This document shows positions 1 through 64,000 of a stretch of DNA of 64,000 nucleotides, piece after piece. The notes under the pieces were generated by a model, which was not told the DNA's origin, searched no databases, and saw only the letters and a program-made list of their open reading frames with translations. The DNA is taken from assembly GCA_002753135.1 (NCBI GenBank), contig PDZV01000016.1, positions 1 to 64,000 of the forward strand. Reading direction: 5' to 3'. The stretch's first letter is position 1. Every line of letters begins with the position of its first letter. Both the position numbers and the translations under genes were made by a program. The stretch comes from Magnetococcales bacterium WMHbinv6 (lineage in GTDB: Bacteria > Pseudomonadota > Magnetococcia > Magnetococcales > Magnetaquicoccaceae).

Positions 1-432
1 GATCATTACAGCGTGTACCAGAAAAAATCGCCGGATTTTTCAGACACCCTGAAACCCTCTACGCTGCACATATCAATGTCGGCTAAACAATGCACTGATT
101 AGTAACTATAATCAATTGCCGGAACACAACTCATGATATAAAATATATAATATTTATTAGTGGTGATTGTATTTGAAAAAATTACCATTTTCAAGCATTA
201 TTTTTGCATATGACTTTTTTCTTTGCAATCATCAAACACAACAGTTTGATATGCTCTATATAATTCATCATTAACTCTAATTTTATTAATAATTTGAAGA
301 TAACCGATCTGTTTGGCTGATTGAGACTAAAGAGACACTGGAAATAGCTATTATAGCAGTAAAATTTATCGAATAATCAGAAGCTATAATACAAACTTTG
401 GTCAATAAAATTAGTTATCTATCGCGGGCGCG
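1..432. other. AT-rich stretch without a recognisable gene
   Basis: About 430 bases are clearly richer in A and T than the rest of the window, with runs such as aatatataatatttatt near 140-160. I see no credible open reading frame with a ribosome binding site, no RNA gene and no transposon end. The compositional break at about 425-433 coincides with the start of the degenerate universal-stress fragment. I infer an accessory or acquired origin. Confidence 0.5.
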
Positions 433-562
433 TAAAATCGGTACGCAGGCGTAGCGTAGCAGTTGGGGCGTCTTCAGGTGGCGCGGGGGCCTTCCACCAC
501 TTTGGGACGCCGGGAGCCGATTACCAGCGCACGGGTGGTGGTGGGTGTCGGTGTGCAGGGTG
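433..562 (-). pseudogene. Remnant of a universal stress protein gene (C-terminal end only)
   Basis: This stretch aligns almost without gaps, at roughly 80 percent identity by eye, to 2196-2319, the 3' part of the intact universal stress gene on the same strand. Read on the minus strand it still encodes RALVIGSRRPK, the ATP-loop region, but then meets stop codons. The upstream sequence (563 onward) does not resemble the rest of the intact gene, so only the C-terminal third exists here. It is a decayed partial duplicate. The nucleotidyltransferase module lies between the two copies. Confidence 0.65.
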
Positions 563-988
563 GATGGTCAAGAAAGCCGCCTTGTCAATTGATTGAGGTG
601 CGCGGAGAAATCACCGGTTACGATTGCGCAGATATTCTGCGGCGCGTTGTGCATGAGCTGCGGCGATGAAAATGGCGCGTTTGCCGCTTTTGAGAACGAT
701 GATCCAGTTACCAATGCAGGCGGCACGAGGTTCAACACATGGGACGTGGCCGATTTGAGCGGAATACACAGGGTGAAGATCAACGCGAGGAAAAAAAGCG
801 GGGCGGGCAGTAGGGAGAGAGAAAAGAGTCGTGCCGATAACTTTGAGGGCTGCAACCAACATCGCGAAGAAAGGGCAATTGGCATCAAGATGGTGCATCC
901 ATCTGTGCAAAAACGGACAAGATGATTTTTTGCTCACCAACTGCTACACTGTCAGCGTATCCCCCTGCGATTGTAAAAAGGACACGAC
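563..988. other. Unassigned stretch between the usp remnant and the nucleotidyltransferase module
   Basis: Several overlapping open frames exist on both strands (for example 593-925 plus and 611-940 minus). None has a convincing ribosome binding site or a recognisable domain. The minus-strand frame ends with a short plausible piece (GNWIIVLKSGKRAIFIAAA) that could be the tail of a lost gene. The last 50 bases probably carry the promoter of the downstream pair. I see nothing else. Confidence 0.4.
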
Positions 989-1237
989 ATGGACCAACGC
1001 AGCTTTGAGCAACTGAAAGCACTTGGCGCTGGGCGCGTTGCACCAGACGAGGTGGCTTGTTTATATCATCAAGCCTTTCAACAATTCGGCAGTCAGTCTC
1101 TCTGGAGTCGAAAACCGAGTGAGAAACCGACGATTGCCCAAGCCCTGGTCATCTCGAACTGCCTGCGTCACGAAGGCAACCTGACAAGCCGTGCTTTTGC
1201 CGCGCAAATTGAAGAGGCGTGCCGTGCCGCTCTCTAA
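989..1237 (+). CDS. Small hypothetical protein paired with a nucleotidyltransferase
   Basis: This 82-residue soluble, helix-rich protein has no assignable domain. It has no signal peptide or membrane segment. Its gene overlaps the start of the next gene, which is the layout of translationally coupled two-gene modules such as antitoxin-toxin pairs. Small proteins of this general look (a conserved LYHQAF..FG...LWS motif at about 27-41, then a helical C-terminus) are, from my recollection, often found in front of AbiEii-like nucleotidyltransferases. I infer a partner or antitoxin role. The ATG follows aaaaggacacgac, a plausible ribosome binding site. Confidence 0.55.
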   Translation: MDQRSFEQLKALGAGRVAPDEVACLYHQAFQQFGSQSLWSRKPSEKPTIAQALVISNCLRHEGNLTSRAFAAQIEEACRAAL

Positions 1238-2042
1238 ATTGCAACACGACATTCTTGTCCTTTTGGCCGCCCACAGGAATCCAGATAGTTATGTCGCCGG
1301 GGCAAGCGCATTGAATCGGCACGGTCCTCGTTTTTCCAACGATATCGATATTTTTCACGATCACGAAGAGGCCGTTTCTCTGGCTGCCGAAGCTGACTCA
1401 CACCAATTAATAGAGCATGGTTTTTCCATTCAATGGCTGCGGCGTTATCCAGGCTTGCAAGCTGCTGTGGTGGCACGGCATGAAGAAACGACAAAGCTGG
1501 AATGGGTTCGGGATAGCGATTTCCGCTTCTTTCCAATCGTTGCGGATGAACTGTTCGGATACCGTCTGCATATCATCGACCTGGCCACCAACAAGGCCCT
1601 GGCAGCAGCTGGCCGTCGTGAACCACGGGATGTCTTGGACCTCCTCTATATCCACGAAAATCATCTGCCTCTTGGTGCCGTAATCTGGGCGGCGGTTGCC
1701 AAAGACCCAGGATATTCGCCAGAAAGCCTGATAACGGAAATTCGTCGCAACGCCCGTTACCTGGCAGATGACTATGCCGATTTGTCCCTGGTCGAACCTG
1801 TTGACGCTGCCGCCGTGTCGCAAACCTTGCGAAAAACCCTTAATGAGGCCGACGCGTTTGTGCAGGCAATGCCAATTGGCAAAGAAGGGTTGCTGTTTCT
1901 GAAAAACGGTAAACCAGTTCTGCCACAACCAGATCATTTGACCGCCTATGAGGAACATGCCGGAAAACGACGAGGTTTGTGGCCGTCATCACCAGACATA
2001 TCGACGGCCATGGTGGAACGCTACAGGAGGCCGAAGCCTTAA
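1224..2042 (+). CDS. Nucleotidyltransferase of the AbiEii/AbiGii-like superfamily
   Basis: The protein has about 272 residues. Near the N-terminus it has the nucleotidyltransferase signature: a GAS turn (AGASALNRHG) followed by ND-I-DIF, supplying the two metal-binding aspartates. A later basic/acidic segment (AAAGRREPRDVLDLLYI) is typical of AbiEii-type enzymes. In known type IV systems such proteins transfer nucleotides to tRNA or other targets and act as toxins; others are orphan enzymes. I chose the GTG at 1224 because aagagg lies 6-7 bases upstream. An in-frame ATG at 1191 would extend it by 11 residues inside the preceding gene. The module lies between a usp remnant and an intact usp gene, suggesting insertion. 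The substrate is unknown. Confidence 0.68.
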   Translation: MPLSKLQHDILVLLAAHRNPDSYVAGASALNRHGPRFSNDIDIFHDHEEAVSLAAEADSHQLIEHGFSIQWLRRYPGLQAAVVARHEETTKLEWVRDSDFRFFPIVADELFGYRLHIIDLATNKALAAAGRREPRDVLDLLYIHENHLPLGAVIWAAVAKDPGYSPESLITEIRRNARYLADDYADLSLVEPVDAAAVSQTLRKTLNEADAFVQAMPIGKEGLLFLKNGKPVLPQPDHLTAYEEHAGKRRGLWPSSPDISTAMVERYRRPKP

Positions 2043-2153
2043 CCCGTTATGGCTACAGTATTCCCGGATTGGGTTGCTGCTATCGTGGCACTTTGTCCAG
2101 ATAAATTTCAGGCTCCCTTGCATACGCTGTTGCTCAGTAAAGCTGACTGGTCG

Positions 2154-2657
2154 TTACTGCACCACAGAACTTTCCACCCACCCCCACGGAGCGAGTAAAA
2201 TCGGTACGCGGGCCTGGCGCAGCAGTTGCGACATCTCCAGGTGGCTGCGGTAGCCTGCCACCCCTTTGGGGCGACGGGAGCCGATTACCAGCGCACGGGG
2301 GGTTTCGCTGTGCAGGGTGTGCAGCAGGCAGGCGGTGGGTTCGCCAATCTGCAGCAGAAAACGATAGCGCAGCCCCTGCGCCAGGCAGCGTTGTTGGAGT
2401 GCCTGTTGCTGTTGCTCTATTTCCCTGCTGAGGGTCTGTTCCAGATAGGTAGCGAAGGTGGCGCGGGTGGCGGCGCTGTTGAGCCAATCATCACCCATCA
2501 TGTCACGCCAAAAGGAGGGTAATACCCACAGATGCACAATATCGCACTGCCAGGCCCGCGCCATGGCCCAGGCCAAAGGCTCGGCGGCACAGGCACCCGG
2601 GGTGCCGTGATGGGCCAGAAGCAGAGAGGCAGCTCCTGGCCCGCTTGATTCAACCAT
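2154..2657 (-). CDS. Universal stress protein family, single domain
   Basis: The protein has about 167 residues and begins MVESSGPG. The UspA fold is visible in order: N-terminal strand ASLLLAHHGTPG, a middle acidic/helical region, the strand ALVIGSRR followed by a short basic loop (PKGVAGYRSHLEMSQLL), and the terminal strand VPILLAPWG. UspA proteins are small cytoplasmic dimers that often bind ATP and help survival under stress. The ATG overlaps the stop of the upstream 43-residue membrane peptide by 8 bases, so the two are probably translationally coupled. It ends the operon that starts with the YeiH-type transporter. A decayed copy of its 3' end lies at 433-562. Confidence 0.75.
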   Translation of the reverse strand: MVESSGPGAASLLLAHHGTPGACAAEPLAWAMARAWQCDIVHLWVLPSFWRDMMGDDWLNSAATRATFATYLEQTLSREIEQQQQALQQRCLAQGLRYRFLLQIGEPTACLLHTLHSETPRALVIGSRRPKGVAGYRSHLEMSQLLRQARVPILLAPWGWVESSVVQ

Positions 2658-2781
2658 GCCCGACAACCAGCAACACACCCAGGGCAATCAGCAAGGCGGC
2701 AAGCAGGGCGGCCACATCTTCCATACGGTCGGTGCGAAAAATTGACAAGGGTGAACCCCGGTCAAACCGTTTCTCTTCCAT
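2650..2781 (-). CDS. 43-residue single-pass membrane peptide in the yeiH-usp operon
   Basis: The peptide has a hydrophilic start (MEEKRFDRGSPL) and one strong hydrophobic segment at about residues 20-40 (AALLAALLIALGVLLVV). A very good ribosome binding site (ggggggagaag) precedes the ATG. The gene starts 13 bases after the transporter stop and overlaps the start of the stress-protein gene by 8 bases. Placement, strong translation signals and composition argue that it is real despite its length. I infer an accessory peptide of the adjacent transporter; the function is unknown. Confidence 0.6.
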   Translation of the reverse strand: MEEKRFDRGSPLSIFRTDRMEDVAALLAALLIALGVLLVVGHG

Positions 2782-2794
2782 GCGCTTCTCCCCC

Positions 2795-4480
2795 CTACAC
2801 CGATTTGGAAATAAACAACAGAACCACCAACAGGGAACCAACCGCCTTCAGGGTGCCCACCACGGAACCGATCACCAACGGCTTGCCGCCAGCCTGTTTG
2901 ATCGCCTGACCGGTAATCTGCATCCCCAGACCGATCAAGCCAAAGGCAAAGAGCCAGGCAATCCAATCACGATAGGCACGAATCACCGGCGAATCATGCC
3001 AGGCGGCTTTGTGGGCGTTTTCCAGAATCCCTTTGACCGCTTTATCCAGATCAGCCATCTTGCCCACCGCTTTCAGGAGATTATCCTGGTCACGGGAGGT
3101 CAGTTTACGGTTGCTGATCAAATCCTGCAGCGCTTTCTGCTCGTCTGGAGTGCGCATTTTGCTCGATACACCCTCCAGCAGCTTGACCTGTTTGGGCTTG
3201 AGCAGTTTTTCCTCCTTGACCTTATCGCCGCTAAAATATTTACCCTGATAGTGATCCGCCGGGGCAAACAGACCGAGCGAGCTGAGAATAAACAGCAGGA
3301 TAAAACCGAGAACAAAAACAGGAAATTTGCTGATCAACACGTGGCCAATGTCCACCTTGGTGGCATTCTCTTCATTTTTGACATACCAGGTTGCCAGCCA
3401 TAAAACGATGATTGGCAAAAAGAGGACGCGGGTGATATTGAAAATTTCCGCCACTTTCAGCGTTTCCACCCCTTCCGGATCAAAGGCCAGGGCCGCTCCG
3501 GCCACCTGTGCAGAGTTGAGAATACCGGTCCCGGCCCAGGCACCAAACTGCACCGGCGTCATCTCAAACAGGTGGCCGATGGTGGGAAAAACAAACATGC
3601 ACATCACGCCCCAGGCGAGAATGGTACCGATGGTATAGGCAATTTCTGAGGCCTTGGCCTGCACCACCGGCGAAGCGGCCACGGTCGCCGAAACACCGCA
3701 CACCCCCATGCCAGCGGAAAGTACACCGGTCATCGAGTTGCCCGCCTGCATGCGCCGTCCCATGAACAGCACCACACCGACCGAACCAAGGACAAAAATG
3801 GCGATCAGCACCACGCTCAAAGCTCCCAATTGGGCCAATTCGGCGGCACTGTAGAGCGTTCCCAACAGGATGACACCGCTTTTCAGCAACAGACGCGACA
3901 AGCGGACACCATTGGCAGCCCACACCGGCACTTTCAGCACGTTGACCACAAAAATACCGGCCAAAATGCCCAACACCACATAGTTGAGGTTGAAAATTTT
4001 GGCAAAATCCCAGGAGAGAATCCCGGCCTCCTTGACCGCCTTGCCCCAGTTGGCAAACAGAGGATCAAGCCCCCAGCGCACCACAAAAGCGATGCTGGCA
4101 ATCAAGGCGAGACCAGGCACGGTGCCGACCAGATAGTCCAGATTGCCGGGTTTGGCAGGCCAGAGCAGGATAAAAACACCAATAACGGTAAACAGGCCAC
4201 CAAACAGAAAGGAGAGTTTGCTTTGAAAGGCTTTTTCCTGATCAAATTTGGAATGGGGCCGCTTCAGCGTTGGTGCCGGTTGATTGTCGGCCTTGGCCTG
4301 TTCGCTGGCAACACGCTGTTCCGCCTCCCATTTTTCTTTGACCGCAATATGGTCTTTATAGGCCCCGGGTTGCAGTCGCGCTTGCAGGTCATCGATGACA
4401 CCCAACTGATTCAAACCACCCCACAAGAGAATCAACAGGCCCATGATCAACAGAGCTGGTGATTTATGGGTATAGATCAT
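2795..4480 (-). CDS. YeiH-type (UPF0324) putative sulfate exporter family membrane protein
   Basis: This 561-residue multi-pass protein has about 11-12 hydrophobic segments. The family hallmark is the run GVLSAGMGVCGVSATVAASP with the following WAGTGILNSAQVAGAA. YeiH/YadS-family proteins are inner-membrane transporters, proposed to export sulfate or related anions; the substrate is not proven. It is longer than typical members (about 340 residues), with a charged soluble insert at about residues 30-75 and another at about 405-500. The ATG at 4480 is chosen over the TTG at 4489 because aagga lies 9 bases before the ATG and directly abuts the TTG. It is the first gene of a three-gene operon with the small membrane peptide and the stress protein. 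Confidence 0.8.
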   Translation of the reverse strand: MIYTHKSPALLIMGLLILLWGGLNQLGVIDDLQARLQPGAYKDHIAVKEKWEAEQRVASEQAKADNQPAPTLKRPHSKFDQEKAFQSKLSFLFGGLFTVIGVFILLWPAKPGNLDYLVGTVPGLALIASIAFVVRWGLDPLFANWGKAVKEAGILSWDFAKIFNLNYVVLGILAGIFVVNVLKVPVWAANGVRLSRLLLKSGVILLGTLYSAAELAQLGALSVVLIAIFVLGSVGVVLFMGRRMQAGNSMTGVLSAGMGVCGVSATVAASPVVQAKASEIAYTIGTILAWGVMCMFVFPTIGHLFEMTPVQFGAWAGTGILNSAQVAGAALAFDPEGVETLKVAEIFNITRVLFLPIIVLWLATWYVKNEENATKVDIGHVLISKFPVFVLGFILLFILSSLGLFAPADHYQGKYFSGDKVKEEKLLKPKQVKLLEGVSSKMRTPDEQKALQDLISNRKLTSRDQDNLLKAVGKMADLDKAVKGILENAHKAAWHDSPVIRAYRDWIAWLFAFGLIGLGMQITGQAIKQAGGKPLVIGSVVGTLKAVGSLLVVLLFISKSV

Positions 4481-4775
4481 GGTTGACAATCCTTGCTGGC
4501 AAAAAGGGTTGACGCTTTTGACACATAACCGGTCGCTATGATAAGTCTTTTATCTGCTTAACGCAACCTTAACCTGGCGCAAAAAAGGAGACGCTCCACA
4601 TACCTGCTATCAGGATGATCTAACGGATTTTATTGGCCATAATCAGAAAAAAACTGCTGAATTCCTTCACATGCCCTTATTGCCGCAAGCTTGCTATACT
4701 CTTTCCATGTTGCGCGGCAATGTCGCCGGTTGGCGTGATCAACCAACCGGTATTTCTGCAGGGGAGTGACAAGCA

Positions 4776-5120
4776 ATGAATGGAACAGATTTGTATTTGG
4801 AAGTCAGAGGGGCTGCCGCGCGGATCAAGTTGGCCGCTTCCACCCTGGCTAAAATGCGTACTTACGGCAACGGCCCACGTTATGCCAAAGTGGGTGGCAA
4901 AATCTTGTATAAGGTCAGCGATCTGGATACCTGGATCGAGTCACGTTTCATCCACTCAACCGCCGACACGCCCATTGGCCACAGCTTGAGCCGCAAACCC
5001 ACGAATTATCAAAAAAAACAACCCCAGAGCGCGCAGCAGAGCGCTCAGAGTGGCACCGCAGGCAGCGCCCCGCCAGCTTCTCTTGACATCTCGGTCAACA
5101 GGGATCCCAGCGACCCCTGA
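4776..5120 (+). CDS. Small helix-turn-helix protein of the MerR/excisionase-like (HTH_17) type
   Basis: The protein has 114 residues. Residues 8-50 look like the winged-helix domain of excisionases and MerR-like proteins: LAASTLAKMRTYGNGPRYAK followed by VGGKILYKVSDLDTWIESR. The C-terminal half is a low-complexity Gln/Ser/Ala/Pro tail. It has a clear ribosome binding site (gggga, 12 bases upstream) and stands alone, transcribed away from the YeiH operon. A strong stem-loop follows the stop directly. Such proteins can be phage-type excision factors or small repressors. No integrase lies beside it, so I only claim DNA binding. Confidence 0.7.
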   Translation: MNGTDLYLEVRGAAARIKLAASTLAKMRTYGNGPRYAKVGGKILYKVSDLDTWIESRFIHSTADTPIGHSLSRKPTNYQKKQPQSAQQSAQSGTAGSAPPASLDISVNRDPSDP

Positions 5121-5126
5121 GGCAAA

Positions 5127-5163
5127 CAACGGTTGGGTTTGCCAGCGGCAGACCCAACCGTTG
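5127..5163 (+). terminator. Stem-loop after the helix-turn-helix gene
   Basis: A 17-base-pair stem (one G-T pair) closes a three-base loop: caacggttgggtttgcc / ggcagacccaaccgttg. It starts 6 bases after the upstream stop codon, as terminators do, but no T-run follows, so it may be a factor-dependent terminator or an RNA-stability element. It lies between convergent genes and could serve both. Confidence 0.55.
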
Positions 5164-5235
5164 CCAACTGTCGCAGGCAATGCAAAGGCCACCGGGTTGC
5201 GTTGACTCCATCAGTACGCAGCACCAGCACAACGG

Positions 5236-5643
5236 TCACCCTTCTGCCGTTTGTTGGCTTGCGGACAGGGCCAAGGCCGCCTGCACGGCGGTCAGCAACT
5301 GTTCACGAGAAAACGGTTTGCGCAACACCTGGCTGGCTCCAAACAGTTTGGCAACCGCCAGCAACTCCTGCACCTGCAACACATGGTAGTTGCCACCCCC
5401 GGTCATCGCAACGACCACCTGTTGGGCAAAGGCCCGGCGAATGGCGGCAATCGTTTCAATCCCATCCCGCTCCGGCATCAATATATCACACAACACCACA
5501 TCCCACGGCCCCTGCTCCTGCAACTGGCACAACGCCTCATTACCGTTGCTGGCCACACCGACCTGATACCCTGCATCCTGCAACATCATGCCCAACAATT
5601 TCTGTAACGGCAAATCATCATCTACCAGCAAAATCCGTTTCAT
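5236..5643 (-). CDS. Single-domain response regulator (receiver only)
   Basis: The 135-residue protein is one receiver domain: the acidic pair VDDD at 8-10, the phospho-acceptor aspartate at 53 (LCDILMP), the switch threonine in MTGG, and the lysine in RKPF. There is no output domain, so it works as a CheY-like or phosphorelay intermediate. A good ribosome binding site (ggaggg) precedes the ATG. It lies 97 bases downstream of the large hybrid kinase on the same strand, so that kinase is its likely phosphodonor. Confidence 0.88.
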   Translation of the reverse strand: MKRILLVDDDLPLQKLLGMMLQDAGYQVGVASNGNEALCQLQEQGPWDVVLCDILMPERDGIETIAAIRRAFAQQVVVAMTGGGNYHVLQVQELLAVAKLFGASQVLRKPFSREQLLTAVQAALALSASQQTAEG

Positions 5644-5740
5644 ACACCCTCCATGTCACGATGAATCTCTTGCGTACCATCATGGCGCAAAGAGGGGCAA
5701 AAGGGCAATCAAAAAATCGCAAAATTTGCTTACTGTGAAA

Positions 5741-8700
5741 TTATTCCCCATACGTTTTCTTTGTCTGACGCAACAACTCCTGCAACACAGTGCCGAGTGT
5801 GGCCAATGGGACCGGCTTGTACAAAACGGCATCGGTAAAACGTGCCCTCTCTTTTTCTGGAATGGTGCCACTACCCATACCGGTACAGAGCAAAACCGGC
5901 AGGTCGGCACGCATGGATTTGACCCGTGCCGCCAACTCCAGACCGGAGATGCCCGGCATGGCCTGATCGGTAATCAGGGCGGCATAGGCCGATGGCTGGC
6001 GGGAAAGGTGCAACAAAGCCGATTGCGCATCACCAACGGCGGTTACCTGGTAACCGGCTGTGGTGAGCATTTGCTCGTATATTTTCAAAATCTGCTCTTC
6101 ATCATCCACCACCAGCAATTGACCGGCACCGGAAGCGCAAACAGCCACCTCTTGTTGCGGGTCGGTGCCATACCCCTCCTCCACCAGCAACGGCAGATAG
6201 ACCATAAACAGACTGCCCTTGCCGGGGAAACTCTCCACATGAATTGCCCCGTGATGGCCGCTGACAATGCCATGCACAACCGATAACCCTAAACCGGTTC
6301 CCTTGCCAATATCCTTGGTGGTGTAAAACGGTTCAAAAATATGCTCCAACACCTCTTGACACATCCCTTCACCACTATCCTGCACCTGCAAACAGGCATA
6401 GTGACCGCTGGGCAAGGCCAGATTTTGCCCCTCTTCCCGGTTCAGAGTCACCCGATCCAGCGTCACAGTGATGCGACCCTGCTCCGCACGAATGGCCTGC
6501 CAGGCATTGGTACAAAGATTCAACAACAACTGGTTCATCTGCCCGGCATCACCCATGATCGACAGCGTGTTGTCACGAATCCGCATATTGACGTGGATGG
6601 AAGGGGGAATGCTGTGCCGCAAAAAGCCCTCCACTTCGCGCATAATGGCCGCCAATACCACCCTGCCATGTTCACCATTTTTTTTGCGGCTGAACATCAA
6701 CAATTGATCAACCAGCCCTTTGGCCCGGTCTCCGGCTTGACGAATTTCGCCCAGGCAGGCATAAATCTCATCGGGTTCCTTGTTTTTGCGCTGGGCCAAT
6801 TCGGCATAGCCGAGAATAATTCCTAAAATATTGTTGAAATCATGGGCGATTCCAGCACTCAGGGTACCGATTGCCTCCATTTTGATGGCATGTTGCAGCT
6901 GCCGCTCCAGCTCAAAACGGTCCCAGGCGATGGCAAAAATATCGGCGATCCAGGTCAATATTTCCACCTGAAGCGGCGTATAGGCTTGTGGTGCATCCAA
7001 TACTGCCAATTCGGCAATCACCTGTTCACCACGCAACACCGGAACCAGCAACAGACTCTGACAGGTAAACACCGGGAGCGTGTGACCATAAAAATGGTCA
7101 AACTGTTGTGGCGCATTGTACAACTGCGCCCGCCTTTGACGAATTGCCTCCCCCCAGGGCGGCGCATGGTTGCTGAAACGCACCGTCTCATCGTTCGTGG
7201 ACCCTGCCAGCCCCAACCAGCCTTGATCCAAAACCATGTTGACCAGATCCCCTCGGTAAGGATCCACCACATTGACATAGCCATAGGGACTGCGGGTAAT
7301 TTTTTTGCAACTGGCCAACACCATGGCACATAACATCGGCAAGGTGGTGTTGCGCGCCTCCAACAACTCTTTGCCCAATTGCGCCAGTTGTTGATGCACC
7401 TCTTTTTCGTAACGTATGCGCTCCTCTTCCTGCTTGCGTTGGCTCATATCCCGGGAAAAGGCCACAATGCTTCCCCCCATAACTGGCAAGACAGCAGTGG
7501 TAATCTCCACCGGCCAACGTTCGCCTGTCTTGGTGTAGTGCCAGGTTTCAAAACAATCACCACCTTGACCGAGAATCCGTTCGATATGGTGCCGGGTATC
7601 GGTTTCATTTTCCATGGCTTCCAACATGGTCACCGACATGTCGAGCAGCTCCTGGCGCGAATAACCGGAACGGCGCAGGTAAGCGGCGTTGACATCGATA
7701 ATTTTTCCGCTGCGGTCCACCGTCCAATAGCCATCCTGCAGCGTCTCCAGCATGACACGATACTGGGCATCTTTTTCGTCGATGGCTGCTTCCAATTGTT
7801 TGAAACGGGCGACATTGCGGAAAACACCCAAAACCACCGCCCGATCTTCCAGGGAGATGGTACAACCACTGATCTCTACCGGAATTCTCTGCCCGTCGGC
7901 CCGCACCACATGCGTTTGCACCGGTTCGGCAAAGTCAGCGGCATGCCGCAATTGGTGATTGGCAAAAGCCTCTCTGACCTCCTGTTCCGCTTCCGGGGGA
8001 TGCAGAACACTCTGGTGCAAGCCGATCAGCGCTTCCAACGGACGGCCCAACAATCGCGATGCCTGTTGATTGGCGTCAACTATCACGCCGCTTGCGGCAT
8101 CGGCTACAAAAATGGCATCGGGTGCTGATGCAAATAAGGCCTGATAATGCTGCTGACTTTCGCACAGGGCTTTTTCGGCAACGGTGCGATCCGTGATGTC
8201 GAACAGGGTGACCAAATGCATATCCGCAAAAGAACCACTCAGAGAGGCGGCACTGACAATGACCGTCCGTTCGCCGCCATTTTGCGCACGAATCCGTACT
8301 TCCACCGCTTCAAATGGTTGCCCGGACTGTTGTGCGCGTAACAGGTGTTCCTGCCACTCTTGAGCAACCTGTTGTCGGTAAAGCGGATCCGGGTAGGCCA
8401 ATGGCCACCACGCCTCCAAGGTGGGAATATCCTCCAACTGATAGCCAAACGTGCGCACAAACGCCGGATTGACAGAGACAATGCGCCCGTGCGCATCATT
8501 CAAGGCCATCGCTACCGGTGAGGCATCGATAATGGCCCGCACCAGAGCCAGATTGTGCTGCAGGCTCTCTTCCAACGCCTTGCGTTCGGTAATATCCTGC
8601 ACGGTGCCGATCAATATCGCGCCATCTTCGGCATGTTGCTTGAGCGTGGCTTGCGCCCGCACCCAACGACGTTGACCATGCACCCAAATACGGTGTTCCA

Positions 8701-9571
8701 CATCGTAGGCAGCCCCGTGCCTCGCCTCGTGCCACAACAGAGCAAGGGTTGTCTGATCCTCGGCACAGACACAGGCGGCAAAATCCTGCAACCGCAACGG
8801 GGCATCGGCAGCAAGCCCAAAAATCCGGCGTCCCTCCTCAGAACATTCCAACTGTTGGCTGGCCAAAGAAAAACGCCAACTGCCCACACAGGCAATTGCC
8901 TGTGCCGCTCGCAAGGTCTCCTGACTCTCCTCCAGTGCCTGTTGCTGGCGACGTCTGGCGGTAATGTCGTGACCAATGCCCAGAACGCCCAGCAATTGAC
9001 CGTTGTTGTCGTACATCGGGGTTTTGCTGGTGGTCAGCAGGGCACGGTGTCCATCTTCGGCGTAGGTGATCCACTCTTCGTTGACGGTCGGCTTGCCAGC
9101 CAGGACAGCTGCCTGATCGTGTGCCCGGAAAAATTCCGCCGACTCCCGGTCCATGAACGCAAAATCGCTTTTGCCGAGTATCTCCTCCTCCGGCTTGCCG
9201 AAAAAACGTTCAAACTCGCGGTTGCAGGCCAGATAGCACCCATCTTGATCCTTCATCCAGACCAGATCCGGAATGGCGCGGATCAAACTTTTCAGAAAAT
9301 GGTTTTTTTGATCCAGAGCAGCATGGGCAGCCAACAACTGTTCCTGCTGCCGCTGCAAGCGCTGTTGAATCAGATCATGGTGCCGTATCAGGCGTCTGGC
9401 CAGCACCGCTGCCAGAAGAGCCATAATCAGCACTGTCAGCAGTTGTGACTGCCAGTGTGTCAAGGAGACCAAGGTGACCAGCTCAAACCACTCCAGAAAA
9501 GCCATGACCAGAGCGGTCACCACAAAGGCCAAAAGCGTTTCACGTATCGGGGAAGAACGGGGTTTGTCCAT
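5741..9571 (-). CDS. Membrane-anchored hybrid histidine kinase with multiple PAS and one GAF domain
   Basis: The protein has about 1276 residues. Two transmembrane segments at about 13-30 and 39-60 bracket almost no periplasmic loop, so sensing is likely cytoplasmic. Then come about five PAS modules (roughly 95-730), a GAF domain (about 745-895), a dimerisation/phospho-acceptor region with His in GIAHDFNN (about 910), an ATP-binding domain (NAWQAIRA, DSGEGM, GTGLGLS), and a C-terminal receiver with the acceptor Asp in ITDQAMPG (about 1202). GIAHDFNN kinases often auto-phosphorylate and pass phosphate through their own receiver. The next gene is a stand-alone receiver. The start is uncertain: ATG at 9571 is taken, GTG at 9601 would add 10 residues, and neither has a strong ribosome binding site. 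Confidence 0.9.
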   Translation of the reverse strand: MDKPRSSPIRETLLAFVVTALVMAFLEWFELVTLVSLTHWQSQLLTVLIMALLAAVLARRLIRHHDLIQQRLQRQQEQLLAAHAALDQKNHFLKSLIRAIPDLVWMKDQDGCYLACNREFERFFGKPEEEILGKSDFAFMDRESAEFFRAHDQAAVLAGKPTVNEEWITYAEDGHRALLTTSKTPMYDNNGQLLGVLGIGHDITARRRQQQALEESQETLRAAQAIACVGSWRFSLASQQLECSEEGRRIFGLAADAPLRLQDFAACVCAEDQTTLALLWHEARHGAAYDVEHRIWVHGQRRWVRAQATLKQHAEDGAILIGTVQDITERKALEESLQHNLALVRAIIDASPVAMALNDAHGRIVSVNPAFVRTFGYQLEDIPTLEAWWPLAYPDPLYRQQVAQEWQEHLLRAQQSGQPFEAVEVRIRAQNGGERTVIVSAASLSGSFADMHLVTLFDITDRTVAEKALCESQQHYQALFASAPDAIFVADAASGVIVDANQQASRLLGRPLEALIGLHQSVLHPPEAEQEVREAFANHQLRHAADFAEPVQTHVVRADGQRIPVEISGCTISLEDRAVVLGVFRNVARFKQLEAAIDEKDAQYRVMLETLQDGYWTVDRSGKIIDVNAAYLRRSGYSRQELLDMSVTMLEAMENETDTRHHIERILGQGGDCFETWHYTKTGERWPVEITTAVLPVMGGSIVAFSRDMSQRKQEEERIRYEKEVHQQLAQLGKELLEARNTTLPMLCAMVLASCKKITRSPYGYVNVVDPYRGDLVNMVLDQGWLGLAGSTNDETVRFSNHAPPWGEAIRQRRAQLYNAPQQFDHFYGHTLPVFTCQSLLLVPVLRGEQVIAELAVLDAPQAYTPLQVEILTWIADIFAIAWDRFELERQLQHAIKMEAIGTLSAGIAHDFNNILGIILGYAELAQRKNKEPDEIYACLGEIRQAGDRAKGLVDQLLMFSRKKNGEHGRVVLAAIMREVEGFLRHSIPPSIHVNMRIRDNTLSIMGDAGQMNQLLLNLCTNAWQAIRAEQGRITVTLDRVTLNREEGQNLALPSGHYACLQVQDSGEGMCQEVLEHIFEPFYTTKDIGKGTGLGLSVVHGIVSGHHGAIHVESFPGKGSLFMVYLPLLVEEGYGTDPQQEVAVCASGAGQLLVVDDEEQILKIYEQMLTTAGYQVTAVGDAQSALLHLSRQPSAYAALITDQAMPGISGLELAARVKSMRADLPVLLCTGMGSGTIPEKERARFTDAVLYKPVPLATLGTVLQELLRQTKKTYGE

Positions 9572-9631
9572 GGAGCGCAGCCGCAAATAAGTGTGTAACA
9601 CTCCGGCTATGATGCCCTTTTAGTGCGAAAT

Positions 9632-9662
9632 GTCAACATCCGATTCAGAATCGGATGTTGAC
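9632..9662. repeat. Perfect 31-base palindrome
   Basis: gtcaacatccgattc, one central base, then gaatcggatgttgac: a perfect inverted repeat with 15-base arms. It lies 135 bases after the barrel-protein stop and about 60 bases upstream of the kinase start. No T-run follows on either strand. It could be a terminator without a T-tract or a symmetric operator for the kinase promoter. Confidence 0.6.
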
Positions 9663-9796
9663 GGTTACGCAAGAAAGAACTGGAACAAACCCAGATGGTT
9701 ATGAGATCCCTGCCGGTTGTTGGGTCTGCACACTCAGCGGTTGGGCGCGTTGGGCGCAACCCACGATCAGCCGTTTGATTTTGTGCATCCAGTCCA

Positions 9797-10408
9797 TTAA
9801 AAACCCAACCGAATTCCCCCCATAATTTCATGGTTGGAAAAATCGTCCGCACCGTCAACGGGTACCAGGAAATAGCGGTATTCCAGATCAAGCGAAAGGG
9901 TGTTGTTGATCGCATAAGAGAAACCGAGTCCGCTTTGGTAGGCCACGCCATCATCGCTCGCCGACATGCTGCGATTGAAGGCGGTAATCTCAGCGTTGGC
10001 CCAGGCATGGCCAAAACCAACGAACAGGTAAGGCGTTACCGGTGAATCGTTTTTCAAGTCAAAGTAGCCATTGAGCATCAGGGAGGTAAAATCGGCATTG
10101 CCGCCTAACGCAACGGTGGTGTTACCCTGCTTGGCCTTGATGAAATCAAAGCTGCGATAGGAACCTTCCAACTCCAAACGAAATGACGATTGCAAACGGA
10201 CCCCAACCGCCGCCGTCGCACTGATGCCATCATCAAGGGAGAATGTCACCCCGCTGGCGGATGGATCGTTGGGCGTAGAGCGTCCTATTTTCAGGCTGAC
10301 ATAACGTTCGCTCTGTGCTGCCGCTTCGGCCTGTGCTTCTGCCCCCACCAACAACGTGCTGGCGCACAGCAGCAGAACGGGCACCATCGATCGGTATTGC
10401 ATGCTCAT
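9797..10408 (-). CDS. Outer-membrane beta-barrel protein (OmpA/OmpW-like, small 8-stranded type)
   Basis: The 203-residue protein begins with a signal peptide (about residues 1-27, cleavage probable after an AQA/AEA site). It then has alternating hydrophobic/polar strands (YVSLKIG, FRLELEGSYRSF, FTSLMLNGYFDL, VTPYLFVGFGHAW, LSLDLEYRYF) and ends in phenylalanine after GGIRLGF, the classic outer-membrane insertion signal. Such small barrels act as porins or adhesion/structural proteins. ATG at 10408 is chosen because gggagg lies 6-7 bases upstream; the alternative TTG at 10414 overlaps that site. It is monocistronic. Confidence 0.82.
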   Translation of the reverse strand: MSMQYRSMVPVLLLCASTLLVGAEAQAEAAAQSERYVSLKIGRSTPNDPSASGVTFSLDDGISATAAVGVRLQSSFRLELEGSYRSFDFIKAKQGNTTVALGGNADFTSLMLNGYFDLKNDSPVTPYLFVGFGHAWANAEITAFNRSMSASDDGVAYQSGLGFSYAINNTLSLDLEYRYFLVPVDGADDFSNHEIMGGIRLGF

Positions 10409-10560
10409 AAACAACCTCCCTTTCCTTGACGGATAGTTTAATTTAGCACTGGATTATTGCAACAATAAGTTGTTCGCCGCCAAACATGAAAACTTATTTT
10501 AATTTGCGAGTCAAGTAGAATTCTCTCCAGCAGCCTCTGTGCGGGTAAGACACACCCAAC

Positions 10561-10650
10561 AACAAAAACGGCCACCTTGTGGGTAACCATCAGTATCTAT
10601 TATGGCGCGCTCGGAAGGATTCGGACCTCCGGCCTATTGGGTCTCAGCCA
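10561..10650. repeat. Left copy of the duplicated tRNA-Arg 3' end and terminator (att-like)
   Basis: This 90-base stretch matches 11897-11986 at a constant offset of 1336 with six mismatches. Only three are in the first 80 bases. It contains the terminator and the 3' half of tRNA-Arg (acceptor arm, T arm, part of the anticodon stem) but lacks the 5' half, so it cannot fold as a tRNA. Such duplication of a tRNA 3' end is what site-specific integration of an element leaves behind. Confidence 0.8.
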
Positions 10651-10838
10651 GGCGTAAACTGCTTTTTTTTGCCTTGATCTGATCGATTATGAACTGTTGC
10701 AACTATTCAAAAAACCTATTGAAAATCTACAAAATCGCGGGTATCCTGCCTGCAAGGTCAATCAGCAAAAATCACCCCGTGCCAGCGGCAAAAGAAACCC
10801 ATACCCATTGACCCGTTGCGTTGAATAAGGAGAGGGCC

Positions 10839-11093
10839 ATGTATTGGGATGTTGTCGAAGCCAAAATTTTAGATCATTTGGAGTTTGCAGTCACTTTTGC
10901 TGACGGGTTGAGTGGGCAGGTTCGCTTGTTGCCATCCTGCCTGCATGGGGTGTTTGCCCCGTTGCAAGACCCGGTTGTGTTCCGGCAACTGCACATCACG
11001 GATGGCTTTGTCTCCTGGCCGGGGGAGTTGGACCTTGCCCCGGATGCCATGTATGAGGCGATCAAAAAAAATGGGCATTGGGTGTTGTCTTGA
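10839..11093 (+). CDS. DUF2442 family protein
   Basis: The 84-residue protein begins MYWDVVEAKILDHLEF. It matches the DUF2442 pattern: a short beta-rich protein with FADGLSGQVRLLP in the middle and WPGELDLAPDAMYEAI near the end. DUF2442 proteins are usually found beside DUF4160 proteins in small toxin-antitoxin-like pairs; here no DUF4160 gene is visible. The ATG at 10839 has an excellent ribosome binding site (aaggagagg). It is the first gene of a tightly overlapping mini-operon enclosed by the two tRNA-Arg repeats. Confidence 0.78.
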   Translation: MYWDVVEAKILDHLEFAVTFADGLSGQVRLLPSCLHGVFAPLQDPVVFRQLHITDGFVSWPGELDLAPDAMYEAIKKNGHWVLS

Positions 11094-11194
11094 GAACGCT
11101 TGCAACAAAGCTGGATAGCTGGGGCAGACGCTTGCGGGCGATTGTGACCGGACAAACAGAATCCAACGTGGTACCGTTGCGGGTGATGGCATGA
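11090..11194 (+). CDS. Possible 34-residue ORF bridging two overlapping genes
   Basis: A TTG-started frame begins inside the stop region of the DUF2442 gene and its TGA overlaps the next gene's ATG as ATGA. The product is basic (LDSWGRRLRAIV in the middle, NVVPLRVMA at the end). The stop-start overlaps at both ends suggest translational coupling. It is short, has no family and starts with TTG, so it may be only a frame that keeps ribosomes moving, or the remnant of a gene. Confidence 0.3.
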   Translation: MRTLATKLDSWGRRLRAIVTGQTESNVVPLRVMA

Positions 11195-11487
11195 TGGTGC
11201 CTTATGATGTGCCAGAATGCCATACTTGGTTCAGTATACGCTTCAAACGACCTGTCGTGTTGACCAGGCATGGCAAAGAGCGGATGGAAGAACGCGGCAT
11301 ATCCTTGCCGCTTGTGGCAGACCTGATTGAGAGCGGTGAGGTTACGGCCAAGAACGAGCGCAACCTGTGGATCAGCAAGGGTTACCCGGAACGCAACGAC
11401 AATCTGATCTGTGCAGCAGTGGCTTTTGAGGACAAGGTGGTTATCAAGACCATCATGCACCGGTGGAAACAGGAGGAGAGAGGATGA
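11191..11487 (+). CDS. DUF4258 family small protein
   Basis: The 98-residue protein carries the DUF4258 signature: LTRHGKERMEERGIS (about 24-38), then a helix, then a beta-hairpin ending near VVIKTIMHRW. The His-x(3)-Arg-Met-x(2)-Arg pattern is shared with BECR-fold RelE/barnase-like toxins. DUF4258 proteins typically pair with DUF2283 proteins, exactly as here, in probable type II toxin-antitoxin units. The start overlaps the preceding short frame (ATGA) and the end overlaps the next gene by 4 bases. Confidence 0.75.
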   Translation: MMVPYDVPECHTWFSIRFKRPVVLTRHGKERMEERGISLPLVADLIESGEVTAKNERNLWISKGYPERNDNLICAAVAFEDKVVIKTIMHRWKQEERG

Positions 11488-11696
11488 ATATCGACTACGA
11501 CGAAAAAGAGGACATTCTGTTTATCCGTTTCAATGACCAACCGGTTGAGCAGGATATTTCCTATGGCTGGAATGTCAACGTTGGCATGACGGCAAGCGGC
11601 ATCGGACAAATTACCATCCTTGATGCCAAGGCCGATGGTTTGTTGCCTGTGACGATACCGGGGGAGGTTTTGAAGCAGGCCATCGTGTCGGGGTGA
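11484..11696 (+). CDS. DUF2283 family small protein (likely partner of the DUF4258 protein)
   Basis: The 70-residue beta-rich protein begins MNIDYDEKEDILFIRF. DUF2283 proteins have this start (YD...D.LYI.F), followed by V..DI..G..V....G.I..I.ILDA, all visible here. They commonly follow DUF4258 genes and are thought to be the antitoxin side. The ATG at 11484 has a textbook ribosome binding site (aggaggagagagg) and overlaps the previous stop by 4 bases. It is the last gene before the right-hand tRNA repeat. Confidence 0.78.
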   Translation: MNIDYDEKEDILFIRFNDQPVEQDISYGWNVNVGMTASGIGQITILDAKADGLLPVTIPGEVLKQAIVSG

Positions 11697-11896
11697 ATAC
11701 TGCAAGAGTGTGGAGCTTAATCAGGAGTTAACCCATCTCGTTACACACATCTTAAACAACCTAGTTTTCACGGGTCCACCGAATGCCTTGTGCGCACGCG
11801 CTGTAGACCCCGGCACCCGACAGGCGGCAAATGGGCCGTCAACCGAGGAAGCAATAAAAGCAAAAGAGACCCATAGGGGAACCCAAAAACGCCAAA

Positions 11897-11930
11897 AACA
11901 AAAACGGCCACCTTGTGGGTGACCGTCAGT
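11897..11930 (-). terminator. Intrinsic terminator of tRNA-Arg
   Basis: On the minus strand, acggtcacc and ggtggccgt pair around cacaa and are followed by tttttgttttt. It begins 9 bases after the tRNA 3' end. The same structure, slightly eroded, is in the left repeat copy (about 10561-10594). Confidence 0.8.
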
Positions 11931-11986
11931 ATCTATTATGGCGCGCTCGGAAGGATTCGAACCTCCGGCCTATTGGTTCGTAGCCA
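11897..11986. repeat. Right copy of the tRNA-Arg 3' end/terminator direct repeat
   Basis: This partner of 10561-10650 includes the terminator and the 3' half of the functional tRNA-Arg. The two copies bound a 1.34-kb segment holding four tiny overlapping genes. Similarity stops abruptly after tagcca (11986), in the middle of the anticodon arm, which would be the crossover limit. Confidence 0.8.
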
Positions 11987-12016
11987 ATTGCTCTATCCGG
12001 GCTGAGCTACGAGCGC
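11939..12016 (-). tRNA. tRNA-Arg (anticodon ACG)
   Basis: This 78-base tRNA runs on the minus strand with the terminal CCA encoded. The acceptor arm gcgctcg pairs with cgagcgc. The anticodon stem attgg/ccaat encloses the loop ctacgaa, giving anticodon ACG (read as ICG). The T loop is ttcgaat. It is followed by an intrinsic terminator. Its 3' half is duplicated 1336 bases away. Confidence 0.95.
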
Positions 12017-12087
12017 AATCGCGTGTGCCGCGAAAGAGCGACACTCTAACAAATCACAAACCACACGTCAACCCAAAATAGAAGCCG

Positions 12088-13119
12088 TCAATAAATCCGC
12101 TCCTGCAGCAAACTTTCCTGAATGCGTTGCAAACTCTGCAAGCGTTCAGCCGACACCTCGCCACGGGCGATGGCCTCCTGCACGGCACAACCTGGTTCGG
12201 CAGCATGGCGGCAATCGTTGAAACGACAACGCCCCATCCATGGCAACAGATCGGGAAAATATCGCCCCACCTCAGCCGCCGTCACCCCGCAGAGGCCAAA
12301 CTCCCGAATTCCTGGCGAATCAATAAGCGCACCACCCCCCGGCAGATGATACCAGGAGGTGACCGTCGTGGTATGACGACCTTTGCCACTCCACTGGCTG
12401 ACGGCACCAATTTTTAAACTTTCCGCGCTCACCCACTCGGCCAACAACGATGATTTGCCGGTGCCCGACTCACCCACCAACACCGAAATCAACCCCTGCA
12501 TCGCCTGCGCCAACTCGGGCAAACCCCGCTTGTCCACCGTCGAAAGCAACATCACCTGGTAACCCATCTGCCGGTAAGGGGCAAAACGGGCTTCAATCAC
12601 AGCCACATCGTCCACCAGATCCATTTTGTTGACCAGAATCACCGCCTCAATACCGGCCACCCCTGCCGCCACCAGATAACGATCCAACAGCCCCATATTC
12701 GGCTCCGTGGCAGCAAATACCACCCAGATCCGTTGCACGTTGGCGGCAATCACCTGCAGACGTTGCCCGGTCAACGGCCTCTGCAACAACGACTGTCGGG
12801 GCAGAATGCGGTTGATCACCCCTTGCCCGTTATCGGCCCGCATCCACAATACCCGATCGCCGCAGACCGGTTCGCCGGTGGAACTTTTGCGCACCGCACA
12901 GCGAAACCGTTCTCCCTGCCCATCTTCCACCTCAATATTCAAGCCGAAATGGGCAATGACCAACCCCTCCTCTTCCGGCCCGAACGATTCCCGTCCCAGA
13001 CAGTGCAACAACGCATCGCCATGCGTCGCCATGCTTTCGGAACGTTTGCGCTCGGTATGGGCAATCTGACCCTTCTGGCGTTGGGTCAAATGCCCTTCAC
13101 CCATTTTTTTCCGTATCAT
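12088..13119 (-). CDS. rsgA: Small-subunit ribosome biogenesis GTPase RsgA (YjeQ)
   Basis: The 343-residue protein has the circularly permuted GTPase order of RsgA: an OB-fold (about 40-110), then the G4 motif NKMD, the P-loop GESGTGKSS, the SGKGRHTTT switch, DSPG (G3), and finally a zinc knuckle (CRFNDCRHAAEPGC). RsgA helps late 30S maturation by releasing RbfA and checking the decoding centre. ATG at 13119 is taken, with gagg about 11 bases upstream; codons upstream lack signals. It is divergent from rlmKL, about 100 bases away, and lies just downstream of tRNA-Arg on the opposite side of the terminator. Confidence 0.95.
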   Translation of the reverse strand: MIRKKMGEGHLTQRQKGQIAHTERKRSESMATHGDALLHCLGRESFGPEEEGLVIAHFGLNIEVEDGQGERFRCAVRKSSTGEPVCGDRVLWMRADNGQGVINRILPRQSLLQRPLTGQRLQVIAANVQRIWVVFAATEPNMGLLDRYLVAAGVAGIEAVILVNKMDLVDDVAVIEARFAPYRQMGYQVMLLSTVDKRGLPELAQAMQGLISVLVGESGTGKSSLLAEWVSAESLKIGAVSQWSGKGRHTTTVTSWYHLPGGGALIDSPGIREFGLCGVTAAEVGRYFPDLLPWMGRCRFNDCRHAAEPGCAVQEAIARGEVSAERLQSLQRIQESLLQERIY

Positions 13120-13219
13120 TCTCCCGCTTCCTCTCCGGCAGAGCGCCAAGTCATCCTGGCATAATGCGCTGTTTGGCTTTATAGTCCTCTGCCTCCCTTT
13201 TCTTCAAGGAATCTTACGG

Positions 13220-15337
13220 ATGGAGCTGACACTTTTCGTTACCACCGCCGCCGGGTTTGAACCTTTGCTCGGTGATGAACTGCGTTCCCTGGGAGCCGGG
13301 GCCATCCGGCCTGGTATCGCTGGCGTCGCCTGCCAGGCCTCGGCAGAGACCACCATGCGCATTGCCCTCTGGTCGCGGGTGGCCAGCCGCATCCTGCTGC
13401 CCATCGCCAAACTGCCCGCCCAGAGCATCGACGCCTTCCACCAGGCCGTGCAGCACATTCCCTGGGAAGAGTATCTGAACGCCGAAACCACCTTTGCCGT
13501 CGATTTTACCGGCAACAATGCCCTGTTTCGCCACTCCCATTTTGGTGCCCTGAAGGTCAAGGATGCCATCGTGGATCGCTTTCGCAGCCGAGGGCAAGCC
13601 CGTCCCTCGATCGATACCGAACGGCCTGATCTGCGTATTCACCTGCGCCTGCAGGCCGACAAAGCCCGCTTGAGTCTTGATCTCTCCGGCAACGGCCTGC
13701 ACCGTCGCGGCTGGCGCAGCCATCCCACAGAGGCCAATCTGCGCGAAACCCTTGCCGCTGCCATATTGCTCTTTGCCGGCTGGCCTGCCATCGCCAAACA
13801 GCGCGGGGCCTTGCTCGATCCGATGTGCGGCTCCGGCTCGTTGATCATCGAAGGGGCCTGGATGGCCGCCGATGTAGCCCCTGGCCTGTTGCAACCTGCC
13901 TTCGGCTTTCATCGTCTGCCCGGCTTTGATCTCCGACAGTGGCCGGAACTGCGCGCCGAAGCGCAACAACGGGCACAACAGGGACGCAAAGAGCTGCCAC
14001 CCCTCTTCGCCTGGGACCACGACCCCAGCGCCCTGAGCGCAACCCGGCACAATCTCCGGCAGGCCGGGTTAAGCGATTATGTACAAACCGCTTTGCGCCC
14101 CTTGAGCCAACTCTCCCGCCAGGATGGGCTGCCGGAATATGGTTTGCTGGCGGTCAACCCCCCTTACGGTGTGCGCCAGGGCGAAGAGGAGTCGTTGCGT
14201 CTGCTCTATCAACAACTGGGCGAAAAAATGCGTCAGGTCTGTCCCACCTGGCAGCGGGCGCTCTTCAGCAACCGCGACGATCTGCTCAAAACCGTCGGCA
14301 TGCGCCCGGCAGAGGAGATTCTGCTGCATAACGGTCCCCTGCCCTGCCATTTATGGCTCTTTCCGCCAACCAGTCACTCCCGCGACGAAGGCAAAACCAC
14401 CAACCATTTTGCCAACCGTCTGCAGAAAAATGTCAAACAACTGCTCCCCTGGGCACGGCGGGAAGGGATTGAATGTCTGCGTCTCTACGATGCCGACATG
14501 CCGGAATATGCCGCCGCCGTCGATCTCTACGGCGACTGGGTCCATATCCAGGAGTATCAGGCCCCCGACACCGTCGATGCCGACAAAGCCCGCCATCGCT
14601 TCCAGGAGATGCTCGCCGGCATCACCCAGGTGTTGCAGATACCGGAGGAACGCATCTTCAGCAAGGTACGCCATGTGCAGACGCACGGCAACGCCTACGG
14701 CAAACAGGATGAAGAGAACCATTTTCTCGTCGTGCGGGAAAACGGTCTGCAGTTTCGCGTCAATCTGACCGATTATCTCGACAGCGGCCTGTTTCTCGAT
14801 GGACGCCTGCTGCGGCAGCAGATCCGCCAACAGGCGGAAGGCAAACGGTTTCTCAATCTTTTTGCCTACACCGCCTCGGCCACGGTCTACGCCATCGCCG
14901 GAGGGGCGCGCACCACCACCTCCGTCGATCTCTCCCGCACCTACCTCGCCTGGGCCGCTGCCAATCTGACCTTGAATCAGTACACGCCCCAGAACAACCA
15001 TCAACTGATTCAGGCCGACTGCCTGCAGTGGATCCGCCAGGACAAACAGAGCTATGACCTGATTCTGCTGGCTCCACCCACCTTTTCCAACTCCAAACGG
15101 ATGCACGGTCATTGGGATATCCATCGGGATCACCCCAACCTGATCCGTCACTGCTACGACCGTCTGGCTCCCGGTGGCCGGATGTGGTTCATCACCCATG
15201 CCCGCCGCTTTCGCCTGCAGAACGAGGCCCTGCCCGGCCAACTACAGGTACAAGAGATCACAACCCAGACTGTACCACGGGATTTTCAACGCGCCAGCCA
15301 CTTTCATCGCACCTGGTTGATGCAACGTCTTGACTGA
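13220..15337 (+). CDS. rlmL: Bifunctional 23S rRNA methyltransferase RlmK/L (G2069-N7 and G2445-N2)
   Basis: This 705-residue fusion has two SAM methyltransferases. The N-terminal half has a THUMP region (about 45-155), then LDPMCGSGSLIIEGA and the catalytic NPPYG, as in RlmL, which methylates G2445. The C-terminal half has the RlmK region with FLNLFAYTASATVYA and LAPPTFSNSKRM, which makes m7G2069. The length equals the E. coli enzyme (702). The start is supported by aagga 9 bases upstream. The two halves are separate genes in some bacteria; here they are fused, as in gammaproteobacteria. Confidence 0.95.
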   Translation: MELTLFVTTAAGFEPLLGDELRSLGAGAIRPGIAGVACQASAETTMRIALWSRVASRILLPIAKLPAQSIDAFHQAVQHIPWEEYLNAETTFAVDFTGNNALFRHSHFGALKVKDAIVDRFRSRGQARPSIDTERPDLRIHLRLQADKARLSLDLSGNGLHRRGWRSHPTEANLRETLAAAILLFAGWPAIAKQRGALLDPMCGSGSLIIEGAWMAADVAPGLLQPAFGFHRLPGFDLRQWPELRAEAQQRAQQGRKELPPLFAWDHDPSALSATRHNLRQAGLSDYVQTALRPLSQLSRQDGLPEYGLLAVNPPYGVRQGEEESLRLLYQQLGEKMRQVCPTWQRALFSNRDDLLKTVGMRPAEEILLHNGPLPCHLWLFPPTSHSRDEGKTTNHFANRLQKNVKQLLPWARREGIECLRLYDADMPEYAAAVDLYGDWVHIQEYQAPDTVDADKARHRFQEMLAGITQVLQIPEERIFSKVRHVQTHGNAYGKQDEENHFLVVRENGLQFRVNLTDYLDSGLFLDGRLLRQQIRQQAEGKRFLNLFAYTASATVYAIAGGARTTTSVDLSRTYLAWAAANLTLNQYTPQNNHQLIQADCLQWIRQDKQSYDLILLAPPTFSNSKRMHGHWDIHRDHPNLIRHCYDRLAPGGRMWFITHARRFRLQNEALPGQLQVQEITTQTVPRDFQRASHFHRTWLMQRLD

Positions 15338-15374
15338 TAAAGATTGTCGCGCCATAAAATTCCTCTATAGCGGA

Positions 15375-15403
15375 TTGATTTTGTTGTAAATCTGCGGTAT
15401 ATT
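15375..15403 (+). promoter_or_regulatory. Likely sigma-70 promoter of the sigma-54 activator gene
   Basis: ttgatt and tatatt are separated by exactly 17 bases. Transcription would start at about 15410, giving a leader of about 138 bases. The leader includes eight consecutive G residues (15423-15430) and an intrinsic terminator (15448-15477) before the ATG at 15548. Confidence 0.5.
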
Positions 15404-15447
15404 GGTGATAAGGTCGCCAAACGGGGGGGGTGTCGGGGATCGCCGTC

Positions 15448-15477
15448 GAGGTTCGTCATCGACGAAGCCTCTTTTTT
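15448..15477 (+). terminator. Intrinsic terminator inside the leader of the activator gene
   Basis: gaggttcgtc pairs with gacgaagcctc (one bulge), followed by tttttt. It lies 110 bases after the rlmKL stop and 70 bases before the next start codon, downstream of a good promoter. It may simply end rlmKL transcription. An alternative hairpin, cgtcga (15445-15450) with tcgacg (15459-15464), would compete with it, so it could be an attenuator. Confidence 0.6.
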
Positions 15478-15547
15478 GTCCTCTCTTCCTCCCGCACGGA
15501 TTGCCTGTCGGTTCGTTTCGTTTACTGTTAATGACCCCTGTTTGCAT

Positions 15548-16990
15548 ATGACTTCTGCGCTACCGCATATCGTTCTGGTCGATGATGAAGCCGGCATCCT
15601 GCTGGGTGCCAGCCTGTTGCTGCGCCGCGCCGGCCATGATCCGGTTACCACCTTGCAGGACAGCCGCGACCTGTTGCCTTTTTTGACCCAACATGCCGTG
15701 GCCATGGTGGTGCTGGACCTGCATATGCCGCATCTTTCCGGCTTGCAACTGCTGGGTGAAATCAAGCGCCTCTATCCCGATCTGCCGGTGGTCATCCTGA
15801 CCGCCATGCAGGATGTCAAAATGGCCGTCGCCTGCATGAAAGAGGGGGCGATGGACTATCTGCTCAAACCGATCGAAAAAGAACGCCTGCTGGCCCTGGC
15901 CGAACAGACCCGGCAACTCTATTCCCTGCGCCGCCAGGTGGATGCCCTGAAGGGGTGCCTGCTCAACGACAGGCAACCGCGCCAGGAGGCCTTTGCCGAG
16001 ATTGTCACCAACAGCCCCAAGATGCGCTGCATCTTTCAATACATGGAGGCCATCTCCACCACCCGTGAGCCGGTGTTGATCTGCGGGGAGACCGGAGCGG
16101 GTAAAGAGTCCATCGCTGCGGCCATGCATCTGTTGAGTGGCCGCAGCGGCTCGTTTGTCGCCGTAAATGTGGCCGGTTTGGATGATATGGTTTTTTCTGA
16201 CACCCTGTTCGGCCATCGCAAAGGGGCCTATACCGGTGCCGATCAAAATCGGGACGGGCAAATTGCCAAAGCCCAGGGTGGCACCCTCTTTCTTGACGAA
16301 ATCGGCGATTTGAGCGAAACCAGCCAGGTCAAGCTGTTACGCCTGCTGCAAGAAAAAAAATATTTTCCCCTCGGCTCCGACATCGGCAAACAGGCCGATA
16401 TTTATGTGGTCGCCGCCACCAACCGGCCCCTCAAGGAACGGATCGTCAACGGCCACTTTCGCGCCGATCTCTATTATCGTCTCGCCGGACATCAGATCCA
16501 TCTGCCGCCACTGCGGGAACGGCGCGAGGATATTCCTTTGCTGGTCACCCATTTTCTGCAGGAGGCGGCCCGCTCGGTCGGCAAGGAGCCACCCACCCCG
16601 ACGCCAGAACTGTTTGCCCTGTTGTCCAGCTATCCCTTTCCCGGCAACATTCGGGAATTGCGGGCCATGGTTTTTGATGCCGTTGCCCAGCATCGGCGTG
16701 GCATTCTCTCTTTGCGCAGCTTCAAGGAACATATTCAGATCAACCTGCCGCACCCGGATGCCACCCTGCCCCCGCATGACAGCCATAACGGCCTGCAACT
16801 CTCCTGGCCCAACACCGGTCGTCCCCCCACCATCAAAGAGGCAGAAGAGTTTTTGTTGCAACATGCCCTGCGCACCAGCAAAGGCAACCAGGGCATGGCC
16901 GCCTCCCTGCTGGGCATCACCCGTCAAGCCCTCAATCAGCGCCTGGCCCGGCGCAAAAAGGGGCATGACAACGAAGAACAGCTCTCCTGA
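15548..16990 (+). CDS. Sigma-54-dependent response regulator (NtrC/LuxO family)
   Basis: The protein has 480 residues. It starts with a receiver with acceptor Asp57 (VVLDLHMP) and Lys107 in LLKPIE, followed by an AAA+ sigma-54 interaction domain with Walker A GETGAGKE (180-187), GAYTGA (226-231; the usual form is GAFTGA, and Tyr is a known conservative variant), and Walker B GTLFLDEIGD. It ends with a Fis-type helix-turn-helix (GMAASLLGITRQALNQRLARR). It activates sigma-54 promoters after phosphorylation. No cognate kinase adjoins. A sigma-54 promoter lies about 50 bases downstream and drives a non-coding region; the dctPQM operon beyond is another possible target. The ATG has only a weak ribosome binding site but fits the receiver start. 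Confidence 0.92.
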   Translation: MTSALPHIVLVDDEAGILLGASLLLRRAGHDPVTTLQDSRDLLPFLTQHAVAMVVLDLHMPHLSGLQLLGEIKRLYPDLPVVILTAMQDVKMAVACMKEGAMDYLLKPIEKERLLALAEQTRQLYSLRRQVDALKGCLLNDRQPRQEAFAEIVTNSPKMRCIFQYMEAISTTREPVLICGETGAGKESIAAAMHLLSGRSGSFVAVNVAGLDDMVFSDTLFGHRKGAYTGADQNRDGQIAKAQGGTLFLDEIGDLSETSQVKLLRLLQEKKYFPLGSDIGKQADIYVVAATNRPLKERIVNGHFRADLYYRLAGHQIHLPPLRERREDIPLLVTHFLQEAARSVGKEPPTPTPELFALLSSYPFPGNIRELRAMVFDAVAQHRRGILSLRSFKEHIQINLPHPDATLPPHDSHNGLQLSWPNTGRPPTIKEAEEFLLQHALRTSKGNQGMAASLLGITRQALNQRLARRKKGHDNEEQLS

Positions 16991-17039
16991 TCCGCTCGGC
17001 ACATCCCCGCACGGGAACAATTTTGCGCCACCAAATATC

Positions 17040-17057
17040 TTGGCACGAATGATGCTC
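17040..17057 (+). promoter_or_regulatory. Sigma-54 (-24/-12) promoter
   Basis: ttggcacgaatgatgctc matches the sigma-54 consensus TTGGCACG-N4-TTGC closely. The invariant GG (17042-17043) and GC (17054-17055) are exactly 10 bases apart. It lies 50 bases after the stop of the NtrC-family activator and points to a stretch without a credible gene, which ends in an intrinsic terminator at 17365. Confidence 0.72.
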
Positions 17058-17066
17058 TACTATAGG

Positions 17067-17365
17067 CAAGGGTCGAGCAGTACGGCCCAGAGAAACAGCA
17101 ACACAAGCAGGATTCTGAATACCGGACTGCATCGCTTGCCGATCCGGGAAGAGGTAGGGAGATTTCGGTTCTTTGAGTCGACATCTCCAATGTCGGGCCG
17201 GTCGGGAGTACCCCCCTCTAGCTCCTGACCGGCTTGACTAACCAATAAATATCCGGGTCTTTTGACCCGTTGCCGGAAAGAAGAAACGGGCCTTGCGGTC
17301 TGTGACTTCCTGCCGGGCTGATCGGGAGCCCCCCCCCTCTAACTCCTGGTCGCCCGGCTTTTTTT
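17067..17365 (+). ncRNA. Predicted sigma-54-driven small RNA (about 300 nt)
   Basis: The ends are inferred: the start about 12 bases after the -12 element, the end at the T-run. No open frame with a ribosome binding site is seen. Structure by eye: ggagat/atctcc (17158-17188), a strong hairpin at 17197-17233 with the loop containing ccccccctcta-type sequence, a small gggtc/gaccc hairpin (about 17255-17269), and the terminator hairpin 17312-17358. The two large hairpins are related to each other (cgggag...ccccccctcta.ctcctg) and each exposes a C-rich loop. C-rich loops in bacterial sRNAs commonly bind G-rich ribosome binding sites. The layout, activator followed by a sigma-54 sRNA, resembles LuxO-Qrr. 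Confidence 0.45.
17312..17365 (+). terminator. Intrinsic terminator with C9 loop
   Basis: gccgggctgatcgggag pairs with ctcctggtcgcccggc, the loop contains nine consecutive C residues, and a run of seven T follows (17359-17365). It closes the predicted small RNA. The 264 bases between here and the dctM stop (17366-17629) are AT-rich and I see nothing functional in them. Confidence 0.82.
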
Positions 17366-17629
17366 ATGCCCGCCGCACAACCTCTCGACTCAATAATAAT
17401 TTATCATTATAAATCAATAAGATAACACAAAATCGCCGCTGCCTGTTCCCCTTGCGTCTCTCTCTATTGCAGCGCAACAAAAACCCTGCAACATCCAATG
17501 ACAACCACTACGTTTATTGCACCTGCAGCAAACACATAAAAATCAATAGGTTATACAGAACATTGACCAAAAAGCTCACCAAACGTTGCACCCTTTTTGC
17601 CGACAGAAAGCACAGAGGCAGAAAACGGT

Positions 17630-18916
17630 TTAACGGATCATGCCGAGCAGGCGGGGCAACCACAAGGAGAGGTCAGGCCAATAGCTGACGATCATCAGAA
17701 AGACCACTGTGGTCAACATCCAAGGCAGGGCGGCAATGGTCACTTCGGTCAAGCCACGATCAATCAGACCGCTGACCACATAGAGGTTGAGACCGACCGG
17801 CGGGGTCACCATACCCACCTCCATGTTGACGGTGATCATGATACCGAAGTGGACCGGATCGACCCCCAGTTTGGTCGCGATGGGAAAGAGAATCGGGGCC
17901 ATGATCAGGACGATGGAAGAGGGCTCCATAAAATCCCCGGCCAGGATCAGCATCAGGTTGACGAGCAAAAGGAAGGTGATGGAACTCAACCCTTGATCGA
18001 GCATCCACATGGCCATTTGTTGCGGAATATTTTCGTGGGTGAGCAGGAAGGAGAAGAGCATGGCGTTGGTGATGATGTAGAGCAGCATGGCGCTCATGTT
18101 GGCCGAGGCCAGCAACACTTTGGGCACATCGCGCAGGGGCAATACGCGATAGATATAGACGGCAACGATAAAGGAGTAGACAGCGCTGACGGCGGCGGCC
18201 TCGGTCGGGGTAAACATACCGGAGTAGATGCCGCCCAGAACGATGACAATCAGCAGCAATCCCCAGCTGGATTGTTCAAACGCATGCCAGATTTCGGCGA
18301 GAGAGGCGCGAGGTTGCCGAGGGTAGTTATTGATTTTGGCCTGATACCAGGTGGTCAAGGCCAGCATGACAGCCAGTACCAGACCAGGGATGATACCGGC
18401 CATGAACAGGGCCCCCACCGAGGTGTTGGTGGAGACGGCGTACATGACCATGACAATCGAGGGAGGAACCAGAATACCCAACGCCCCGGCGGTGGCGATG
18501 GAACCGGCCCCGAAGCGCAACGGATAGCCCGCTTTGACCATGGCCGGAATCATGATGGCTCCAATGGCGGCAGCCGTGGCCGGGGAAGAGCCGGAAATGG
18601 CGGCAAACAGGGCGCAGGCGATAACCCCGGCGATGCCCAAACCACCATGCAGATGGCCCACCAGTGCCGTCGCAAAGCGGACCAGACGGCGGGCAACCCC
18701 GCCATGGGTGAGAAAATTACCCGCGAGAATAAAAAACGGTATGGCCATGATTTCAAACTTTTCGATGCCGGTAAACAGCTTCATGGCCACCGCTTCCAGG
18801 GGCACCCGCGTCAGGGTGAACAGAAAGATCAATACGGTCATACCCAAAGCAATGGAGATGGGCATGCCAGTAAGCAACAAAACGGTCAACAGGAGAAAGA
18901 TAAACGCGGTACTCAT
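17630..18916 (-). CDS. dctM: TRAP transporter large permease DctM
   Basis: The 428-residue protein has about 12 hydrophobic segments, the family size (about 425). Typical DctM features are LLLTGMPISIALGMTVLIF at the start, GGVARRLVRFATALVGHLHGG, and the SGSSPATAAAIGAIMIPAM segment. DctM is the sodium-coupled translocation subunit that works with DctQ in the inner membrane and receives substrate from DctP. The gene overlaps the dctQ stop by 4 bases (ATGA-type coupling). Confidence 0.93.
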   Translation of the reverse strand: MSTAFIFLLLTVLLLTGMPISIALGMTVLIFLFTLTRVPLEAVAMKLFTGIEKFEIMAIPFFILAGNFLTHGGVARRLVRFATALVGHLHGGLGIAGVIACALFAAISGSSPATAAAIGAIMIPAMVKAGYPLRFGAGSIATAGALGILVPPSIVMVMYAVSTNTSVGALFMAGIIPGLVLAVMLALTTWYQAKINNYPRQPRASLAEIWHAFEQSSWGLLLIVIVLGGIYSGMFTPTEAAAVSAVYSFIVAVYIYRVLPLRDVPKVLLASANMSAMLLYIITNAMLFSFLLTHENIPQQMAMWMLDQGLSSITFLLLVNLMLILAGDFMEPSSIVLIMAPILFPIATKLGVDPVHFGIMITVNMEVGMVTPPVGLNLYVVSGLIDRGLTEVTIAALPWMLTTVVFLMIVSYWPDLSLWLPRLLGMIR

Positions 18917-19503
18917 CGCAAAAACTCCCGTCCGACGATCGGGTGACCGGTGGCTTCGCTGCCTGCCGGGTGGACATCCAGTTCATCGACAGGAATCGGT
19001 TGGTGGCGTGGCAGTTTGCCCGTACGGGCAAAGGCCGCCATGACCTGCAGAAAACGAAAACTCATCAGGTAGGAGCCCAAAGGGAGGCAGAGATAGACCA
19101 ACCACATCGGCACTTCCAGATCCGGTGAAGTCTGTTGGGTATGGGAAATTTTCCACACCATATGGGCACCCAGGGTACCGATCAGCGTGGTAAAGATCAC
19201 CCCGCAGGAGAGTCCGAGCAGAATGATCGGTTTTTGTTTGTGCGGCGGCAACTTATGCACCAGCAGATCCACCCCGACATGTACCCCGGTGCGCACCCCG
19301 TACGCGGCCCCGAATTTGGCCATCCAGACAAACATGTAGATGCACAACTCCTGGGCCCAGGAGAGGTTGATCTGGGAAAGATAGGGATAAAGCACCGGAA
19401 CGCCAGAGGCATAGCGGTGGACCACGGCGGCAAAAATCAGCAGCGTTGCCACCCCCATCAGCACACTGATCAGCCACTCTTCCAGATGATCAAGAAAACG
19501 CAT
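18913..19503 (-). CDS. dctQ: TRAP transporter small permease DctQ
   Basis: The 196-residue protein has four membrane segments; the first begins right after MRFLDHLEEWLI. The family core WAQELCIYMFVWMAKFGAAY followed by HVGVDLL is present. A longer than usual hydrophilic tail follows (about 165-196). DctQ forms the membrane complex with DctM. It lies 62 bases downstream of dctP. Confidence 0.92.
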   Translation of the reverse strand: MRFLDHLEEWLISVLMGVATLLIFAAVVHRYASGVPVLYPYLSQINLSWAQELCIYMFVWMAKFGAAYGVRTGVHVGVDLLVHKLPPHKQKPIILLGLSCGVIFTTLIGTLGAHMVWKISHTQQTSPDLEVPMWLVYLCLPLGSYLMSFRFLQVMAAFARTGKLPRHQPIPVDELDVHPAGSEATGHPIVGREFLR

Positions 19504-19565
19504 CGGCCTTTACCCCGGCATGCCGCTCCCCCGGCGGAGATGCCTCAATGCGAGAGTGAATCGAC

Positions 19566-20579
19566 TCAACGACCGGCATCAAAGCCGGCCACCCGGTGCA
19601 GTTCGGCAATCAACTCTTTGCCGATGCGATCTTCCATCTGCGTATGGACGGCAACCATTTTTTGCTGCCAGGCGCGCCGTTGTGCCGGGGTCAGGGCAAT
19701 CACTTCGGTTTTGCCGGAGGCCCGCACCGCCTCCACGGCCTGATCATTCTCCTGTTTGGCAATCTGGTTGGCATACTCGGTGGCTTCCGTCATCGCCTTT
19801 TCCAGCTGCAGGCGCACGTCATTGGGCAAACCCATCCAGAAATCTTTATTGACAATCACCGCATAGCCCAGGTAGCCATGGTTGGAGAGCATCAGATATT
19901 TTTGTACTTCGTGCATTTTTTGGGTATAAAAATTGGACGGAGGATTTTCCGTTCCATCCACCACCCCGGTTTGCAGGGCCTGATAAACTTCCGAAAAAGC
20001 CATCACCTGCGGCATGGCACCGACGGAGCGCATTTGCGCATCCAGCACTTTGGAGGATTGAATACGCAGCTTCAACCCCTGAAAATCGGCGGGATCGCGC
20101 AGCGGTTTGTTGGCGCTCATCACTTTGAAACCGTTATCCCAGTAGGCCAAACCGATGATCCCTTTCGGCTCCAGTTTGCGCAACATGGCTTGTCCGACCG
20201 GACCTTGCGTCACTTTGTGCAGGGCGTCGTAATCGTTGAACAGAAACGGCAGGTCGAAAGCTTCAAACTCCTTGGCACCCAAAGGGCCAAACTTGGCCAA
20301 CGAAGGGGCCAACATCTGTACTGCCCCCATCTGCAAGGCTTCCAGCTCTTCTTTGTCCTTGTAGAGCTGACTGTTGGGGTAGACCTCCACCTTGACCCGA
20401 TTTTGGGTATAACTTGCGGCCAAGTCACGGAATTTTTCTGCCCCTTTGCCTTTCGGGGTATCGGCAGCCACCACATGGCTGAACTTGATGATGATCGGTG
20501 GTGCTGCCGAAGAGGCCCACAAGGCACCACTCACCATACACAGCACGCCCGTCACTATCCCTTTCAGCCATCCATTCAT
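19566..20579 (-). CDS. dctP: TRAP transporter periplasmic binding protein DctP
   Basis: The 337-residue protein has a signal peptide (about 1-25, ALWAS) followed by the DctP fold. PIIIKFSHVVAADTPKGKGA is the classical N-terminus; GLKLRIQSSKV holds the conserved arginine that binds the substrate carboxylate; then VDGTENPPSNF. It likely captures a C4-dicarboxylate or related organic acid in the periplasm. ATG at 20579 is chosen because aaaggagc lies about 8 bases upstream. It heads the dctPQM operon, whose neighbour is a sigma-54 activator, and DctB/DctD-type regulation is common for such operons. Confidence 0.93.
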   Translation of the reverse strand: MNGWLKGIVTGVLCMVSGALWASSAAPPIIIKFSHVVAADTPKGKGAEKFRDLAASYTQNRVKVEVYPNSQLYKDKEELEALQMGAVQMLAPSLAKFGPLGAKEFEAFDLPFLFNDYDALHKVTQGPVGQAMLRKLEPKGIIGLAYWDNGFKVMSANKPLRDPADFQGLKLRIQSSKVLDAQMRSVGAMPQVMAFSEVYQALQTGVVDGTENPPSNFYTQKMHEVQKYLMLSNHGYLGYAVIVNKDFWMGLPNDVRLQLEKAMTEATEYANQIAKQENDQAVEAVRASGKTEVIALTPAQRRAWQQKMVAVHTQMEDRIGKELIAELHRVAGFDAGR

Positions 20580-20634
20580 CGGCTTTGCTCCTTTTATGGT
20601 CAATGGAATCGGTGGCCTGGCGACAGGTCTGCTC

Positions 20635-20651
20635 CCGCTCTTTTCCAGCCA
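20635..20651 (-). promoter_or_regulatory. Possible sigma-54 promoter upstream of dctP
   Basis: On the minus strand tggctggaaaagagcgg has GG and GC spaced 10 bases apart, 58 bases before the dctP start. It fits the consensus only at the invariant positions (GAGC instead of TTGC), so it is weak. It is interesting only because a sigma-54 activator gene lies nearby. Confidence 0.28.
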
Positions 20652-20698
20652 CTAGGGTGGCAGTGATAGCACAGGCCAGAAGATTGCGCAACCCCTGA

Positions 20699-21361
20699 TT
20701 ATTTCTGATTCTCTTTAATATTCATCGCGGTCGGATTTTGCGGGCAATGGGCAGTGATCGGGCACAGAGAACAGCGGGGTTGCCGGGCCTGGCAAACATG
20801 CCGTCCGTGCAGCAGCAGCCAGTGGTGGGCATGGGCCATGAAGGGGGCAGGAATCAGGCGCAACAGCTCCTGCTCGACCGCTTCCGGGGTTTTTCCTGCC
20901 GCCAAACCGAGACGGTGGGCGACCCGAAAAACATGGGTATCCACCGCCAGGGTGGCCTGGCCAAAAGCGACGTTCAACACCACATTGGCCGTCTTGCGTC
21001 CGACACCCGGCAGCTGTTGCAACACCTCCCGTTGTTGTGGCACCTCACCGGCAAACTGTTCCAGCAACAGGCGACTCATGGCCAACAGATGTTTGGCTTT
21101 GTTGTGGTAGAGCCCCAAGGTACGAATATGGCGGATAATCCCCTCTTCGCCCAACTGCAACAGACCCTGCGGGGTGTTGGCTTCGGCAAAGAGCGTTCGG
21201 GTCACCCGATTGACTCCCACATCGGTGGACTGGGCCGAGAGGATGACGGCAACCAGCAGTTCAAAGGGGGTGGCAAAGTGCAACTCACTGCCCGGATGGG
21301 GATTGGCCTGCTGCCACAAGGAAAAAATGGCTGTGATACGTTGCTGATCGTCTCGTTTCAT
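20699..21361 (-). CDS. nth: Endonuclease III (DNA glycosylase/AP lyase)
   Basis: The 220-residue enzyme has the helix-hairpin-helix LPGVGRKTANVV with the catalytic lysine, the catalytic aspartate in VDTHVFRVAHRLG, and the C-terminal iron-sulfur cluster ligands Cys-x6-Cys-x2-Cys-x5-Cys (CQARQPRCSLCPITAHC). It removes oxidised pyrimidines in base-excision repair. It overlaps the VanZ-like gene by 4 bases and ends just upstream of the dctP promoter region. Confidence 0.96.
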   Translation of the reverse strand: MKRDDQQRITAIFSLWQQANPHPGSELHFATPFELLVAVILSAQSTDVGVNRVTRTLFAEANTPQGLLQLGEEGIIRHIRTLGLYHNKAKHLLAMSRLLLEQFAGEVPQQREVLQQLPGVGRKTANVVLNVAFGQATLAVDTHVFRVAHRLGLAAGKTPEAVEQELLRLIPAPFMAHAHHWLLLHGRHVCQARQPRCSLCPITAHCPQNPTAMNIKENQK

Positions 21362-21735
21362 GCGCCGTTCCGTTTTTTTCTGTCAATCCGTCGCAGCAGC
21401 AGCAAAAGCAGCGCCGCCCCCAGAGAGTCGGCCAGCCAATCCCCCACCTCTGCCGAACGACCCGGTACAAAATATTGGTGCCACTCATCGCTGGCACCAA
21501 AAAGCGAAGCATAGGCAAAGGCCCACCAGCAGGCAGCAGAAAGCTGCCAACTGCGACCGCTCAACCAGGCCAGCAGCGCCAACAGGCCATAACTGAAGGC
21601 GTGCAGCAGTTTATCCTTCAGCGGAAAACCCGGTCCCGGCAGAAGCACCGGCGCGGAAGAGAGGGTATAGATCAGGCCGGAATAGGCCAACAACAGAAGT
21701 GGCCAACAAATCCTGGCCCAAAGGGTTGGGTTCAT
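21358..21735 (-). CDS. VanZ family membrane protein
   Basis: The 125-residue protein has four hydrophobic segments. The VanZ-like motif is visible: YTLSSAP, then KLLHAFSYGLLALL, then GASDEWHQYFVPGRSAEVGDWLADSLGA. VanZ-like proteins of this size are widespread and not necessarily linked to glycopeptide resistance; the function is unknown. ATG at 21735 is taken; a TTG at 21768 lacks a ribosome binding site. It is coupled to nth by an ATGA overlap. Confidence 0.82.
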   Translation of the reverse strand: MNPTLWARICWPLLLLAYSGLIYTLSSAPVLLPGPGFPLKDKLLHAFSYGLLALLAWLSGRSWQLSAACWWAFAYASLFGASDEWHQYFVPGRSAEVGDWLADSLGAALLLLLLRRIDRKKRNGA

Positions 21736-21824
21736 GTTATCTTTGGCCCTGACGCTAACGGAAGTCAAGCAAGGGGATGTCGGAGTCTCCGCAAGTACTC
21801 CGCCTATTATACACGGGAAGCCGT

Positions 21825-22928
21825 ATGAGCATAGCCGATTCCGCTGGCCTGCATCTGGTTGCCAGCCTCGCCTCCTATGAGTTGAGCAGTGAAGAGTGTC
21901 ACTTTCTCCAGGAAGCCCTACCCGCCGGTATCATTTTATTCAGCCGCAACCTTCGTGATCCTGACCAACTGCAGGATTTGATTCAGTCGATTCGTGAGGA
22001 GGTTTCACCCTCCTGCACCATCTGGTTGGATCAGGAGGGTGGGCGGGTGCAGCGTTTGCGTGAACCTTTCACCCACTATCCCAACCCCTGGCGCTGGGCA
22101 AAGCTGGCCCGTCGCGATGCGGGAGAGGCGGCCAGAATGGCGCAGTTGGCTGGTCAGGTGTGCGGCATGGAACTGGCAGCCATCGGTATCGGCATCAACT
22201 GTGCGCCGGTGTTGGATATTCGAGAAAAGGATGCCGATCCGGTTATCGGTGAGCGGGCTTTTGGTGAGACGCCGCAACTGGTGGTCTCTCTGGCCGGAGC
22301 CTGGTTGGACGGCTTGCAGAGTCAGGGTGTGCTGGGGGTTGGCAAACATTTTCCCGGCCATGGTGCCGCCCGTGCCGATTCGCACAAAAGCCTGCCGGTG
22401 ATTGATGCCAAGCGCGATGAGTTGGCGGAGTGGGAGTTGCTGCCCTTTCGTCTGTTGTTGCCGCGCCTGTCGGCCCTGATGACCGCCCACCTGATCGCCA
22501 CCGGCCTGGATGAAGAGCAACCGGCCACCTGGTCGCGGGAAATTTTACATACGCTGCTGCGCAAGAAGTGGGGCTATCAAGGGTTGGTGGTCAGCGATGC
22601 CCTGGAGATGGGGGCTTTGCGTGGTTCGTTGCAGGAACGGGCAGAGCGGGCGATCGTGGCAGGCTGTGACCTGGTCTTGTGCTGTACGGGCAAATTGGAA
22701 GATAATGCGGCGGTGTTGGAAGGTATCGAACGGGCCCACGCCGCCGGGTCGCCGGGTCAATACCGGGCAACCGAAGAGCGAATCCGCCGCACCCTGTCGC
22801 CCTACGCCCCGCCGCCGGGTGATTGGCGCACTCTGTTGCGGCAGAGCGACTATTTGCGTTACCGCAAACAGATCGAAAACTATGCAGATACGGCGCTGCA
22901 GGATGATCCGACCGAAGCCCATTCCTGA
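21825..22928 (+). CDS. nagZ: Beta-N-acetylhexosaminidase NagZ
   Basis: The 367-residue protein is a glycoside hydrolase family 3 enzyme. Visible motifs are the substrate-pocket DQEGGRVQRL, NCAPVLDI, the KHFPGHG loop containing the catalytic histidine, and the nucleophile aspartate in VSDALEMGAL. NagZ is cytoplasmic and removes GlcNAc from anhydro-muropeptides in peptidoglycan recycling. The ATG at 21825 follows gggaagccgt; frames upstream have no signal. It is divergent from the nth/VanZ pair and followed after 20 bases by the DUF971 gene. Confidence 0.93.
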   Translation: MSIADSAGLHLVASLASYELSSEECHFLQEALPAGIILFSRNLRDPDQLQDLIQSIREEVSPSCTIWLDQEGGRVQRLREPFTHYPNPWRWAKLARRDAGEAARMAQLAGQVCGMELAAIGIGINCAPVLDIREKDADPVIGERAFGETPQLVVSLAGAWLDGLQSQGVLGVGKHFPGHGAARADSHKSLPVIDAKRDELAEWELLPFRLLLPRLSALMTAHLIATGLDEEQPATWSREILHTLLRKKWGYQGLVVSDALEMGALRGSLQERAERAIVAGCDLVLCCTGKLEDNAAVLEGIERAHAAGSPGQYRATEERIRRTLSPYAPPPGDWRTLLRQSDYLRYRKQIENYADTALQDDPTEAHS

Positions 22929-22948
22929 TTGCCAGAGCGAGGAGCCCC

Positions 22949-23344
22949 ATGTCTTACGGCAGTGAACATATTCCGACGGAAATTCGTCACCAAAGCCAGG
23001 AACAACGTCTGCAGATTTCCTGGGACAGCGGCGAACTTTTTTATTATCCGATGGAATATTTGCGGGTTAAATGTCCCTGTGCCGACTGTTGCGGCCACAC
23101 CCCCGATCAGGCCAAACTGATCGACGGCAAACAGGGGGTGACGGTGCAGTCGATCACGCCGGTTGGCCGCTACGCGGTCAAACTGGTTTTCAGCGACGGG
23201 CACGACAGTGGCGTTTATTCCTGGACCACCCTGTTTGATCTGGGCCTGCGCCAGGAGCAGCACTGGCAAGCCTATCTCGAGCAGTTGCAAGCGGCCAACA
23301 AACGGCGCAAACCGAGCGTGATTCCGATCAAGGTACTCTCCTGA
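22949..23344 (+). CDS. DUF971 domain protein
   Basis: The 131-residue protein shows the DUF971 pattern: LQISWDSGELFYYPMEYLRV, the cysteine cluster CPCADCCGH, then GRYAVKLVFSDGHDSGVYSW and LFDLG. This fold equals the N-terminal zinc-binding domain of gamma-butyrobetaine hydroxylase. Stand-alone versions are often near Mrp/ApbC-type iron-sulfur genes, not seen here. The ribosome binding site gaggagc is good. It is probably cotranscribed with nagZ and followed by tRNA-Glu. Confidence 0.85.
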   Translation: MSYGSEHIPTEIRHQSQEQRLQISWDSGELFYYPMEYLRVKCPCADCCGHTPDQAKLIDGKQGVTVQSITPVGRYAVKLVFSDGHDSGVYSWTTLFDLGLRQEQHWQAYLEQLQAANKRRKPSVIPIKVLS

Positions 23345-23446
23345 CCGACCACTTCCCCAGGCCCGGGCAGAGACTTTTTCCGCCGCATGCACAAAAGCAC
23401 TTGCCAGCCCGCTCAAGAAGCGGTAAAAGAGAGCCCGCCACAATGC

Positions 23447-23522
23447 GTCCCCATCGTCTAGTGGCCTAGGACGCCGGCCTCTCACGCCGGCAACACGGGT
23501 TCGACTCCCGTTGGGGACGCCA
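23447..23522 (+). tRNA. tRNA-Glu (anticodon CTC)
   Basis: This 76-base tRNA has an encoded CCA. The acceptor gtcccca pairs with tggggac, the anticodon stem ccggc/gccgg encloses ctctcac, giving CTC (reads GAG), and the T loop is ttcgact. It resembles the E. coli tRNA-Glu core except for the anticodon. The region directly downstream carries repeated tgtctcagaa motifs and accessory genes, typical for an integration site. Confidence 0.95.
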
Positions 23523-23555
23523 ATTATACATCTCAGCATGTCTCAGAACATCTCT

Positions 23556-23589
23556 AAACCCGTGAAAAATATACAATCGCGGGTTTTTT
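23556..23589 (+). terminator. Intrinsic terminator of tRNA-Glu
   Basis: aaacccg pairs with cgggttt across an AT-rich loop, followed by tttt. It lies about 33 bases after the tRNA end. Confidence 0.6.
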
Positions 23590-24124
23590 GTTGTCTCAGA
23601 ATGTCTCAAGAAATCTCGTGACAGCTCAAAAATTTGTTTCTGTATTTGGTAACTATTCAGCACCCAAAACAATCGCGGGTCCAGGGAGGCTGGCTCCCTG
23701 GCCGGTCCAGGGTGGAACCCTGGGAATTTGCCTTTAATCTTTTGCCTTTGGCGCGCTTTTCACCGTAAGCAGATTTGCGCACTTTTATGCGCCAACACGA
23801 ACATTCTCCCAATGGGTTTTGTCCGAGAGCATCCAAAAGCCTGCAAGGTTAAAAGTCGGGCTCCGCCCTCCCAAAGCGTGCCCCTGCGGGGCACAGATTG
23901 TGGTGCGCTGCGCAGATTTGGCTACGCCAAATCTGCTTCGGTGAAAGCGCACCAGAAACAGAGGCTCCGCCTCTGCACTCCGGCAGGGAGGATGATCCTC
24001 CCTGCACCCACCAGAACTTTGGCTTCAGTTCATTGCCAATGCAGCGATCCAGAGGAGCTGAATAGTTACTGTTTCGTGAGACATAAACCGGTTTGTGTGT
24101 GACAGACGAGACACAAACGCCATA
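23590..24124. repeat. Palindrome-rich accessory stretch downstream of tRNA-Glu
   Basis: No gene is credible here. There is a second tgtctcagaa (23592-23601; the first is 23539-23548). A 13-base inverted pair, gtaactattcagc (23649-23661) and gctgaatagttac (24057-24069), bounds about 420 bases. Inside lie many short palindromes: 23681-23701, 23707-23723, 23913-23935 (cagatttgg/ccaaatctg) and 23983-24005. Similar short palindromes occur at 28752-28851 and near 39379. The inverted ends suggest a non-autonomous mobile unit or a decayed mosaic; no transposase is present. Confidence 0.5.
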
Positions 24125-24553
24125 CTACGCTGCATCCACAACGGTAACTGATACCCGTTTGCCAAGCACTTCGAGAGCCGATTCCAATTGATCGAATTTG
24201 GAGGCATGATTCAGGTCAAGCAGTCTGTCGACCTGCGGCGGATGCCATCCCAACCGGCGAGCCAATTCCGCTTTGATCACCCCTTTTTCCTGCATGGCCT
24301 GGTAAATGGCTATTTTTACGCATGACAACGGGGAAGGAGAGACAATCTTGCGCCCTCCAGATGCCGATGGAATTGGAATCGATTGACCACTGTTGATGAT
24401 GTTTTCCAATGCGGTCTCAAGAGCCTCAACAGCATATTTCAACGCTTCATCCTCGGTATCACCCTGGGTGATCGCTGCCGAAACATCCGGGAAGGTTACC
24501 ACAAACCCGCCATCTTCAGCGTCTGGTGTGAGTTCAACTGGGTATTCCAACAT
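24125..24553 (-). CDS. hicB: HicB family antitoxin
   Basis: The 142-residue protein has an N-terminal HicB fold (MLEYPVELTPDAEDGGFVVT followed by FPDVSAAITQGDTEDEAL) and a C-terminal helix-turn-helix (KAELARRLGWHPPQVDRLLD) that would bind the operator. HicB neutralises HicA, an mRNA interferase, and represses the operon. The start follows aggaggg, which overlaps the hicA stop codon. Because hicA is frameshifted, this antitoxin may now lack a partner or act only as a regulator. Confidence 0.85.
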   Translation of the reverse strand: MLEYPVELTPDAEDGGFVVTFPDVSAAITQGDTEDEALKYAVEALETALENIINSGQSIPIPSASGGRKIVSPSPLSCVKIAIYQAMQEKGVIKAELARRLGWHPPQVDRLLDLNHASKFDQLESALEVLGKRVSVTVVDAA

Positions 24554-24562
24554 CTTTCCCTC

Positions 24563-24740
24563 CTATTTCAGACCGAGTTGCTTTTTGATGGCCTCAACAG
24601 TTCCCTTTTTCAGGTCCGTAGAGTGCATCGGCAAGAGTGAAAACTGACCGTTCAGGAAAACTTTCAGGTGTGACCCCTTGTCCCTGTTCAAATGTTGCGC
24701 CTTGCTGGGCCAACCACCGTTTGAATTCGTTGCTGTTCAT
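24563..24740 (-). pseudogene. hicA: HicA toxin gene broken by a one-base frameshift
   Basis: The gene starts MNSNEFKRWLAQQGATFEQG, a typical HicA N-terminus. It then shifts frame at a run of four G (plus-strand CCCC at 24674-24677). Removing one base restores GSHLKVFLNGQFSLLPMHS and KKGTVEAIKKQLGLK, the full HicA double-stranded-RNA-binding-like fold with the catalytic histidine in GSHLKV. The intact reading would be 58 residues; the present length, 178 bases, is one more than 59 codons. As read, the product stops soon after the shift. Sequencing error in a homopolymer or true inactivation are both possible. Confidence 0.75.
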
Positions 24741-25247
24741 GGGAATGATACTAACATTTCTGTTGCATCAACGCAACAAAAATGTTGCTGCTGGCAGAAA
24801 ATTTCCCACATCATGCAGCAACCGACTCCTGGATCCGGTCACTCCAGCAGATGTCTATGCTGGTGGGGTCTCCATCACGATTCCGAAGTGGCAGCACTGG
24901 GCCAAGGCCGCCAAGAAAAAGCTGCAAGAAATGATGGATGCTGATGCAGACAAGGATCTGGCGGCATGACCATCATGGATATGAAACCAATCCGGCCTTT
25001 CCGTGTCCAGTCAAACAGGGAGCCAAGACATGACAGCTATCACAAAGAGAGCGACTGCGAAAAAGACAGGCTGCTTCTGCCCGGTCGGCAAACTGGGCGA
25101 TGATTCTTTTGCCAAGCGCAACATTTGGCTTGGCAGTTCGGCAGCTTTTGATCATAATGGCGAGAAAAGTTGTCGCTGTGACTGTTGGCAATCGGCAAGA
25201 GATGCCACTTACCCCTCTGTTTTGTGATCGGCGCGGAATAGATACCC
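24741..25247. other. Accessory stretch with no clear gene
   Basis: Upstream of hicA lies its probable promoter (AT-rich 24745-24800). From about 24830 to 24969 one plus-strand frame has a protein-like tail (TPADVYAGG...KWQHWAKAAKKKLQ) ending in a stop. It may be the end of a lost gene, but no family can be assigned. 25003-25227 has a cysteine-rich frame without a ribosome binding site. I call none of these. Confidence 0.4.
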
Positions 25248-26882
25248 ATGGCTTGGCATTGGCGCTCTACAGATGAATCGGTTGACAGAAACGAGCTCTC
25301 CGTGCAGGCGATTCTCGAAACCATGGCCGCCGTGGCTCTGACCTGGTATATCGCCTTCCGTTTCGATTCCTACACCCACCTCGCCATCAGCATTTTTCTC
25401 GCCCCCCTGCTGCTGTTGCGCTCGGAACAGTCGGTCGAGACGGGGGTGCGCTGGTTTCGGGCTTATTGGCGACAAGATAAATTTTCCAGAACAGAGACTC
25501 CGCTGCTGTTCTGGTCAACAATCCTGGTTACTTTTATTGCTGTTTTTGCCCTCTGCTCCTGGTTGGCTTCGATCCATCTGGTCGATGTGACCGGGTGGAC
25601 GCTTTTTTGGCGTGCCTTTGGGTTGGGAATTGTCGCAGTGATAACTGGTATTGTGGTAGGGGGAGCTGTAGCGGTAGATGTAGCGGTAGCGGGAGCGGGA
25701 GCGGTAGCGGTAGCGGGAGCGGTAGCGGCAGCGGCAGCGGGAGCGGCAGCGGGAGCGGCAGCGGGAGCGGCAGCGGGAGCGGCAGCGGGAGCGGCAGCGG
25801 GAGCGGTAGCGGTAGCGGGAGCGGTAGCGGGAGCGGGACTGTTAGCGTTAGCGTTAACGTTAACGTTAACGGGAGCGGTGGCGGCGGTGGCGGTGGCGGC
25901 AGTGTTAATGGTAGCGTTAGCGTTAGCGAGAGCGGGAGGGGAAGATAGATCGGAGGCGGTGCTTATTTTTGGATTTGCTGCAGGTGTTTTGTTGCGTGCT
26001 TTATTCACCCGTGTTGCTGCCACCATCAGACATATACCCAGCGGGGTTCTTGCCCTGCCGGATAATTGGTGGCGCACCGTAGCAGCCACTGATTTATGGC
26101 ATACCCCGGAGTTGATACCAGACGGGCACAAAATTAGTAATCTGCTTGATGTAAAAAGCTATCCCCAAATATTGCAAAAGATAACAGAAGAGGAAAGTGT
26201 TGTAATGAGAATATTTATCTCATTAGCTGCTTATATTTCCTTCCTCTTCTGGTTTCCCCCCGCCTACCTCTACCGCCTGAGTCTGAAGTCCACCTGCTGG
26301 TTTTATCTGCCGATGATCTATCTGCTCCCGCCGCCACAAAAGGATACGGTGGGGTACAGTGCACAGGATTGGCTCAGTTGGCTGCATTCTGGTCGCTTGG
26401 AATGGCTGCGGCGCCTGCTGGCACTGTTTTTTCTGCTGGGCATGCTCTTCCTCTTCCTGAAAGATCCCCGCATCGCCGAGATTCGCACTGCTTTTCCCCA
26501 GGCTTCCCTGCTGTTTTATGCTTTGTTCATCGATCTGCACCAACTCCCCCTGTGGCACCTGCCCGTGTTGCCGAGTCTGTTGCTGACGGTTGCCATCTTT
26601 TTTTATGGCGGCAGCGTGCAGCAATCCTGGCACAATCGTTTAAGAAGCAATCCGGCTGCTGATCCTGATGCAACGCAGGTCTACATACTGCTGTGGCTGC
26701 ATCGCCTGCGCGCTGCCTGTACCATCACCAGTTTAAGCCTGTTTCTTCTTTATGCCATCCCCACGCTCTGGTCAAACAATCATTGCCTGCCCTCCTGGTT
26801 GATTCGCCTGCTGGATTTTTTGTACAGTTCGTTCGGCCTGGTGGATATTCCGGCCAACGCCTGCCAACTGCTCTCCCGCTGA
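25248..26882 (+). CDS. Multi-pass membrane protein with an in-frame Ala/Gly/Val repeat region
   Basis: The 544-residue protein has two hydrophobic segments in the first 120 residues. A long hydrophobic block (about 125-225) is made of AGAAAGAAAGAA, AVAVAGAV and LALTLTLTG units encoded by a DNA microsatellite. A soluble part follows (RHIPSGVLALPDNWWRTVAA), and then several C-terminal membrane segments. I recognise no family. The flanking parts look conserved and normal (WYLPMIYLLPPPQ-type aromatic segments), so the gene is probably expressed. The repeat units are multiples of 6 or 12 bases, so length changes keep the frame. No ribosome binding site stronger than ggaa is seen. Confidence 0.65.
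   Translation: MAWHWRSTDESVDRNELSVQAILETMAAVALTWYIAFRFDSYTHLAISIFLAPLLLLRSEQSVETGVRWFRAYWRQDKFSRTETPLLFWSTILVTFIAVFALCSWLASIHLVDVTGWTLFWRAFGLGIVAVITGIVVGGAVAVDVAVAGAGAVAVAGAVAAAAAGAAAGAAAGAAAGAAAGAAAGAVAVAGAVAGAGLLALALTLTLTGAVAAVAVAAVLMVALALARAGGEDRSEAVLIFGFAAGVLLRALFTRVAATIRHIPSGVLALPDNWWRTVAATDLWHTPELIPDGHKISNLLDVKSYPQILQKITEEESVVMRIFISLAAYISFLFWFPPAYLYRLSLKSTCWFYLPMIYLLPPPQKDTVGYSAQDWLSWLHSGRLEWLRRLLALFFLLGMLFLFLKDPRIAEIRTAFPQASLLFYALFIDLHQLPLWHLPVLPSLLLTVAIFFYGGSVQQSWHNRLRSNPAADPDATQVYILLWLHRLRAACTITSLSLFLLYAIPTLWSNNHCLPSWLIRLLDFLYSSFGLVDIPANACQLLSR
25657..25935. repeat. Hexanucleotide/12-base microsatellite inside a coding region
   Basis: There are alternating gtagcg, ggagcg and ggcagc units; from about 25735 to 25805 the 12-base unit gggagcggcagc repeats about six times, followed by gttagc/gttaac variants (25845-25875). 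All three plus frames stay open, and so does one minus frame. In the membrane-protein frame it encodes Ala/Gly/Val/Leu, that is, hydrophobic helix. Confidence 0.85.
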
Positions 26883-27003
26883 GCGGCAAGCAGGGGCAAT
26901 GCGGCCCGCCGCTTGCTCCGCATCGATAAGCCATTTATTTCCCACCGGCAAGCCGCTACACTCTTTTTTCAACCATGGCAACCCTTTCGCGGAAAGAGGA
27001 CGC

Positions 27004-27459
27004 ATGTCTTATCTTTTGCTTCTGATCGGCCTGATCTTTTGTGTGGATATCTATCTGATCGGTCAGGTGATGGATCAGATTGGTATTCTGATCACCCTGC
27101 TGTTGTTGATTGTGATGGCCTGGGTGGGCAGTCGGTTGGTCAAGGTGGAGGGGATGCGCACCCTGGAAAAAATGATGCGCAAAATGAGTCAGCAGGAGAC
27201 CATCGGGGTGGAAATGCTGGAAGGGGCGGTATTGCTGCTGGCCGGTTTTCTCTACCTGCTGCCGGGGTTTCTCTCCGATCTGCTCGCCACCTTGCTGCTG
27301 TTGCCCCCCTTCCGCACCCTGGCCGCCCTTCTCTTGAGCCGCCTGCCACGGCGCAGCACCGTCTCCAGCCGCAACCCGCCTCGCAACCCCCACTCGGTGG
27401 TGATCGATGGGGAAACCGTCCAGCCCAGCCGGGCAGAGGATCATCCCTCGCTCAAGTAA
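27004..27459 (+). CDS. fxsA: FxsA family membrane protein
   Basis: The 151-residue protein has segments LLIGLIFCVDIYLIGQV, ITLLLLIVMAWVGSRLV and LLAGFLYLLPGFLSDLLATL, the FxsA signature including the LPGF(L/I)SD turn. E. coli FxsA suppresses phage T7 exclusion by the F plasmid. The general function is unknown. ATG at 27004 is chosen because gaaagagga lies about 3-9 bases upstream. It is convergent with the methyltransferase-like gene; the two stops overlap by 8 bases. Confidence 0.85.
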   Translation: MSYLLLLIGLIFCVDIYLIGQVMDQIGILITLLLLIVMAWVGSRLVKVEGMRTLEKMMRKMSQQETIGVEMLEGAVLLLAGFLYLLPGFLSDLLATLLLLPPFRTLAALLLSRLPRRSTVSSRNPPRNPHSVVIDGETVQPSRAEDHPSLK

Positions 27460-28615
27460 CCCAGCGGGCCATCCCCTCAAACACCTCTCCGGACAATTCG
27501 CGGCGGGTAAACAGGTGCAACTCATCGCCGTTGCTCAACCAGTTCAATTGCCGCCGCTCGGCCAAACGGCGCAAGGTGCGCGGCGCGTAAAAGGAAACCT
27601 GACGGCCACCCGCCAGATCATACCCCTCCCACTCCTCCGGCTTGGGCAGCGGATCGGGCAGCAGGGGCACGTTGAACAACACCCCGTCACAACGGGCCAA
27701 CAGACGATCCAACACCTTGCCCGGTTCGGCAAACTGCTGCCAGACATCAAAGGCGGTCACCAGCTCAAACAGTTCACCACCTCCCTTGCCCCTTTTTTCG
27801 GCAGCACGCGCCACCGCCTGCGGGTTTTGATGGCGAAACTGAAAACCAGCCTCCCGCATCGAACGGGCAAAACGGCCCCCGTCGGCGCTGCAATCAAAAC
27901 AGGTGGCCTGGGCATCATACAGATTCAACAACAATAAACTGACAAAAGCCCGTCGCCGCGCCCACTGCCGCCGCGCCGTGGCGGTGACCAGCGGTTCGCC
28001 TGCCGCCTCTTCCTCACCGGACAACCAGTACGAGGCCTCGGTGCCTAAATATTCACACTGCGTACACCAATAATAGGCCACCCGATGCCGGTCGCGCAGC
28101 AGGGCATGAAACCAATATTCCGCCTTGCTGCCGCATACCTTGCAAACTTGCGCCGTCCAGTCGAACCCTTCGCGCACCGCCCCCTGAAAATGGCGCAACA
28201 AACGCCACACCCGCTCCGGATCCTGCTTGGCCGCGCTGGCAGCCCACAATTGATTGACCAACGGGGCCACCATCCGGTCGTACACCTCCAGCAACCGTTC
28301 CGGCGGCAGCGCCTCCACCTGAGCGGATAAATGCTGCAAGCCGTTCTCCTCCTCAATCGTGTTGCCGAAAATCAATCCCCCCACACTCAAGGCCAGCGAC
28401 ATCACAATGTTGCGTTGCCCACGCTTCTCCAGCAACATGCCCAGAATATAGGCAGAACGTACCCGCCCGCGTGCCAACAGTTGCGCAATCGCCGCCAGCA
28501 TGTCTGCGGTGCTGTGCCGCCGTCCCTGCACAAACTCCAAAAATTCGTGCATGTCATCGCTGGCGTCCAGGCGAAACAGCGTCTCAAAAAAATCATAGGG
28601 CTCGTTCTCTTCCAC
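27452..28615 (-). CDS. Zinc-ribbon protein with a C-terminal SAM-methyltransferase-like domain
   Basis: The protein has about 387 residues. The N-terminal 140 residues are helical. A CxxC...CxxC zinc ribbon (CKVCG at about 162, then CTQCEYLG) precedes a methyltransferase-type region: FDCSADGGRFARSMREAGF (motif I-like, although the usual GxGxG is degraded), VTAFDVWQQFAEPGKVLDRL (motif II/III) and HLF near the end. The C-terminal pattern with SFYAPRTLRRLAE resembles Methyltransferase_23. The substrate is unknown. GTG at 28615 is taken because ggagaaaga lies about 7 bases upstream. Confidence 0.6.
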   Translation of the reverse strand: MEENEPYDFFETLFRLDASDDMHEFLEFVQGRRHSTADMLAAIAQLLARGRVRSAYILGMLLEKRGQRNIVMSLALSVGGLIFGNTIEEENGLQHLSAQVEALPPERLLEVYDRMVAPLVNQLWAASAAKQDPERVWRLLRHFQGAVREGFDWTAQVCKVCGSKAEYWFHALLRDRHRVAYYWCTQCEYLGTEASYWLSGEEEAAGEPLVTATARRQWARRRAFVSLLLLNLYDAQATCFDCSADGGRFARSMREAGFQFRHQNPQAVARAAEKRGKGGGELFELVTAFDVWQQFAEPGKVLDRLLARCDGVLFNVPLLPDPLPKPEEWEGYDLAGGRQVSFYAPRTLRRLAERRQLNWLSNGDELHLFTRRELSGEVFEGMARWVT

Positions 28616-28740
28616 ACTCTTTCTCCGGCGGCAATGCGGCAACTCTGTACAACCACCTTTTATAATACGGCGAAATCAGGCAAACTGCCAGTTGGATCAA
28701 CCCTCCCACCAGGGCAATCGCTTTTGAACATTAAATAACG

Positions 28741-28860
28741 CACAAGGAGGTCCAGGGGGAGATTATCTCCTCCTGGCAGAGGTTTGGAGACAGCGTCTCC
28801 AAGGTTTATGCTTTTGTGGCGGCGCTTTTTGCCTTGCTACCTCGCCGCCACGGTCTTGTG
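28741..28860. repeat. Cluster of three short palindromes in the 28616-28919 gap
   Basis: 28752-28776 (ccaggggga/tcctcctgg), 28784-28802 (ttggagac/gtctccaa) and 28816-28851 (gtggcggcg/cgccgccac). They resemble in style the palindromes after tRNA-Glu. The remaining bases hold the divergent promoters of hemD and the methyltransferase-like gene; I see no gene. Confidence 0.5.
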
Positions 28861-28919
28861 ACGCGCAAATGCAATTGCCTGGAGTCGACCCTCCCACCCC
28901 ACAAGCCCAGGACATACGC

Positions 28920-29717
28920 ATGCTCAAACTGAACCTGCAGGGACGCACCCTGCTGATTACCCGTCCCGAACCGGAGGCCGAGGCAACCGCCCGCCAGGTA
29001 AGCGCCTGCCACGGGCTGCCCTTGCTGGCACCCGCCATGACCATCGAACCGCCCGCCGATCCGTGCCCGCTGCAACGGGCGCTGCAACGGGCCAGCCGCC
29101 AACCTTTTCCCTACCGGGCCATTCTGATCACCAGCATCAACGCTGCCCGCGCCGTCCGCCACCTTCTGCCTGCCGAGGCCACGTTGCCCCCCTTCTTTGC
29201 CGTCGGCAAACAATCGGCTGCCCTGTTGCAACAGGCGGGCTGGCAGGTGATCGTCCCGGCACAGGCGGCAGGTGGTGCAACCCTGGCGGAGACCATCTGC
29301 CAATGGGCCGCAGAACATCCCGATCCCTGCCGGTCGTTTCTCTTTCCGCAAGCAGCCATCGGTCGCGATGAACTGATCAGCGGTTTGAGCCAGGCCGGAG
29401 AAGCTGTCGAACGGGTGGAAGCCTATCGGGCTGAGCCGGTCACCACCCTGCCTGCTGCCGTGCAACAGGCGCTGGCAGAGGAAAAAGTCGATGCCATTTT
29501 ATTGTTCAGCAGCCGTTCGGCACAGGCCTTTCTGGCCGCCCTGCCGGAGGGCAGCGAACACTGGTTGCGCCGCCCGCTGCTGGTGGCCATCAGTCCGCTC
29601 ACCGCACAAAGTGTGCAGGAGGCCGGATGGCCGGTGCAGATAGTTGCCCGCGAGGCGACAACAGAGAGCATGTTGGCAGGATTGCAGAGTTACTGGCAAC
29701 AAAAAGAGAACGGATAA
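28920..29717 (+). CDS. hemD: Uroporphyrinogen-III synthase
   Basis: The 265-residue protein has the two-domain HemD layout. Domain 1 begins LKLNLQGRTLLITRPEPEAE and the hinge region is around residues 38-180. Family marks are the TRP motif near the N-terminus, TSINAARAV (T-S-x-N-A), VGKQSAALLQQAGW, and the C-terminal FSSRSAQAFLAAL with ISPLTAQSVQEAGW. It closes hydroxymethylbilane into uroporphyrinogen III in haem synthesis. hemB is 2 kb downstream but not cotranscribed. Sequence conservation in HemD is always low, hence slight reserve. ATG at 28920 follows cccaggacat. Confidence 0.85.
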   Translation: MLKLNLQGRTLLITRPEPEAEATARQVSACHGLPLLAPAMTIEPPADPCPLQRALQRASRQPFPYRAILITSINAARAVRHLLPAEATLPPFFAVGKQSAALLQQAGWQVIVPAQAAGGATLAETICQWAAEHPDPCRSFLFPQAAIGRDELISGLSQAGEAVERVEAYRAEPVTTLPAAVQQALAEEKVDAILLFSSRSAQAFLAALPEGSEHWLRRPLLVAISPLTAQSVQEAGWPVQIVAREATTESMLAGLQSYWQQKENG

Positions 29718-29784
29718 CACAGATGCAGAAGCCGGAGGGCGCTCCCTCCGGTCTACGCCAGAAAAAAAGAGTGACAGCAGGCCA

Positions 29785-30672
29785 TCAGCAAGAGAAATGG
29801 ACCGCCAACGGATCGCTGCTGTTGACCTCACGACCCAGGCCGATCACACCACGCCCCTGCAGGACATATTCATCCCGATGGACAAAGGCCCGCTCTTTCT
29901 GCGCCGTCACCACATAGGTGCCGTTGGTGCTTTGATCGACCAGCACAATTTTACCCCGCCGACACTCCACCTTGGCATGCACCCGCGAGGACATGCTGTC
30001 CAACACCGAAAAAGTGTTGTTCTTGTCCCGTCCGATGGTGACGCTGGGGTTGTTTTCGTTGATCTCCACGCTCTTGCCGTGAAAGGAGATGGTGCCGCTG
30101 ACCGTATTGGGTGCCAACACTGTCACCGCTTCCCGGCCACCCATGACCGTCAACTCCTCCTCTTCGCCCCAGGTCAGTTCGATGATCTGAATCGGCGTCG
30201 ACTTGCCCTTGACGGTGGTGGTGATCAATTCGCGGCTGCCAAAACGCAAATAGGGACTCATGGCATCCAGGGTTTCGCCGGTGGTGATAATCTGATCCCC
30301 CTTGGCCTGGGCGGCCATGCGTGCCGCCAGATTGACCGCATCACCAAACACATCGCCATTTTCCAGAATCACTTCTCCGAAATGGAAACCAACCCGAATA
30401 TGCAGATTGCCCAGAGATGAACCATTTTCAGAGACCGTCTCCTGCATGCGCACCGCCGCCCGCGCCGCATCGTCCGCCGTCGGAAAGGTACACATCACCT
30501 CATCACCGATGGTCTTGACCACCCGTCCTTTGAACTCTTCGGTCACCTTGTTCAAATACTGAATACAGCGGGAAGTCACCTCACGTGCCTTTTCATTGCC
30601 GATTGTCTCATAGAGTTTGGTGCTGCCGGCAATGTCGGCAAACATGATCGCCAGTTGGTGATTTTCTCTCAT
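29785..30672 (-). CDS. Class III nucleotide cyclase with a C-terminal FHA domain
   Basis: The protein has 295 residues. Residues 5-170 form a class III cyclase: the metal aspartates in MFADIAGST and TIGDEVMCTF, and the transition-state region GDAVNLAARM. Residues 205-285 form an FHA domain (VTIGRDKNNTFSVLD, SSRVHAKVE, STNGTYV), a phosphothreonine-binding module. The ribosome binding site is strong (aaggagagg). The next upstream gene is a PP2C phosphatase. An FHA protein plus a PP2C phosphatase suggests Ser/Thr phosphorylation signalling, but no Hanks kinase is in the window. Whether it makes cAMP or cGMP cannot be read from the sequence. Confidence 0.88.
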   Translation of the reverse strand: MRENHQLAIMFADIAGSTKLYETIGNEKAREVTSRCIQYLNKVTEEFKGRVVKTIGDEVMCTFPTADDAARAAVRMQETVSENGSSLGNLHIRVGFHFGEVILENGDVFGDAVNLAARMAAQAKGDQIITTGETLDAMSPYLRFGSRELITTTVKGKSTPIQIIELTWGEEEELTVMGGREAVTVLAPNTVSGTISFHGKSVEINENNPSVTIGRDKNNTFSVLDSMSSRVHAKVECRRGKIVLVDQSTNGTYVVTAQKERAFVHRDEYVLQGRGVIGLGREVNSSDPLAVHFSC

Positions 30673-30732
30673 TATCCTCTCCTTAACCTGTCAGACAGGC
30701 CTGTCGGGCTATGCCGCACGTTTTGCATCTCT

Positions 30733-31566
30733 TCAAACAAAATGGCCCAGGATCACCGTGACATTGTCCCGCCCGCCACCATCACGGGCCATGGTGATCA
30801 ACCGTTCGCAAATGGTCTCCAGGTTTTCTGCCGTCAGTTCAGACAAGGTGGCCTGAATGGCCTCTTCGCTGACCATGCCGGTCAACCCGTCCGAACACAA
30901 CAAAATGGTATCTCCAGCTGTGACTGGCAGAAACTGCACGTCCGGCGTCACGATCCGCGACGGCCCGATCGCCTGCAGTAAAATATTCTGCGGTGGCGGC
31001 ATCCCTTTGCCACCAAAACTCAACCATTGTTGATAGAGCGAATGATCTCGCGTTTTTTGTTGCAGCCGTCCATCCTGAAACAGATACAACCGGCTGTCCC
31101 CGACATGAAAAACCACCGGATAGGCGCTGAACGGCGGTGCCCATAAACCGACCACCGTCGAACCCATGCCCGAATCTTCCGGGTGTCCCCGCTCTTGATT
31201 GAGACGGTTGAGATCGGCGTTGACAGCTGACAACGCCTCGCGCACCACGCTCAAAACCGGATTGGGTAAATCATCCAAGGTTGCCTGATCCTGGGGATCA
31301 ACTTCCGCCTCTGCAAGAGCCGCCACACCACTCTCTTCCTGCAGCAGGCCAGACGAGGCGTTCATGAACTGCCGAACCCGACCGGTGACTTCGTTGACTA
31401 CGTGGGCGCTGGCCACCTCACCGGCATCGTGCCCGCCCATGCCGTCTGCCAGAATCAACAATCCCGTTTCGGCATCAATGTGATAGCTGTCCTCGTTGAG
31501 CGGTCTGACACATCCCACATTGCTCCGCCCCACCGCCAGCAGATGATCCCCGATTTTTTCTGCCAT
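30733..31566 (-). CDS. PP2C-family Ser/Thr protein phosphatase
   Basis: The 277-residue protein has the PPM motifs in order: VRPLNEDSYHID (motif 1), LLILADGMGGHDAGEVAS (metal ligands), GMGSTVVGLW, FHVGDSRLYLFQDGRL, LLCSDGLTG and RDNVTVILGHF. Such Stp-type phosphatases reverse Hanks-kinase phosphorylation. The length is slightly above usual (about 245) because of a polar insert at about 70-105. The gene lies 60 bases upstream of the cyclase-FHA gene on the same strand, probably in one transcript, divergent from hemB. Confidence 0.92.
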   Translation of the reverse strand: MAEKIGDHLLAVGRSNVGCVRPLNEDSYHIDAETGLLILADGMGGHDAGEVASAHVVNEVTGRVRQFMNASSGLLQEESGVAALAEAEVDPQDQATLDDLPNPVLSVVREALSAVNADLNRLNQERGHPEDSGMGSTVVGLWAPPFSAYPVVFHVGDSRLYLFQDGRLQQKTRDHSLYQQWLSFGGKGMPPPQNILLQAIGPSRIVTPDVQFLPVTAGDTILLCSDGLTGMVSEEAIQATLSELTAENLETICERLITMARDGGGRDNVTVILGHFV

Positions 31567-31773
31567 GGATCCGATCTTTCCAACATGCGGTTGCTCGTTG
31601 CCTCACCCGACCCTCTGGTTTGAGACACATCACCTACAAAACTTCCCACGCCATCCATTCTAGGTTAGACTGGACCGGTTCGTCCAGCATCCTGGGAACC
31701 ATCCGTGTACGGTTCGACAGCCGGATGCCGACATCTGTGCCAACCTCTGTTTATCGGAACGCCGTTAACGACC

Positions 31774-32790
<1,017 letters not shown>

Positions 32791-32819
32791 TCGGTACGCT
32801 GCTACTTTTTGGTTATCTA

Positions 32820-33869
32820 ATGGAAAATTCAAATAAAATATCCGCTCTTGGCCTGCTATCCGGTGGCCTGGACAGCATGCTGGCCGCCCGCCTGCTTATG
32901 GATCAGGGCATCCACGTCGAATGTGTCAACTTTCACACCGGCTTTTGCATTCAGAGCCATACCGGTGCCCTGCGCAATCCAGAGCCGGGGGCCAAACCAC
33001 CCCGTCATGATGCCCTGCATGCCGCGCAACTGCTCGGCATAAAGCTGCATATGGTTGATATTGCTGAAGATTATGTGAGAATCGTCACCGATCCCAAACA
33101 TGGCTATGGCAGCAACCTCAACCCGTGCCTCGACTGTAAAATTTTTATGGTGCGCAAAGCCTGGCAGCTGAAAGAGGAGTTGGGTTTGCACTTTCTCTTT
33201 ACCGGCGAGGTGATCGGCCAACGCCCGATGAGTCAACGGCGGGAAAATCTACCACATATCGAACGGGAGGCAGGTGTGGAAGGGTGGTTGCTGCGCCCTC
33301 TCTGTGCCCTGCGCCTGAAAGCCACCGAACCGGAAAAACGGGGCTGGGTCGATCGCAAACAGCTGCAAGGGTTCAATGGTCGGGGCCGTCGCCCGCAAAT
33401 GGCGCTGGCCCAACAGCTGGGGCTGCACGACTATCCCAGCCCTGCCGGTGGCTGCTGCTTTTTGACCGACGAAAACTATTCGCGCAAACTGCAGGATCTC
33501 TGGCACAGCCGTGGCGAACGTCAGTATACCATGGATGATATTCTGCTGCTCAAAGCCGGTCGCCATCTGCGCCCGGCTGCCCATTTCAAGGTGATTGTCG
33601 GGCGCGACGAAACGGAAAATCATTTTCTCTCCGGCTTTCGCCAGCAGCGCTGGCTGCTGCAGGCGCAAGGCATCCCCGGACCGGTGCTGCTGCTCGAAGG
33701 CACCCCCAACGAGGAGGATTTGACCCTGGCCTGCCGCCTGACCGCCCGTTTCGGTCAGGGCAAACTGGCCCCGACGGTGACCGTGCGCGTGGAATACCAG
33801 GGGCAGGAGGTTCTGCGCTCGGTTACACCACTGCCTGCCGACGCCATTCCTGACAGTTGGTACATCTGA
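32820..33869 (+). CDS. PP-loop ATPase related to tRNA-thiolating enzymes (MnmA/ThiI-like)
   Basis: The 349-residue protein begins with the pyrophosphatase loop LLSGGLDSMLAARLL. It then carries CxxC-type segments NPCLDCKIFMVRKAW and SPAGGCCFLTDENY, the pattern of MnmA-like tRNA 2-thiouridylases. It continues with a C-terminal region (ILLLKAGRHLRP...HFKVIVGRDETEN) found in a DUF814-type family. Its gene is coupled to a TusA-type sulfur carrier by TGATG overlap, which supports a sulfur-transfer role. I infer tRNA (or other) thiolation. It is not canonical mnmA: the length and C-terminus differ. Confidence 0.7.
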   Translation: MENSNKISALGLLSGGLDSMLAARLLMDQGIHVECVNFHTGFCIQSHTGALRNPEPGAKPPRHDALHAAQLLGIKLHMVDIAEDYVRIVTDPKHGYGSNLNPCLDCKIFMVRKAWQLKEELGLHFLFTGEVIGQRPMSQRRENLPHIEREAGVEGWLLRPLCALRLKATEPEKRGWVDRKQLQGFNGRGRRPQMALAQQLGLHDYPSPAGGCCFLTDENYSRKLQDLWHSRGERQYTMDDILLLKAGRHLRPAAHFKVIVGRDETENHFLSGFRQQRWLLQAQGIPGPVLLLEGTPNEEDLTLACRLTARFGQGKLAPTVTVRVEYQGQEVLRSVTPLPADAIPDSWYI

Positions 33870-34123
33870 TGGAGAGCCCTGCCGCACCGACACCCCATGC
33901 CGATCAGACCGTGGATGCCCGCCGCCTGCTCTGTCCGATGCCCATTCTGCGTGCCGAAACCGCCCTGCGCGCCTTGCCCCCCGGGGCCACGCTGGCCCTG
34001 CTTGCCACCGACCCTGGCATTCAACACGATCTGCCTGCCTGGTGCCAGATCAACGGCCATGCTCTGCTTGAGCTGCGCCAACAAGGACGGGAGTGGGTCG
34101 GCTGGGTCGTCAAAGGGGGTTGA
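33869..34123 (+). CDS. TusA/SirA-family sulfur carrier
   Basis: The 84-residue protein begins MESPAAPTPHADQTVDARRL. The family motif LLCPMPILRAETALRAL (Cys-Pro-x-Pro) is at about 23-39, with ATDPGIQHDLPAWC and a second strand RQQGREWVGWVV. TusA-like proteins carry persulfide on the CPxP cysteine. The ATG shares bases with the preceding TGA, so it is translationally coupled to the PP-loop protein and is its likely sulfur donor. Confidence 0.82.
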   Translation: MESPAAPTPHADQTVDARRLLCPMPILRAETALRALPPGATLALLATDPGIQHDLPAWCQINGHALLELRQQGREWVGWVVKGG

Positions 34124-34126
34124 AGC

Positions 34127-35233
34127 ATGCCGCGTCTGCTCTGCGCCATCTCCGGGCACGGCTATGGCCACCTGAGCCAATGTGCCGCCCTGCTCAACCA
34201 TCTGCCGCTCTGGCTGCCCGATCTGCAACTGCAGATTCTCTGCCCGCTGCCCACTGCCGTCTTGGCCGAGCAACTCACCCTCCCCTTCCACCATATCCGG
34301 CAGGCCCTGGATGTGGGGCTGGTGCAAACAGATGCCCTGCAGGTTGATCTCTCCGCCACCCGCACCGCCTTGCGCACCCTGCACCACGACTGGCCGCGCC
34401 GCTTGCAGTCTGCCGAGCAACAACTGCTCAGTCTGCAACCGGATCTGCTGCTGGCCGATATTCCTTATCTCGCCTTGGCTGCGGCAGCTGCCTGCGGCTT
34501 GCCCAGCGTCGCCATCGCCTCTCTCACCTGGGATGCGGTGCTGGCCGCCTATTTTCTCCAGGCAAGCGACAACACCGCACAGGCCGACCATCAGCAGTGG
34601 TGGCAGACCATGCGCGAGGGCTACGCCACCACCACCCTGGCCTTGTTGCCCGCACCCTCCATCATACCCCACCCCTTCCCCCATGCCCGCCATATCGATC
34701 CGCTGACCCTGCCCGGTCAGCGCAACCCGCAGCGGTTGCGCCGCCTGCTGCAACTCGACCCGGCGGACAGACGCCCGCTGGTGCTGATCTCCCTGGGTGG
34801 TATTCCTGCCCGGCACCTGCCCATCAACGCCCTGAGCCAGTGCCCCGACTGCCATTGGCTGATCGATGCCATTTTTGACGAGCAACAACCTTATCTGCAC
34901 CCGATCGAACCCCTGCGCCGGCAGATTCCGTTTCGTGATCTGGCCGCCTCGGTCGATGCCGTCATCAGCAAACCGGGCTACAACACCGCCGTTGCTGCCA
35001 CCTTGCACCAGATTCCTTTTCTCTATATCCCGCGTGGCACCTTCCCCGATGAACCGTTTATCACCAACTGGGTGACCGCCCATGGCCGCGCCCGCCAGCT
35101 GAGTGCCGCCCAATTCAGCACTGCCCAATGGCTTGCGCCGCTCTTTGATCTGTTGCAGCAAGCACCGCCGCCCGCCCCTTCGGCACAAGGGGCAGAACAG
35201 GCTGCCGCTCTCCTCACTCCGATGTTGCGTTAA
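34127..35233 (+). CDS. Glycosyltransferase-like protein (UGT/GT1 fold)
   Basis: The 368-residue protein has two Rossmann-like halves. The N-terminal [20 protein letters not shown] is the GHxxR/GHG start of MurG/UGT-like and L-arabinokinase N-terminal enzymes. The C-terminal half has [18 protein letters not shown] and the nucleotide-binding [15 protein letters not shown]. The acceptor is unknown. The gene starts 3 bases after tusA with a ggggg ribosome binding site, in one operon with the PP-loop and TusA genes. Confidence 0.68.
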
Positions 35234-35351
35234 AATTTCCGTCCGGTTCATTGACTTTGGCCACCAAGAGGGACTATATTTGCCAATCAGGCCGCCTGGC
35301 ACCGCAACGGAGAACCTCTCCCACCTTTTTTTGTCACAGAAGCCCTACTCC

Positions 35352-38300
35352 ATGCCTAAACGCACTGACCTGAACAAAATTCTGATTATCGGCGCCGGAC
35401 CCATCATTATCGGTCAGGCCTGTGAATTTGACTATTCCGGGGCACAAGCCTGCAAAGCTCTCAAACAGGAAGGTTACGAAGTGGTGCTGGTCAACTCCAA
35501 TCCAGCCACCATCATGACCGACCCGGACCTGGCCCACCGCACCTATGTCGAGCCGATCACCGTCGAGGCGGTCAGCAACATTATCGCCAAAGAGCGCCCC
35601 GACGCCATTCTGCCCACCATGGGCGGGCAAACCGCGCTCAATATTGCCATGGCCCTGGCCGATAAAGGGGTTTTGGCCCACTATCAGGTCGAATTGATCG
35701 GCGCCTCCCGCGCCGCCATCGCCAAGGCAGAAGATCGGGCCCAATTCAAGGCCGCCATGCAGCGTATCGGTCTGGCCCTGCCCCGCTCCGGCTTCGCCCA
35801 CTCCTGGGAAGAGGCCCTGCAGGTACAACAACAGATCGGTTTTCCGCTGATCATCCGCCCCAGTTTCACTCTGGGGGGTACCGGCGGCGGTATCGCCTAC
35901 AACCGGGAAGAGTTTGAACGGATTATCCGCCGTGGTCTGGCCGCCTCGCCCACCAGCGAAGTGTTGATCGAAGAGTCCCTGCTCGGCTGGAAAGAGTATG
36001 AAATGGAGGTGGTGCGCGACCGGGAAGATAACGCCATCATCATCTGTTCCATCGAAAATTTTGACCCGATGGGCATCCATACCGGCGATTCGATCACCGT
36101 AGCCCCGGCGCAAACCCTCACCGACAAAGAGTATCAGGAGATGCGCGATGCCTCCATCGCCATCCTGCGCGAAATCGGCGTCGATACCGGCGGCTCCAAC
36201 GTGCAGTTTGCCGTGCAGCCCTCCAGCGGACGGATGATCGTCATCGAGATGAACCCGCGGGTCTCCCGCTCCTCGGCCCTGGCCTCAAAAGCGACCGGTT
36301 TTCCCATCGCCAAAGTGGCCGCCAAACTGGCCATCGGTTATACGTTGCCGGAGATCATGAACGATATTACCGGCATCACCCCGGCCTCTTTCGAGCCGAC
36401 CATCGACTATGTGGTCACCAAAATTCCGCGCTTCACCTTTGAAAAATTTCCTCTGGCCGAACCGCTGCTCACCACACAAATGAAATCGGTCGGCGAGGCG
36501 ATGGCCATCGGGCGCACCTTCAAAGAGTCGCTGCACAAAGCCTTGCGCTCCATGGAGACCGGTCTGGACGGGCTCAACCCGCTGTTCAAACCGGAAAACT
36601 ATCTGACCACGCAACAGGCCGATGCCGCCCTGGAAAAAAATCTGCGCCATGCCGGACCCGACCGCATTCTCTATGTGGCCGACGCCTTGCGCCTGGGCAA
36701 AAGTGCCGAATGGATCCAGCAAACCACCGCCATCGATCCCTGGTTTATCGACCAGATGGCACAACTGATCGAAGCCGAACAGAGTCTGCAGGGTACCGCC
36801 CTGGCGGAGTTGACGCCACGCCGTTTGCGCACCCTCAAGGAGATGGGCTTTTCCGATCGACGTTTGGGACAACTGCTGGCTGTTTCTGCTGCCGAAGTGG
36901 CGGCAACCCGGCAAAAAATGGCCATTTTACCGGTCTATAAACGGGTCGACACCTGTGCCGCCGAATTTCCGGCGCAAACCGCCTACCTCTACTCCACCTA
37001 TGAGCAGCAGTGCGAGGCCCGCCCGTCGTCACGCAAAAAAATCATGATTCTTGGCGGCGGTCCCAACCGCATCGGCCAGGGTATCGAATTTGACTATTGC
37101 TGCGTACATGCCGCGTTTGCTCTGCGTGAGGCCGGTTTTGAGACCATCATGGTCAACTGCAACCCGGAAACCGTCTCCACCGACTACGACACCTCTGACC
37201 GCCTCTACTTTGAGCCGCTGACTTTTGAAGATGTGATGGCCATCGTCACTGTGGAACAACCGGTGGGGATCATCGTGCAATTGGGTGGTCAAACCCCCCT
37301 CAAACTGGCCAAAGCTCTGGAAGCCGCCGGGGCACCGATCATCGGCACCACACCAGACGCCATTGATATTGCGGAAGACCGTGAACGATTCCAACAACTG
37401 CTGCACCGGTTGCAGTTGCGCCAACCACAGAACGGCATCGCCCGCTCCGCCGAAGAGGCGGTCAGCATTGCCCACGAGGTGGGTTATCCGGTGGTGGTGC
37501 GTCCCTCCTATGTTTTGGGCGGGCGGGCCATGGAGGTGGTGCATGATCAAAGCGATCTGGAACGCTACATGCGCACCGCCGTGCGTGCTTCGCCGGACCA
37601 TCCGGTGTTGCTTGACCATTTTCTCAACAATGCCATCGAGATTGATGTCGATTGTGTCGCCGACGGAGAAACGGTGGTGGTGGGCGGTATCATGGAACAT
37701 ATCGAAGAGGCCGGGGTTCACTCTGGCGATTCGGCCTGTTCGCTGCCGCCCTATTCGGTCAACCAAAGTTTGATTGACATCATCGAGGAGCAGACCGTTC
37801 AACTGGCCAAAGCGCTGCATGTGGTCGGCCTGATGAATGTGCAGTTTGCCATCCAGCAGGATACGGTCTACATCCTGGAGGTCAATCCGCGGGCGTCGCG
37901 CACCGTGCCGTTTGTCTCCAAGGCCACGGGGGTAGCTCTGGCCAAAGTGGCGGCGCGCGTCATGGCCGGGGAGAGCCTGTCGCAACTGGGCGTGACCACC
38001 ATTGCGAAACAAGCGCATATTGCGGTTAAAGAGGCGGTTTTTCCTTTTGAAAAATTTCCCGGCGTCGACACCATTCTCGGCCCGGAGATGAAATCGACCG
38101 GCGAAGTGATGGGTTTGGCCGATAATTTCGGCTTGGCCTTTGCCAAGGCCCAGGAGAGCGCGGGCACCCTGTTGCCCCGCCAGGCGACGGAACATGGCTT
38201 GATCTTTATTTCGGTCAAGGATGAAGACAAACCGTTAATCAGCCAACCGGCCCGCCAACTGATCGCGCTGGGCTTTCAACTGTGTGCCACCCGTGGCACC

Positions 38301-38594
38301 GCCGAGTGGTTGCAGCAGCAGGGTATTCCGGTCACCCGTGCCAACAAGGTCGGCGAAGATCGTCCCGACATTGTCGACCGGATGAAAAACGGTGATATTC
38401 AGCTGGTTTTCAACACCACGCACGGCAAACAGGCCATTGCCGACTCTTTTTCCATCCGCCGCACCGCCCTGATGAGCCGCATTCCCTATTTCACCACCGC
38501 CGCCGGCATGCGCGCCGCCGTCGCCGCCATGGAAGCCTTGCGCGAATTCGGTTTTCATTGCAAGGCGTTACAGGATTATTTGCCGGGGAGGTAA
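35352..38594 (+). CDS. carB: Carbamoyl-phosphate synthase large subunit
   Basis: The 1080-residue protein has the family length (about 1073). Two ATP-grasp halves are clear: [21 protein letters not shown] near the start and [21 protein letters not shown] at about 560. Repeated [27 protein letters not shown]...[26 protein letters not shown] and [18 protein letters not shown] follow, and an MGS-like regulatory domain ([21 protein letters not shown]) ends it. It makes carbamoyl phosphate for arginine and pyrimidines. The small subunit carA is not in the window, unlike the usual carAB operon. The start at MPKRTDLNK is standard; the ORF could run 83 codons further upstream without signals. Confidence 0.97.
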
Positions 38595-38662
38595 TATCAG
38601 GCACCTTTTTATAGGTAAATATTATTCTTGCCGACAAGTGTGCAGCTATATAAAATGTTTTC

Positions 38663-39022
38663 ATGAACTGGACGGTTGTTTTTCATGATGCGTTTTATGC
38701 AGATCAGCTTAGGTTTACGCGAGATGTGCAAACCGAGCTGCTTGCCAATCTTCGTTTATTGGAACAAGTTGGACCTCAACTGAGTCGACCGTATGCTGAC
38801 ACACTGAAGGGTTCAAAATACGACAACATGAAAGAGTTGCGTTTTCGTGTGGGTGGAGGTGAGTGGCGCGTTGCGTTTGCTTTTGATCCCAACAGGCAAG
38901 CCATTCTGCTGGTAGCTGGCAACAAAACCGGGACAAAACAGAAACTGTTTTACCGAAAGCTCATCGAAACGGCTGACAGACGATTTGCGGAACATTTAGC
39001 TCAACAGGGCAAAGAATGTTAA
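38663..39022 (+). CDS. HigB-like (RelE superfamily) toxin
   Basis: The 119-residue protein has the phage Gp49/HigB-like pattern: a first strand WTVVFHDAF, a helix with LLEQVGPQLSRPYADTLKGS, the core MKELRFRVGGGEWRVAFAFD and LLVAGNKTGTKQKLFYRKLI. Such toxins cut ribosome-bound mRNA. The gene begins 68 bases after carB and lies one base before the antitoxin-like gene (toxin first, as in HigBA). Confidence 0.85.
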   Translation: MNWTVVFHDAFYADQLRFTRDVQTELLANLRLLEQVGPQLSRPYADTLKGSKYDNMKELRFRVGGGEWRVAFAFDPNRQAILLVAGNKTGTKQKLFYRKLIETADRRFAEHLAQQGKEC

Positions 39023-39023
39023 C

Positions 39024-39431
39024 ATGGCAAGAACATTAGATGATGTAATCCAAGGTTTGCCTCTCGACCAGCAACAAGAAATTAATCAGCGTGCTGCCGA
39101 CTTGATTGCAGAAGAGATGCGGTTGCGACATTCTCGCCAACAACCGCAGCAAGGAACACCGAGAACCTTGGAAGGAGTTGCAAACTGGCGTGAGTTCGAT
39201 AAACTTGTCCAGAAAACAAAAGCACATAGTACCATGGTGGATCAGACCCTGCTGCAAACAATCATTGACCAAGCCTGCCAGGAGGTGCGCACCAACACAG
39301 TGTCGGTCAGTAAAAACAACGCACCCCACAGCCACAAATTTTCTCAACCTTCACATCAAGCAGGAACCAGCCACCGTAAGGCCAGGAGGAAACCCTCCCG
39401 GCCTGGTGACGGACAGGGTGCGCGTGGTTAA
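39024..39431 (+). pseudogene. Degenerate HigA-type antitoxin
   Basis: The 135-residue frame starts like HigA antitoxins: MARTLDDVIQGLPLDQQQEI to LIAEEMRLRHSR (about 1-40). The helix-turn-helix that should follow (a TQ-x4-A-x-L core) is absent. Residues 40-90 (PRTLEGVANWREFDKLVQ...) are unfamiliar, and the tail is basic low-complexity sequence over a GC-rich palindrome (about 39379-39404). A competing +1 frame to 39471 also stays open. I infer a deletion or replacement after codon 40, leaving the toxin possibly without a functional repressor. Confidence 0.55.
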
Positions 39432-39439
39432 CGGCAGAG

Positions 39440-39637
39440 TTATTCCTGCTGGCAAGAACTGCAGGTACTGATACCCAGCAGGGGATAAAAAGGACAAAAA
39501 CGGAGTGTACCGGTGGCAAGCGGTATGATACCGATCCAACCCCAAGGGGTGGTCAGACCAACAAAGACCTGCGAGAGCAACAACAAGCCGACAACAATGC
39601 GTAAAATGCGATCGATACCACCAACATTGGCTTTCAT
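39440..39637 (-). CDS. DUF2892 (YgaP-like) small membrane protein
   Basis: The 65-residue protein has the family opening MKANVGGIDRILRIVVGLLL with two hydrophobic hairpin segments and a C-terminal CPFYPLLGISTCSSC. DUF2892 is also the membrane part of YgaP rhodaneses. It could handle sulfur or simply be a membrane peptide. ATG at 39637 has gaggag 8 bases upstream. It overlaps the end of the decayed antitoxin frame on the other strand. Confidence 0.8.
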   Translation of the reverse strand: MKANVGGIDRILRIVVGLLLLSQVFVGLTTPWGWIGIIPLATGTLRFCPFYPLLGISTCSSCQQE

Positions 39638-39776
39638 CTGGAACACTCCTCAACGACACGGGGGGAAGGGTTAAACGGTGCCACTGCACCTGGCGGCTTT
39701 GACACTCTCCTCCACAAGAAGTTTCCGTATTTTTTATATCTACCGGCCAAGTTCAGACAAAAAAAAGGGGGGGCTG

Positions 39777-42608
39777 TCACCCCTCTCCCCCAGCCGCTTC
39801 CACCGCCTGGCGCAGGCTGCGGGTGAAGCTCTCCACCTTCTGCGGTGTCAGTTTCAAACCGTAGAGGTCGCGCACATAAAAAACATCCACCGCCCGTTCG
39901 CCGTAGGTGGCAATTTTGGCGGTGCGGATCTGGATGCCATGCAGCTCCATCTCACGGGTGATCAGAAACAACAACCCTACCCGGTCCAGAGAGGTGATCT
40001 CCAGAATGGTAAAGTTGTCCACACTGTCATCCACCTCCACCTTGAACGGTACCCGGAAGGTGCGGTGTCGGTGCAGGTCGCTTTCATTAGGGACCAGGAC
40101 CGGCTTGGGGCGTTCCGGATCGAGCAGAAACTGCTGCAGCCGTTGTTCCAGGCGGATAATATGATTTTTATTTTCCAAGGCCTTGCCGATCGAATTCTGC
40201 ACCACAAAACAGTCCAGGGCCATGCCATCTTTGGTGGTTACAATATCGGCAGACAGGATATTGACACCCTCCATCGCCAAAGCGCCGGAAATGCGTGACA
40301 TCAACCCCGATTGATCACGGGTATGAATCAGCAACTCTGTGGTATCCGAACCGGGGTTGGCCAAAAGCATAATGGCCACCGCTTCCTCTTCCCGACCCAT
40401 CAGGGCCACCGCATGGCGGGCAATCGCCTCCGGTTCGTAATGGATGAAATAGGGCTCGTCGAAACGGTCCAAATGGCTGCGCAAACGGAGCGGGGATACC
40501 GCTTTGTTGTCGGCCAGCACTGCCATAACCGATTGTTTTTGCTGTTCTGCCTGCCGCACCAGCTCGTCGGGCTGAAAGGCCCCTCGGATCAGAGCGCTGG
40601 AGGTGAGCGTATACAGGCGACGCAACAGCTCCGCCTTCCAGGAACTCCAGGCATTGGGACCCACCGCGCGAATGTCGGCCACCGTCAGCAGCAACAGATA
40701 TTCCAGGCGGCGCTGCGTGCCCACCTGGCGGGCAAAGGCACGAATGGTATTGGGATCGGAGAGATCGCGGCGAAAAGCGGTACGCGACATATCCAGATGG
40801 CGTCCGACCAGCCAATAGACCATGCCGGTTTCCGCCTCGCTCAAACCCAAACGGTTGCAAACCTGTTGGGCGATGATTGCCCCTTTGCTCTGGTGATCGC
40901 CGCCGCGGCCCTTGGCAATATCATGCAGCAAAACAGCCAGATAGAGCATGACCGATCCCCGTTCGTAAAAGTCCAGCTGTCCCATCAGGGCGGTACAGAT
41001 CGGCAATTCACTGCTGAACTGCCCCGACTTGATGTGACGCAGGTTTTCTACCGCCAGAATGGTATGTTCATCCACGGTGTAAATGTGAAACAAATCGTGT
41101 TGCGGTTGCCCGATAATCCGCCCAAACTCCGGCAGATAGCGCCCCAGCACACCGCTGATGCTCATCCGCCGCAACACCCAGGCCACTGCCCGTTCGCCGT
41201 TGAGCATTTTGATAAACAGCGCCGCCACCTCAGGATTGCGGCGAAATTGACCGTTGACCAGCCGTAAATCTTTGCTGACCAAACGAATGGTATCGGGATG
41301 AATCGATTTGAGATGGCGCTGGGCCACCTCAAACAGGCGCATGATGCGCACCGGATTTTGCCGGAAAGCCTCTGGATCGGTCACCACCACCTTGTCGCCG
41401 TGCAGATGGAAACAATCCTCCAACGAGCGCCGGTTCCACCAGTACAACGAACGATACTCCTCCTGATATTTGCGCAAAAAAATCCAGGAGAGATTGCTCA
41501 CCTGCCGGGAAACCTGATAGTAGCGGCGCATGAACTGTTCAACCCCACGCATGACCGCCCGGTCTTTGTAGCCAAATTCTTCAGCAATATCCAGTTGGTG
41601 CTGAAATGTCAAACGATCATCGCGCCGCCCGGCCCGATAGTGCAGCGCGTTGCGCACCCGTTTCAAAAAAGATTGACAACGGATAAAGGTACGGTACTCA
41701 TCATCGGTGATCAAACCTTTAGGGATCAAATCCCGAATCCGCTGCACTTGATAACGATATTTGGAAATCCAGGAAAAGGTCTGCAAGTCACGCAATCCAC
41801 CGGGATTTTCTTTGACGTTGGGTTCCAGGTAGAACAGCGAGTTGCCGAAACGCTCGTGGCGCTTGCTCTGCTCCACCAGTTTGGCACGCAGAAAAGCCTC
41901 CGGCCCACGCTCCAACACCTTGGCAAACAAGGTACCATAATAGGATTTGAACAGAACCGGATCGCCACTCAAAAAACGGGACTCCAGCATCGAGGTGCGA
42001 ATTTCCACATCTTGGCGTGCAAGTTGCACACATTCCGGTACGGAGCGTACCGCATGACCGACATCCAAATTGAGATCCCACAAACAGTAGAGCATCCGCT
42101 CCACCCGTTGGGAAATCTGGTCCTGTGGCGACCCCTGCGCCGATGGGGTGGGAGCAGCCTGTGTGCCTCCCTTGGCAGGGCGGAAAGGAGCTGCCTCCTT
42201 TTTGGGTCGGACAAAAGATATATCGTTTGGCAACAAAAACAAAAGATCAATGTCGGAATAGGGTGCCAGTTCACCACGCCCATATCCCCCGGTGGCAATC
42301 ACGCTGAAAGTGCCTTTGCCGTCATCCCGACCATCGTGGACATAACGGTAGAGTCGGCAGAGCAGATTGTCCATCAGATAGGCATGACCCTGGGCGACCT
42401 GGTGTCCGGAGGCCCCATCCAGATGATTCTGGTGCAGGCGCTGCCGACCGGTTGCCAACGTCTCCTTCAACAGGTCTAAGAACTGTTGGCGTCGATTGTC
42501 CGCCCCTGCATTGCCACCCGTCGTTTCGCCAGCACCGGCGCATAATGCGGCCATGCGCTGATCCAGGGTCTCCACATCCAACAAGTCGGTCTTCTTGAAA
42601 ATACGCAC
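39777..42608 (-). CDS. glnD: Bifunctional uridylyltransferase/uridylyl-removing enzyme
   Basis: The protein has about 943 residues. The N-terminal nucleotidyltransferase has GGYGRGELAPYSDIDLLFL at about 110-130. The central HD domain removes UMP (FHIYTVDEHTILAVENL; LLHDIAKGRGGDHQSKG). Two C-terminal ACT domains (LLIHTRDQSGLMSRI; LEITSLDRVGLLFLI) sense glutamine. GlnD modifies PII proteins according to nitrogen status. The start is uncertain: GTG 42608 has ggaag 7 bases upstream; the frame opens at 42689. A polar, poorly conserved insert (about 145-170) follows the catalytic motif. It is divergent from mreB; 224 bases separate them. Confidence 0.93.
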   Translation of the reverse strand: MRIFKKTDLLDVETLDQRMAALCAGAGETTGGNAGADNRRQQFLDLLKETLATGRQRLHQNHLDGASGHQVAQGHAYLMDNLLCRLYRYVHDGRDDGKGTFSVIATGGYGRGELAPYSDIDLLFLLPNDISFVRPKKEAAPFRPAKGGTQAAPTPSAQGSPQDQISQRVERMLYCLWDLNLDVGHAVRSVPECVQLARQDVEIRTSMLESRFLSGDPVLFKSYYGTLFAKVLERGPEAFLRAKLVEQSKRHERFGNSLFYLEPNVKENPGGLRDLQTFSWISKYRYQVQRIRDLIPKGLITDDEYRTFIRCQSFLKRVRNALHYRAGRRDDRLTFQHQLDIAEEFGYKDRAVMRGVEQFMRRYYQVSRQVSNLSWIFLRKYQEEYRSLYWWNRRSLEDCFHLHGDKVVVTDPEAFRQNPVRIMRLFEVAQRHLKSIHPDTIRLVSKDLRLVNGQFRRNPEVAALFIKMLNGERAVAWVLRRMSISGVLGRYLPEFGRIIGQPQHDLFHIYTVDEHTILAVENLRHIKSGQFSSELPICTALMGQLDFYERGSVMLYLAVLLHDIAKGRGGDHQSKGAIIAQQVCNRLGLSEAETGMVYWLVGRHLDMSRTAFRRDLSDPNTIRAFARQVGTQRRLEYLLLLTVADIRAVGPNAWSSWKAELLRRLYTLTSSALIRGAFQPDELVRQAEQQKQSVMAVLADNKAVSPLRLRSHLDRFDEPYFIHYEPEAIARHAVALMGREEEAVAIMLLANPGSDTTELLIHTRDQSGLMSRISGALAMEGVNILSADIVTTKDGMALDCFVVQNSIGKALENKNHIIRLEQRLQQFLLDPERPKPVLVPNESDLHRHRTFRVPFKVEVDDSVDNFTILEITSLDRVGLLFLITREMELHGIQIRTAKIATYGERAVDVFYVRDLYGLKLTPQKVESFTRSLRQAVEAAGGEG

Positions 42609-42775
42609 GTTTTGCTTCCACGCTCCGGGAGTTCTGCCAGGCTGTCGCCGCGACAGCCGCAAGGACCAAAAAACCGTATCGGGCATCACTCCCGATGGGG
42701 TATGCGTTCAGCAACCTTGCCGAACCTACCGATTACATGATAACTTCGCCGGGTTAAGAGCAGGTTGGGGTTTGA

Positions 42776-43867
<1,092 letters not shown>

Positions 43868-43949
43868 GCATGTCCGCCTCTCAGCCTGCCGCCTCTTGCC
43901 GCTGTTGCGCTGCCATTCTCCTGTGGCAGTGCGGCCTGTGGAGCGCCCG

Positions 43950-44927
43950 GTGATCCTGCTCAAACATCCCTCCCGACAACTGCTGATGGTCAGCGTTGCC
44001 TTGCTGGCCGCCCTCTTGCTGCTGACCTTCTCCTCCAACCCACCGGCCAACTCGCTCCTGCAACGCAGCCGGGATACGCTGCAAGAGTGGGCCATGGAGG
44101 GTATTTCACCCCTGCTCCGCCTGTTTCAAACCCCGGTTGCCGCCTCTCAATCGCTGGCCGGGCGCATCCAGGGGATGCAGCACATCGAACAGGAAAACCA
44201 TAAACTGAAACTGGAGTTGGACCGTTTGAACTCCCTTTCGGTCCGTCTGGAAGAGCTTTCGCTGGAAAACCAGCGGCTGCGCCTGCTGTTGGGCATGCGC
44301 CCCAGCCAATCGACCCAGGAACTGGTGGCCCGCATCATCGGCAACACCTCCTCGGCCTTTGCCCGCTCCTTTTTGATCGATGCCGGACAGGAAGAGGGGG
44401 TCAACAACGATACCACCGTGTTGGGCATCAGCGCCAAAGCCGGCGGCGGACTGCTGGGTCGCGTGGTGCAAAGCTCGCCGCACAGTGCCCTGATTCTCGC
44501 CCTGCCGGATTATAACTCCCGCATCCCGGTCATGGTGCAACGTTCGCGCATCCGCGCCATCGTCTCTGGCCGCAACAAACCCCTGCTGGAGATGGAGTTT
44601 GTGCCCAAAGGGTCCGACATCAAACCCGGTGACCTGGTCATCACTTCCGGCGTGGGCGGCATTTTTCCCAAAGGGATTCCGGTCGGGCGTATTCACGCCA
44701 TCGCCGCCACCGAAGAGACCGGCATGTTCCACCTGATCAGCGTCAAACCTCTGGTCGATTTTGACCGCGTCGAAGAGGTGCGCCTGTTGCTCAATCCGAT
44801 CATCGAATCGGCTTCGCCCCCCATCCAACAGACCTCCGCACCTCCCCCGGCCAGCGCAACCAGTGCCTCGACAACCACCAGACACAGCGGCCAAAAAGCT
44901 GCCCTTGCCCCTCTTCCACCCCGTTAA
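43950..44927 (+). CDS. mreC: Rod shape-determining protein MreC
   Basis: The 325-residue protein has one N-terminal membrane anchor (SVALLAALLLLTFSSN), a coiled coil at about 70-110, and the beta domain with VARIIGNTSSAFARSFLID, GRVVQSSPHSALILALPD and GDLVITSGVGGIFPKGIPVG. A Pro/Ser/Thr-rich tail follows. MreC links MreB to PBP2 in the periplasm. GTG at 43950 is preferred (ggagcgcccg upstream) over the frame's earlier ATG at 43896. The gap after mreB is 82 bases. Confidence 0.94.
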   Translation: MILLKHPSRQLLMVSVALLAALLLLTFSSNPPANSLLQRSRDTLQEWAMEGISPLLRLFQTPVAASQSLAGRIQGMQHIEQENHKLKLELDRLNSLSVRLEELSLENQRLRLLLGMRPSQSTQELVARIIGNTSSAFARSFLIDAGQEEGVNNDTTVLGISAKAGGGLLGRVVQSSPHSALILALPDYNSRIPVMVQRSRIRAIVSGRNKPLLEMEFVPKGSDIKPGDLVITSGVGGIFPKGIPVGRIHAIAATEETGMFHLISVKPLVDFDRVEEVRLLLNPIIESASPPIQQTSAPPPASATSASTTTRHSGQKAALAPLPPR

Positions 44928-45008
44928 CCGCCCCATGATGCCGGTCGCAGCCGTCCCCCTGTTGGTCGCCCTCGCTCTCTCCTTCCGGCATCCTTTGGCT
45001 GGCGCGCC

Positions 45009-45503
45009 GTGTTTCCTTCTCTGTTGATCGCCTGGCTCCCTGCCCTGACCCTGTTGTTGGCCGTCACCCTGCAGGAGATGTTCATTCCTCTGGAAGCCTG
45101 GTCGGTCTTGCGCCCCGATCTGCTGTTGATCAGCCTCAGTTACTGGCGTCTCTATCGCCCGGATCTCTGCACCATTCCACTGGTTTTTGTCATCGGTCTG
45201 CTGGTCGATCTGTTGAGCGGTTCCCAGTTGGGCCTCAACGCCTTCAGCAAGTTGATCCTGCTTTTGCTCATCGGTCGCTTTGGTCGCCGACTGCGCACCT
45301 TGAGCTTTTTGCACGTTCTGTTCGGCATATTGCTGCTCGCCATCCTGGACGCCAGCCTGCACTGGCTGATCATGAGCCTGATCAAAGGGTATGAAGCCCA
45401 TTGGCCGCTGCTGCTCGGTCGCCCGCTGGCCACCTTTCTGATTGCCCCTCTTTGGGTTTCACTGTTGATTTATCTGCACCATGGCTGGCTGGAAAATGTA
45501 TAA
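45009..45503 (+). CDS. mreD: Rod shape-determining membrane protein MreD
   Basis: The 164-residue protein has five to six hydrophobic segments and the MreD core SVLRPDLLLISLSYW plus GLLVDLLSGSQLGLNAF. It is the inner-membrane component of the elongasome. It begins with GTG 82 bases after mreC. It contains no catalytic residues, as expected. The following gene starts 38 bases later. Confidence 0.92.
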   Translation: MFPSLLIAWLPALTLLLAVTLQEMFIPLEAWSVLRPDLLLISLSYWRLYRPDLCTIPLVFVIGLLVDLLSGSQLGLNAFSKLILLLLIGRFGRRLRTLSFLHVLFGILLLAILDASLHWLIMSLIKGYEAHWPLLLGRPLATFLIAPLWVSLLIYLHHGWLENV

Positions 45504-45541
45504 TAGCTGCCGCCTCTCCACCCAGTTTGCCCGGTGACTCT

Positions 45542-47524
45542 ATGTTCGACGAAAAACCGAAAACTTTTCAGATCGATGCCCGCCGCCGTCTGCTGGTACT
45601 TGGTGGTGGTCTCGGCCTGCTCTTTTCGGCCCTCACCAGCCGCCTGTTTTATCTGCAACTGCTCAAAAGCGGCACCTTTCGCGATATGGCCGATGACAAC
45701 CGCATCAGCCTGCAACTGCTCTCTGCCTCGCGTGGCCGCATTTTTGACAGCCAGGGCCGCCTGCTGGTGGAAAATCATCCCGATTATCAACTGGTGGCCA
45801 TTCCCGAACTGGCCAGCCAGCATCTGCGCCGTTCTCCCCGGGATCGCAGCGGACTGATCCGCCTGTTGGAACTGTTGAAACCTCTGCTGCAACTTGATGA
45901 AAAAGAGATCCAATATGTTCTCAAACAAGCCAGCCGACAACGGGCCTTTCTCCCCCTGACCGTCAAAACCCACCTCACCTGGGAAGAGGTCAGCCTGGTG
46001 GAAACACGCATCCATGAGTTGCCCGGTGTTACCATCGAAGTGCAACCACAACGCCATTATCGCACCGGCACCCTGGCCTCGCACGCCATCGGCTATCTGG
46101 GCGAAGTGAATGAAAAAGATCAAAATCGCTTCTCTGACATTGATTTCCGCCCCGGTGATTTAATCGGCAAATCGGGCGTCGAACGGGCCATGGAACCCTC
46201 TTTGCGCGGCATGGATGGATTGCGAGAAATTGAAGTCAACGCCTATGGCCGCCAGGTACGGGAGTTGCGCCGCACCCCACCGCGCCCCGGACAGGATATT
46301 ACCCTGACCCTCGACATGGACCTGCAACAAGAGGCGGAGCGGGCCCTGACCGAATCATCCGGTGGCACCGGGGCCCTGGTGATGATGCGTCCCTACTCCG
46401 GCGAACTGCTGGTCATGGCCAGCCAGCCAGCCTACGATCCCAATCAATTTGTCAACGGTTTTACCCCAGAGGAGTGGAAACAGCTCAATCAGGATCCCAA
46501 CCGCCCCTTGATCAACAAGGCCATTCAAGGTCAATATCCCCCTGGCTCAACCTTCAAAATGGTGGTGGTGCTGGCCGCCCTGCGCCTGGGCAAACTCAGC
46601 GAGCATGACACCATCTATTGCCCCGGCTATACCACCCGCCAGGAGCATCGCTTTTACTGCTGGAAACTGCGCGGTCATGGCTCAGTCAGCCTGCATCAGG
46701 CTCTCGCCCAATCCTGCGATGTCTATTTTTATGAACTGGCTGAGCGGGTCGGCATCGACGCCATCCATCAACAGGCTCTCCGCCTTGGTCTGGGCAGCTT
46801 GACCGGTATCGCCCTGGAGGGGGAACGGGCTGGCCTGATCCCCTCCCGCGCCTGGAAAAAATCCACCCACAAAGCCGGTTGGTATCCCGGCGAAACCTTG
46901 ATCACCGCGATCGGCCAAGGGTATGTCCTCTCCACCCCGATGCAGTTGGCGGTGATGATTTCGGCCATCGCCAACGGTGGTGCGGTCTATCGCCCCTATC
47001 TGGTGAAACCGGAACGACCCGCGCCCAACCCAAGCGGGCAAAAAGCCGGTCCCGCTGCCATCGCCCCTCTTTGGCACAACCATTTTCGTCCCGAACAGAT
47101 GACCCTGGTCCATGCCGCATTGGAAGAGGTGGTCCACGGTGCCCTGGGCACCGCCCGTACCGCCAAGCTCAACGGTGTGCGCATGGCGGGCAAAACCGGC
47201 ACCTCACAGGTGGCCCGTCATCGCCGCACCCAAAGCGGTTCTCTGCTGAAAACCACCCAGCGCCGTCTGATGGACCACGCCATGTTTGTTGCCTACGCCC
47301 CGGCGCAACAACCAGAAATTGCCATCTCGGTGATCGTTGAACATGGCGGCGGCGGTGGCACCAACGCGGCACCGGTTGCCAAACGGGTCATGGATCTCTA
47401 CTTTGCCAAACAACGGGGGGAATCGCTGCCTGCCGCCAATCTGCCGGGCAGCACGCCTATGCAACCCAACCCGGATGACGAACTGGCCGAGGATCCCCCC
47501 GATGAAACTCCCGACCACCCTTAA
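45542..47524 (+). CDS. mrdA: Penicillin-binding protein 2 (elongasome transpeptidase)
   Basis: The 660-residue class B PBP has an N-terminal anchor (LLVLGGGLGLLFSALTSRLF), a pedestal domain (about 60-240) with RGRIFDSQGRLL, and a transpeptidase domain with the nucleophile in YPPGSTFKM (STFK), SCD (second motif) and KTGTS (third motif). It cross-links lateral-wall peptidoglycan together with RodA. ATG at 45542 (MFDEKPKTF) is used; upstream codons overlap mreD. The Pro-rich acidic tail (about 635-660) is longer than in E. coli. Confidence 0.96.
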   Translation: MFDEKPKTFQIDARRRLLVLGGGLGLLFSALTSRLFYLQLLKSGTFRDMADDNRISLQLLSASRGRIFDSQGRLLVENHPDYQLVAIPELASQHLRRSPRDRSGLIRLLELLKPLLQLDEKEIQYVLKQASRQRAFLPLTVKTHLTWEEVSLVETRIHELPGVTIEVQPQRHYRTGTLASHAIGYLGEVNEKDQNRFSDIDFRPGDLIGKSGVERAMEPSLRGMDGLREIEVNAYGRQVRELRRTPPRPGQDITLTLDMDLQQEAERALTESSGGTGALVMMRPYSGELLVMASQPAYDPNQFVNGFTPEEWKQLNQDPNRPLINKAIQGQYPPGSTFKMVVVLAALRLGKLSEHDTIYCPGYTTRQEHRFYCWKLRGHGSVSLHQALAQSCDVYFYELAERVGIDAIHQQALRLGLGSLTGIALEGERAGLIPSRAWKKSTHKAGWYPGETLITAIGQGYVLSTPMQLAVMISAIANGGAVYRPYLVKPERPAPNPSGQKAGPAAIAPLWHNHFRPEQMTLVHAALEEVVHGALGTARTAKLNGVRMAGKTGTSQVARHRRTQSGSLLKTTQRRLMDHAMFVAYAPAQQPEIAISVIVEHGGGGGTNAAPVAKRVMDLYFAKQRGESLPAANLPGSTPMQPNPDDELAEDPPDETPDHP

Positions 47525-47539
47525 ACAACGACACCACCC

Positions 47540-48784
47540 ATGCGGCCTGCCCTGACCCATCATAATCCGGTTACCGAACCGCCCATCCAGCCCGCCGACC
47601 CGGAGGATAAAACACGCAATCCGGTCGAAGGAGTGTTGAGTGTTGACGGTTCCACCACCCTGGGCTGGCAGGAACGCTGGCAACGTTTTCCCTGGAGTCT
47701 GGTCCTGCTGCTGACCCTCACTTCACTGATCGGCCTGGTGGTACTTTACTCAGCTGCCGGGGTCCACCTCAACCAACCGGAAAGCAACAGCAGCCAATAT
47801 CTGCTGCGTCAGGGAGGACGTTTTCTCCTGGGGTTGGGGCTGCTCTTTGTGGTGGCCATTGTCGGCAGTGAACGGGTCTATCGCCGTTACGCCTACCTGG
47901 CCTATGGCCTCACCCTGGCCCTGCTGGTGGCCGTTTTTCTGTTTGGCAGCATCAGCATGGGTGCCCGCCGCTGGCTCGATATCGGCTTCATGCGACTGCA
48001 ACCGTCGGAATTGATGAAGGTCACCCTGGTATTGGCCCTGGCCCGCTATTACCACGACCGCGCCGTGGTCTCTGGCTTTGGTTTGCGCGACCTGGCCGTT
48101 CCCTTGCTTTTGATCGTGCTGCCGGTGGGCCTGATCCTGAAACAGCCCGACCTCGGCACCGCCATCATCATTGCCACCGTCGGCACGGTGGTGATCGTCA
48201 TCGCCGGGCTTTCCTGGAAAATGATCGCCCTCTCTTTCTGTCTGCTGGCTGCCGGTCTGCCCATCGCCTGGAACGGCCTGCACGACTATCAGCGACAGCG
48301 GGTCTATACCCTCTTCTTTCCAGAACACGATCCTCTCGGTTCCGGCTACCACATCATTCAATCAAAAATTGCCGTCGGCTCTGGCGGTTTTCTCGGCAAA
48401 GGGTTTCTCAACGGCAGCCAAAGCCATCTGGATTTTCTGCCGGAGCGCCATACCGACTTTATTTTTTCGGTACTTGCCGAAGAGTGGGGCTTTGTCGGCT
48501 GTATTACCCTGATCACCCTGTACCTGTTGATCACCGCCCGCGGCCTGTTGATCGCCGCCTCGGCGCAACACCGGTTCGGCCTGTTGACCGCCGTGGGCTT
48601 TATTGCCCTTTTTTCATTTCAGGTGGTCATCAATATTGGTATGGTTATCGGCCTGCTGCCGGTGGTCGGCATCCCGCTGCCGCTGATCAGCTACGGCGGC
48701 AGTTCGATGATTACCCTGCTTTTTTCCATGGGACTGATTGCCCATGTTGCCATCTACGCCAAACATCACCGTAAAACCATCTGA
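47540..48784 (+). CDS. rodA: Peptidoglycan glycosyltransferase RodA (SEDS)
   Basis: The 414-residue SEDS protein has about ten membrane segments and a 40-residue polar N-terminal extension. Conserved loops are the KQPDLGTAI loop, [21 protein letters not shown] and [11 protein letters not shown]. RodA polymerises lipid II and pairs with PBP2, encoded 16 bases upstream. lpxD starts 15 bases later. Confidence 0.96.
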
Positions 48785-48798
48785 CAGGATGCCTCGCC

Positions 48799-49776
48799 AT
48801 GAAACTCAGCCAACTGGCGCAACACTTCAGCCTGACCCCGCCCTCCCTCGATGCCGAGTTCAACGATGTCGCTCCGCTGCAGGAGGCCGGACAGCATCAC
48901 CTCTCTTTCATCAGCGACCGTAAATGGCTCGAGCCGCTGTTGTCCGGCCAGGCCCAGGCGGCGGCCTATCTGCTGCCGGCAGAACTGGCCCCGGCATTGC
49001 AGCAAGCCGCCATTCCGCACCTGGTCACCCCCACCCCGGCCTGGCATATCGCCAGCGCCGGGGTGTTGCTCGGGCGTCACACCCTCACCGTACCCGGCAT
49101 CCATGCCAGCGCCAGCATTGATCCTTCGGCCCGTCTGGCCCCTGGCGTGACGGTCGGTGCCAAAGCGGTGATCGAGGCGGAAGCGGTCATTGGTGCCGAT
49201 ACCGTCATCCACGCCGGGGCCGTGATTCACCAGCGGAGCCAAATCGGTGCCCGCTGCATCATCGGCAGCAACAGCGTCATCGGCTTTGACGGTTTCGGTT
49301 ATGAATATGCCCAGGGCGGCCATCAGAAAATTTCCCACCTCGGCACTGTGATCATCGAGGATGATGTGGAGATTGGGGCCAATACCACCATCGATCGGGC
49401 CCGTTTCGGTGCCACCCGCATCGGTTGTGGCAGCAAAATCGACAACCTGGTGCAAATTGCCCACAACGTGGAGATCGGACGCCATTGTCTGATCGTCGCC
49501 CAAGTCGGCATTGCCGGCTCCTGCCGCCTCGAAGATGGTGTCATTCTGGCCGGACAGGCCGGTCTGGTACCCCATGTCACCATTGGTCGCGGTGCCCGCG
49601 TCGCCGCCGCCACCGGTGTGGCGGGCAGTGTCCCCGCCGGGGTTACCTGGTCTGGCTGGTATGGACAGAATCATCGCGACAACATGAGCCAACTGGCCGC
49701 GTTGCGGGCCTTGCCTGCCTTCATGAAAAAGGTCCACTCCTTTTTGAAGCAGTGGGAAAAAGCGCCCACAGAGTAG
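48799..49776 (+). CDS. lpxD: UDP-3-O-acylglucosamine N-acyltransferase
   Basis: The 325-residue protein has an N-terminal uridine-binding domain (about 1-100; [20 protein letters not shown]) and a left-handed beta-helix of hexapeptide repeats (about 100-290), with the catalytic histidine in [19 protein letters not shown]. LpxD adds the second acyl chain in lipid A synthesis, which confirms an outer membrane. Unusually it is in the shape operon, not with lpxA/fabZ/bamA. Confidence 0.95.
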
Positions 49777-49784
49777 GATCCGGC

Positions 49785-50387
49785 ATGAAAAAACGCAAAG
49801 ACCAGAATGATGCTCCTCTGGTCACGGTGGTGCTGCTCAGCTATCAACGCGCCCCGTATACTGATCGTACCCTGCAGGCATTGACCACGCTTGATGCCGG
49901 GGTTGATTTTGAATTGATCGTCGTCGATAACGGCTCCGAACCCGCCAGCGTGGCCGCGCTGCAGGCCTGGAATGCCAGCGGGTTGATCGATCAACTGATT
50001 CTGCTGCCAGACAATCTGGGCACCTCTGCCGGTTTCAACACCGGCTTTGCCCAGGCCCATCCACACAGCCGCTTTTTGACCAAGCTGGACAACGATATTC
50101 TCCTTCTTTCCGCCAACTGGTTGCGTGAAATTGTGGATACATTGGTCATTCGATTGCGACTTGGTGTGAGCAACGGACAAACAAAAAGCCCCTTGGGATC
50201 GGCCTTATCCAGGATAGAGCTGGATCAGAGGCGTCGCCAAGGGGCAGTTGGATCACGACACACCATAACACCTTCCCGCCAAGCGGCTGGCTGGATAAAG
50301 GGGCGTCAGGAGCCCAGCAAAAACAACTTGGACATCTTGCTTGTCTTTTGCTCCCCCTGCGTCGTTGCAAAAACGTTTACATACTAA
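49785..50387 (+). pseudogene. Family 2 glycosyltransferase gene truncated after about 120 residues
   Basis: The start is a normal GT2 domain: VTVVLLSYQRAPYTDRTLQALTT, LIVVDNGSEP, NLGTSAGFNTGFAQA and TKLDNDILL, including the first DxD-like acid. After about residue 122 (position 50150) the reading changes to polar, repeat-like sequence and the frame ends at 50387 inside an inverted-repeat element. A GT2 should have at least 100 more residues. I infer that an insertion or rearrangement removed the 3' end. The promoter and translation signals (aggatccggc) remain. Confidence 0.65.
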
Positions 50388-50467
50388 AAGTATGCGCTCG
50401 TTTTTGCGCCTGGCAGAAGGAGCAAAATCCGGCGCAATCTGCACAAGTTATTTTCGCCAGGCTCCTT
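50307..50467. repeat. Large imperfect inverted repeat with palindromic core
   Basis: Outer arms of about 46 bases (ggagcccagcaaaaacaact... and its partner ending ...ttttcgccaggctcc) flank a core catactaaaagtatg (50380-50394), itself bracketed by gcaaaaacg and cgtttttgc. The whole could fold into a long hairpin or cruciform. It lies between the truncated glycosyltransferase and the stop of a chemoreceptor, with no transposase. I infer a non-autonomous repeat element. Confidence 0.6.
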
Positions 50468-52145
50468 ACTCTTCGTCGAAGTGACTCAGTTGCAAGGCAG
50501 AACCGCGTCCGGAACGATGGCCGCCACCTGTCTGGTTGGTATGGAAAAAGGCAATGGTGGTACGCAAATGTTCTGCTTGCTCTGATAATTTTTCTGCGGT
50601 CGAAGCCAACTCACCGGAAGCACTGGCATTTTGCTGAATGACCTGATCCAGGGATTGAATCGCCTGGTTAACCTGCATTGCCCCCTGGGCCTGTTCACGG
50701 CTGGAGGTGGCAATCTCTTGCACCAGATCGGAGGTACGCTGAATATCCGGCACCAGATTGGCCAGACGGGTACCGGCTTTTTCGGCCACCATTTTGCTGT
50801 GACCGGCCAAATGGGTGATCTCTCCGGCGGCAACCTGGCTGCGCTCGGCCAGTTTGCGCACCTCGGCGGCCACCACCGCAAACCCTTTGCCATGCTCACC
50901 TGCCCGCGCCGCTTCAATGGCGGCATTAAGGGCCAACAGGTTGGTCTGGCGAGCAATCTCTTCAATGCTGGAAATTTTACCGGCAATCTCCTTCATCGCC
51001 GATACCGCTTCGGCAACCGCCTGGCCGCTCTCCTGGGCATCCTTGTTGGCTGAGACGGCAATCTGTTCGGTGGCCGTGGCATTTTCCGTATTGGTGGCAA
51101 TATTGGCCGTCATCTGCTCCATGGCAGAGGAGGTCTCCTCAATTGAAGCCGCCTGGTTGCTCGCCCCTTCCGAGACCACATGTGAGGTGGAGACCAAATT
51201 GCGGCTGCCATCTGCCACCAACTCGGCTGAATGATGCACCTCGCTGACCACTTCACGCAATTTTTCCGACATCCGTTGCAACGCTTCACCCATGCGGCCC
51301 ACCTCATCCTGACCGCTGATTTTGATCGTCACATCCAGATCGCCGCTGGCCATCGAAGACAAAGCAGTGGCCATCTGTTGCACCGGTTCGACGATCAACT
51401 TGCGCACCATGCCGGTAAACAGCAAAAAGCCGACCACAAAAACCGTACCTGCCGCCAGCACCATTTGCATCAGAATTTCATTTTTGGCACTGCTCAACTC
51501 CGACAAGGGCGATGAGATCATGATGGCTCCCACCTGTTGATCCACCCGCCAATCCTCTTGATCAAAGCCAAACCAGTCCATTTTCTGTTTGTTGCCGTGA
51601 CACTCCAGACACCCCTCATCAGCGCGAATTTCACGCATGAAAACAAATTGACCACTGGCCTCATCCGCCCGGGCCAACTCTTTTTTGCCGCCACGGCTCA
51701 ACTCATCGAGCAGTGCCAACTCACTGGAAGTGCCCTGAGCCTTCGGATCACGGGGCCGGTCCCGTTTGAAAACCCGCACCCCCATGTGGCTGTTATCCAT
51801 GGCTGCTTTGACCGCCTCCAGCATGCGAATCACCGGAATGGTCCGGTGCAGGTTGGTCTGCCGGGCACACTGCAAACGGGCTTCCGTAGAGGCAGCTTTG
51901 CGGCACTCTTTGGCTTGGGTGAAGGCATCAGAAGAGATCAACTCATCTTTCCATGCCCGCCCCATGGCCACGCGCACATTGTGTCCAGCATCCAAGGCGG
52001 CCTGCGCCGTCGAGGCCTTCCGCGATTCAAAGGATTCTACCGCGTCTTTGATATGCAGATAACCCAACACAAAAATGGCCAGCATAAACAGTATGGTAAA
52101 CAGAATGATCAATTTCTGTCCGATACTCATGGCGGAAAAATTCAT
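50466..52145 (-). CDS. Chemoreceptor with a periplasmic c-haem (DUF3365/Tll0287-like) sensor domain
   Basis: The 559-residue protein has a transmembrane segment at 10-32, a periplasmic domain (about 33-225) carrying CLECH (179-183), a haem c attachment motif, and a second transmembrane segment at about 230-250. Then come a HAMP domain ([20 protein letters not shown]) and a methyl-accepting signalling domain with the invariant hairpin tip [20 protein letters not shown]. The DUF3365-type domain with haem is a likely redox or gas sensor, as in DcrA-like receptors. ATG with aggtaggtcgcc upstream. It ends inside the inverted-repeat element. Confidence 0.9.
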
Positions 52146-52288
52146 GGCGACCTACCTTATGTTGGGGATACATATTGGAAATACAAAGACAATCAGTAAT
52201 GGAAAACCGCCTCATTCTAGCAAACAAACTCATTATAAAAAAGGAAAAAGCGTGCAACACACAAGGCTATTTTGACAAATATGGCCTG

Positions 52289-53119
52289 TCAGCCCTGCTG
52301 CACGGTAAACGGGCGGCGATGCTGCAAACAGGGGATGCGCTGCCGATTTTGGGCGATGCGCTCCGCTTGCAGTTCGGCCACAACAAATCCGGGACCTTCC
52401 GGGCAGTGGGCTACCACCTGGCCCCAGGGTTCAACAATCAGCGAATGGCCATGGGTGCGGCGACCGTTGGCATGATGGCCTCCCTGCCCGGCGGCCAGAA
52501 TATAAGCAAAATTTTCAATGGCGCGCGCCCGCAACAGCACCTCCCAGTGAGCCTGACCGGTCACTTGCGTAAAGGCGGCTGGAACAGTGATCAGTTCGGC
52601 ACCGGCCATTGCCAAAGCGGAAAACAGCTCCGGAAACCGCAGATCATAACAGATGGTCAAACCCAAACGACCAAACGGTGTCGCCACCACCACCGCCTTC
52701 TCTCCGGCTGCGACCCAATCCGATTCGCGGTAGGGGATCTCGCCGCCCAGATCCACATCAAACAGATGAATTTTATCATAACGGGCCCGAATCTGCCCTG
52801 TCTCATCGAACACAAAACAGCTGTTGCTCATCCGTTCCGATCCTTCCAGACGGATGGCAATCGAACCGCCCACCACCCAGACCCGGTGCCGGGCGGCAAA
52901 CTCTTGCAAAAACTGTAAACTGGGACTGGCAGCGACATTCTCCCGATGGGCCAGTTTTTCTTCATCACTGCGCCCCATAAAGGAAAAATTCTCCGGCAAC
53001 ACCAATAATCCGGCCCCTTGACGCACGGCAGCGCTCATCCATCGCTCCGCCTCAGCCAAATTGTGCGCCCGATCCGGCGAAGAACAGAGTTGAATGACCG
53101 CTGCCCGCTGCCCGCTCAT
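52289..53119 (-). CDS. Carbon-nitrogen hydrolase (Nit1-type, probable deaminated-glutathione amidase)
   Basis: The 276-residue nitrilase-family amidase has the triad Glu43 (LPENFSFMG), Lys116 (ARYDKIHLFDVDL) and Cys157 (LTICYDLRFPEL). The DKIHLFDVD and RFPELFSAL segments are those of Nit1/YbeM-like enzymes, which repair deaminated glutathione. Adjacent glutaredoxin supports a glutathione link. It overlaps grxC by 4 bases. Confidence 0.88.
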   Translation of the reverse strand: MSGQRAAVIQLCSSPDRAHNLAEAERWMSAAVRQGAGLLVLPENFSFMGRSDEEKLAHRENVAASPSLQFLQEFAARHRVWVVGGSIAIRLEGSERMSNSCFVFDETGQIRARYDKIHLFDVDLGGEIPYRESDWVAAGEKAVVVATPFGRLGLTICYDLRFPELFSALAMAGAELITVPAAFTQVTGQAHWEVLLRARAIENFAYILAAGQGGHHANGRRTHGHSLIVEPWGQVVAHCPEGPGFVVAELQAERIAQNRQRIPCLQHRRPFTVQQG

Positions 53120-53373
53120 TTTGCCAACAATCCATCCAACTCGCCGGTGGCTTCCAACTCATGCAGGTCATCACAGCCACCCACATGCTGCCCGTTGATA
53201 AAAATTTGCGGCACCGTGCGCCGTCCGTTGGCCAGAGAGATCATCTCCTCCCGCCGCTCGGGCTGTTCGGTCAAATTGATCTCCTGAAATGCAACCTGTT
53301 TTTTGCTCAACAACGCCTTGGCCCGAATGCAAAACGGGCACACCGTGGTCGAATAAATCACAACTTCAGCCAT
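53116..53373 (-). CDS. grxC: Glutaredoxin 3
   Basis: The 85-residue protein has a dithiol active site CPFC (TTVCPFCIRA), the cis-proline TVPQIFI and the glutathione-binding GGCDDL. It reduces disulfides using glutathione. It is coupled by overlaps to comF upstream (1 base) and the Nit hydrolase downstream (4 bases). Confidence 0.94.
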   Translation of the reverse strand: MAEVVIYSTTVCPFCIRAKALLSKKQVAFQEINLTEQPERREEMISLANGRRTVPQIFINGQHVGGCDDLHELEATGELDGLLAK

Positions 53374-54161
53374 TACCAGCTCCTTGAATCGGTAAGAATC
53401 GAATAATCCACACTCCCTGCCGGTGCCCCTGTCAGCTCCCGTTGCACCACTGCCAGACAGACTACCACCACCCGTCCGGCCCCTGCCTGCTTCAATGCCC
53501 GGACCGCCGACTGCATCGTCGCTCCGGTGGTATAGACATCATCCAACAACAGCAGATCCTTGCCCGCCACCAACGCCGACTCAACCCGAAACGCGTCGCG
53601 GAGATTGACAGCCCGCTCGACGGCACTTAAACGGGTTTGCGGTTTGGTGCGTTTGATACGACGCAAGGCCCGGGTCTGCAACGGCACATGCAAACGTCTG
53701 GCCACTGTCGCCGCCAATAAGGCCGACTGATTGTATCGGCGGCGCAACAGACGCAACGGATGCAAAGGAACCGGCAACACCAGTGCCGGCGTTTCCCATT
53801 GCAAGCTGTTGCCCAGGCGCTGCCACAGCAGCCAACCCAACGTCCTGGCCCACTCTGGACGATCCGCAAACTTCAGACCGATGAGCCAGGAGGCGATGGG
53901 GTCGTCATAGCTGAAGGCAAAATAGGTGGCGTCGGCATGCTGCTCTGGCTCTGCCAGACAGTGGCCACACCCCTGGCTGACGTGCGCCGTACGCTGCCCG
54001 CAGCGCAGGCAATAACAGTCCGGGGAAGCAGGCAAGGTTGTCATGCAGGGGAGGCACAACTGGTCCACCGCCTCTGTCTTCTGTCGGCAGAGCAGACATT
54101 CGGCTGGAAAAAGAGCCTCCAGAAAATAACGCCACCCTCTCTGCCACCACCCCCCGTTCAC
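53373..54161 (-). CDS. comF: ComF family phosphoribosyltransferase-like protein
   Basis: The 262-residue protein has a four-cysteine zinc ribbon at the N-terminus (CLLCRQ..., LCLPC, CLRCG, CGHC) and a phosphoribosyltransferase-like domain (VPVPLHPLRLLRRRYNQSALLA; DLLLLDDVYTTGATMQSAVRAL). ComF is involved in DNA uptake or handling; the PRTase activity is unproven. GTG at 54161 is preferred with ggagg 6 bases before. It starts the comF-grxC-Nit operon, divergent from the cheW pair. Confidence 0.88.
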   Translation of the reverse strand: MNGGWWQRGWRYFLEALFPAECLLCRQKTEAVDQLCLPCMTTLPASPDCYCLRCGQRTAHVSQGCGHCLAEPEQHADATYFAFSYDDPIASWLIGLKFADRPEWARTLGWLLWQRLGNSLQWETPALVLPVPLHPLRLLRRRYNQSALLAATVARRLHVPLQTRALRRIKRTKPQTRLSAVERAVNLRDAFRVESALVAGKDLLLLDDVYTTGATMQSAVRALKQAGAGRVVVVCLAVVQRELTGAPAGSVDYSILTDSRSW

Positions 54162-54317
54162 CCTCTCCCTCCGACCCCTCCTCGGCACGACAGGCCAACG
54201 ACACAAAAAAGGGTAGCCCGCGCATTTTACGCTGGCAATCCTTCTGCAACCGTTGTAGCTTGCTCAGAGCAGATCGTCCATTCTTTTTTTCTCAGACCAG
54301 CGATCCGACGCCGCCCC

Positions 54318-54857
54318 ATGAACGCAAACCACACCCCATCCTATCCAGAGATTCTCCTGCAGGCCACCGAACTGCGCCAACAGGATCAAATTGTCAACGT
54401 CGACGAAGAGACGCAACAACTGGTTATTTTTCGTTTATCGGACAACACCTTCGCCATTCCCGGCCACGCGGTGCGCGAACTGCTGCCGGTGGGCGAAATT
54501 GTCGCTGTGCCTGGCAGTTCCCCCCTCTTTCTCGGCGTTGTGCCCGTACGCGGCGAAATTGTTTCGGTCCTCGACCCAGCCCGTCTGTTGCACCTGCTGC
54601 CAGCGACCACCTCCTCGGCCCGCAATCGCCGCAGTCGCATCCTGATCATACAAAAAGAGGAGAGAAACACCGGCATGCTGGTCGATGCCGTCGAAGATAT
54701 TCGTGAGTTTCCCAAAAGCGCCCTGCAAACGCAACCAGCCACCCTCAGTGCCGAGCTGGAAAAATTATGCGCTGGCCAGTTGCTGTTTGACAATCAGCCC
54801 ACCCCCCTGCTGGATGTGGAAGCCTTTTTCCAAACCCTGCAGGAGCTGTGTACGTGA
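54318..54857 (+). CDS. cheW: CheW chemotaxis coupling protein
   Basis: The 179-residue protein has the CheW double barrel: QQLVIFRLSDNTFAIPGHAVREL, LFLGVVPVRGEIVSVLDPARLL, and GMLVDAVEDIREFPKSAL, followed by the closing strand PTPLLDVEAFF. CheW couples receptors to the kinase CheA. The N-terminal extension is about 30 residues. It overlaps the next gene by 4 bases. Confidence 0.9.
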   Translation: MNANHTPSYPEILLQATELRQQDQIVNVDEETQQLVIFRLSDNTFAIPGHAVRELLPVGEIVAVPGSSPLFLGVVPVRGEIVSVLDPARLLHLLPATTSSARNRRSRILIIQKEERNTGMLVDAVEDIREFPKSALQTQPATLSAELEKLCAGQLLFDNQPTPLLDVEAFFQTLQELCT

Positions 54858-55276
54858 GCGGGGCAAGCCCCTCTCAGGAACTGCTCATCCTGCTCTTTGC
54901 CTGCCGGGAGAGTCGACTCGGCATTGAGGCCAGACAGGTGGCCCGCACTCTGCGCTGGCAGGAAGGGGTGGCGATAAACAATTTTAGTTATTTTCATCAG
55001 CAGATCGACTGGCAGGAGGAGCCGCCACCCTATAGCGACCCATTTCTGCTCTTTCCTGCCCCACAACTGCAGCGGCAAGGGAGTTTGCTGGTGGACCGTC
55101 TGCAGGGGTTGCTGGCCGTGCCCTACCGGCAGCTGCGACCCTGGCCACCCGGTCTGATCCCGCGCCAGAACCGCAACCCCTACTGGGCCATTGCCCTCCC
55201 CGCCTCCGGCCCGATTCTGCTGCTCGATCTGGCGGTGTTGCTGCCCCCTGCCGTCAGCGGGTCGGCGTCAGATTGA
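54854..55276 (+). CDS. Divergent CheW-like protein
   Basis: The 140-residue protein keeps the CheW rhythm: LLILLFACRESRLGIEARQV (strands 1-2), a long variable central part, then LLVDRLQGLLAVPY and a terminal ILLLDLAVLLP. The RGxIxPxxDL middle motif is missing, so it is not a standard CheW. GTG at 54854 overlaps the cheW stop (GTGA), with aggag 8 bases upstream. I infer a second, modified coupling or adaptor protein. Confidence 0.55.
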   Translation: MSGASPSQELLILLFACRESRLGIEARQVARTLRWQEGVAINNFSYFHQQIDWQEEPPPYSDPFLLFPAPQLQRQGSLLVDRLQGLLAVPYRQLRPWPPGLIPRQNRNPYWAIALPASGPILLLDLAVLLPPAVSGSASD

Positions 55277-55577
55277 TCCCTCTCTGCCTTTTTTCATCTT
55301 TCGGTAAAGCAAAAAAAGGGCTGAATCGCGCATATCCAGAACCAGCCAGGCTCCAAATCAGGCGAAACAGCCATAATCCGGCCAACACCCCGCCAAGCAG
55401 CAGATGTCGATCCAACTGCCAAGCCGGATCCAGCCAGCCAGAGAGCAAACAGGCCAACACCAACCCGGTCACCATCCAGTGAAAAAAACGGATGGGACGA
55501 TCCCACACCTCCAACTCCGCCCGAGCGCAGCTGCGCAAATAGAGCAACAAACGCCGACGCCAATACTGCTGTGCCAC
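55254..55577 (-). CDS. Truncated cytochrome b561-like membrane protein
   Basis: The 107-residue protein has the opening of a di-haem cytochrome b561/hydrogenase b-subunit: VWDRPIRFFHWMVTGLVLAC with the first haem histidine, then a second segment LLGGVLAGLWLFRLIWSLAGS and the usual YARFSPF. Full members continue with GHNPxGxxxx and two more helices; these are absent and the frame stops after a polar tail. It is either a truncated remnant or a short partner. GTG 55577 has aagga 7 bases upstream, and the gene follows the universal stress gene. Confidence 0.6.
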   Translation of the reverse strand: MAQQYWRRRLLLYLRSCARAELEVWDRPIRFFHWMVTGLVLACLLSGWLDPAWQLDRHLLLGGVLAGLWLFRLIWSLAGSGYARFSPFFALPKDEKRQRGINLTPTR

Positions 55578-55615
55578 GCTTTTATCCTTGTTCGCAACGG
55601 AGAGTTGCCTGCCGG

Positions 55616-56461
55616 TTATGCCACCAGTCGTTCTCCCTGCATGACCAACACCGGGCAATGCGCCTTGCCGATCAGGTGGATCAACGGATTGACGTTGAAC
55701 AGGCGATCGATCATTGAGCGGTCCCGTGGTTCACAGACAATAATATCGCAGGTACGTTGACGGGCCACCTCCAGACTGGCATCGTTGGCGTCACCATCCT
55801 GCACCAACCCATCGGCATCAATCTGTGCCATTTTGGCTTTGGCCACCAGGCGATTGACCGTCTGATTGACTTCGCTGCGCCCCTCCTCTTTCTCTTCCAC
55901 CGTGGTCAGAACGGTCAAAGGCAGGTGGGCCATCTGCGCCACCGAAAAGGCCCCATCGGCTACAGCATCCCCTTCACTCAACTCCGGCGAGACCGCCAAC
56001 AACACCCCATTGGTCCAATAGGAGAACAGGCGCGGCACCACCAAAACGGAACACTCCGCCTTTTCAATAATTTTCGCCGTCGCATCCCCGACCATAAACT
56101 TGGCCATGCCACGCCGACCACGCCGACCAATAATCAGCAAGTGCGCCCCCACCTCTTTGGCCACGCTGAGAATACCGTGACTGGGATCCTTGGCCGGTCG
56201 CAACAACACCGTACTTTCGATTCCCTTCTCCCTGCACAGCTCATGGATCCGTTCCACGTTCAACGAGGCATCCTGTTCTTCCACAATCGCCGCATCCGTT
56301 CCCGGTTCCGCCATCAACAGACGCAACACAACTAATTGTGAGCCATGTTGAGTCGCCATTTCAATGCCGACCCGTTCCACCCCAGCCGAAAACTCTGAGC
56401 CGTCAGTCGCCAACAAAATAATTTTGAACTGGTTCGGATCCACCATACTGTCGTGACTCAT
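55616..56461 (-). CDS. Universal stress protein with two UspA domains
   Basis: The 281-residue protein has tandem UspA domains. The first (about 12-150) has IILLATDGSEFS and the ATP-binding signature IIGRRGRRGMAKFMVGDATA. The second (about 150-275) begins GVLLAVSPELSEGD and ends CPVLVMQGERL; its nucleotide loop is degenerate. ATG at 56461 follows gggagaga. Confidence 0.9.
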   Translation of the reverse strand: MSHDSMVDPNQFKIILLATDGSEFSAGVERVGIEMATQHGSQLVVLRLLMAEPGTDAAIVEEQDASLNVERIHELCREKGIESTVLLRPAKDPSHGILSVAKEVGAHLLIIGRRGRRGMAKFMVGDATAKIIEKAECSVLVVPRLFSYWTNGVLLAVSPELSEGDAVADGAFSVAQMAHLPLTVLTTVEEKEEGRSEVNQTVNRLVAKAKMAQIDADGLVQDGDANDASLEVARQRTCDIIVCEPRDRSMIDRLFNVNPLIHLIGKAHCPVLVMQGERLVA

Positions 56462-56734
56462 GATCTCTCCCTTGGCAAATATTCTCCCCGCATGCAGCAC
56501 CCCCCTTAGGCACGAAAAGAGACGAATGCCGCTGCACACACGCATTCTTTACCGCGTATGGTATGCGGAAAGTGCATCCGCTTCAAGGCGATTGTGAAAC
56601 AGAACCATCAATCTGAAATATTTTTCACATTGATTCTGCCAGGAAACCCTGCATGAATGGTATTTAGACGCTTCATGTTCGCAAAAAAAATCTCAATATC
56701 TTAAAAAAATTTCACATTCCTGCTTGCCGTCTTC
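56462..56734. other. Intergenic region between the stress gene and mgtE
   Basis: The first half holds the divergent promoter of the stress gene. It includes small hairpins (gcggaaagtgcatccgc at about 56565-56582) and AT-rich runs (56680-56720). I looked for a magnesium (M-box) or YkoK-type leader and found none. No gene is credible. Confidence 0.45.
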
Positions 56735-56764
56735 TTGACGCCAACAAAAGGGTACGATTATAGT
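56735..56764 (+). promoter_or_regulatory. Likely sigma-70 promoter of the mgtE pair
   Basis: ttgacg and tatagt are 18 bases apart, about 80 bases before the first mgtE start, which itself has a perfect ribosome binding site (gggagg). Confidence 0.5.
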
Positions 56765-56845
56765 GGCTGACCGTAGAGGTTGCCGCTTATCCCTCTGCTC
56801 TCGCCTATTCTCGACCATCAGACCACGTAAACGGGAGGATGACCA

Positions 56846-58243
56846 ATGGCTGCGATCGTCGTCGATGAACCGCAAACTTCCCTGGGCGGCAACCAGCCAC
56901 CCATGTACGTGGAAACAATCCGCCGCCTTTATCGCAAGGGGGCCGATACGCAATTGACCCGGATCATCAGCCGACTGCTGCCCGGCGATATTGCCATGGT
57001 GATCAATTCGACCGATGAACCCGAGGAGGCTGCTGATCTGTTCAACCTGATCACCCAGCCGACACAGGCCGGAGAGACGCTGCAAAATCTCAAAGAAGAG
57101 CATCAAATCCACATCATCTCCACCTGCACGCTCGACCGTGCCGTGGCGGTGCTGGAAAATTTGCCGCCGGACACCCGCAGCCGTATTCTCAGCAAGCTGA
57201 ATCCGGAAGTGGGTTCACACATCATGAACGCCCTCGGCCAGGAGACCCGCAAGGAGGTGCAAAGCCTTCTGCAGTATCTGCCTGATACCGCCGGTACCTT
57301 GATGACCACCCAGTTTTTCGCCATCGATGAGAACACCACCGCCCGGCAAACTCTGGAGACCTTGCGCAGCCTGCCCTATCACGAATTTGTTTTTTACGTC
57401 TACGTTCTGGACGAGCATAACCGTCTGATCGGGGTCAGCTCTCTGCGCCGTCTGCTGCTCTCCTCAGCCGACAAGCGGGTGGGCGACATCATGGATCGCC
57501 GCGTGCAGACCGTCAACGTCGACAGCCCGCAGGAGGAGGCCGCCAAACTGGTGACCGCCCACGATCTGATGGCCATCCCGGTCGTCAACGATCAAGGGGT
57601 GTTGCGTGGTATCATCACCGTCGATGATCTGATCCATGTCATCCAAAATGCCGACACCCAATCGATGCTCAAATCGGTGGGTGCCGACTCGGATCAATCG
57701 CAGGGTATTCTGACTCAGGCCATTACCAGCATTGCCCGCAATCGCCTGCCCTGGCTGCTGGCACCCTTTCTCGGTGGCCTCTTTGCCGCCTGGACTCTGG
57801 GTGAATTTGAAGAGACCATGTCCCGGGTGATTCAATTGAGCTTTTTCATGCCGATGATTTTCGGTATGGCGGGCAATGTGGGTAGCCAAACCGCCGTCGT
57901 CGCCGTGCGTGGCCTCGCCACCGGCGTCATTCAGGTCAGCGACTATTTTGCTCTTCTGTTCAAAGAGACCAAAACCGGCATTTTGATCGGACTGTTTTAT
58001 GGTGTCTGCCTGTCACTCTACGCCATGTTGGTCTTTAAAAGCTCTACCCTGGCCTTTGTCGTGGGCATCAGCATTTTGTCCAATATCACCTACGCCGGGG
58101 TGATTGCCTCCAGTCTGCCGTTGCTCTTGCAACGCATGGGGCATGATCCGGCCATCGGCGGTGGTCCCTATGTGCTTACCACCGTTGATGTACTCGGGGT
58201 GATCAACTATTTGATGATCGCCACCGTCGTCTACGGCTTCTGA
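56846..58243 (+). CDS. mgtE: MgtE-type magnesium transporter (first of a tandem pair)
   Basis: The 465-residue protein has an N-terminal superhelical domain (about 15-140), two CBS domains (about 150-280; LPDTAGTLM, VDDLIHVI) and five membrane segments with MAGNVGSQTAVVAVRGLATG, the MgtE signature that lines the pore. MgtE is a Mg-gated channel. The next gene is a paralogue 42 bases later. Confidence 0.92.
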   Translation: MAAIVVDEPQTSLGGNQPPMYVETIRRLYRKGADTQLTRIISRLLPGDIAMVINSTDEPEEAADLFNLITQPTQAGETLQNLKEEHQIHIISTCTLDRAVAVLENLPPDTRSRILSKLNPEVGSHIMNALGQETRKEVQSLLQYLPDTAGTLMTTQFFAIDENTTARQTLETLRSLPYHEFVFYVYVLDEHNRLIGVSSLRRLLLSSADKRVGDIMDRRVQTVNVDSPQEEAAKLVTAHDLMAIPVVNDQGVLRGIITVDDLIHVIQNADTQSMLKSVGADSDQSQGILTQAITSIARNRLPWLLAPFLGGLFAAWTLGEFEETMSRVIQLSFFMPMIFGMAGNVGSQTAVVAVRGLATGVIQVSDYFALLFKETKTGILIGLFYGVCLSLYAMLVFKSSTLAFVVGISILSNITYAGVIASSLPLLLQRMGHDPAIGGGPYVLTTVDVLGVINYLMIATVVYGF

Positions 58244-58284
58244 TACCGTCCCCTCGCCAACCTTTGACGTCCAGGATAACTGCT

Positions 58285-59679
58285 ATGGCCATGATGGATC
58301 TGGAAGAGAGCAAATCGGCACCTTCCCAACCACCAAAAAATAATATCGCCGAGGCCATCGTCCGCCTGCATCGCCGTGGTGCCGGTACCCATCTTTCGCA
58401 ACTGCTCAGCAAACTGAAAGCCGCTGATATTGCCACCGTCCTCAACAGTTTCCCGGAAGAGCGGACCCAGGAGGTGTTTGCAACCATTACCCCCGCCATC
58501 CATGCGGCGCAGGTGGTGGAACTGCTGAATGATTCCCATACCCGGTTTATTTTTCGCCAACTCCCCACCGATCAGGCATGGTCTATCCTCAATAATCTGC
58601 CGATGGAGGTGCGTACCGTCATTCTGAGCAAACTGGATGATGCCACCAGTGAACGACTGCAAGATGCCCTGGAAATCCGTCAAATGCCACAACGCCCGGT
58701 GGACAATTTTTCCTACAAGGAAAATACCGCTGGCAGCCTGATGGAGACCAACATTTTGGCTCTGCCACAAACAATGACCTCTGCCGAAGCGATCCGCACC
58801 ATCCAGGAGATGACCGATCAAAATTCCATCTTCTATCTTTATGTTATCGATGAGATGCACCGGCTCACCGGCGTCTGCTCCCTGCGCCGCCTGATTCTGG
58901 CCAATCCGGATAAATTGTTGATGGAGTTCACCACCACACGACTGGTCAAAGTTCATGTGGACTCCCCGCAAGGCAATGTTGCCAAACTGATCTCCCGCCA
59001 CCGGCTCCTGGCCGTGCCGGTTGTCGATGAGCTTGGCATGCTGGTCGGACAGATCACCATCGATAATCTGATCGACATCATCCAGGAAGAAAACACCGAA
59101 TCGATCATGAAAATGGCCGGTATCGGTTCCAGCAAAGCCAATGTTCTCAGCCAATCTCCCTGGCAGATTTTTGCCACCCGGGTACCCTGGCTGATTACCG
59201 CTTTCGTTGCCTACCTGCTCATTTCCGCCATCCTGGACGGCTTTGAACACACCCTTGCTGCCGTCGTGCAGCTGGCTTTCTTTTTTCCCATCGTTATCGG
59301 CATGTCTGGCAACGCGGGCAGCCAAACCGGTGCCGTGGTGGTACGCGGTCTGGCCCTCGGCACGCTGCACGAAGGCCACTTTTTCAAGTTGCTCTTCCGC
59401 GAAGTGGGGGTCAATGTCATTCAAGGCAGCGTCTACGGCTCCGCCCTCGGTCTGGCCTCCTATTTCTTTTTCCAAAACCATCTGTTGTCGATGACCCTCG
59501 GCATTGCCATGACCCTGAGTATCGCCTGTTCTGCGGCGATTGCCATGTCGTTGCCTTTCTTTTTCAAGAAAATGGGGGCCGATCCGGCGGTTGCCGCCGG
59601 ACCATTGGCCCTGGCCTTTATCGATATGGTCGGCTCGGTCAATTATCTGACCGTCGCCTTTTTGATGTTTTCACCGTAA
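58285..59679 (+). CDS. mgtE: MgtE-type magnesium transporter (second of a tandem pair)
   Basis: The 464-residue paralogue of the upstream protein has the same order: N domain, CBS pair (ENTAGSLMETNILALP; ITIDNLIDIIQ), five helices with MSGNAGSQTGAVVVRGLALG. ATG at 58285 is chosen (agga 8 bases before); a TTG at 58264 lacks signals. By eye the two proteins share perhaps a third of their residues, so the duplication is old and they may differ in ion or regulation. It is convergent with the CheA-type kinase gene. Confidence 0.92.
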   Translation: MAMMDLEESKSAPSQPPKNNIAEAIVRLHRRGAGTHLSQLLSKLKAADIATVLNSFPEERTQEVFATITPAIHAAQVVELLNDSHTRFIFRQLPTDQAWSILNNLPMEVRTVILSKLDDATSERLQDALEIRQMPQRPVDNFSYKENTAGSLMETNILALPQTMTSAEAIRTIQEMTDQNSIFYLYVIDEMHRLTGVCSLRRLILANPDKLLMEFTTTRLVKVHVDSPQGNVAKLISRHRLLAVPVVDELGMLVGQITIDNLIDIIQEENTESIMKMAGIGSSKANVLSQSPWQIFATRVPWLITAFVAYLLISAILDGFEHTLAAVVQLAFFFPIVIGMSGNAGSQTGAVVVRGLALGTLHEGHFFKLLFREVGVNVIQGSVYGSALGLASYFFFQNHLLSMTLGIAMTLSIACSAAIAMSLPFFFKKMGADPAVAAGPLALAFIDMVGSVNYLTVAFLMFSP

Positions 59680-59724
59680 CGAAGTGATAAGCCACAGGTC
59701 GGCGTCGAACGTCGGCCTGCGGCT

Positions 59725-62001
59725 CTATTCGCCTAACAAATTGCGCACCGTATCCAACAGATGGTCCTGGTCAAAGGCCCCCTTGACAATGTAGGCCGAG
59801 GCCCCGGCCTCGATGCCACGCCGTTTATCCTCCTCTTTGTCGCGCGAGGTGACCAGAATGATCGGTGTGTGGCGATAGCGTTCATGGCGACGCAGTTTGC
59901 GCGTCAAAGAAAAACCATCCAATAACGGCATCTCCACGTCGGTCAATACCAGATCAAAAACATCGGCAACCGCTTTGCTGTACCCCTCTTCGCCATTTTC
60001 CGCCAGGCTGACCCGATAGCCCGCCGCCTGCAGGATGGCCTGCTCAATCTCCCGGTTGGTGCGCGTATCATCCACCACCAGCAGATGCCGCCCCTGGCGC
60101 AACACCCCTGATTTGCTCTCTCCAAACCGCTCCGCCCCCATCTCCTGCACCCGCTTCCAGAGCAGAACACCATCCAGGACCAGGACAATTTCATTATGTC
60201 CAGAAATCATCATCCCGGAGGCAAAGGGATGCCGACGCATGAAATAGGGCAGCGGCTTCAACACCACCACCTCCTCATCGACCAAGGCATCACACAACAG
60301 ACCCCGGTTGCCCTGGGCATTGGCCAAAATCAACAGCAAACGCCGCCGACTCTGTTCTTCTTTCTCTGGCAACAGCGATGGTTTTATCCCCAACACATCC
60401 TGCAAGGCCACAACCGGTATCATCTGTTCGCGCAGAGGCAACGTTTTGTTGCCCAGCACCGTCAGCAGCTCTTCTTCGCTCACCGCGACAATCTCTGCCA
60501 CCGCCGCCCCGGGAATGGCCAACAACACCCCCGCCACCCGCAACAGCAATACCCGCACCGTGGCCAAGGTCAACGGCAAACGCAACAGAAATCTGGTCCC
60601 CTGTCCGGCCTCGCTCTCCACCCGGATCGAACCCTGCAACTCTTGGACAATATTTTTTTTCACCACATCCATGCCCACACCACGGCCCGACAGATCGGTC
60701 ACCGTGGCCTGGGTACTCAAACCGGGATGAAAGATCAGCTCCAACACCTCGCTGGCCGAAAGCTGTGTGGCCGCCTCTGCGCTGAGCAGCTGTTTTTCTT
60801 TCGCCACCGCGATCAGCCGCTGCCGATCGATCCCTTTGCCGTCATCGCGCAGTTCAATGGTGACATCGCCCCCCTGGGTACCGGCCAACACCTGAATGGT
60901 CCCTTGCGGCTCCTTGCCAAGCCGCTGCCGCTCTTCCGGCAACTCGATGCCATGATCCACCGCGTTGCGCAGCAAATGGAGAAACACATCGCCCAATTTT
61001 TCGATGATCACCCGATCCAGGCGGGTTTCCCCACCGCGCACCTGCAGGGTGATCTCTTTGCTGCTGGCCTTGGCCAAATCCCGTACCAGGCGGGGCAACA
61101 TGTCAAACAGGGTGGTCAACGGCAACAGGCGCATTTCCAGGGTGTGGGCATACAAAGCATCCAACACCTGATCCAACAGGGTGACATCGGCCCCCATCTG
61201 CGCCAACGTCTGCTGCAACTGCAGCGTCAAACTCTGCAGCCCCTTGGAAGGTCGATCATCCGCCAGACGACTGCACAACTGATGCGCCTGGCGCACATCC
61301 GCCAGGCGCTGCTTGATCCGTTTGCGGAAAAACAGAGACTCGCCCACCGTCTGCAACAGGCGATCAATCTGCTGGGCATCCATACGGATGGTGGCATCGC
61401 TGCTGCGCCCGATGGAACGCATTGCCGGAACCCGTGCTGCTGCCAGCGGACGCCGTGCGCTCTCCTCGCCAGGAGGTGGCGGCATGCCGCTGACGAACGG
61501 CGGGCTGGCCGATGCCAGTGGTGCCGCTGGCGGCTCCGCCGGTGCAGGAGACGGCACGGCGGCAGGGAGCGGGGCGGGCGGGGCGGGCATACTCTCTTCA
61601 AACCGACCTGCCGCCATCTGTTCCAGGGCCTGACAGAGCGCCTCATCTTCCACCAACTCACCCGCACCGCTGGCCACCTGCTCCAACAAACCACGCAAGG
61701 CATCCAAACCCGCCAGCAACAGATCCCCCATACGTGGCGACCAGGCGATGCGCTGCTCACGCAACGCCCCCAACACATCCTCCATCTTGTGCGCGGTCAG
61801 AGAAATGGCCGGGAAACGCATCATCCGCGCGGCCCCTTTCACGGTATGGGCTGCCCGGAAAAATCCATCCACATCCGTCGCTGCCAGAGCCGCTGCTGGC
61901 GGCAACTGCTCCCACAACAACAAACAACGCTCCATCTCGCCCACATGGCTGTGGGCATCGGCCAAAAAGGAGGCAATAAATTGCGCCCGGTTCAAGGCCA
62001 T
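59725..62001 (-). CDS. CheA-type hybrid histidine kinase with C-terminal receiver
   Basis: The 758-residue protein has an Hpt domain with phospho-acceptor His52 (AAHTVKGAARM), a Pro/Ala-rich linker (about 140-195), a dimer domain, an ATPase domain (LLRNAVDHGIELPEER; DDGKGIDRQRL; GRGVGMDVV), a CheW-like domain (about 490-620), and a receiver with Asp688 (LTDVEMP). This order is that of CheA fused to CheY, as in alternative chemosensory or type-IV-pilus (ChpA-like) systems. Its gene follows the chemoreceptor by one base. No cheB or cheR is visible. Confidence 0.92.
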   Translation of the reverse strand: MALNRAQFIASFLADAHSHVGEMERCLLLWEQLPPAAALAATDVDGFFRAAHTVKGAARMMRFPAISLTAHKMEDVLGALREQRIAWSPRMGDLLLAGLDALRGLLEQVASGAGELVEDEALCQALEQMAAGRFEESMPAPPAPLPAAVPSPAPAEPPAAPLASASPPFVSGMPPPPGEESARRPLAAARVPAMRSIGRSSDATIRMDAQQIDRLLQTVGESLFFRKRIKQRLADVRQAHQLCSRLADDRPSKGLQSLTLQLQQTLAQMGADVTLLDQVLDALYAHTLEMRLLPLTTLFDMLPRLVRDLAKASSKEITLQVRGGETRLDRVIIEKLGDVFLHLLRNAVDHGIELPEERQRLGKEPQGTIQVLAGTQGGDVTIELRDDGKGIDRQRLIAVAKEKQLLSAEAATQLSASEVLELIFHPGLSTQATVTDLSGRGVGMDVVKKNIVQELQGSIRVESEAGQGTRFLLRLPLTLATVRVLLLRVAGVLLAIPGAAVAEIVAVSEEELLTVLGNKTLPLREQMIPVVALQDVLGIKPSLLPEKEEQSRRRLLLILANAQGNRGLLCDALVDEEVVVLKPLPYFMRRHPFASGMMISGHNEIVLVLDGVLLWKRVQEMGAERFGESKSGVLRQGRHLLVVDDTRTNREIEQAILQAAGYRVSLAENGEEGYSKAVADVFDLVLTDVEMPLLDGFSLTRKLRRHERYRHTPIILVTSRDKEEDKRRGIEAGASAYIVKGAFDQDHLLDTVRNLLGE

Positions 62002-62002
62002 A

Positions 62003-63931
62003 TCAGCCGTCCGATGCCAGAGTGAGCCGTACCTCGGTCAATTTGAAACGGGCCACCTGCTCCTTCTGATTCTGGGCCAAATGGGTCATCTCTTTGATTC
62101 CCTGACTGATCTGGTTGAGCGAAGCCGAACTTTGCTGAATGCCCTGCTCGATCCCCTGCAAGGCGACCAAAATCTGCCGGTTGGCGGTCTCCTGCTGCTG
62201 GGTGGCCAAAGAGATCTGCTGGGTAGCATCGGTGGTACTGCCCACCCCTTCCACCACCTCCGCCAACATGCGCGCCGCACGCATGCTGATCTCCATCCCC
62301 TCTTCCACCTGTTCGGCATCACGCCGGGCCGCCTCCACCAATCGTTCGATGGTGGCATGAATCTGTTCGACCCGCGCCGCAATATGACCGGTGGACTCCA
62401 TCACCGAATCGGCCAAACGACGAATCTCCGAGGCCACCACCCCGAACCGTTTGCCCGCCTCCCCGGCGCTGGCCGCCTCCAGGGCGGCGTTAAAGGCCAA
62501 CAATTTGGTCTGATCGGCAATCGCGTTGATGATGTTCATGATTTCGGTGATCTCCACCGATTTTTTCCCCAACTCGGCAATCGCCCGGCCACTGCGCCGG
62601 TTGGCTTTGGTAATTTTTTTCATCCGATCGATGACCACCGCCATCTCTGCCGCGCTTTGGTTGGTCTTTGACCAGGCATCGCTCGACATCTGCAACACCC
62701 GACGGGCATTGTCGGCAATCTGCGCTGATGAGGAGGACAACTCCTCCATGGTACAGGTGATTTCGGTGACCGAAGCCACCTGTTGCACCGCCGTTGTCGA
62801 TTGCTGCTCGACCGCCGCCGAAATTTCCGCCGAAGAGCGGTTGACATTATCCGTGACATGCAGCACCGCCCGAATGGATCGTTCCAAGCCATCCGCCAAC
62901 CGGTTGGCTGCATCCATGATCTGGAACAGTTCATTGCGAAACTGCAGCGGTACGCGAAAATGAAAACTTAAATCACCACTGGCCAACTGATCCAGGCCGC
63001 TGGGGACCTTATGCAGATAGCGCTGGAAAATTTTTCCGACCCATAAACCGAGTACCACGGTCAAGAGTACCCCGGTCGAAGTACCGATCAGGCTGCTCCA
63101 TTGGGTACGCCGCACCTCCGACTCGGTGGCGACCACCTGTTTGGCCATTTTTTGATCCATCCACTGCATTTGCCGCTGCACATCTTCAGTAATTTTTTGT
63201 GCCGTCTTTTCCATGCTGGCAATGGTGTGCGCCACCTGGGAATCGACGGCCACCAACAGGTCCAAAGTCTGCTGATAGGGGGCCATTTCCAGTGTCTTGC
63301 GCACTTTTGCCAGCGATTCGCTGGCATCCCGGGCCAGGCGATCCAACACCACCCGCAAACCGTGCGCCCGCCCCTCGCTCGGATCGGCCATATAATCCAC
63401 TTCGGCCAAATGCAAATCGGCCAGTGCCGACTCCAGTGAGCGGTTTTCCAGCTCATAGATTTGAATTTCAATCGTCTCCCGCTGGCGACTCAAGGTCTGG
63501 CGCAGGGATTGACTCTGGGTAATCGCTTCGGTCAACTGGGCAAAGGCAGCGGCATATTCGCGCAAATCGGTGCGAATGGCCTCGATGGCCTCTCCGCCCA
63601 GTTCAGCAATCTGCTTTTGCAGCTCGTTGAGCAGGGGCTGCATCGGTTTGGCCGACTCCAGCTGGCGGCTCAATTGCACCTTCATGCGCACATTTTCCGC
63701 CTGTGCCACCCCCAGCGAAACCAGACGCCAGCCATCCTTGTCGCGCAGGCCCCGGTACAAATCCCGATTGACCTCCTGCACATCCCCCAAAGAGGCAAGG
63801 TTGAGAGAGATGACCGCCAGAAAAAGGACCAGGGACACCCCGGAGGTCAAGCGCATCCAGGTAGCAATGGTAAAGCGGGCAAACAGTTCCGAACGATTGT
63901 GCAGCGACCAACGCCAAATGCCGTCCACCAT
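62003..63931 (-). CDS. Methyl-accepting chemoreceptor (PilJ-like)
   Basis: The 642-residue protein has transmembrane segments at about 27-47 and 283-304, a large helical periplasmic sensor (about 48-282) with no recognisable ligand pocket, a HAMP-like region, and a signalling domain whose hairpin tip is ADQTKLLAFNAALEAASAGE. It starts with ggaggg 8 bases upstream. It is immediately upstream of the CheA-type kinase, so it is its natural input. A further gene end lies at 63950-64000 on the same strand. Confidence 0.92.
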   Translation of the reverse strand: MVDGIWRWSLHNRSELFARFTIATWMRLTSGVSLVLFLAVISLNLASLGDVQEVNRDLYRGLRDKDGWRLVSLGVAQAENVRMKVQLSRQLESAKPMQPLLNELQKQIAELGGEAIEAIRTDLREYAAAFAQLTEAITQSQSLRQTLSRQRETIEIQIYELENRSLESALADLHLAEVDYMADPSEGRAHGLRVVLDRLARDASESLAKVRKTLEMAPYQQTLDLLVAVDSQVAHTIASMEKTAQKITEDVQRQMQWMDQKMAKQVVATESEVRRTQWSSLIGTSTGVLLTVVLGLWVGKIFQRYLHKVPSGLDQLASGDLSFHFRVPLQFRNELFQIMDAANRLADGLERSIRAVLHVTDNVNRSSAEISAAVEQQSTTAVQQVASVTEITCTMEELSSSSAQIADNARRVLQMSSDAWSKTNQSAAEMAVVIDRMKKITKANRRSGRAIAELGKKSVEITEIMNIINAIADQTKLLAFNAALEAASAGEAGKRFGVVASEIRRLADSVMESTGHIAARVEQIHATIERLVEAARRDAEQVEEGMEISMRAARMLAEVVEGVGSTTDATQQISLATQQQETANRQILVALQGIEQGIQQSSASLNQISQGIKEMTHLAQNQKEQVARFKLTEVRLTLASDG

Positions 63932-63949
63932 AACCCATACCCTCCGTTT

Positions 63950-64000
63950 CTACTCTGGTTTGATCTGTTGTAACCGGTTTTGGCAGCCATCAACCAGCTC
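63950..64000 (-). CDS. C-terminal end of an upstream gene (cut by the window edge)
   Basis: The last 16 codons of a frame (ELVDGCQNRLQQIKPE) end in TAG 19 bases before the chemoreceptor start codon. The same strand and tight spacing suggest one chemosensory operon. The product cannot be identified; a coupling protein is likely only by position. Confidence 0.5.
   Translation of the reverse strand, partial: ELVDGCQNRLQQIKPE

Follow-up and report, generated by a model that had tools for sequence, protein, structure and literature searches.

A Magnetococcales-specific family of structured RNAs with C-rich loops, here arrayed in tandem beside an NtrC-family activator gene and a sigma-54-type promoter

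The Qrr small RNAs (sRNAs) of Vibrio are driven by activated LuxO and in turn repress luxO through Hfq. In Pseudomonas, crcZ lies directly downstream of cbrB, and Helicobacter pylori is a bacterium without Hfq. CrcZ is sigma-54-dependent, carries repeated motifs and is under an NtrC-family response regulator; its A-rich CA motifs sequester Hfq/Crc (PMC6292655, PMC6296734). The H. pylori sRNA RepG pairs through its C/U-rich terminator loop with a homopolymeric G-run in the tlpB leader, where runs of G7-12 repress and those of 14 or more activate (PMC8295292). NfeR1 is reported to be Hfq-independent and silences ntrBC (PMC10746234). The alpha-r14/NfeR1 RNAs have several hairpins that share one invariant C-rich anti-Shine-Dalgarno loop on unrelated stems; a LysR regulator controls their transcription, and NtrC represses NfeR1 (PMC10746234, PMC3927594). 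Finally, the AbcR1/2 RNAs of Alphaproteobacteria are tandem sRNAs with anti-Shine-Dalgarno-type motifs beside the LysR gene VtlR/LsrB, and VtlR activates abcR1 (PMC7486931).

The locus described here lies in a 64,000-nucleotide stretch of DNA (the window) from a genome placed in the order Magnetococcales, genus Ca. Magnetaquicoccus. A sequence-only reading of this DNA had offered LuxO-Qrr as the precedent; nearer parallels are CbrB-CrcZ in gene arrangement, RepG in its C/U terminator loop and alpha-r14/NfeR1 in repeating a C-rich loop on stems of unrelated sequence. The features of the locus are as follows.

15375-15403, plus strand: sigma-70-like promoter of the activator gene, TTGATT-17-TATATT (consensus scan, read by eye)
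15423-15430, plus strand: run of eight G (G8) in the activator leader, a possible pairing site for the C-loops (sequence)
15548-16990, plus strand: gene for an NtrC-family response regulator and sigma-54 activator, REC-AAA+-Fis HTH (Pfam)
17040-17057, plus strand: -24/-12 (sigma-54) promoter, TTGGCACGAATGATGCTC (consensus match)
17067-17365, plus strand: predicted non-coding RNA of about 299 nt with two A+B units (fold; covariance model matches at 17153-17240 and 17275-17360)
17158-17188, plus strand: hairpin A of unit 1 (folds; covariation helix 1)
17192-17238, plus strand: hairpin B of unit 1 (B1), 18-bp stem, loop ACCCCCCTCTA (covariation helix 2)
17280-17309, plus strand: hairpin A of unit 2 (folds; covariation)
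17312-17365, plus strand: hairpin B of unit 2 (B2), the intrinsic terminator, loop CCCCCCCCCTCTAA followed by T7 (sequence, fold)
17517-17523, plus strand: TTGCACC downstream of the RNA terminator, first of a conserved pair of candidate activator-binding (enhancer) sites
17586-17592, plus strand: TTGCACC, second of the conserved pair

The activator, the -24/-12 promoter, the hairpins with C6 and C9 loops, the terminator and the leader G8 all lie where the sequence-only reading had put them. The predicted transcription start is around 17067. For the region 17069-17366, the folding energy is -133.3 kcal/mol (z = -4.96), and none of 200 shuffled sequences was as stable; together with the covariation described below, this bears out the earlier suggestion of a structured non-coding RNA. 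The two related hairpins recognized at that stage are both real, with C6 of the B1 loop at 17211-17216 and C9 of the B2 loop at 17329-17337, but a conserved hairpin A before each of them had been missed, the RNA being made of two A+B units. Hairpin B2 proper spans 17312-17358, and T7 occupies 17359-17365. In general, a unit consists of hairpin A followed by hairpin B with a 9-18-nt loop, most of which is a C-run (commonly C7-C10) with UCU or UCA after it. The 3' side of hairpin B often continues into U's, and many B hairpins have a T-rich tail.

Covariance models reveal how widely this unit is distributed. Model R1 was built from the units of the genus and extended by models R2 and R3; when B hairpins of different families were aligned generically with MAFFT, their stems came out misaligned, and later models were derived from model-guided alignments. 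R1 independently recovered C-loop hairpins of genus g2 that had previously been spotted by eye, plus new ones in other families. Of the 48 Magnetococcales genomes, 30 contain the two-hairpin unit, and these represent 10 of 17 genera. In a survey of 398 Pseudomonadota genomes, matches were found in 25 of the 45 Magnetococcales and in none of the 353 genomes from outside the order.

Another line of evidence is compensatory change. In alignment A10, both sides vary in all 28 base pairs; 95.8% of its cells are paired, compared with 74.6% in shuffles and 34-51% in slid controls, figures that lean towards the model because A10 was fitted to it. The unfitted MAFFT alignment A7 contains nine pairs with compensatory changes. 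The stem sequence is wholly different between families, and what is kept is the loop, in which UCU or UCA comes after the C-run; the commonest run length is exactly C9, found in 31 of 64 hairpins.

A known Rfam family was considered as the identity of the RNA and rejected, as neither the window RNA at gathering score nor 11 loci of the family gave a match. The element is best filed as a new RNA family, mechanistically a variant of C-rich-loop sRNAs, and it falls in no family tested. The proposal of a new family is supported, and its extent had been underestimated, the element being an order-wide RNA family. Literature searches gave no earlier report of it; they were limited to open-access papers, and absence of earlier reports is for this reason no proof. 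Taken together, the observations are, in our opinion, best explained by a Magnetococcales-specific family of small RNAs with two adjacent hairpins per unit and a predicted regulatory role.

The genomic settings of the units differ between families. Tandem arrays lie on the same strand 3' of an NtrC-family activator gene, with a sigma-54-type promoter between the two, in 15 genomes belonging to families f1 (two genera), f8 and f12. The order activator-promoter-array is maintained throughout, and the array-linked activators form two lineages on the tree. An orthologue of the window's activator, 78-86% identical, is present in five of the six other genomes of the same genus. All five have the promoter and an array at the same place; thus, hairpins and promoter adjoin the orthologous activator in six of the six genus members having it, as the sequence-only reading had required. 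In the other member, G002 (75% complete), neither activator nor array was found. The number of B hairpins per array is two in G000, G004 and G006, three in G005, and four in G003 and G001. Among the activator orthologues, only that of G015 lacks an adjoining array, its array being 4 kb off; in G015 and G011, two more arrays behind a promoter of this kind have no activator immediately upstream. Downstream of the RNA in the window, putative TRAP-type transporter genes, named from sequence, occupy 17630-20603 on the minus strand in the order M, Q, P, convergent with the RNA, and the TRAP M subunit gene adjoins the array in G004, G006 and G005 too. Farther on, at 25248-26882, an ORF contains a long GC-rich repeat encoding an Ala/Val/Gly-rich stretch in a predicted membrane-type protein.

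In a second setting, a single copy is divergent from a LysR gene; this form is found in 11 genomes of four families (six in f13, two in f11, one in f9 and two in f1). AbcR likewise adjoins a LysR gene, but it is located downstream of vtlR in Agrobacterium, whereas in Magnetococcales the RNA and its LysR gene diverge, and the RNA has no Rfam match. The single-copy loci are L117 1501-1594 (G027:C1:4303640-4303733), L105, L063, L112, L113, L142, L143, L116, L118, L145 and L146, and most of them have a second LysR gene on the other side of the RNA. Genome G027 (f11) is, we assume, probably that of Magnetococcus marinus MC-1. Family f14 has three separate units, and the sigma-70-like promoter that accompanies each of them agrees with independent sRNA genes. 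At G030:C86 (L068 700-1600), three C8-loop hairpins stand in a row, each shortly after a similar TTGAC..TTATATTC promoter, apparently as three stand-alone sRNA genes. Lastly, G003 has extra copies elsewhere in its genome, some of which adjoin phasin-like genes. Extra units at G003:C394 and G003:C201 (L013, L084) lie before and after these putative genes and before a small putative gene resembling that of desulfoferrodoxin, all named from sequence.

The promoter between activator and RNA starts 50 nt past the activator stop codon. The 17040-17056 segment, TTGGCACGAATGATGCT, has GG at 17042-17043 and GC at 17054-17055; the promoter agrees with the consensus at 11 of 12 positions, with P = 0.0007 over the 224-nt interval under a first-order Markov model. 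A -24/-12 match between activator and array is present in all array loci, the P value per locus being 0-0.007 in the genus and 0.01-0.04 elsewhere. In most of these loci, about 141-181 nt separate the promoter from the first loop. Moreover, rpoN was found in the host genome. The earlier association of a sigma-54-type promoter with the activator is thereby upheld; it should be noted that, outside the genus, GA or GG replaces GC in the -12 element, which makes the promoter call weaker there. The adjoining activator would control this promoter, and the TTGCACC sites are candidate enhancer sites that it may bind. The pair, about 68 bp apart and downstream of the array, is kept in G000, G004, G006 and G005, and six g2 loci have TTGCACC ahead of the promoter, at a distance of 81-83 bp, the motif background being 0.26 per kb.

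The activator itself has the Pfam domains Response_reg, Sigma54_activat, AAA lid and HTH_8, with GAYTGA in place of GAFTGA. Its closest named relatives are from Candidatus Magnetaquicoccus inordinatus UR-1 (86% identity) and several Magnetococcales MAGs. Its top NCBIfam score is to ntrC, yet it stays under every equivalog cut-off shown, that of LuxO included. The sigma-70-like promoter of the gene, of which G004 and G006 have a similar one, ends about 20 nt ahead of the G-run. Within 200 nt upstream, 0.5% of 598 genes in the host genome have a run of at least eight G, these statistics covering about 780 kb of it; for G6 or longer, the background is 4.5% of genes within 200 nt and 0.33% within 30 nt. 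A leader run of G6-G8 is present in all six activator orthologues of the genus, spread over two unrelated leader architectures, and is at the Shine-Dalgarno position in three of the six. The G8 run of the host genome has a further predicted pairing partner in the sequence immediately 5' of the start codon.

The distribution of hfq is of particular interest in this context. The gene (PF17209) was found in none of the 18 genomes of the host's family f1, the host genome included, and, elsewhere in the order, in 28 of 30 genomes, the two exceptions being 65% and 69% complete. Judged from these genomes, its absence in f1 is a family-level loss. The largest arrays occur in f1; two-unit arrays are also present in the hfq-keeping families f8 and f12. 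Hfq loss and the largest arrays represent one event on the tree, so that a link between them is suggested, not proven.

Given the likeness of the RNA to RepG, to alpha-r14/NfeR1 and to cbrB-crcZ, our first choice of mechanism is base pairing between the C-loops and G-rich leaders. As in RepG, the C-loop terminator hairpin of the window RNA follows another stem-loop. RepG differs in being single-copy; it comes from a distant phylum and is not known to be related in sequence, whereas the Magnetococcales RNA has a C-homopolymer loop, tandem units, a sigma-54-type promoter beside its presumed activator and a target that is a candidate only. With alpha-r14/NfeR1 it shares several hairpins, a common C-rich loop and divergent stems; unlike in those RNAs, the loop motif CCUCCUCCC was not found in 17067-17365, there is no Rfam match, and an NtrC-family regulator would act as activator. 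According to the model as a whole, which we regard as moderately probable, this is a sigma-54-controlled sRNA array whose C-loops pair, RepG-like, with G-rich leaders without Hfq. The NtrC-family response regulator would drive the sigma-54 promoter, producing one RNA of about 300 nt with two units. The C-loops, held open by long stable stems, would base-pair with G-rich segments of mRNA leaders and either block translation or alter mRNA stability. Such runs of G-C pairs could work without Hfq, absent from f1, and repetition of the unit would increase the pairing sites available on each transcript.

One candidate target in the genus is the activator's own mRNA, in which case pairing would establish negative feedback. 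The sequence-only reading had proposed such feedback through the C-runs and the G-run. The G-run in six of six genus leaders weakly favours the idea; against it, no such run was found in the array-linked activators of genus g2 or of G041, and feedback is thus not a general property and was rejected as a rule. As a genus-level hypothesis it is plausible in this genus only, and we consider it rather doubtful even there. A weaker candidate is apaH, in three genomes. It was rejected as a conserved target, a G-run being present only in G000, G004 and G006 among the genus members read; in these three leaders (L246, L247, L248), a G6-G7 run serves as the Shine-Dalgarno sequence. Genome-wide, strong pairing with translation starts is not enriched (8 starts versus 11 upstream controls at -20 kcal/mol or below). 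A 2- to 4-fold excess of G7-N3-9-ATG over a reversed control was observed in the genus and rejected as a pairing signal: the RNA-less G002 shows the same excess, and the reversed control keeps a trinucleotide bias.

Second to leader pairing we place a protein sponge, in which the C-loops would titrate an RNA-binding protein, as CrcZ does for Hfq/Crc and CsrB for CsrA, and the activator would relieve or impose post-transcriptional repression. Tandem motifs and a sigma-54-type promoter just 3' of an NtrC-family response regulator gene recall the cbrB-crcZ arrangement, and the loop sequence is conserved beyond what any single target would require. However, CrcZ acts on Hfq, which the host's family lacks, through multiple copies of AANAANAA; the window RNA has C-loops and contains this CA motif once only, at 17278. 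Neither of its B loops contains GGA, the mark of CsrB/RsmZ, no candidate C-binding protein was identified, and the single unit of many relatives would make a poor sponge. We therefore consider a sponge fairly unlikely. Still less likely is a terminator repeat or a mobile repeat (REP- or MITE-like) devoid of any trans-acting role. The T-rich tails of many B hairpins and the extra copies of G003, some by phasin-like genes, would agree with it, but copies are few per genome and clustered at one locus, their place beside an activator or LysR gene is kept across families, and the conservation of hairpin A and of the loop sequence would be needless for a plain terminator.

The RNA could also be a cis-acting element, an attenuator or a long 3'UTR, belonging to the activator transcript only. 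With the promoter 50 nt past the stop codon, read-through transcription is possible; nevertheless, the RNA has its own promoter match, relatives carry it alone beside a LysR gene, and the G030 units each have a sigma-70-like promoter, all of which makes this interpretation very improbable. The least probable of the alternatives, in our opinion, is a feedback loop of the LuxO-Qrr kind. Here, too, a sigma-54 activator gene lies near a presumably sigma-54-driven sRNA, and the activator leaders of the genus contain a G-run. Yet identification of the activator as LuxO was rejected at 246 bits against a cut-off of 800 (NCBIfam NF041946), the structure and sequence of the sRNA are different, a permissive Rfam search of the window RNA gave no Qrr match, the family has no hfq, and the G-run is missing from the other array-linked activator leaders. 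The analogy drawn in the sequence-only reading is accordingly abandoned.

Beyond the C-loop pairing model for this locus, a broader interpretation can be put forward tentatively. It envisages an undescribed order-wide sRNA family that would pair via homopolymeric C-loops with G-runs of mRNAs; its largest arrays and its sigma-54/NtrC-type control would have arisen in the family that lost Hfq, where pairing would be chaperone-free and repeat number and run length might tune its strength. Literature searches, covering open-access papers, gave no characterised sRNA for Magnetococcales. The order now gains an RNA family that is well supported, has a clear anatomy and shows a covariance signal, and with it a further case of a sigma-54 activator accompanied by a repeated non-coding RNA, in two separate activator lineages. 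With its largest arrays in a family that has lost Hfq, this RNA offers a natural test of chaperone-free sRNA regulation.
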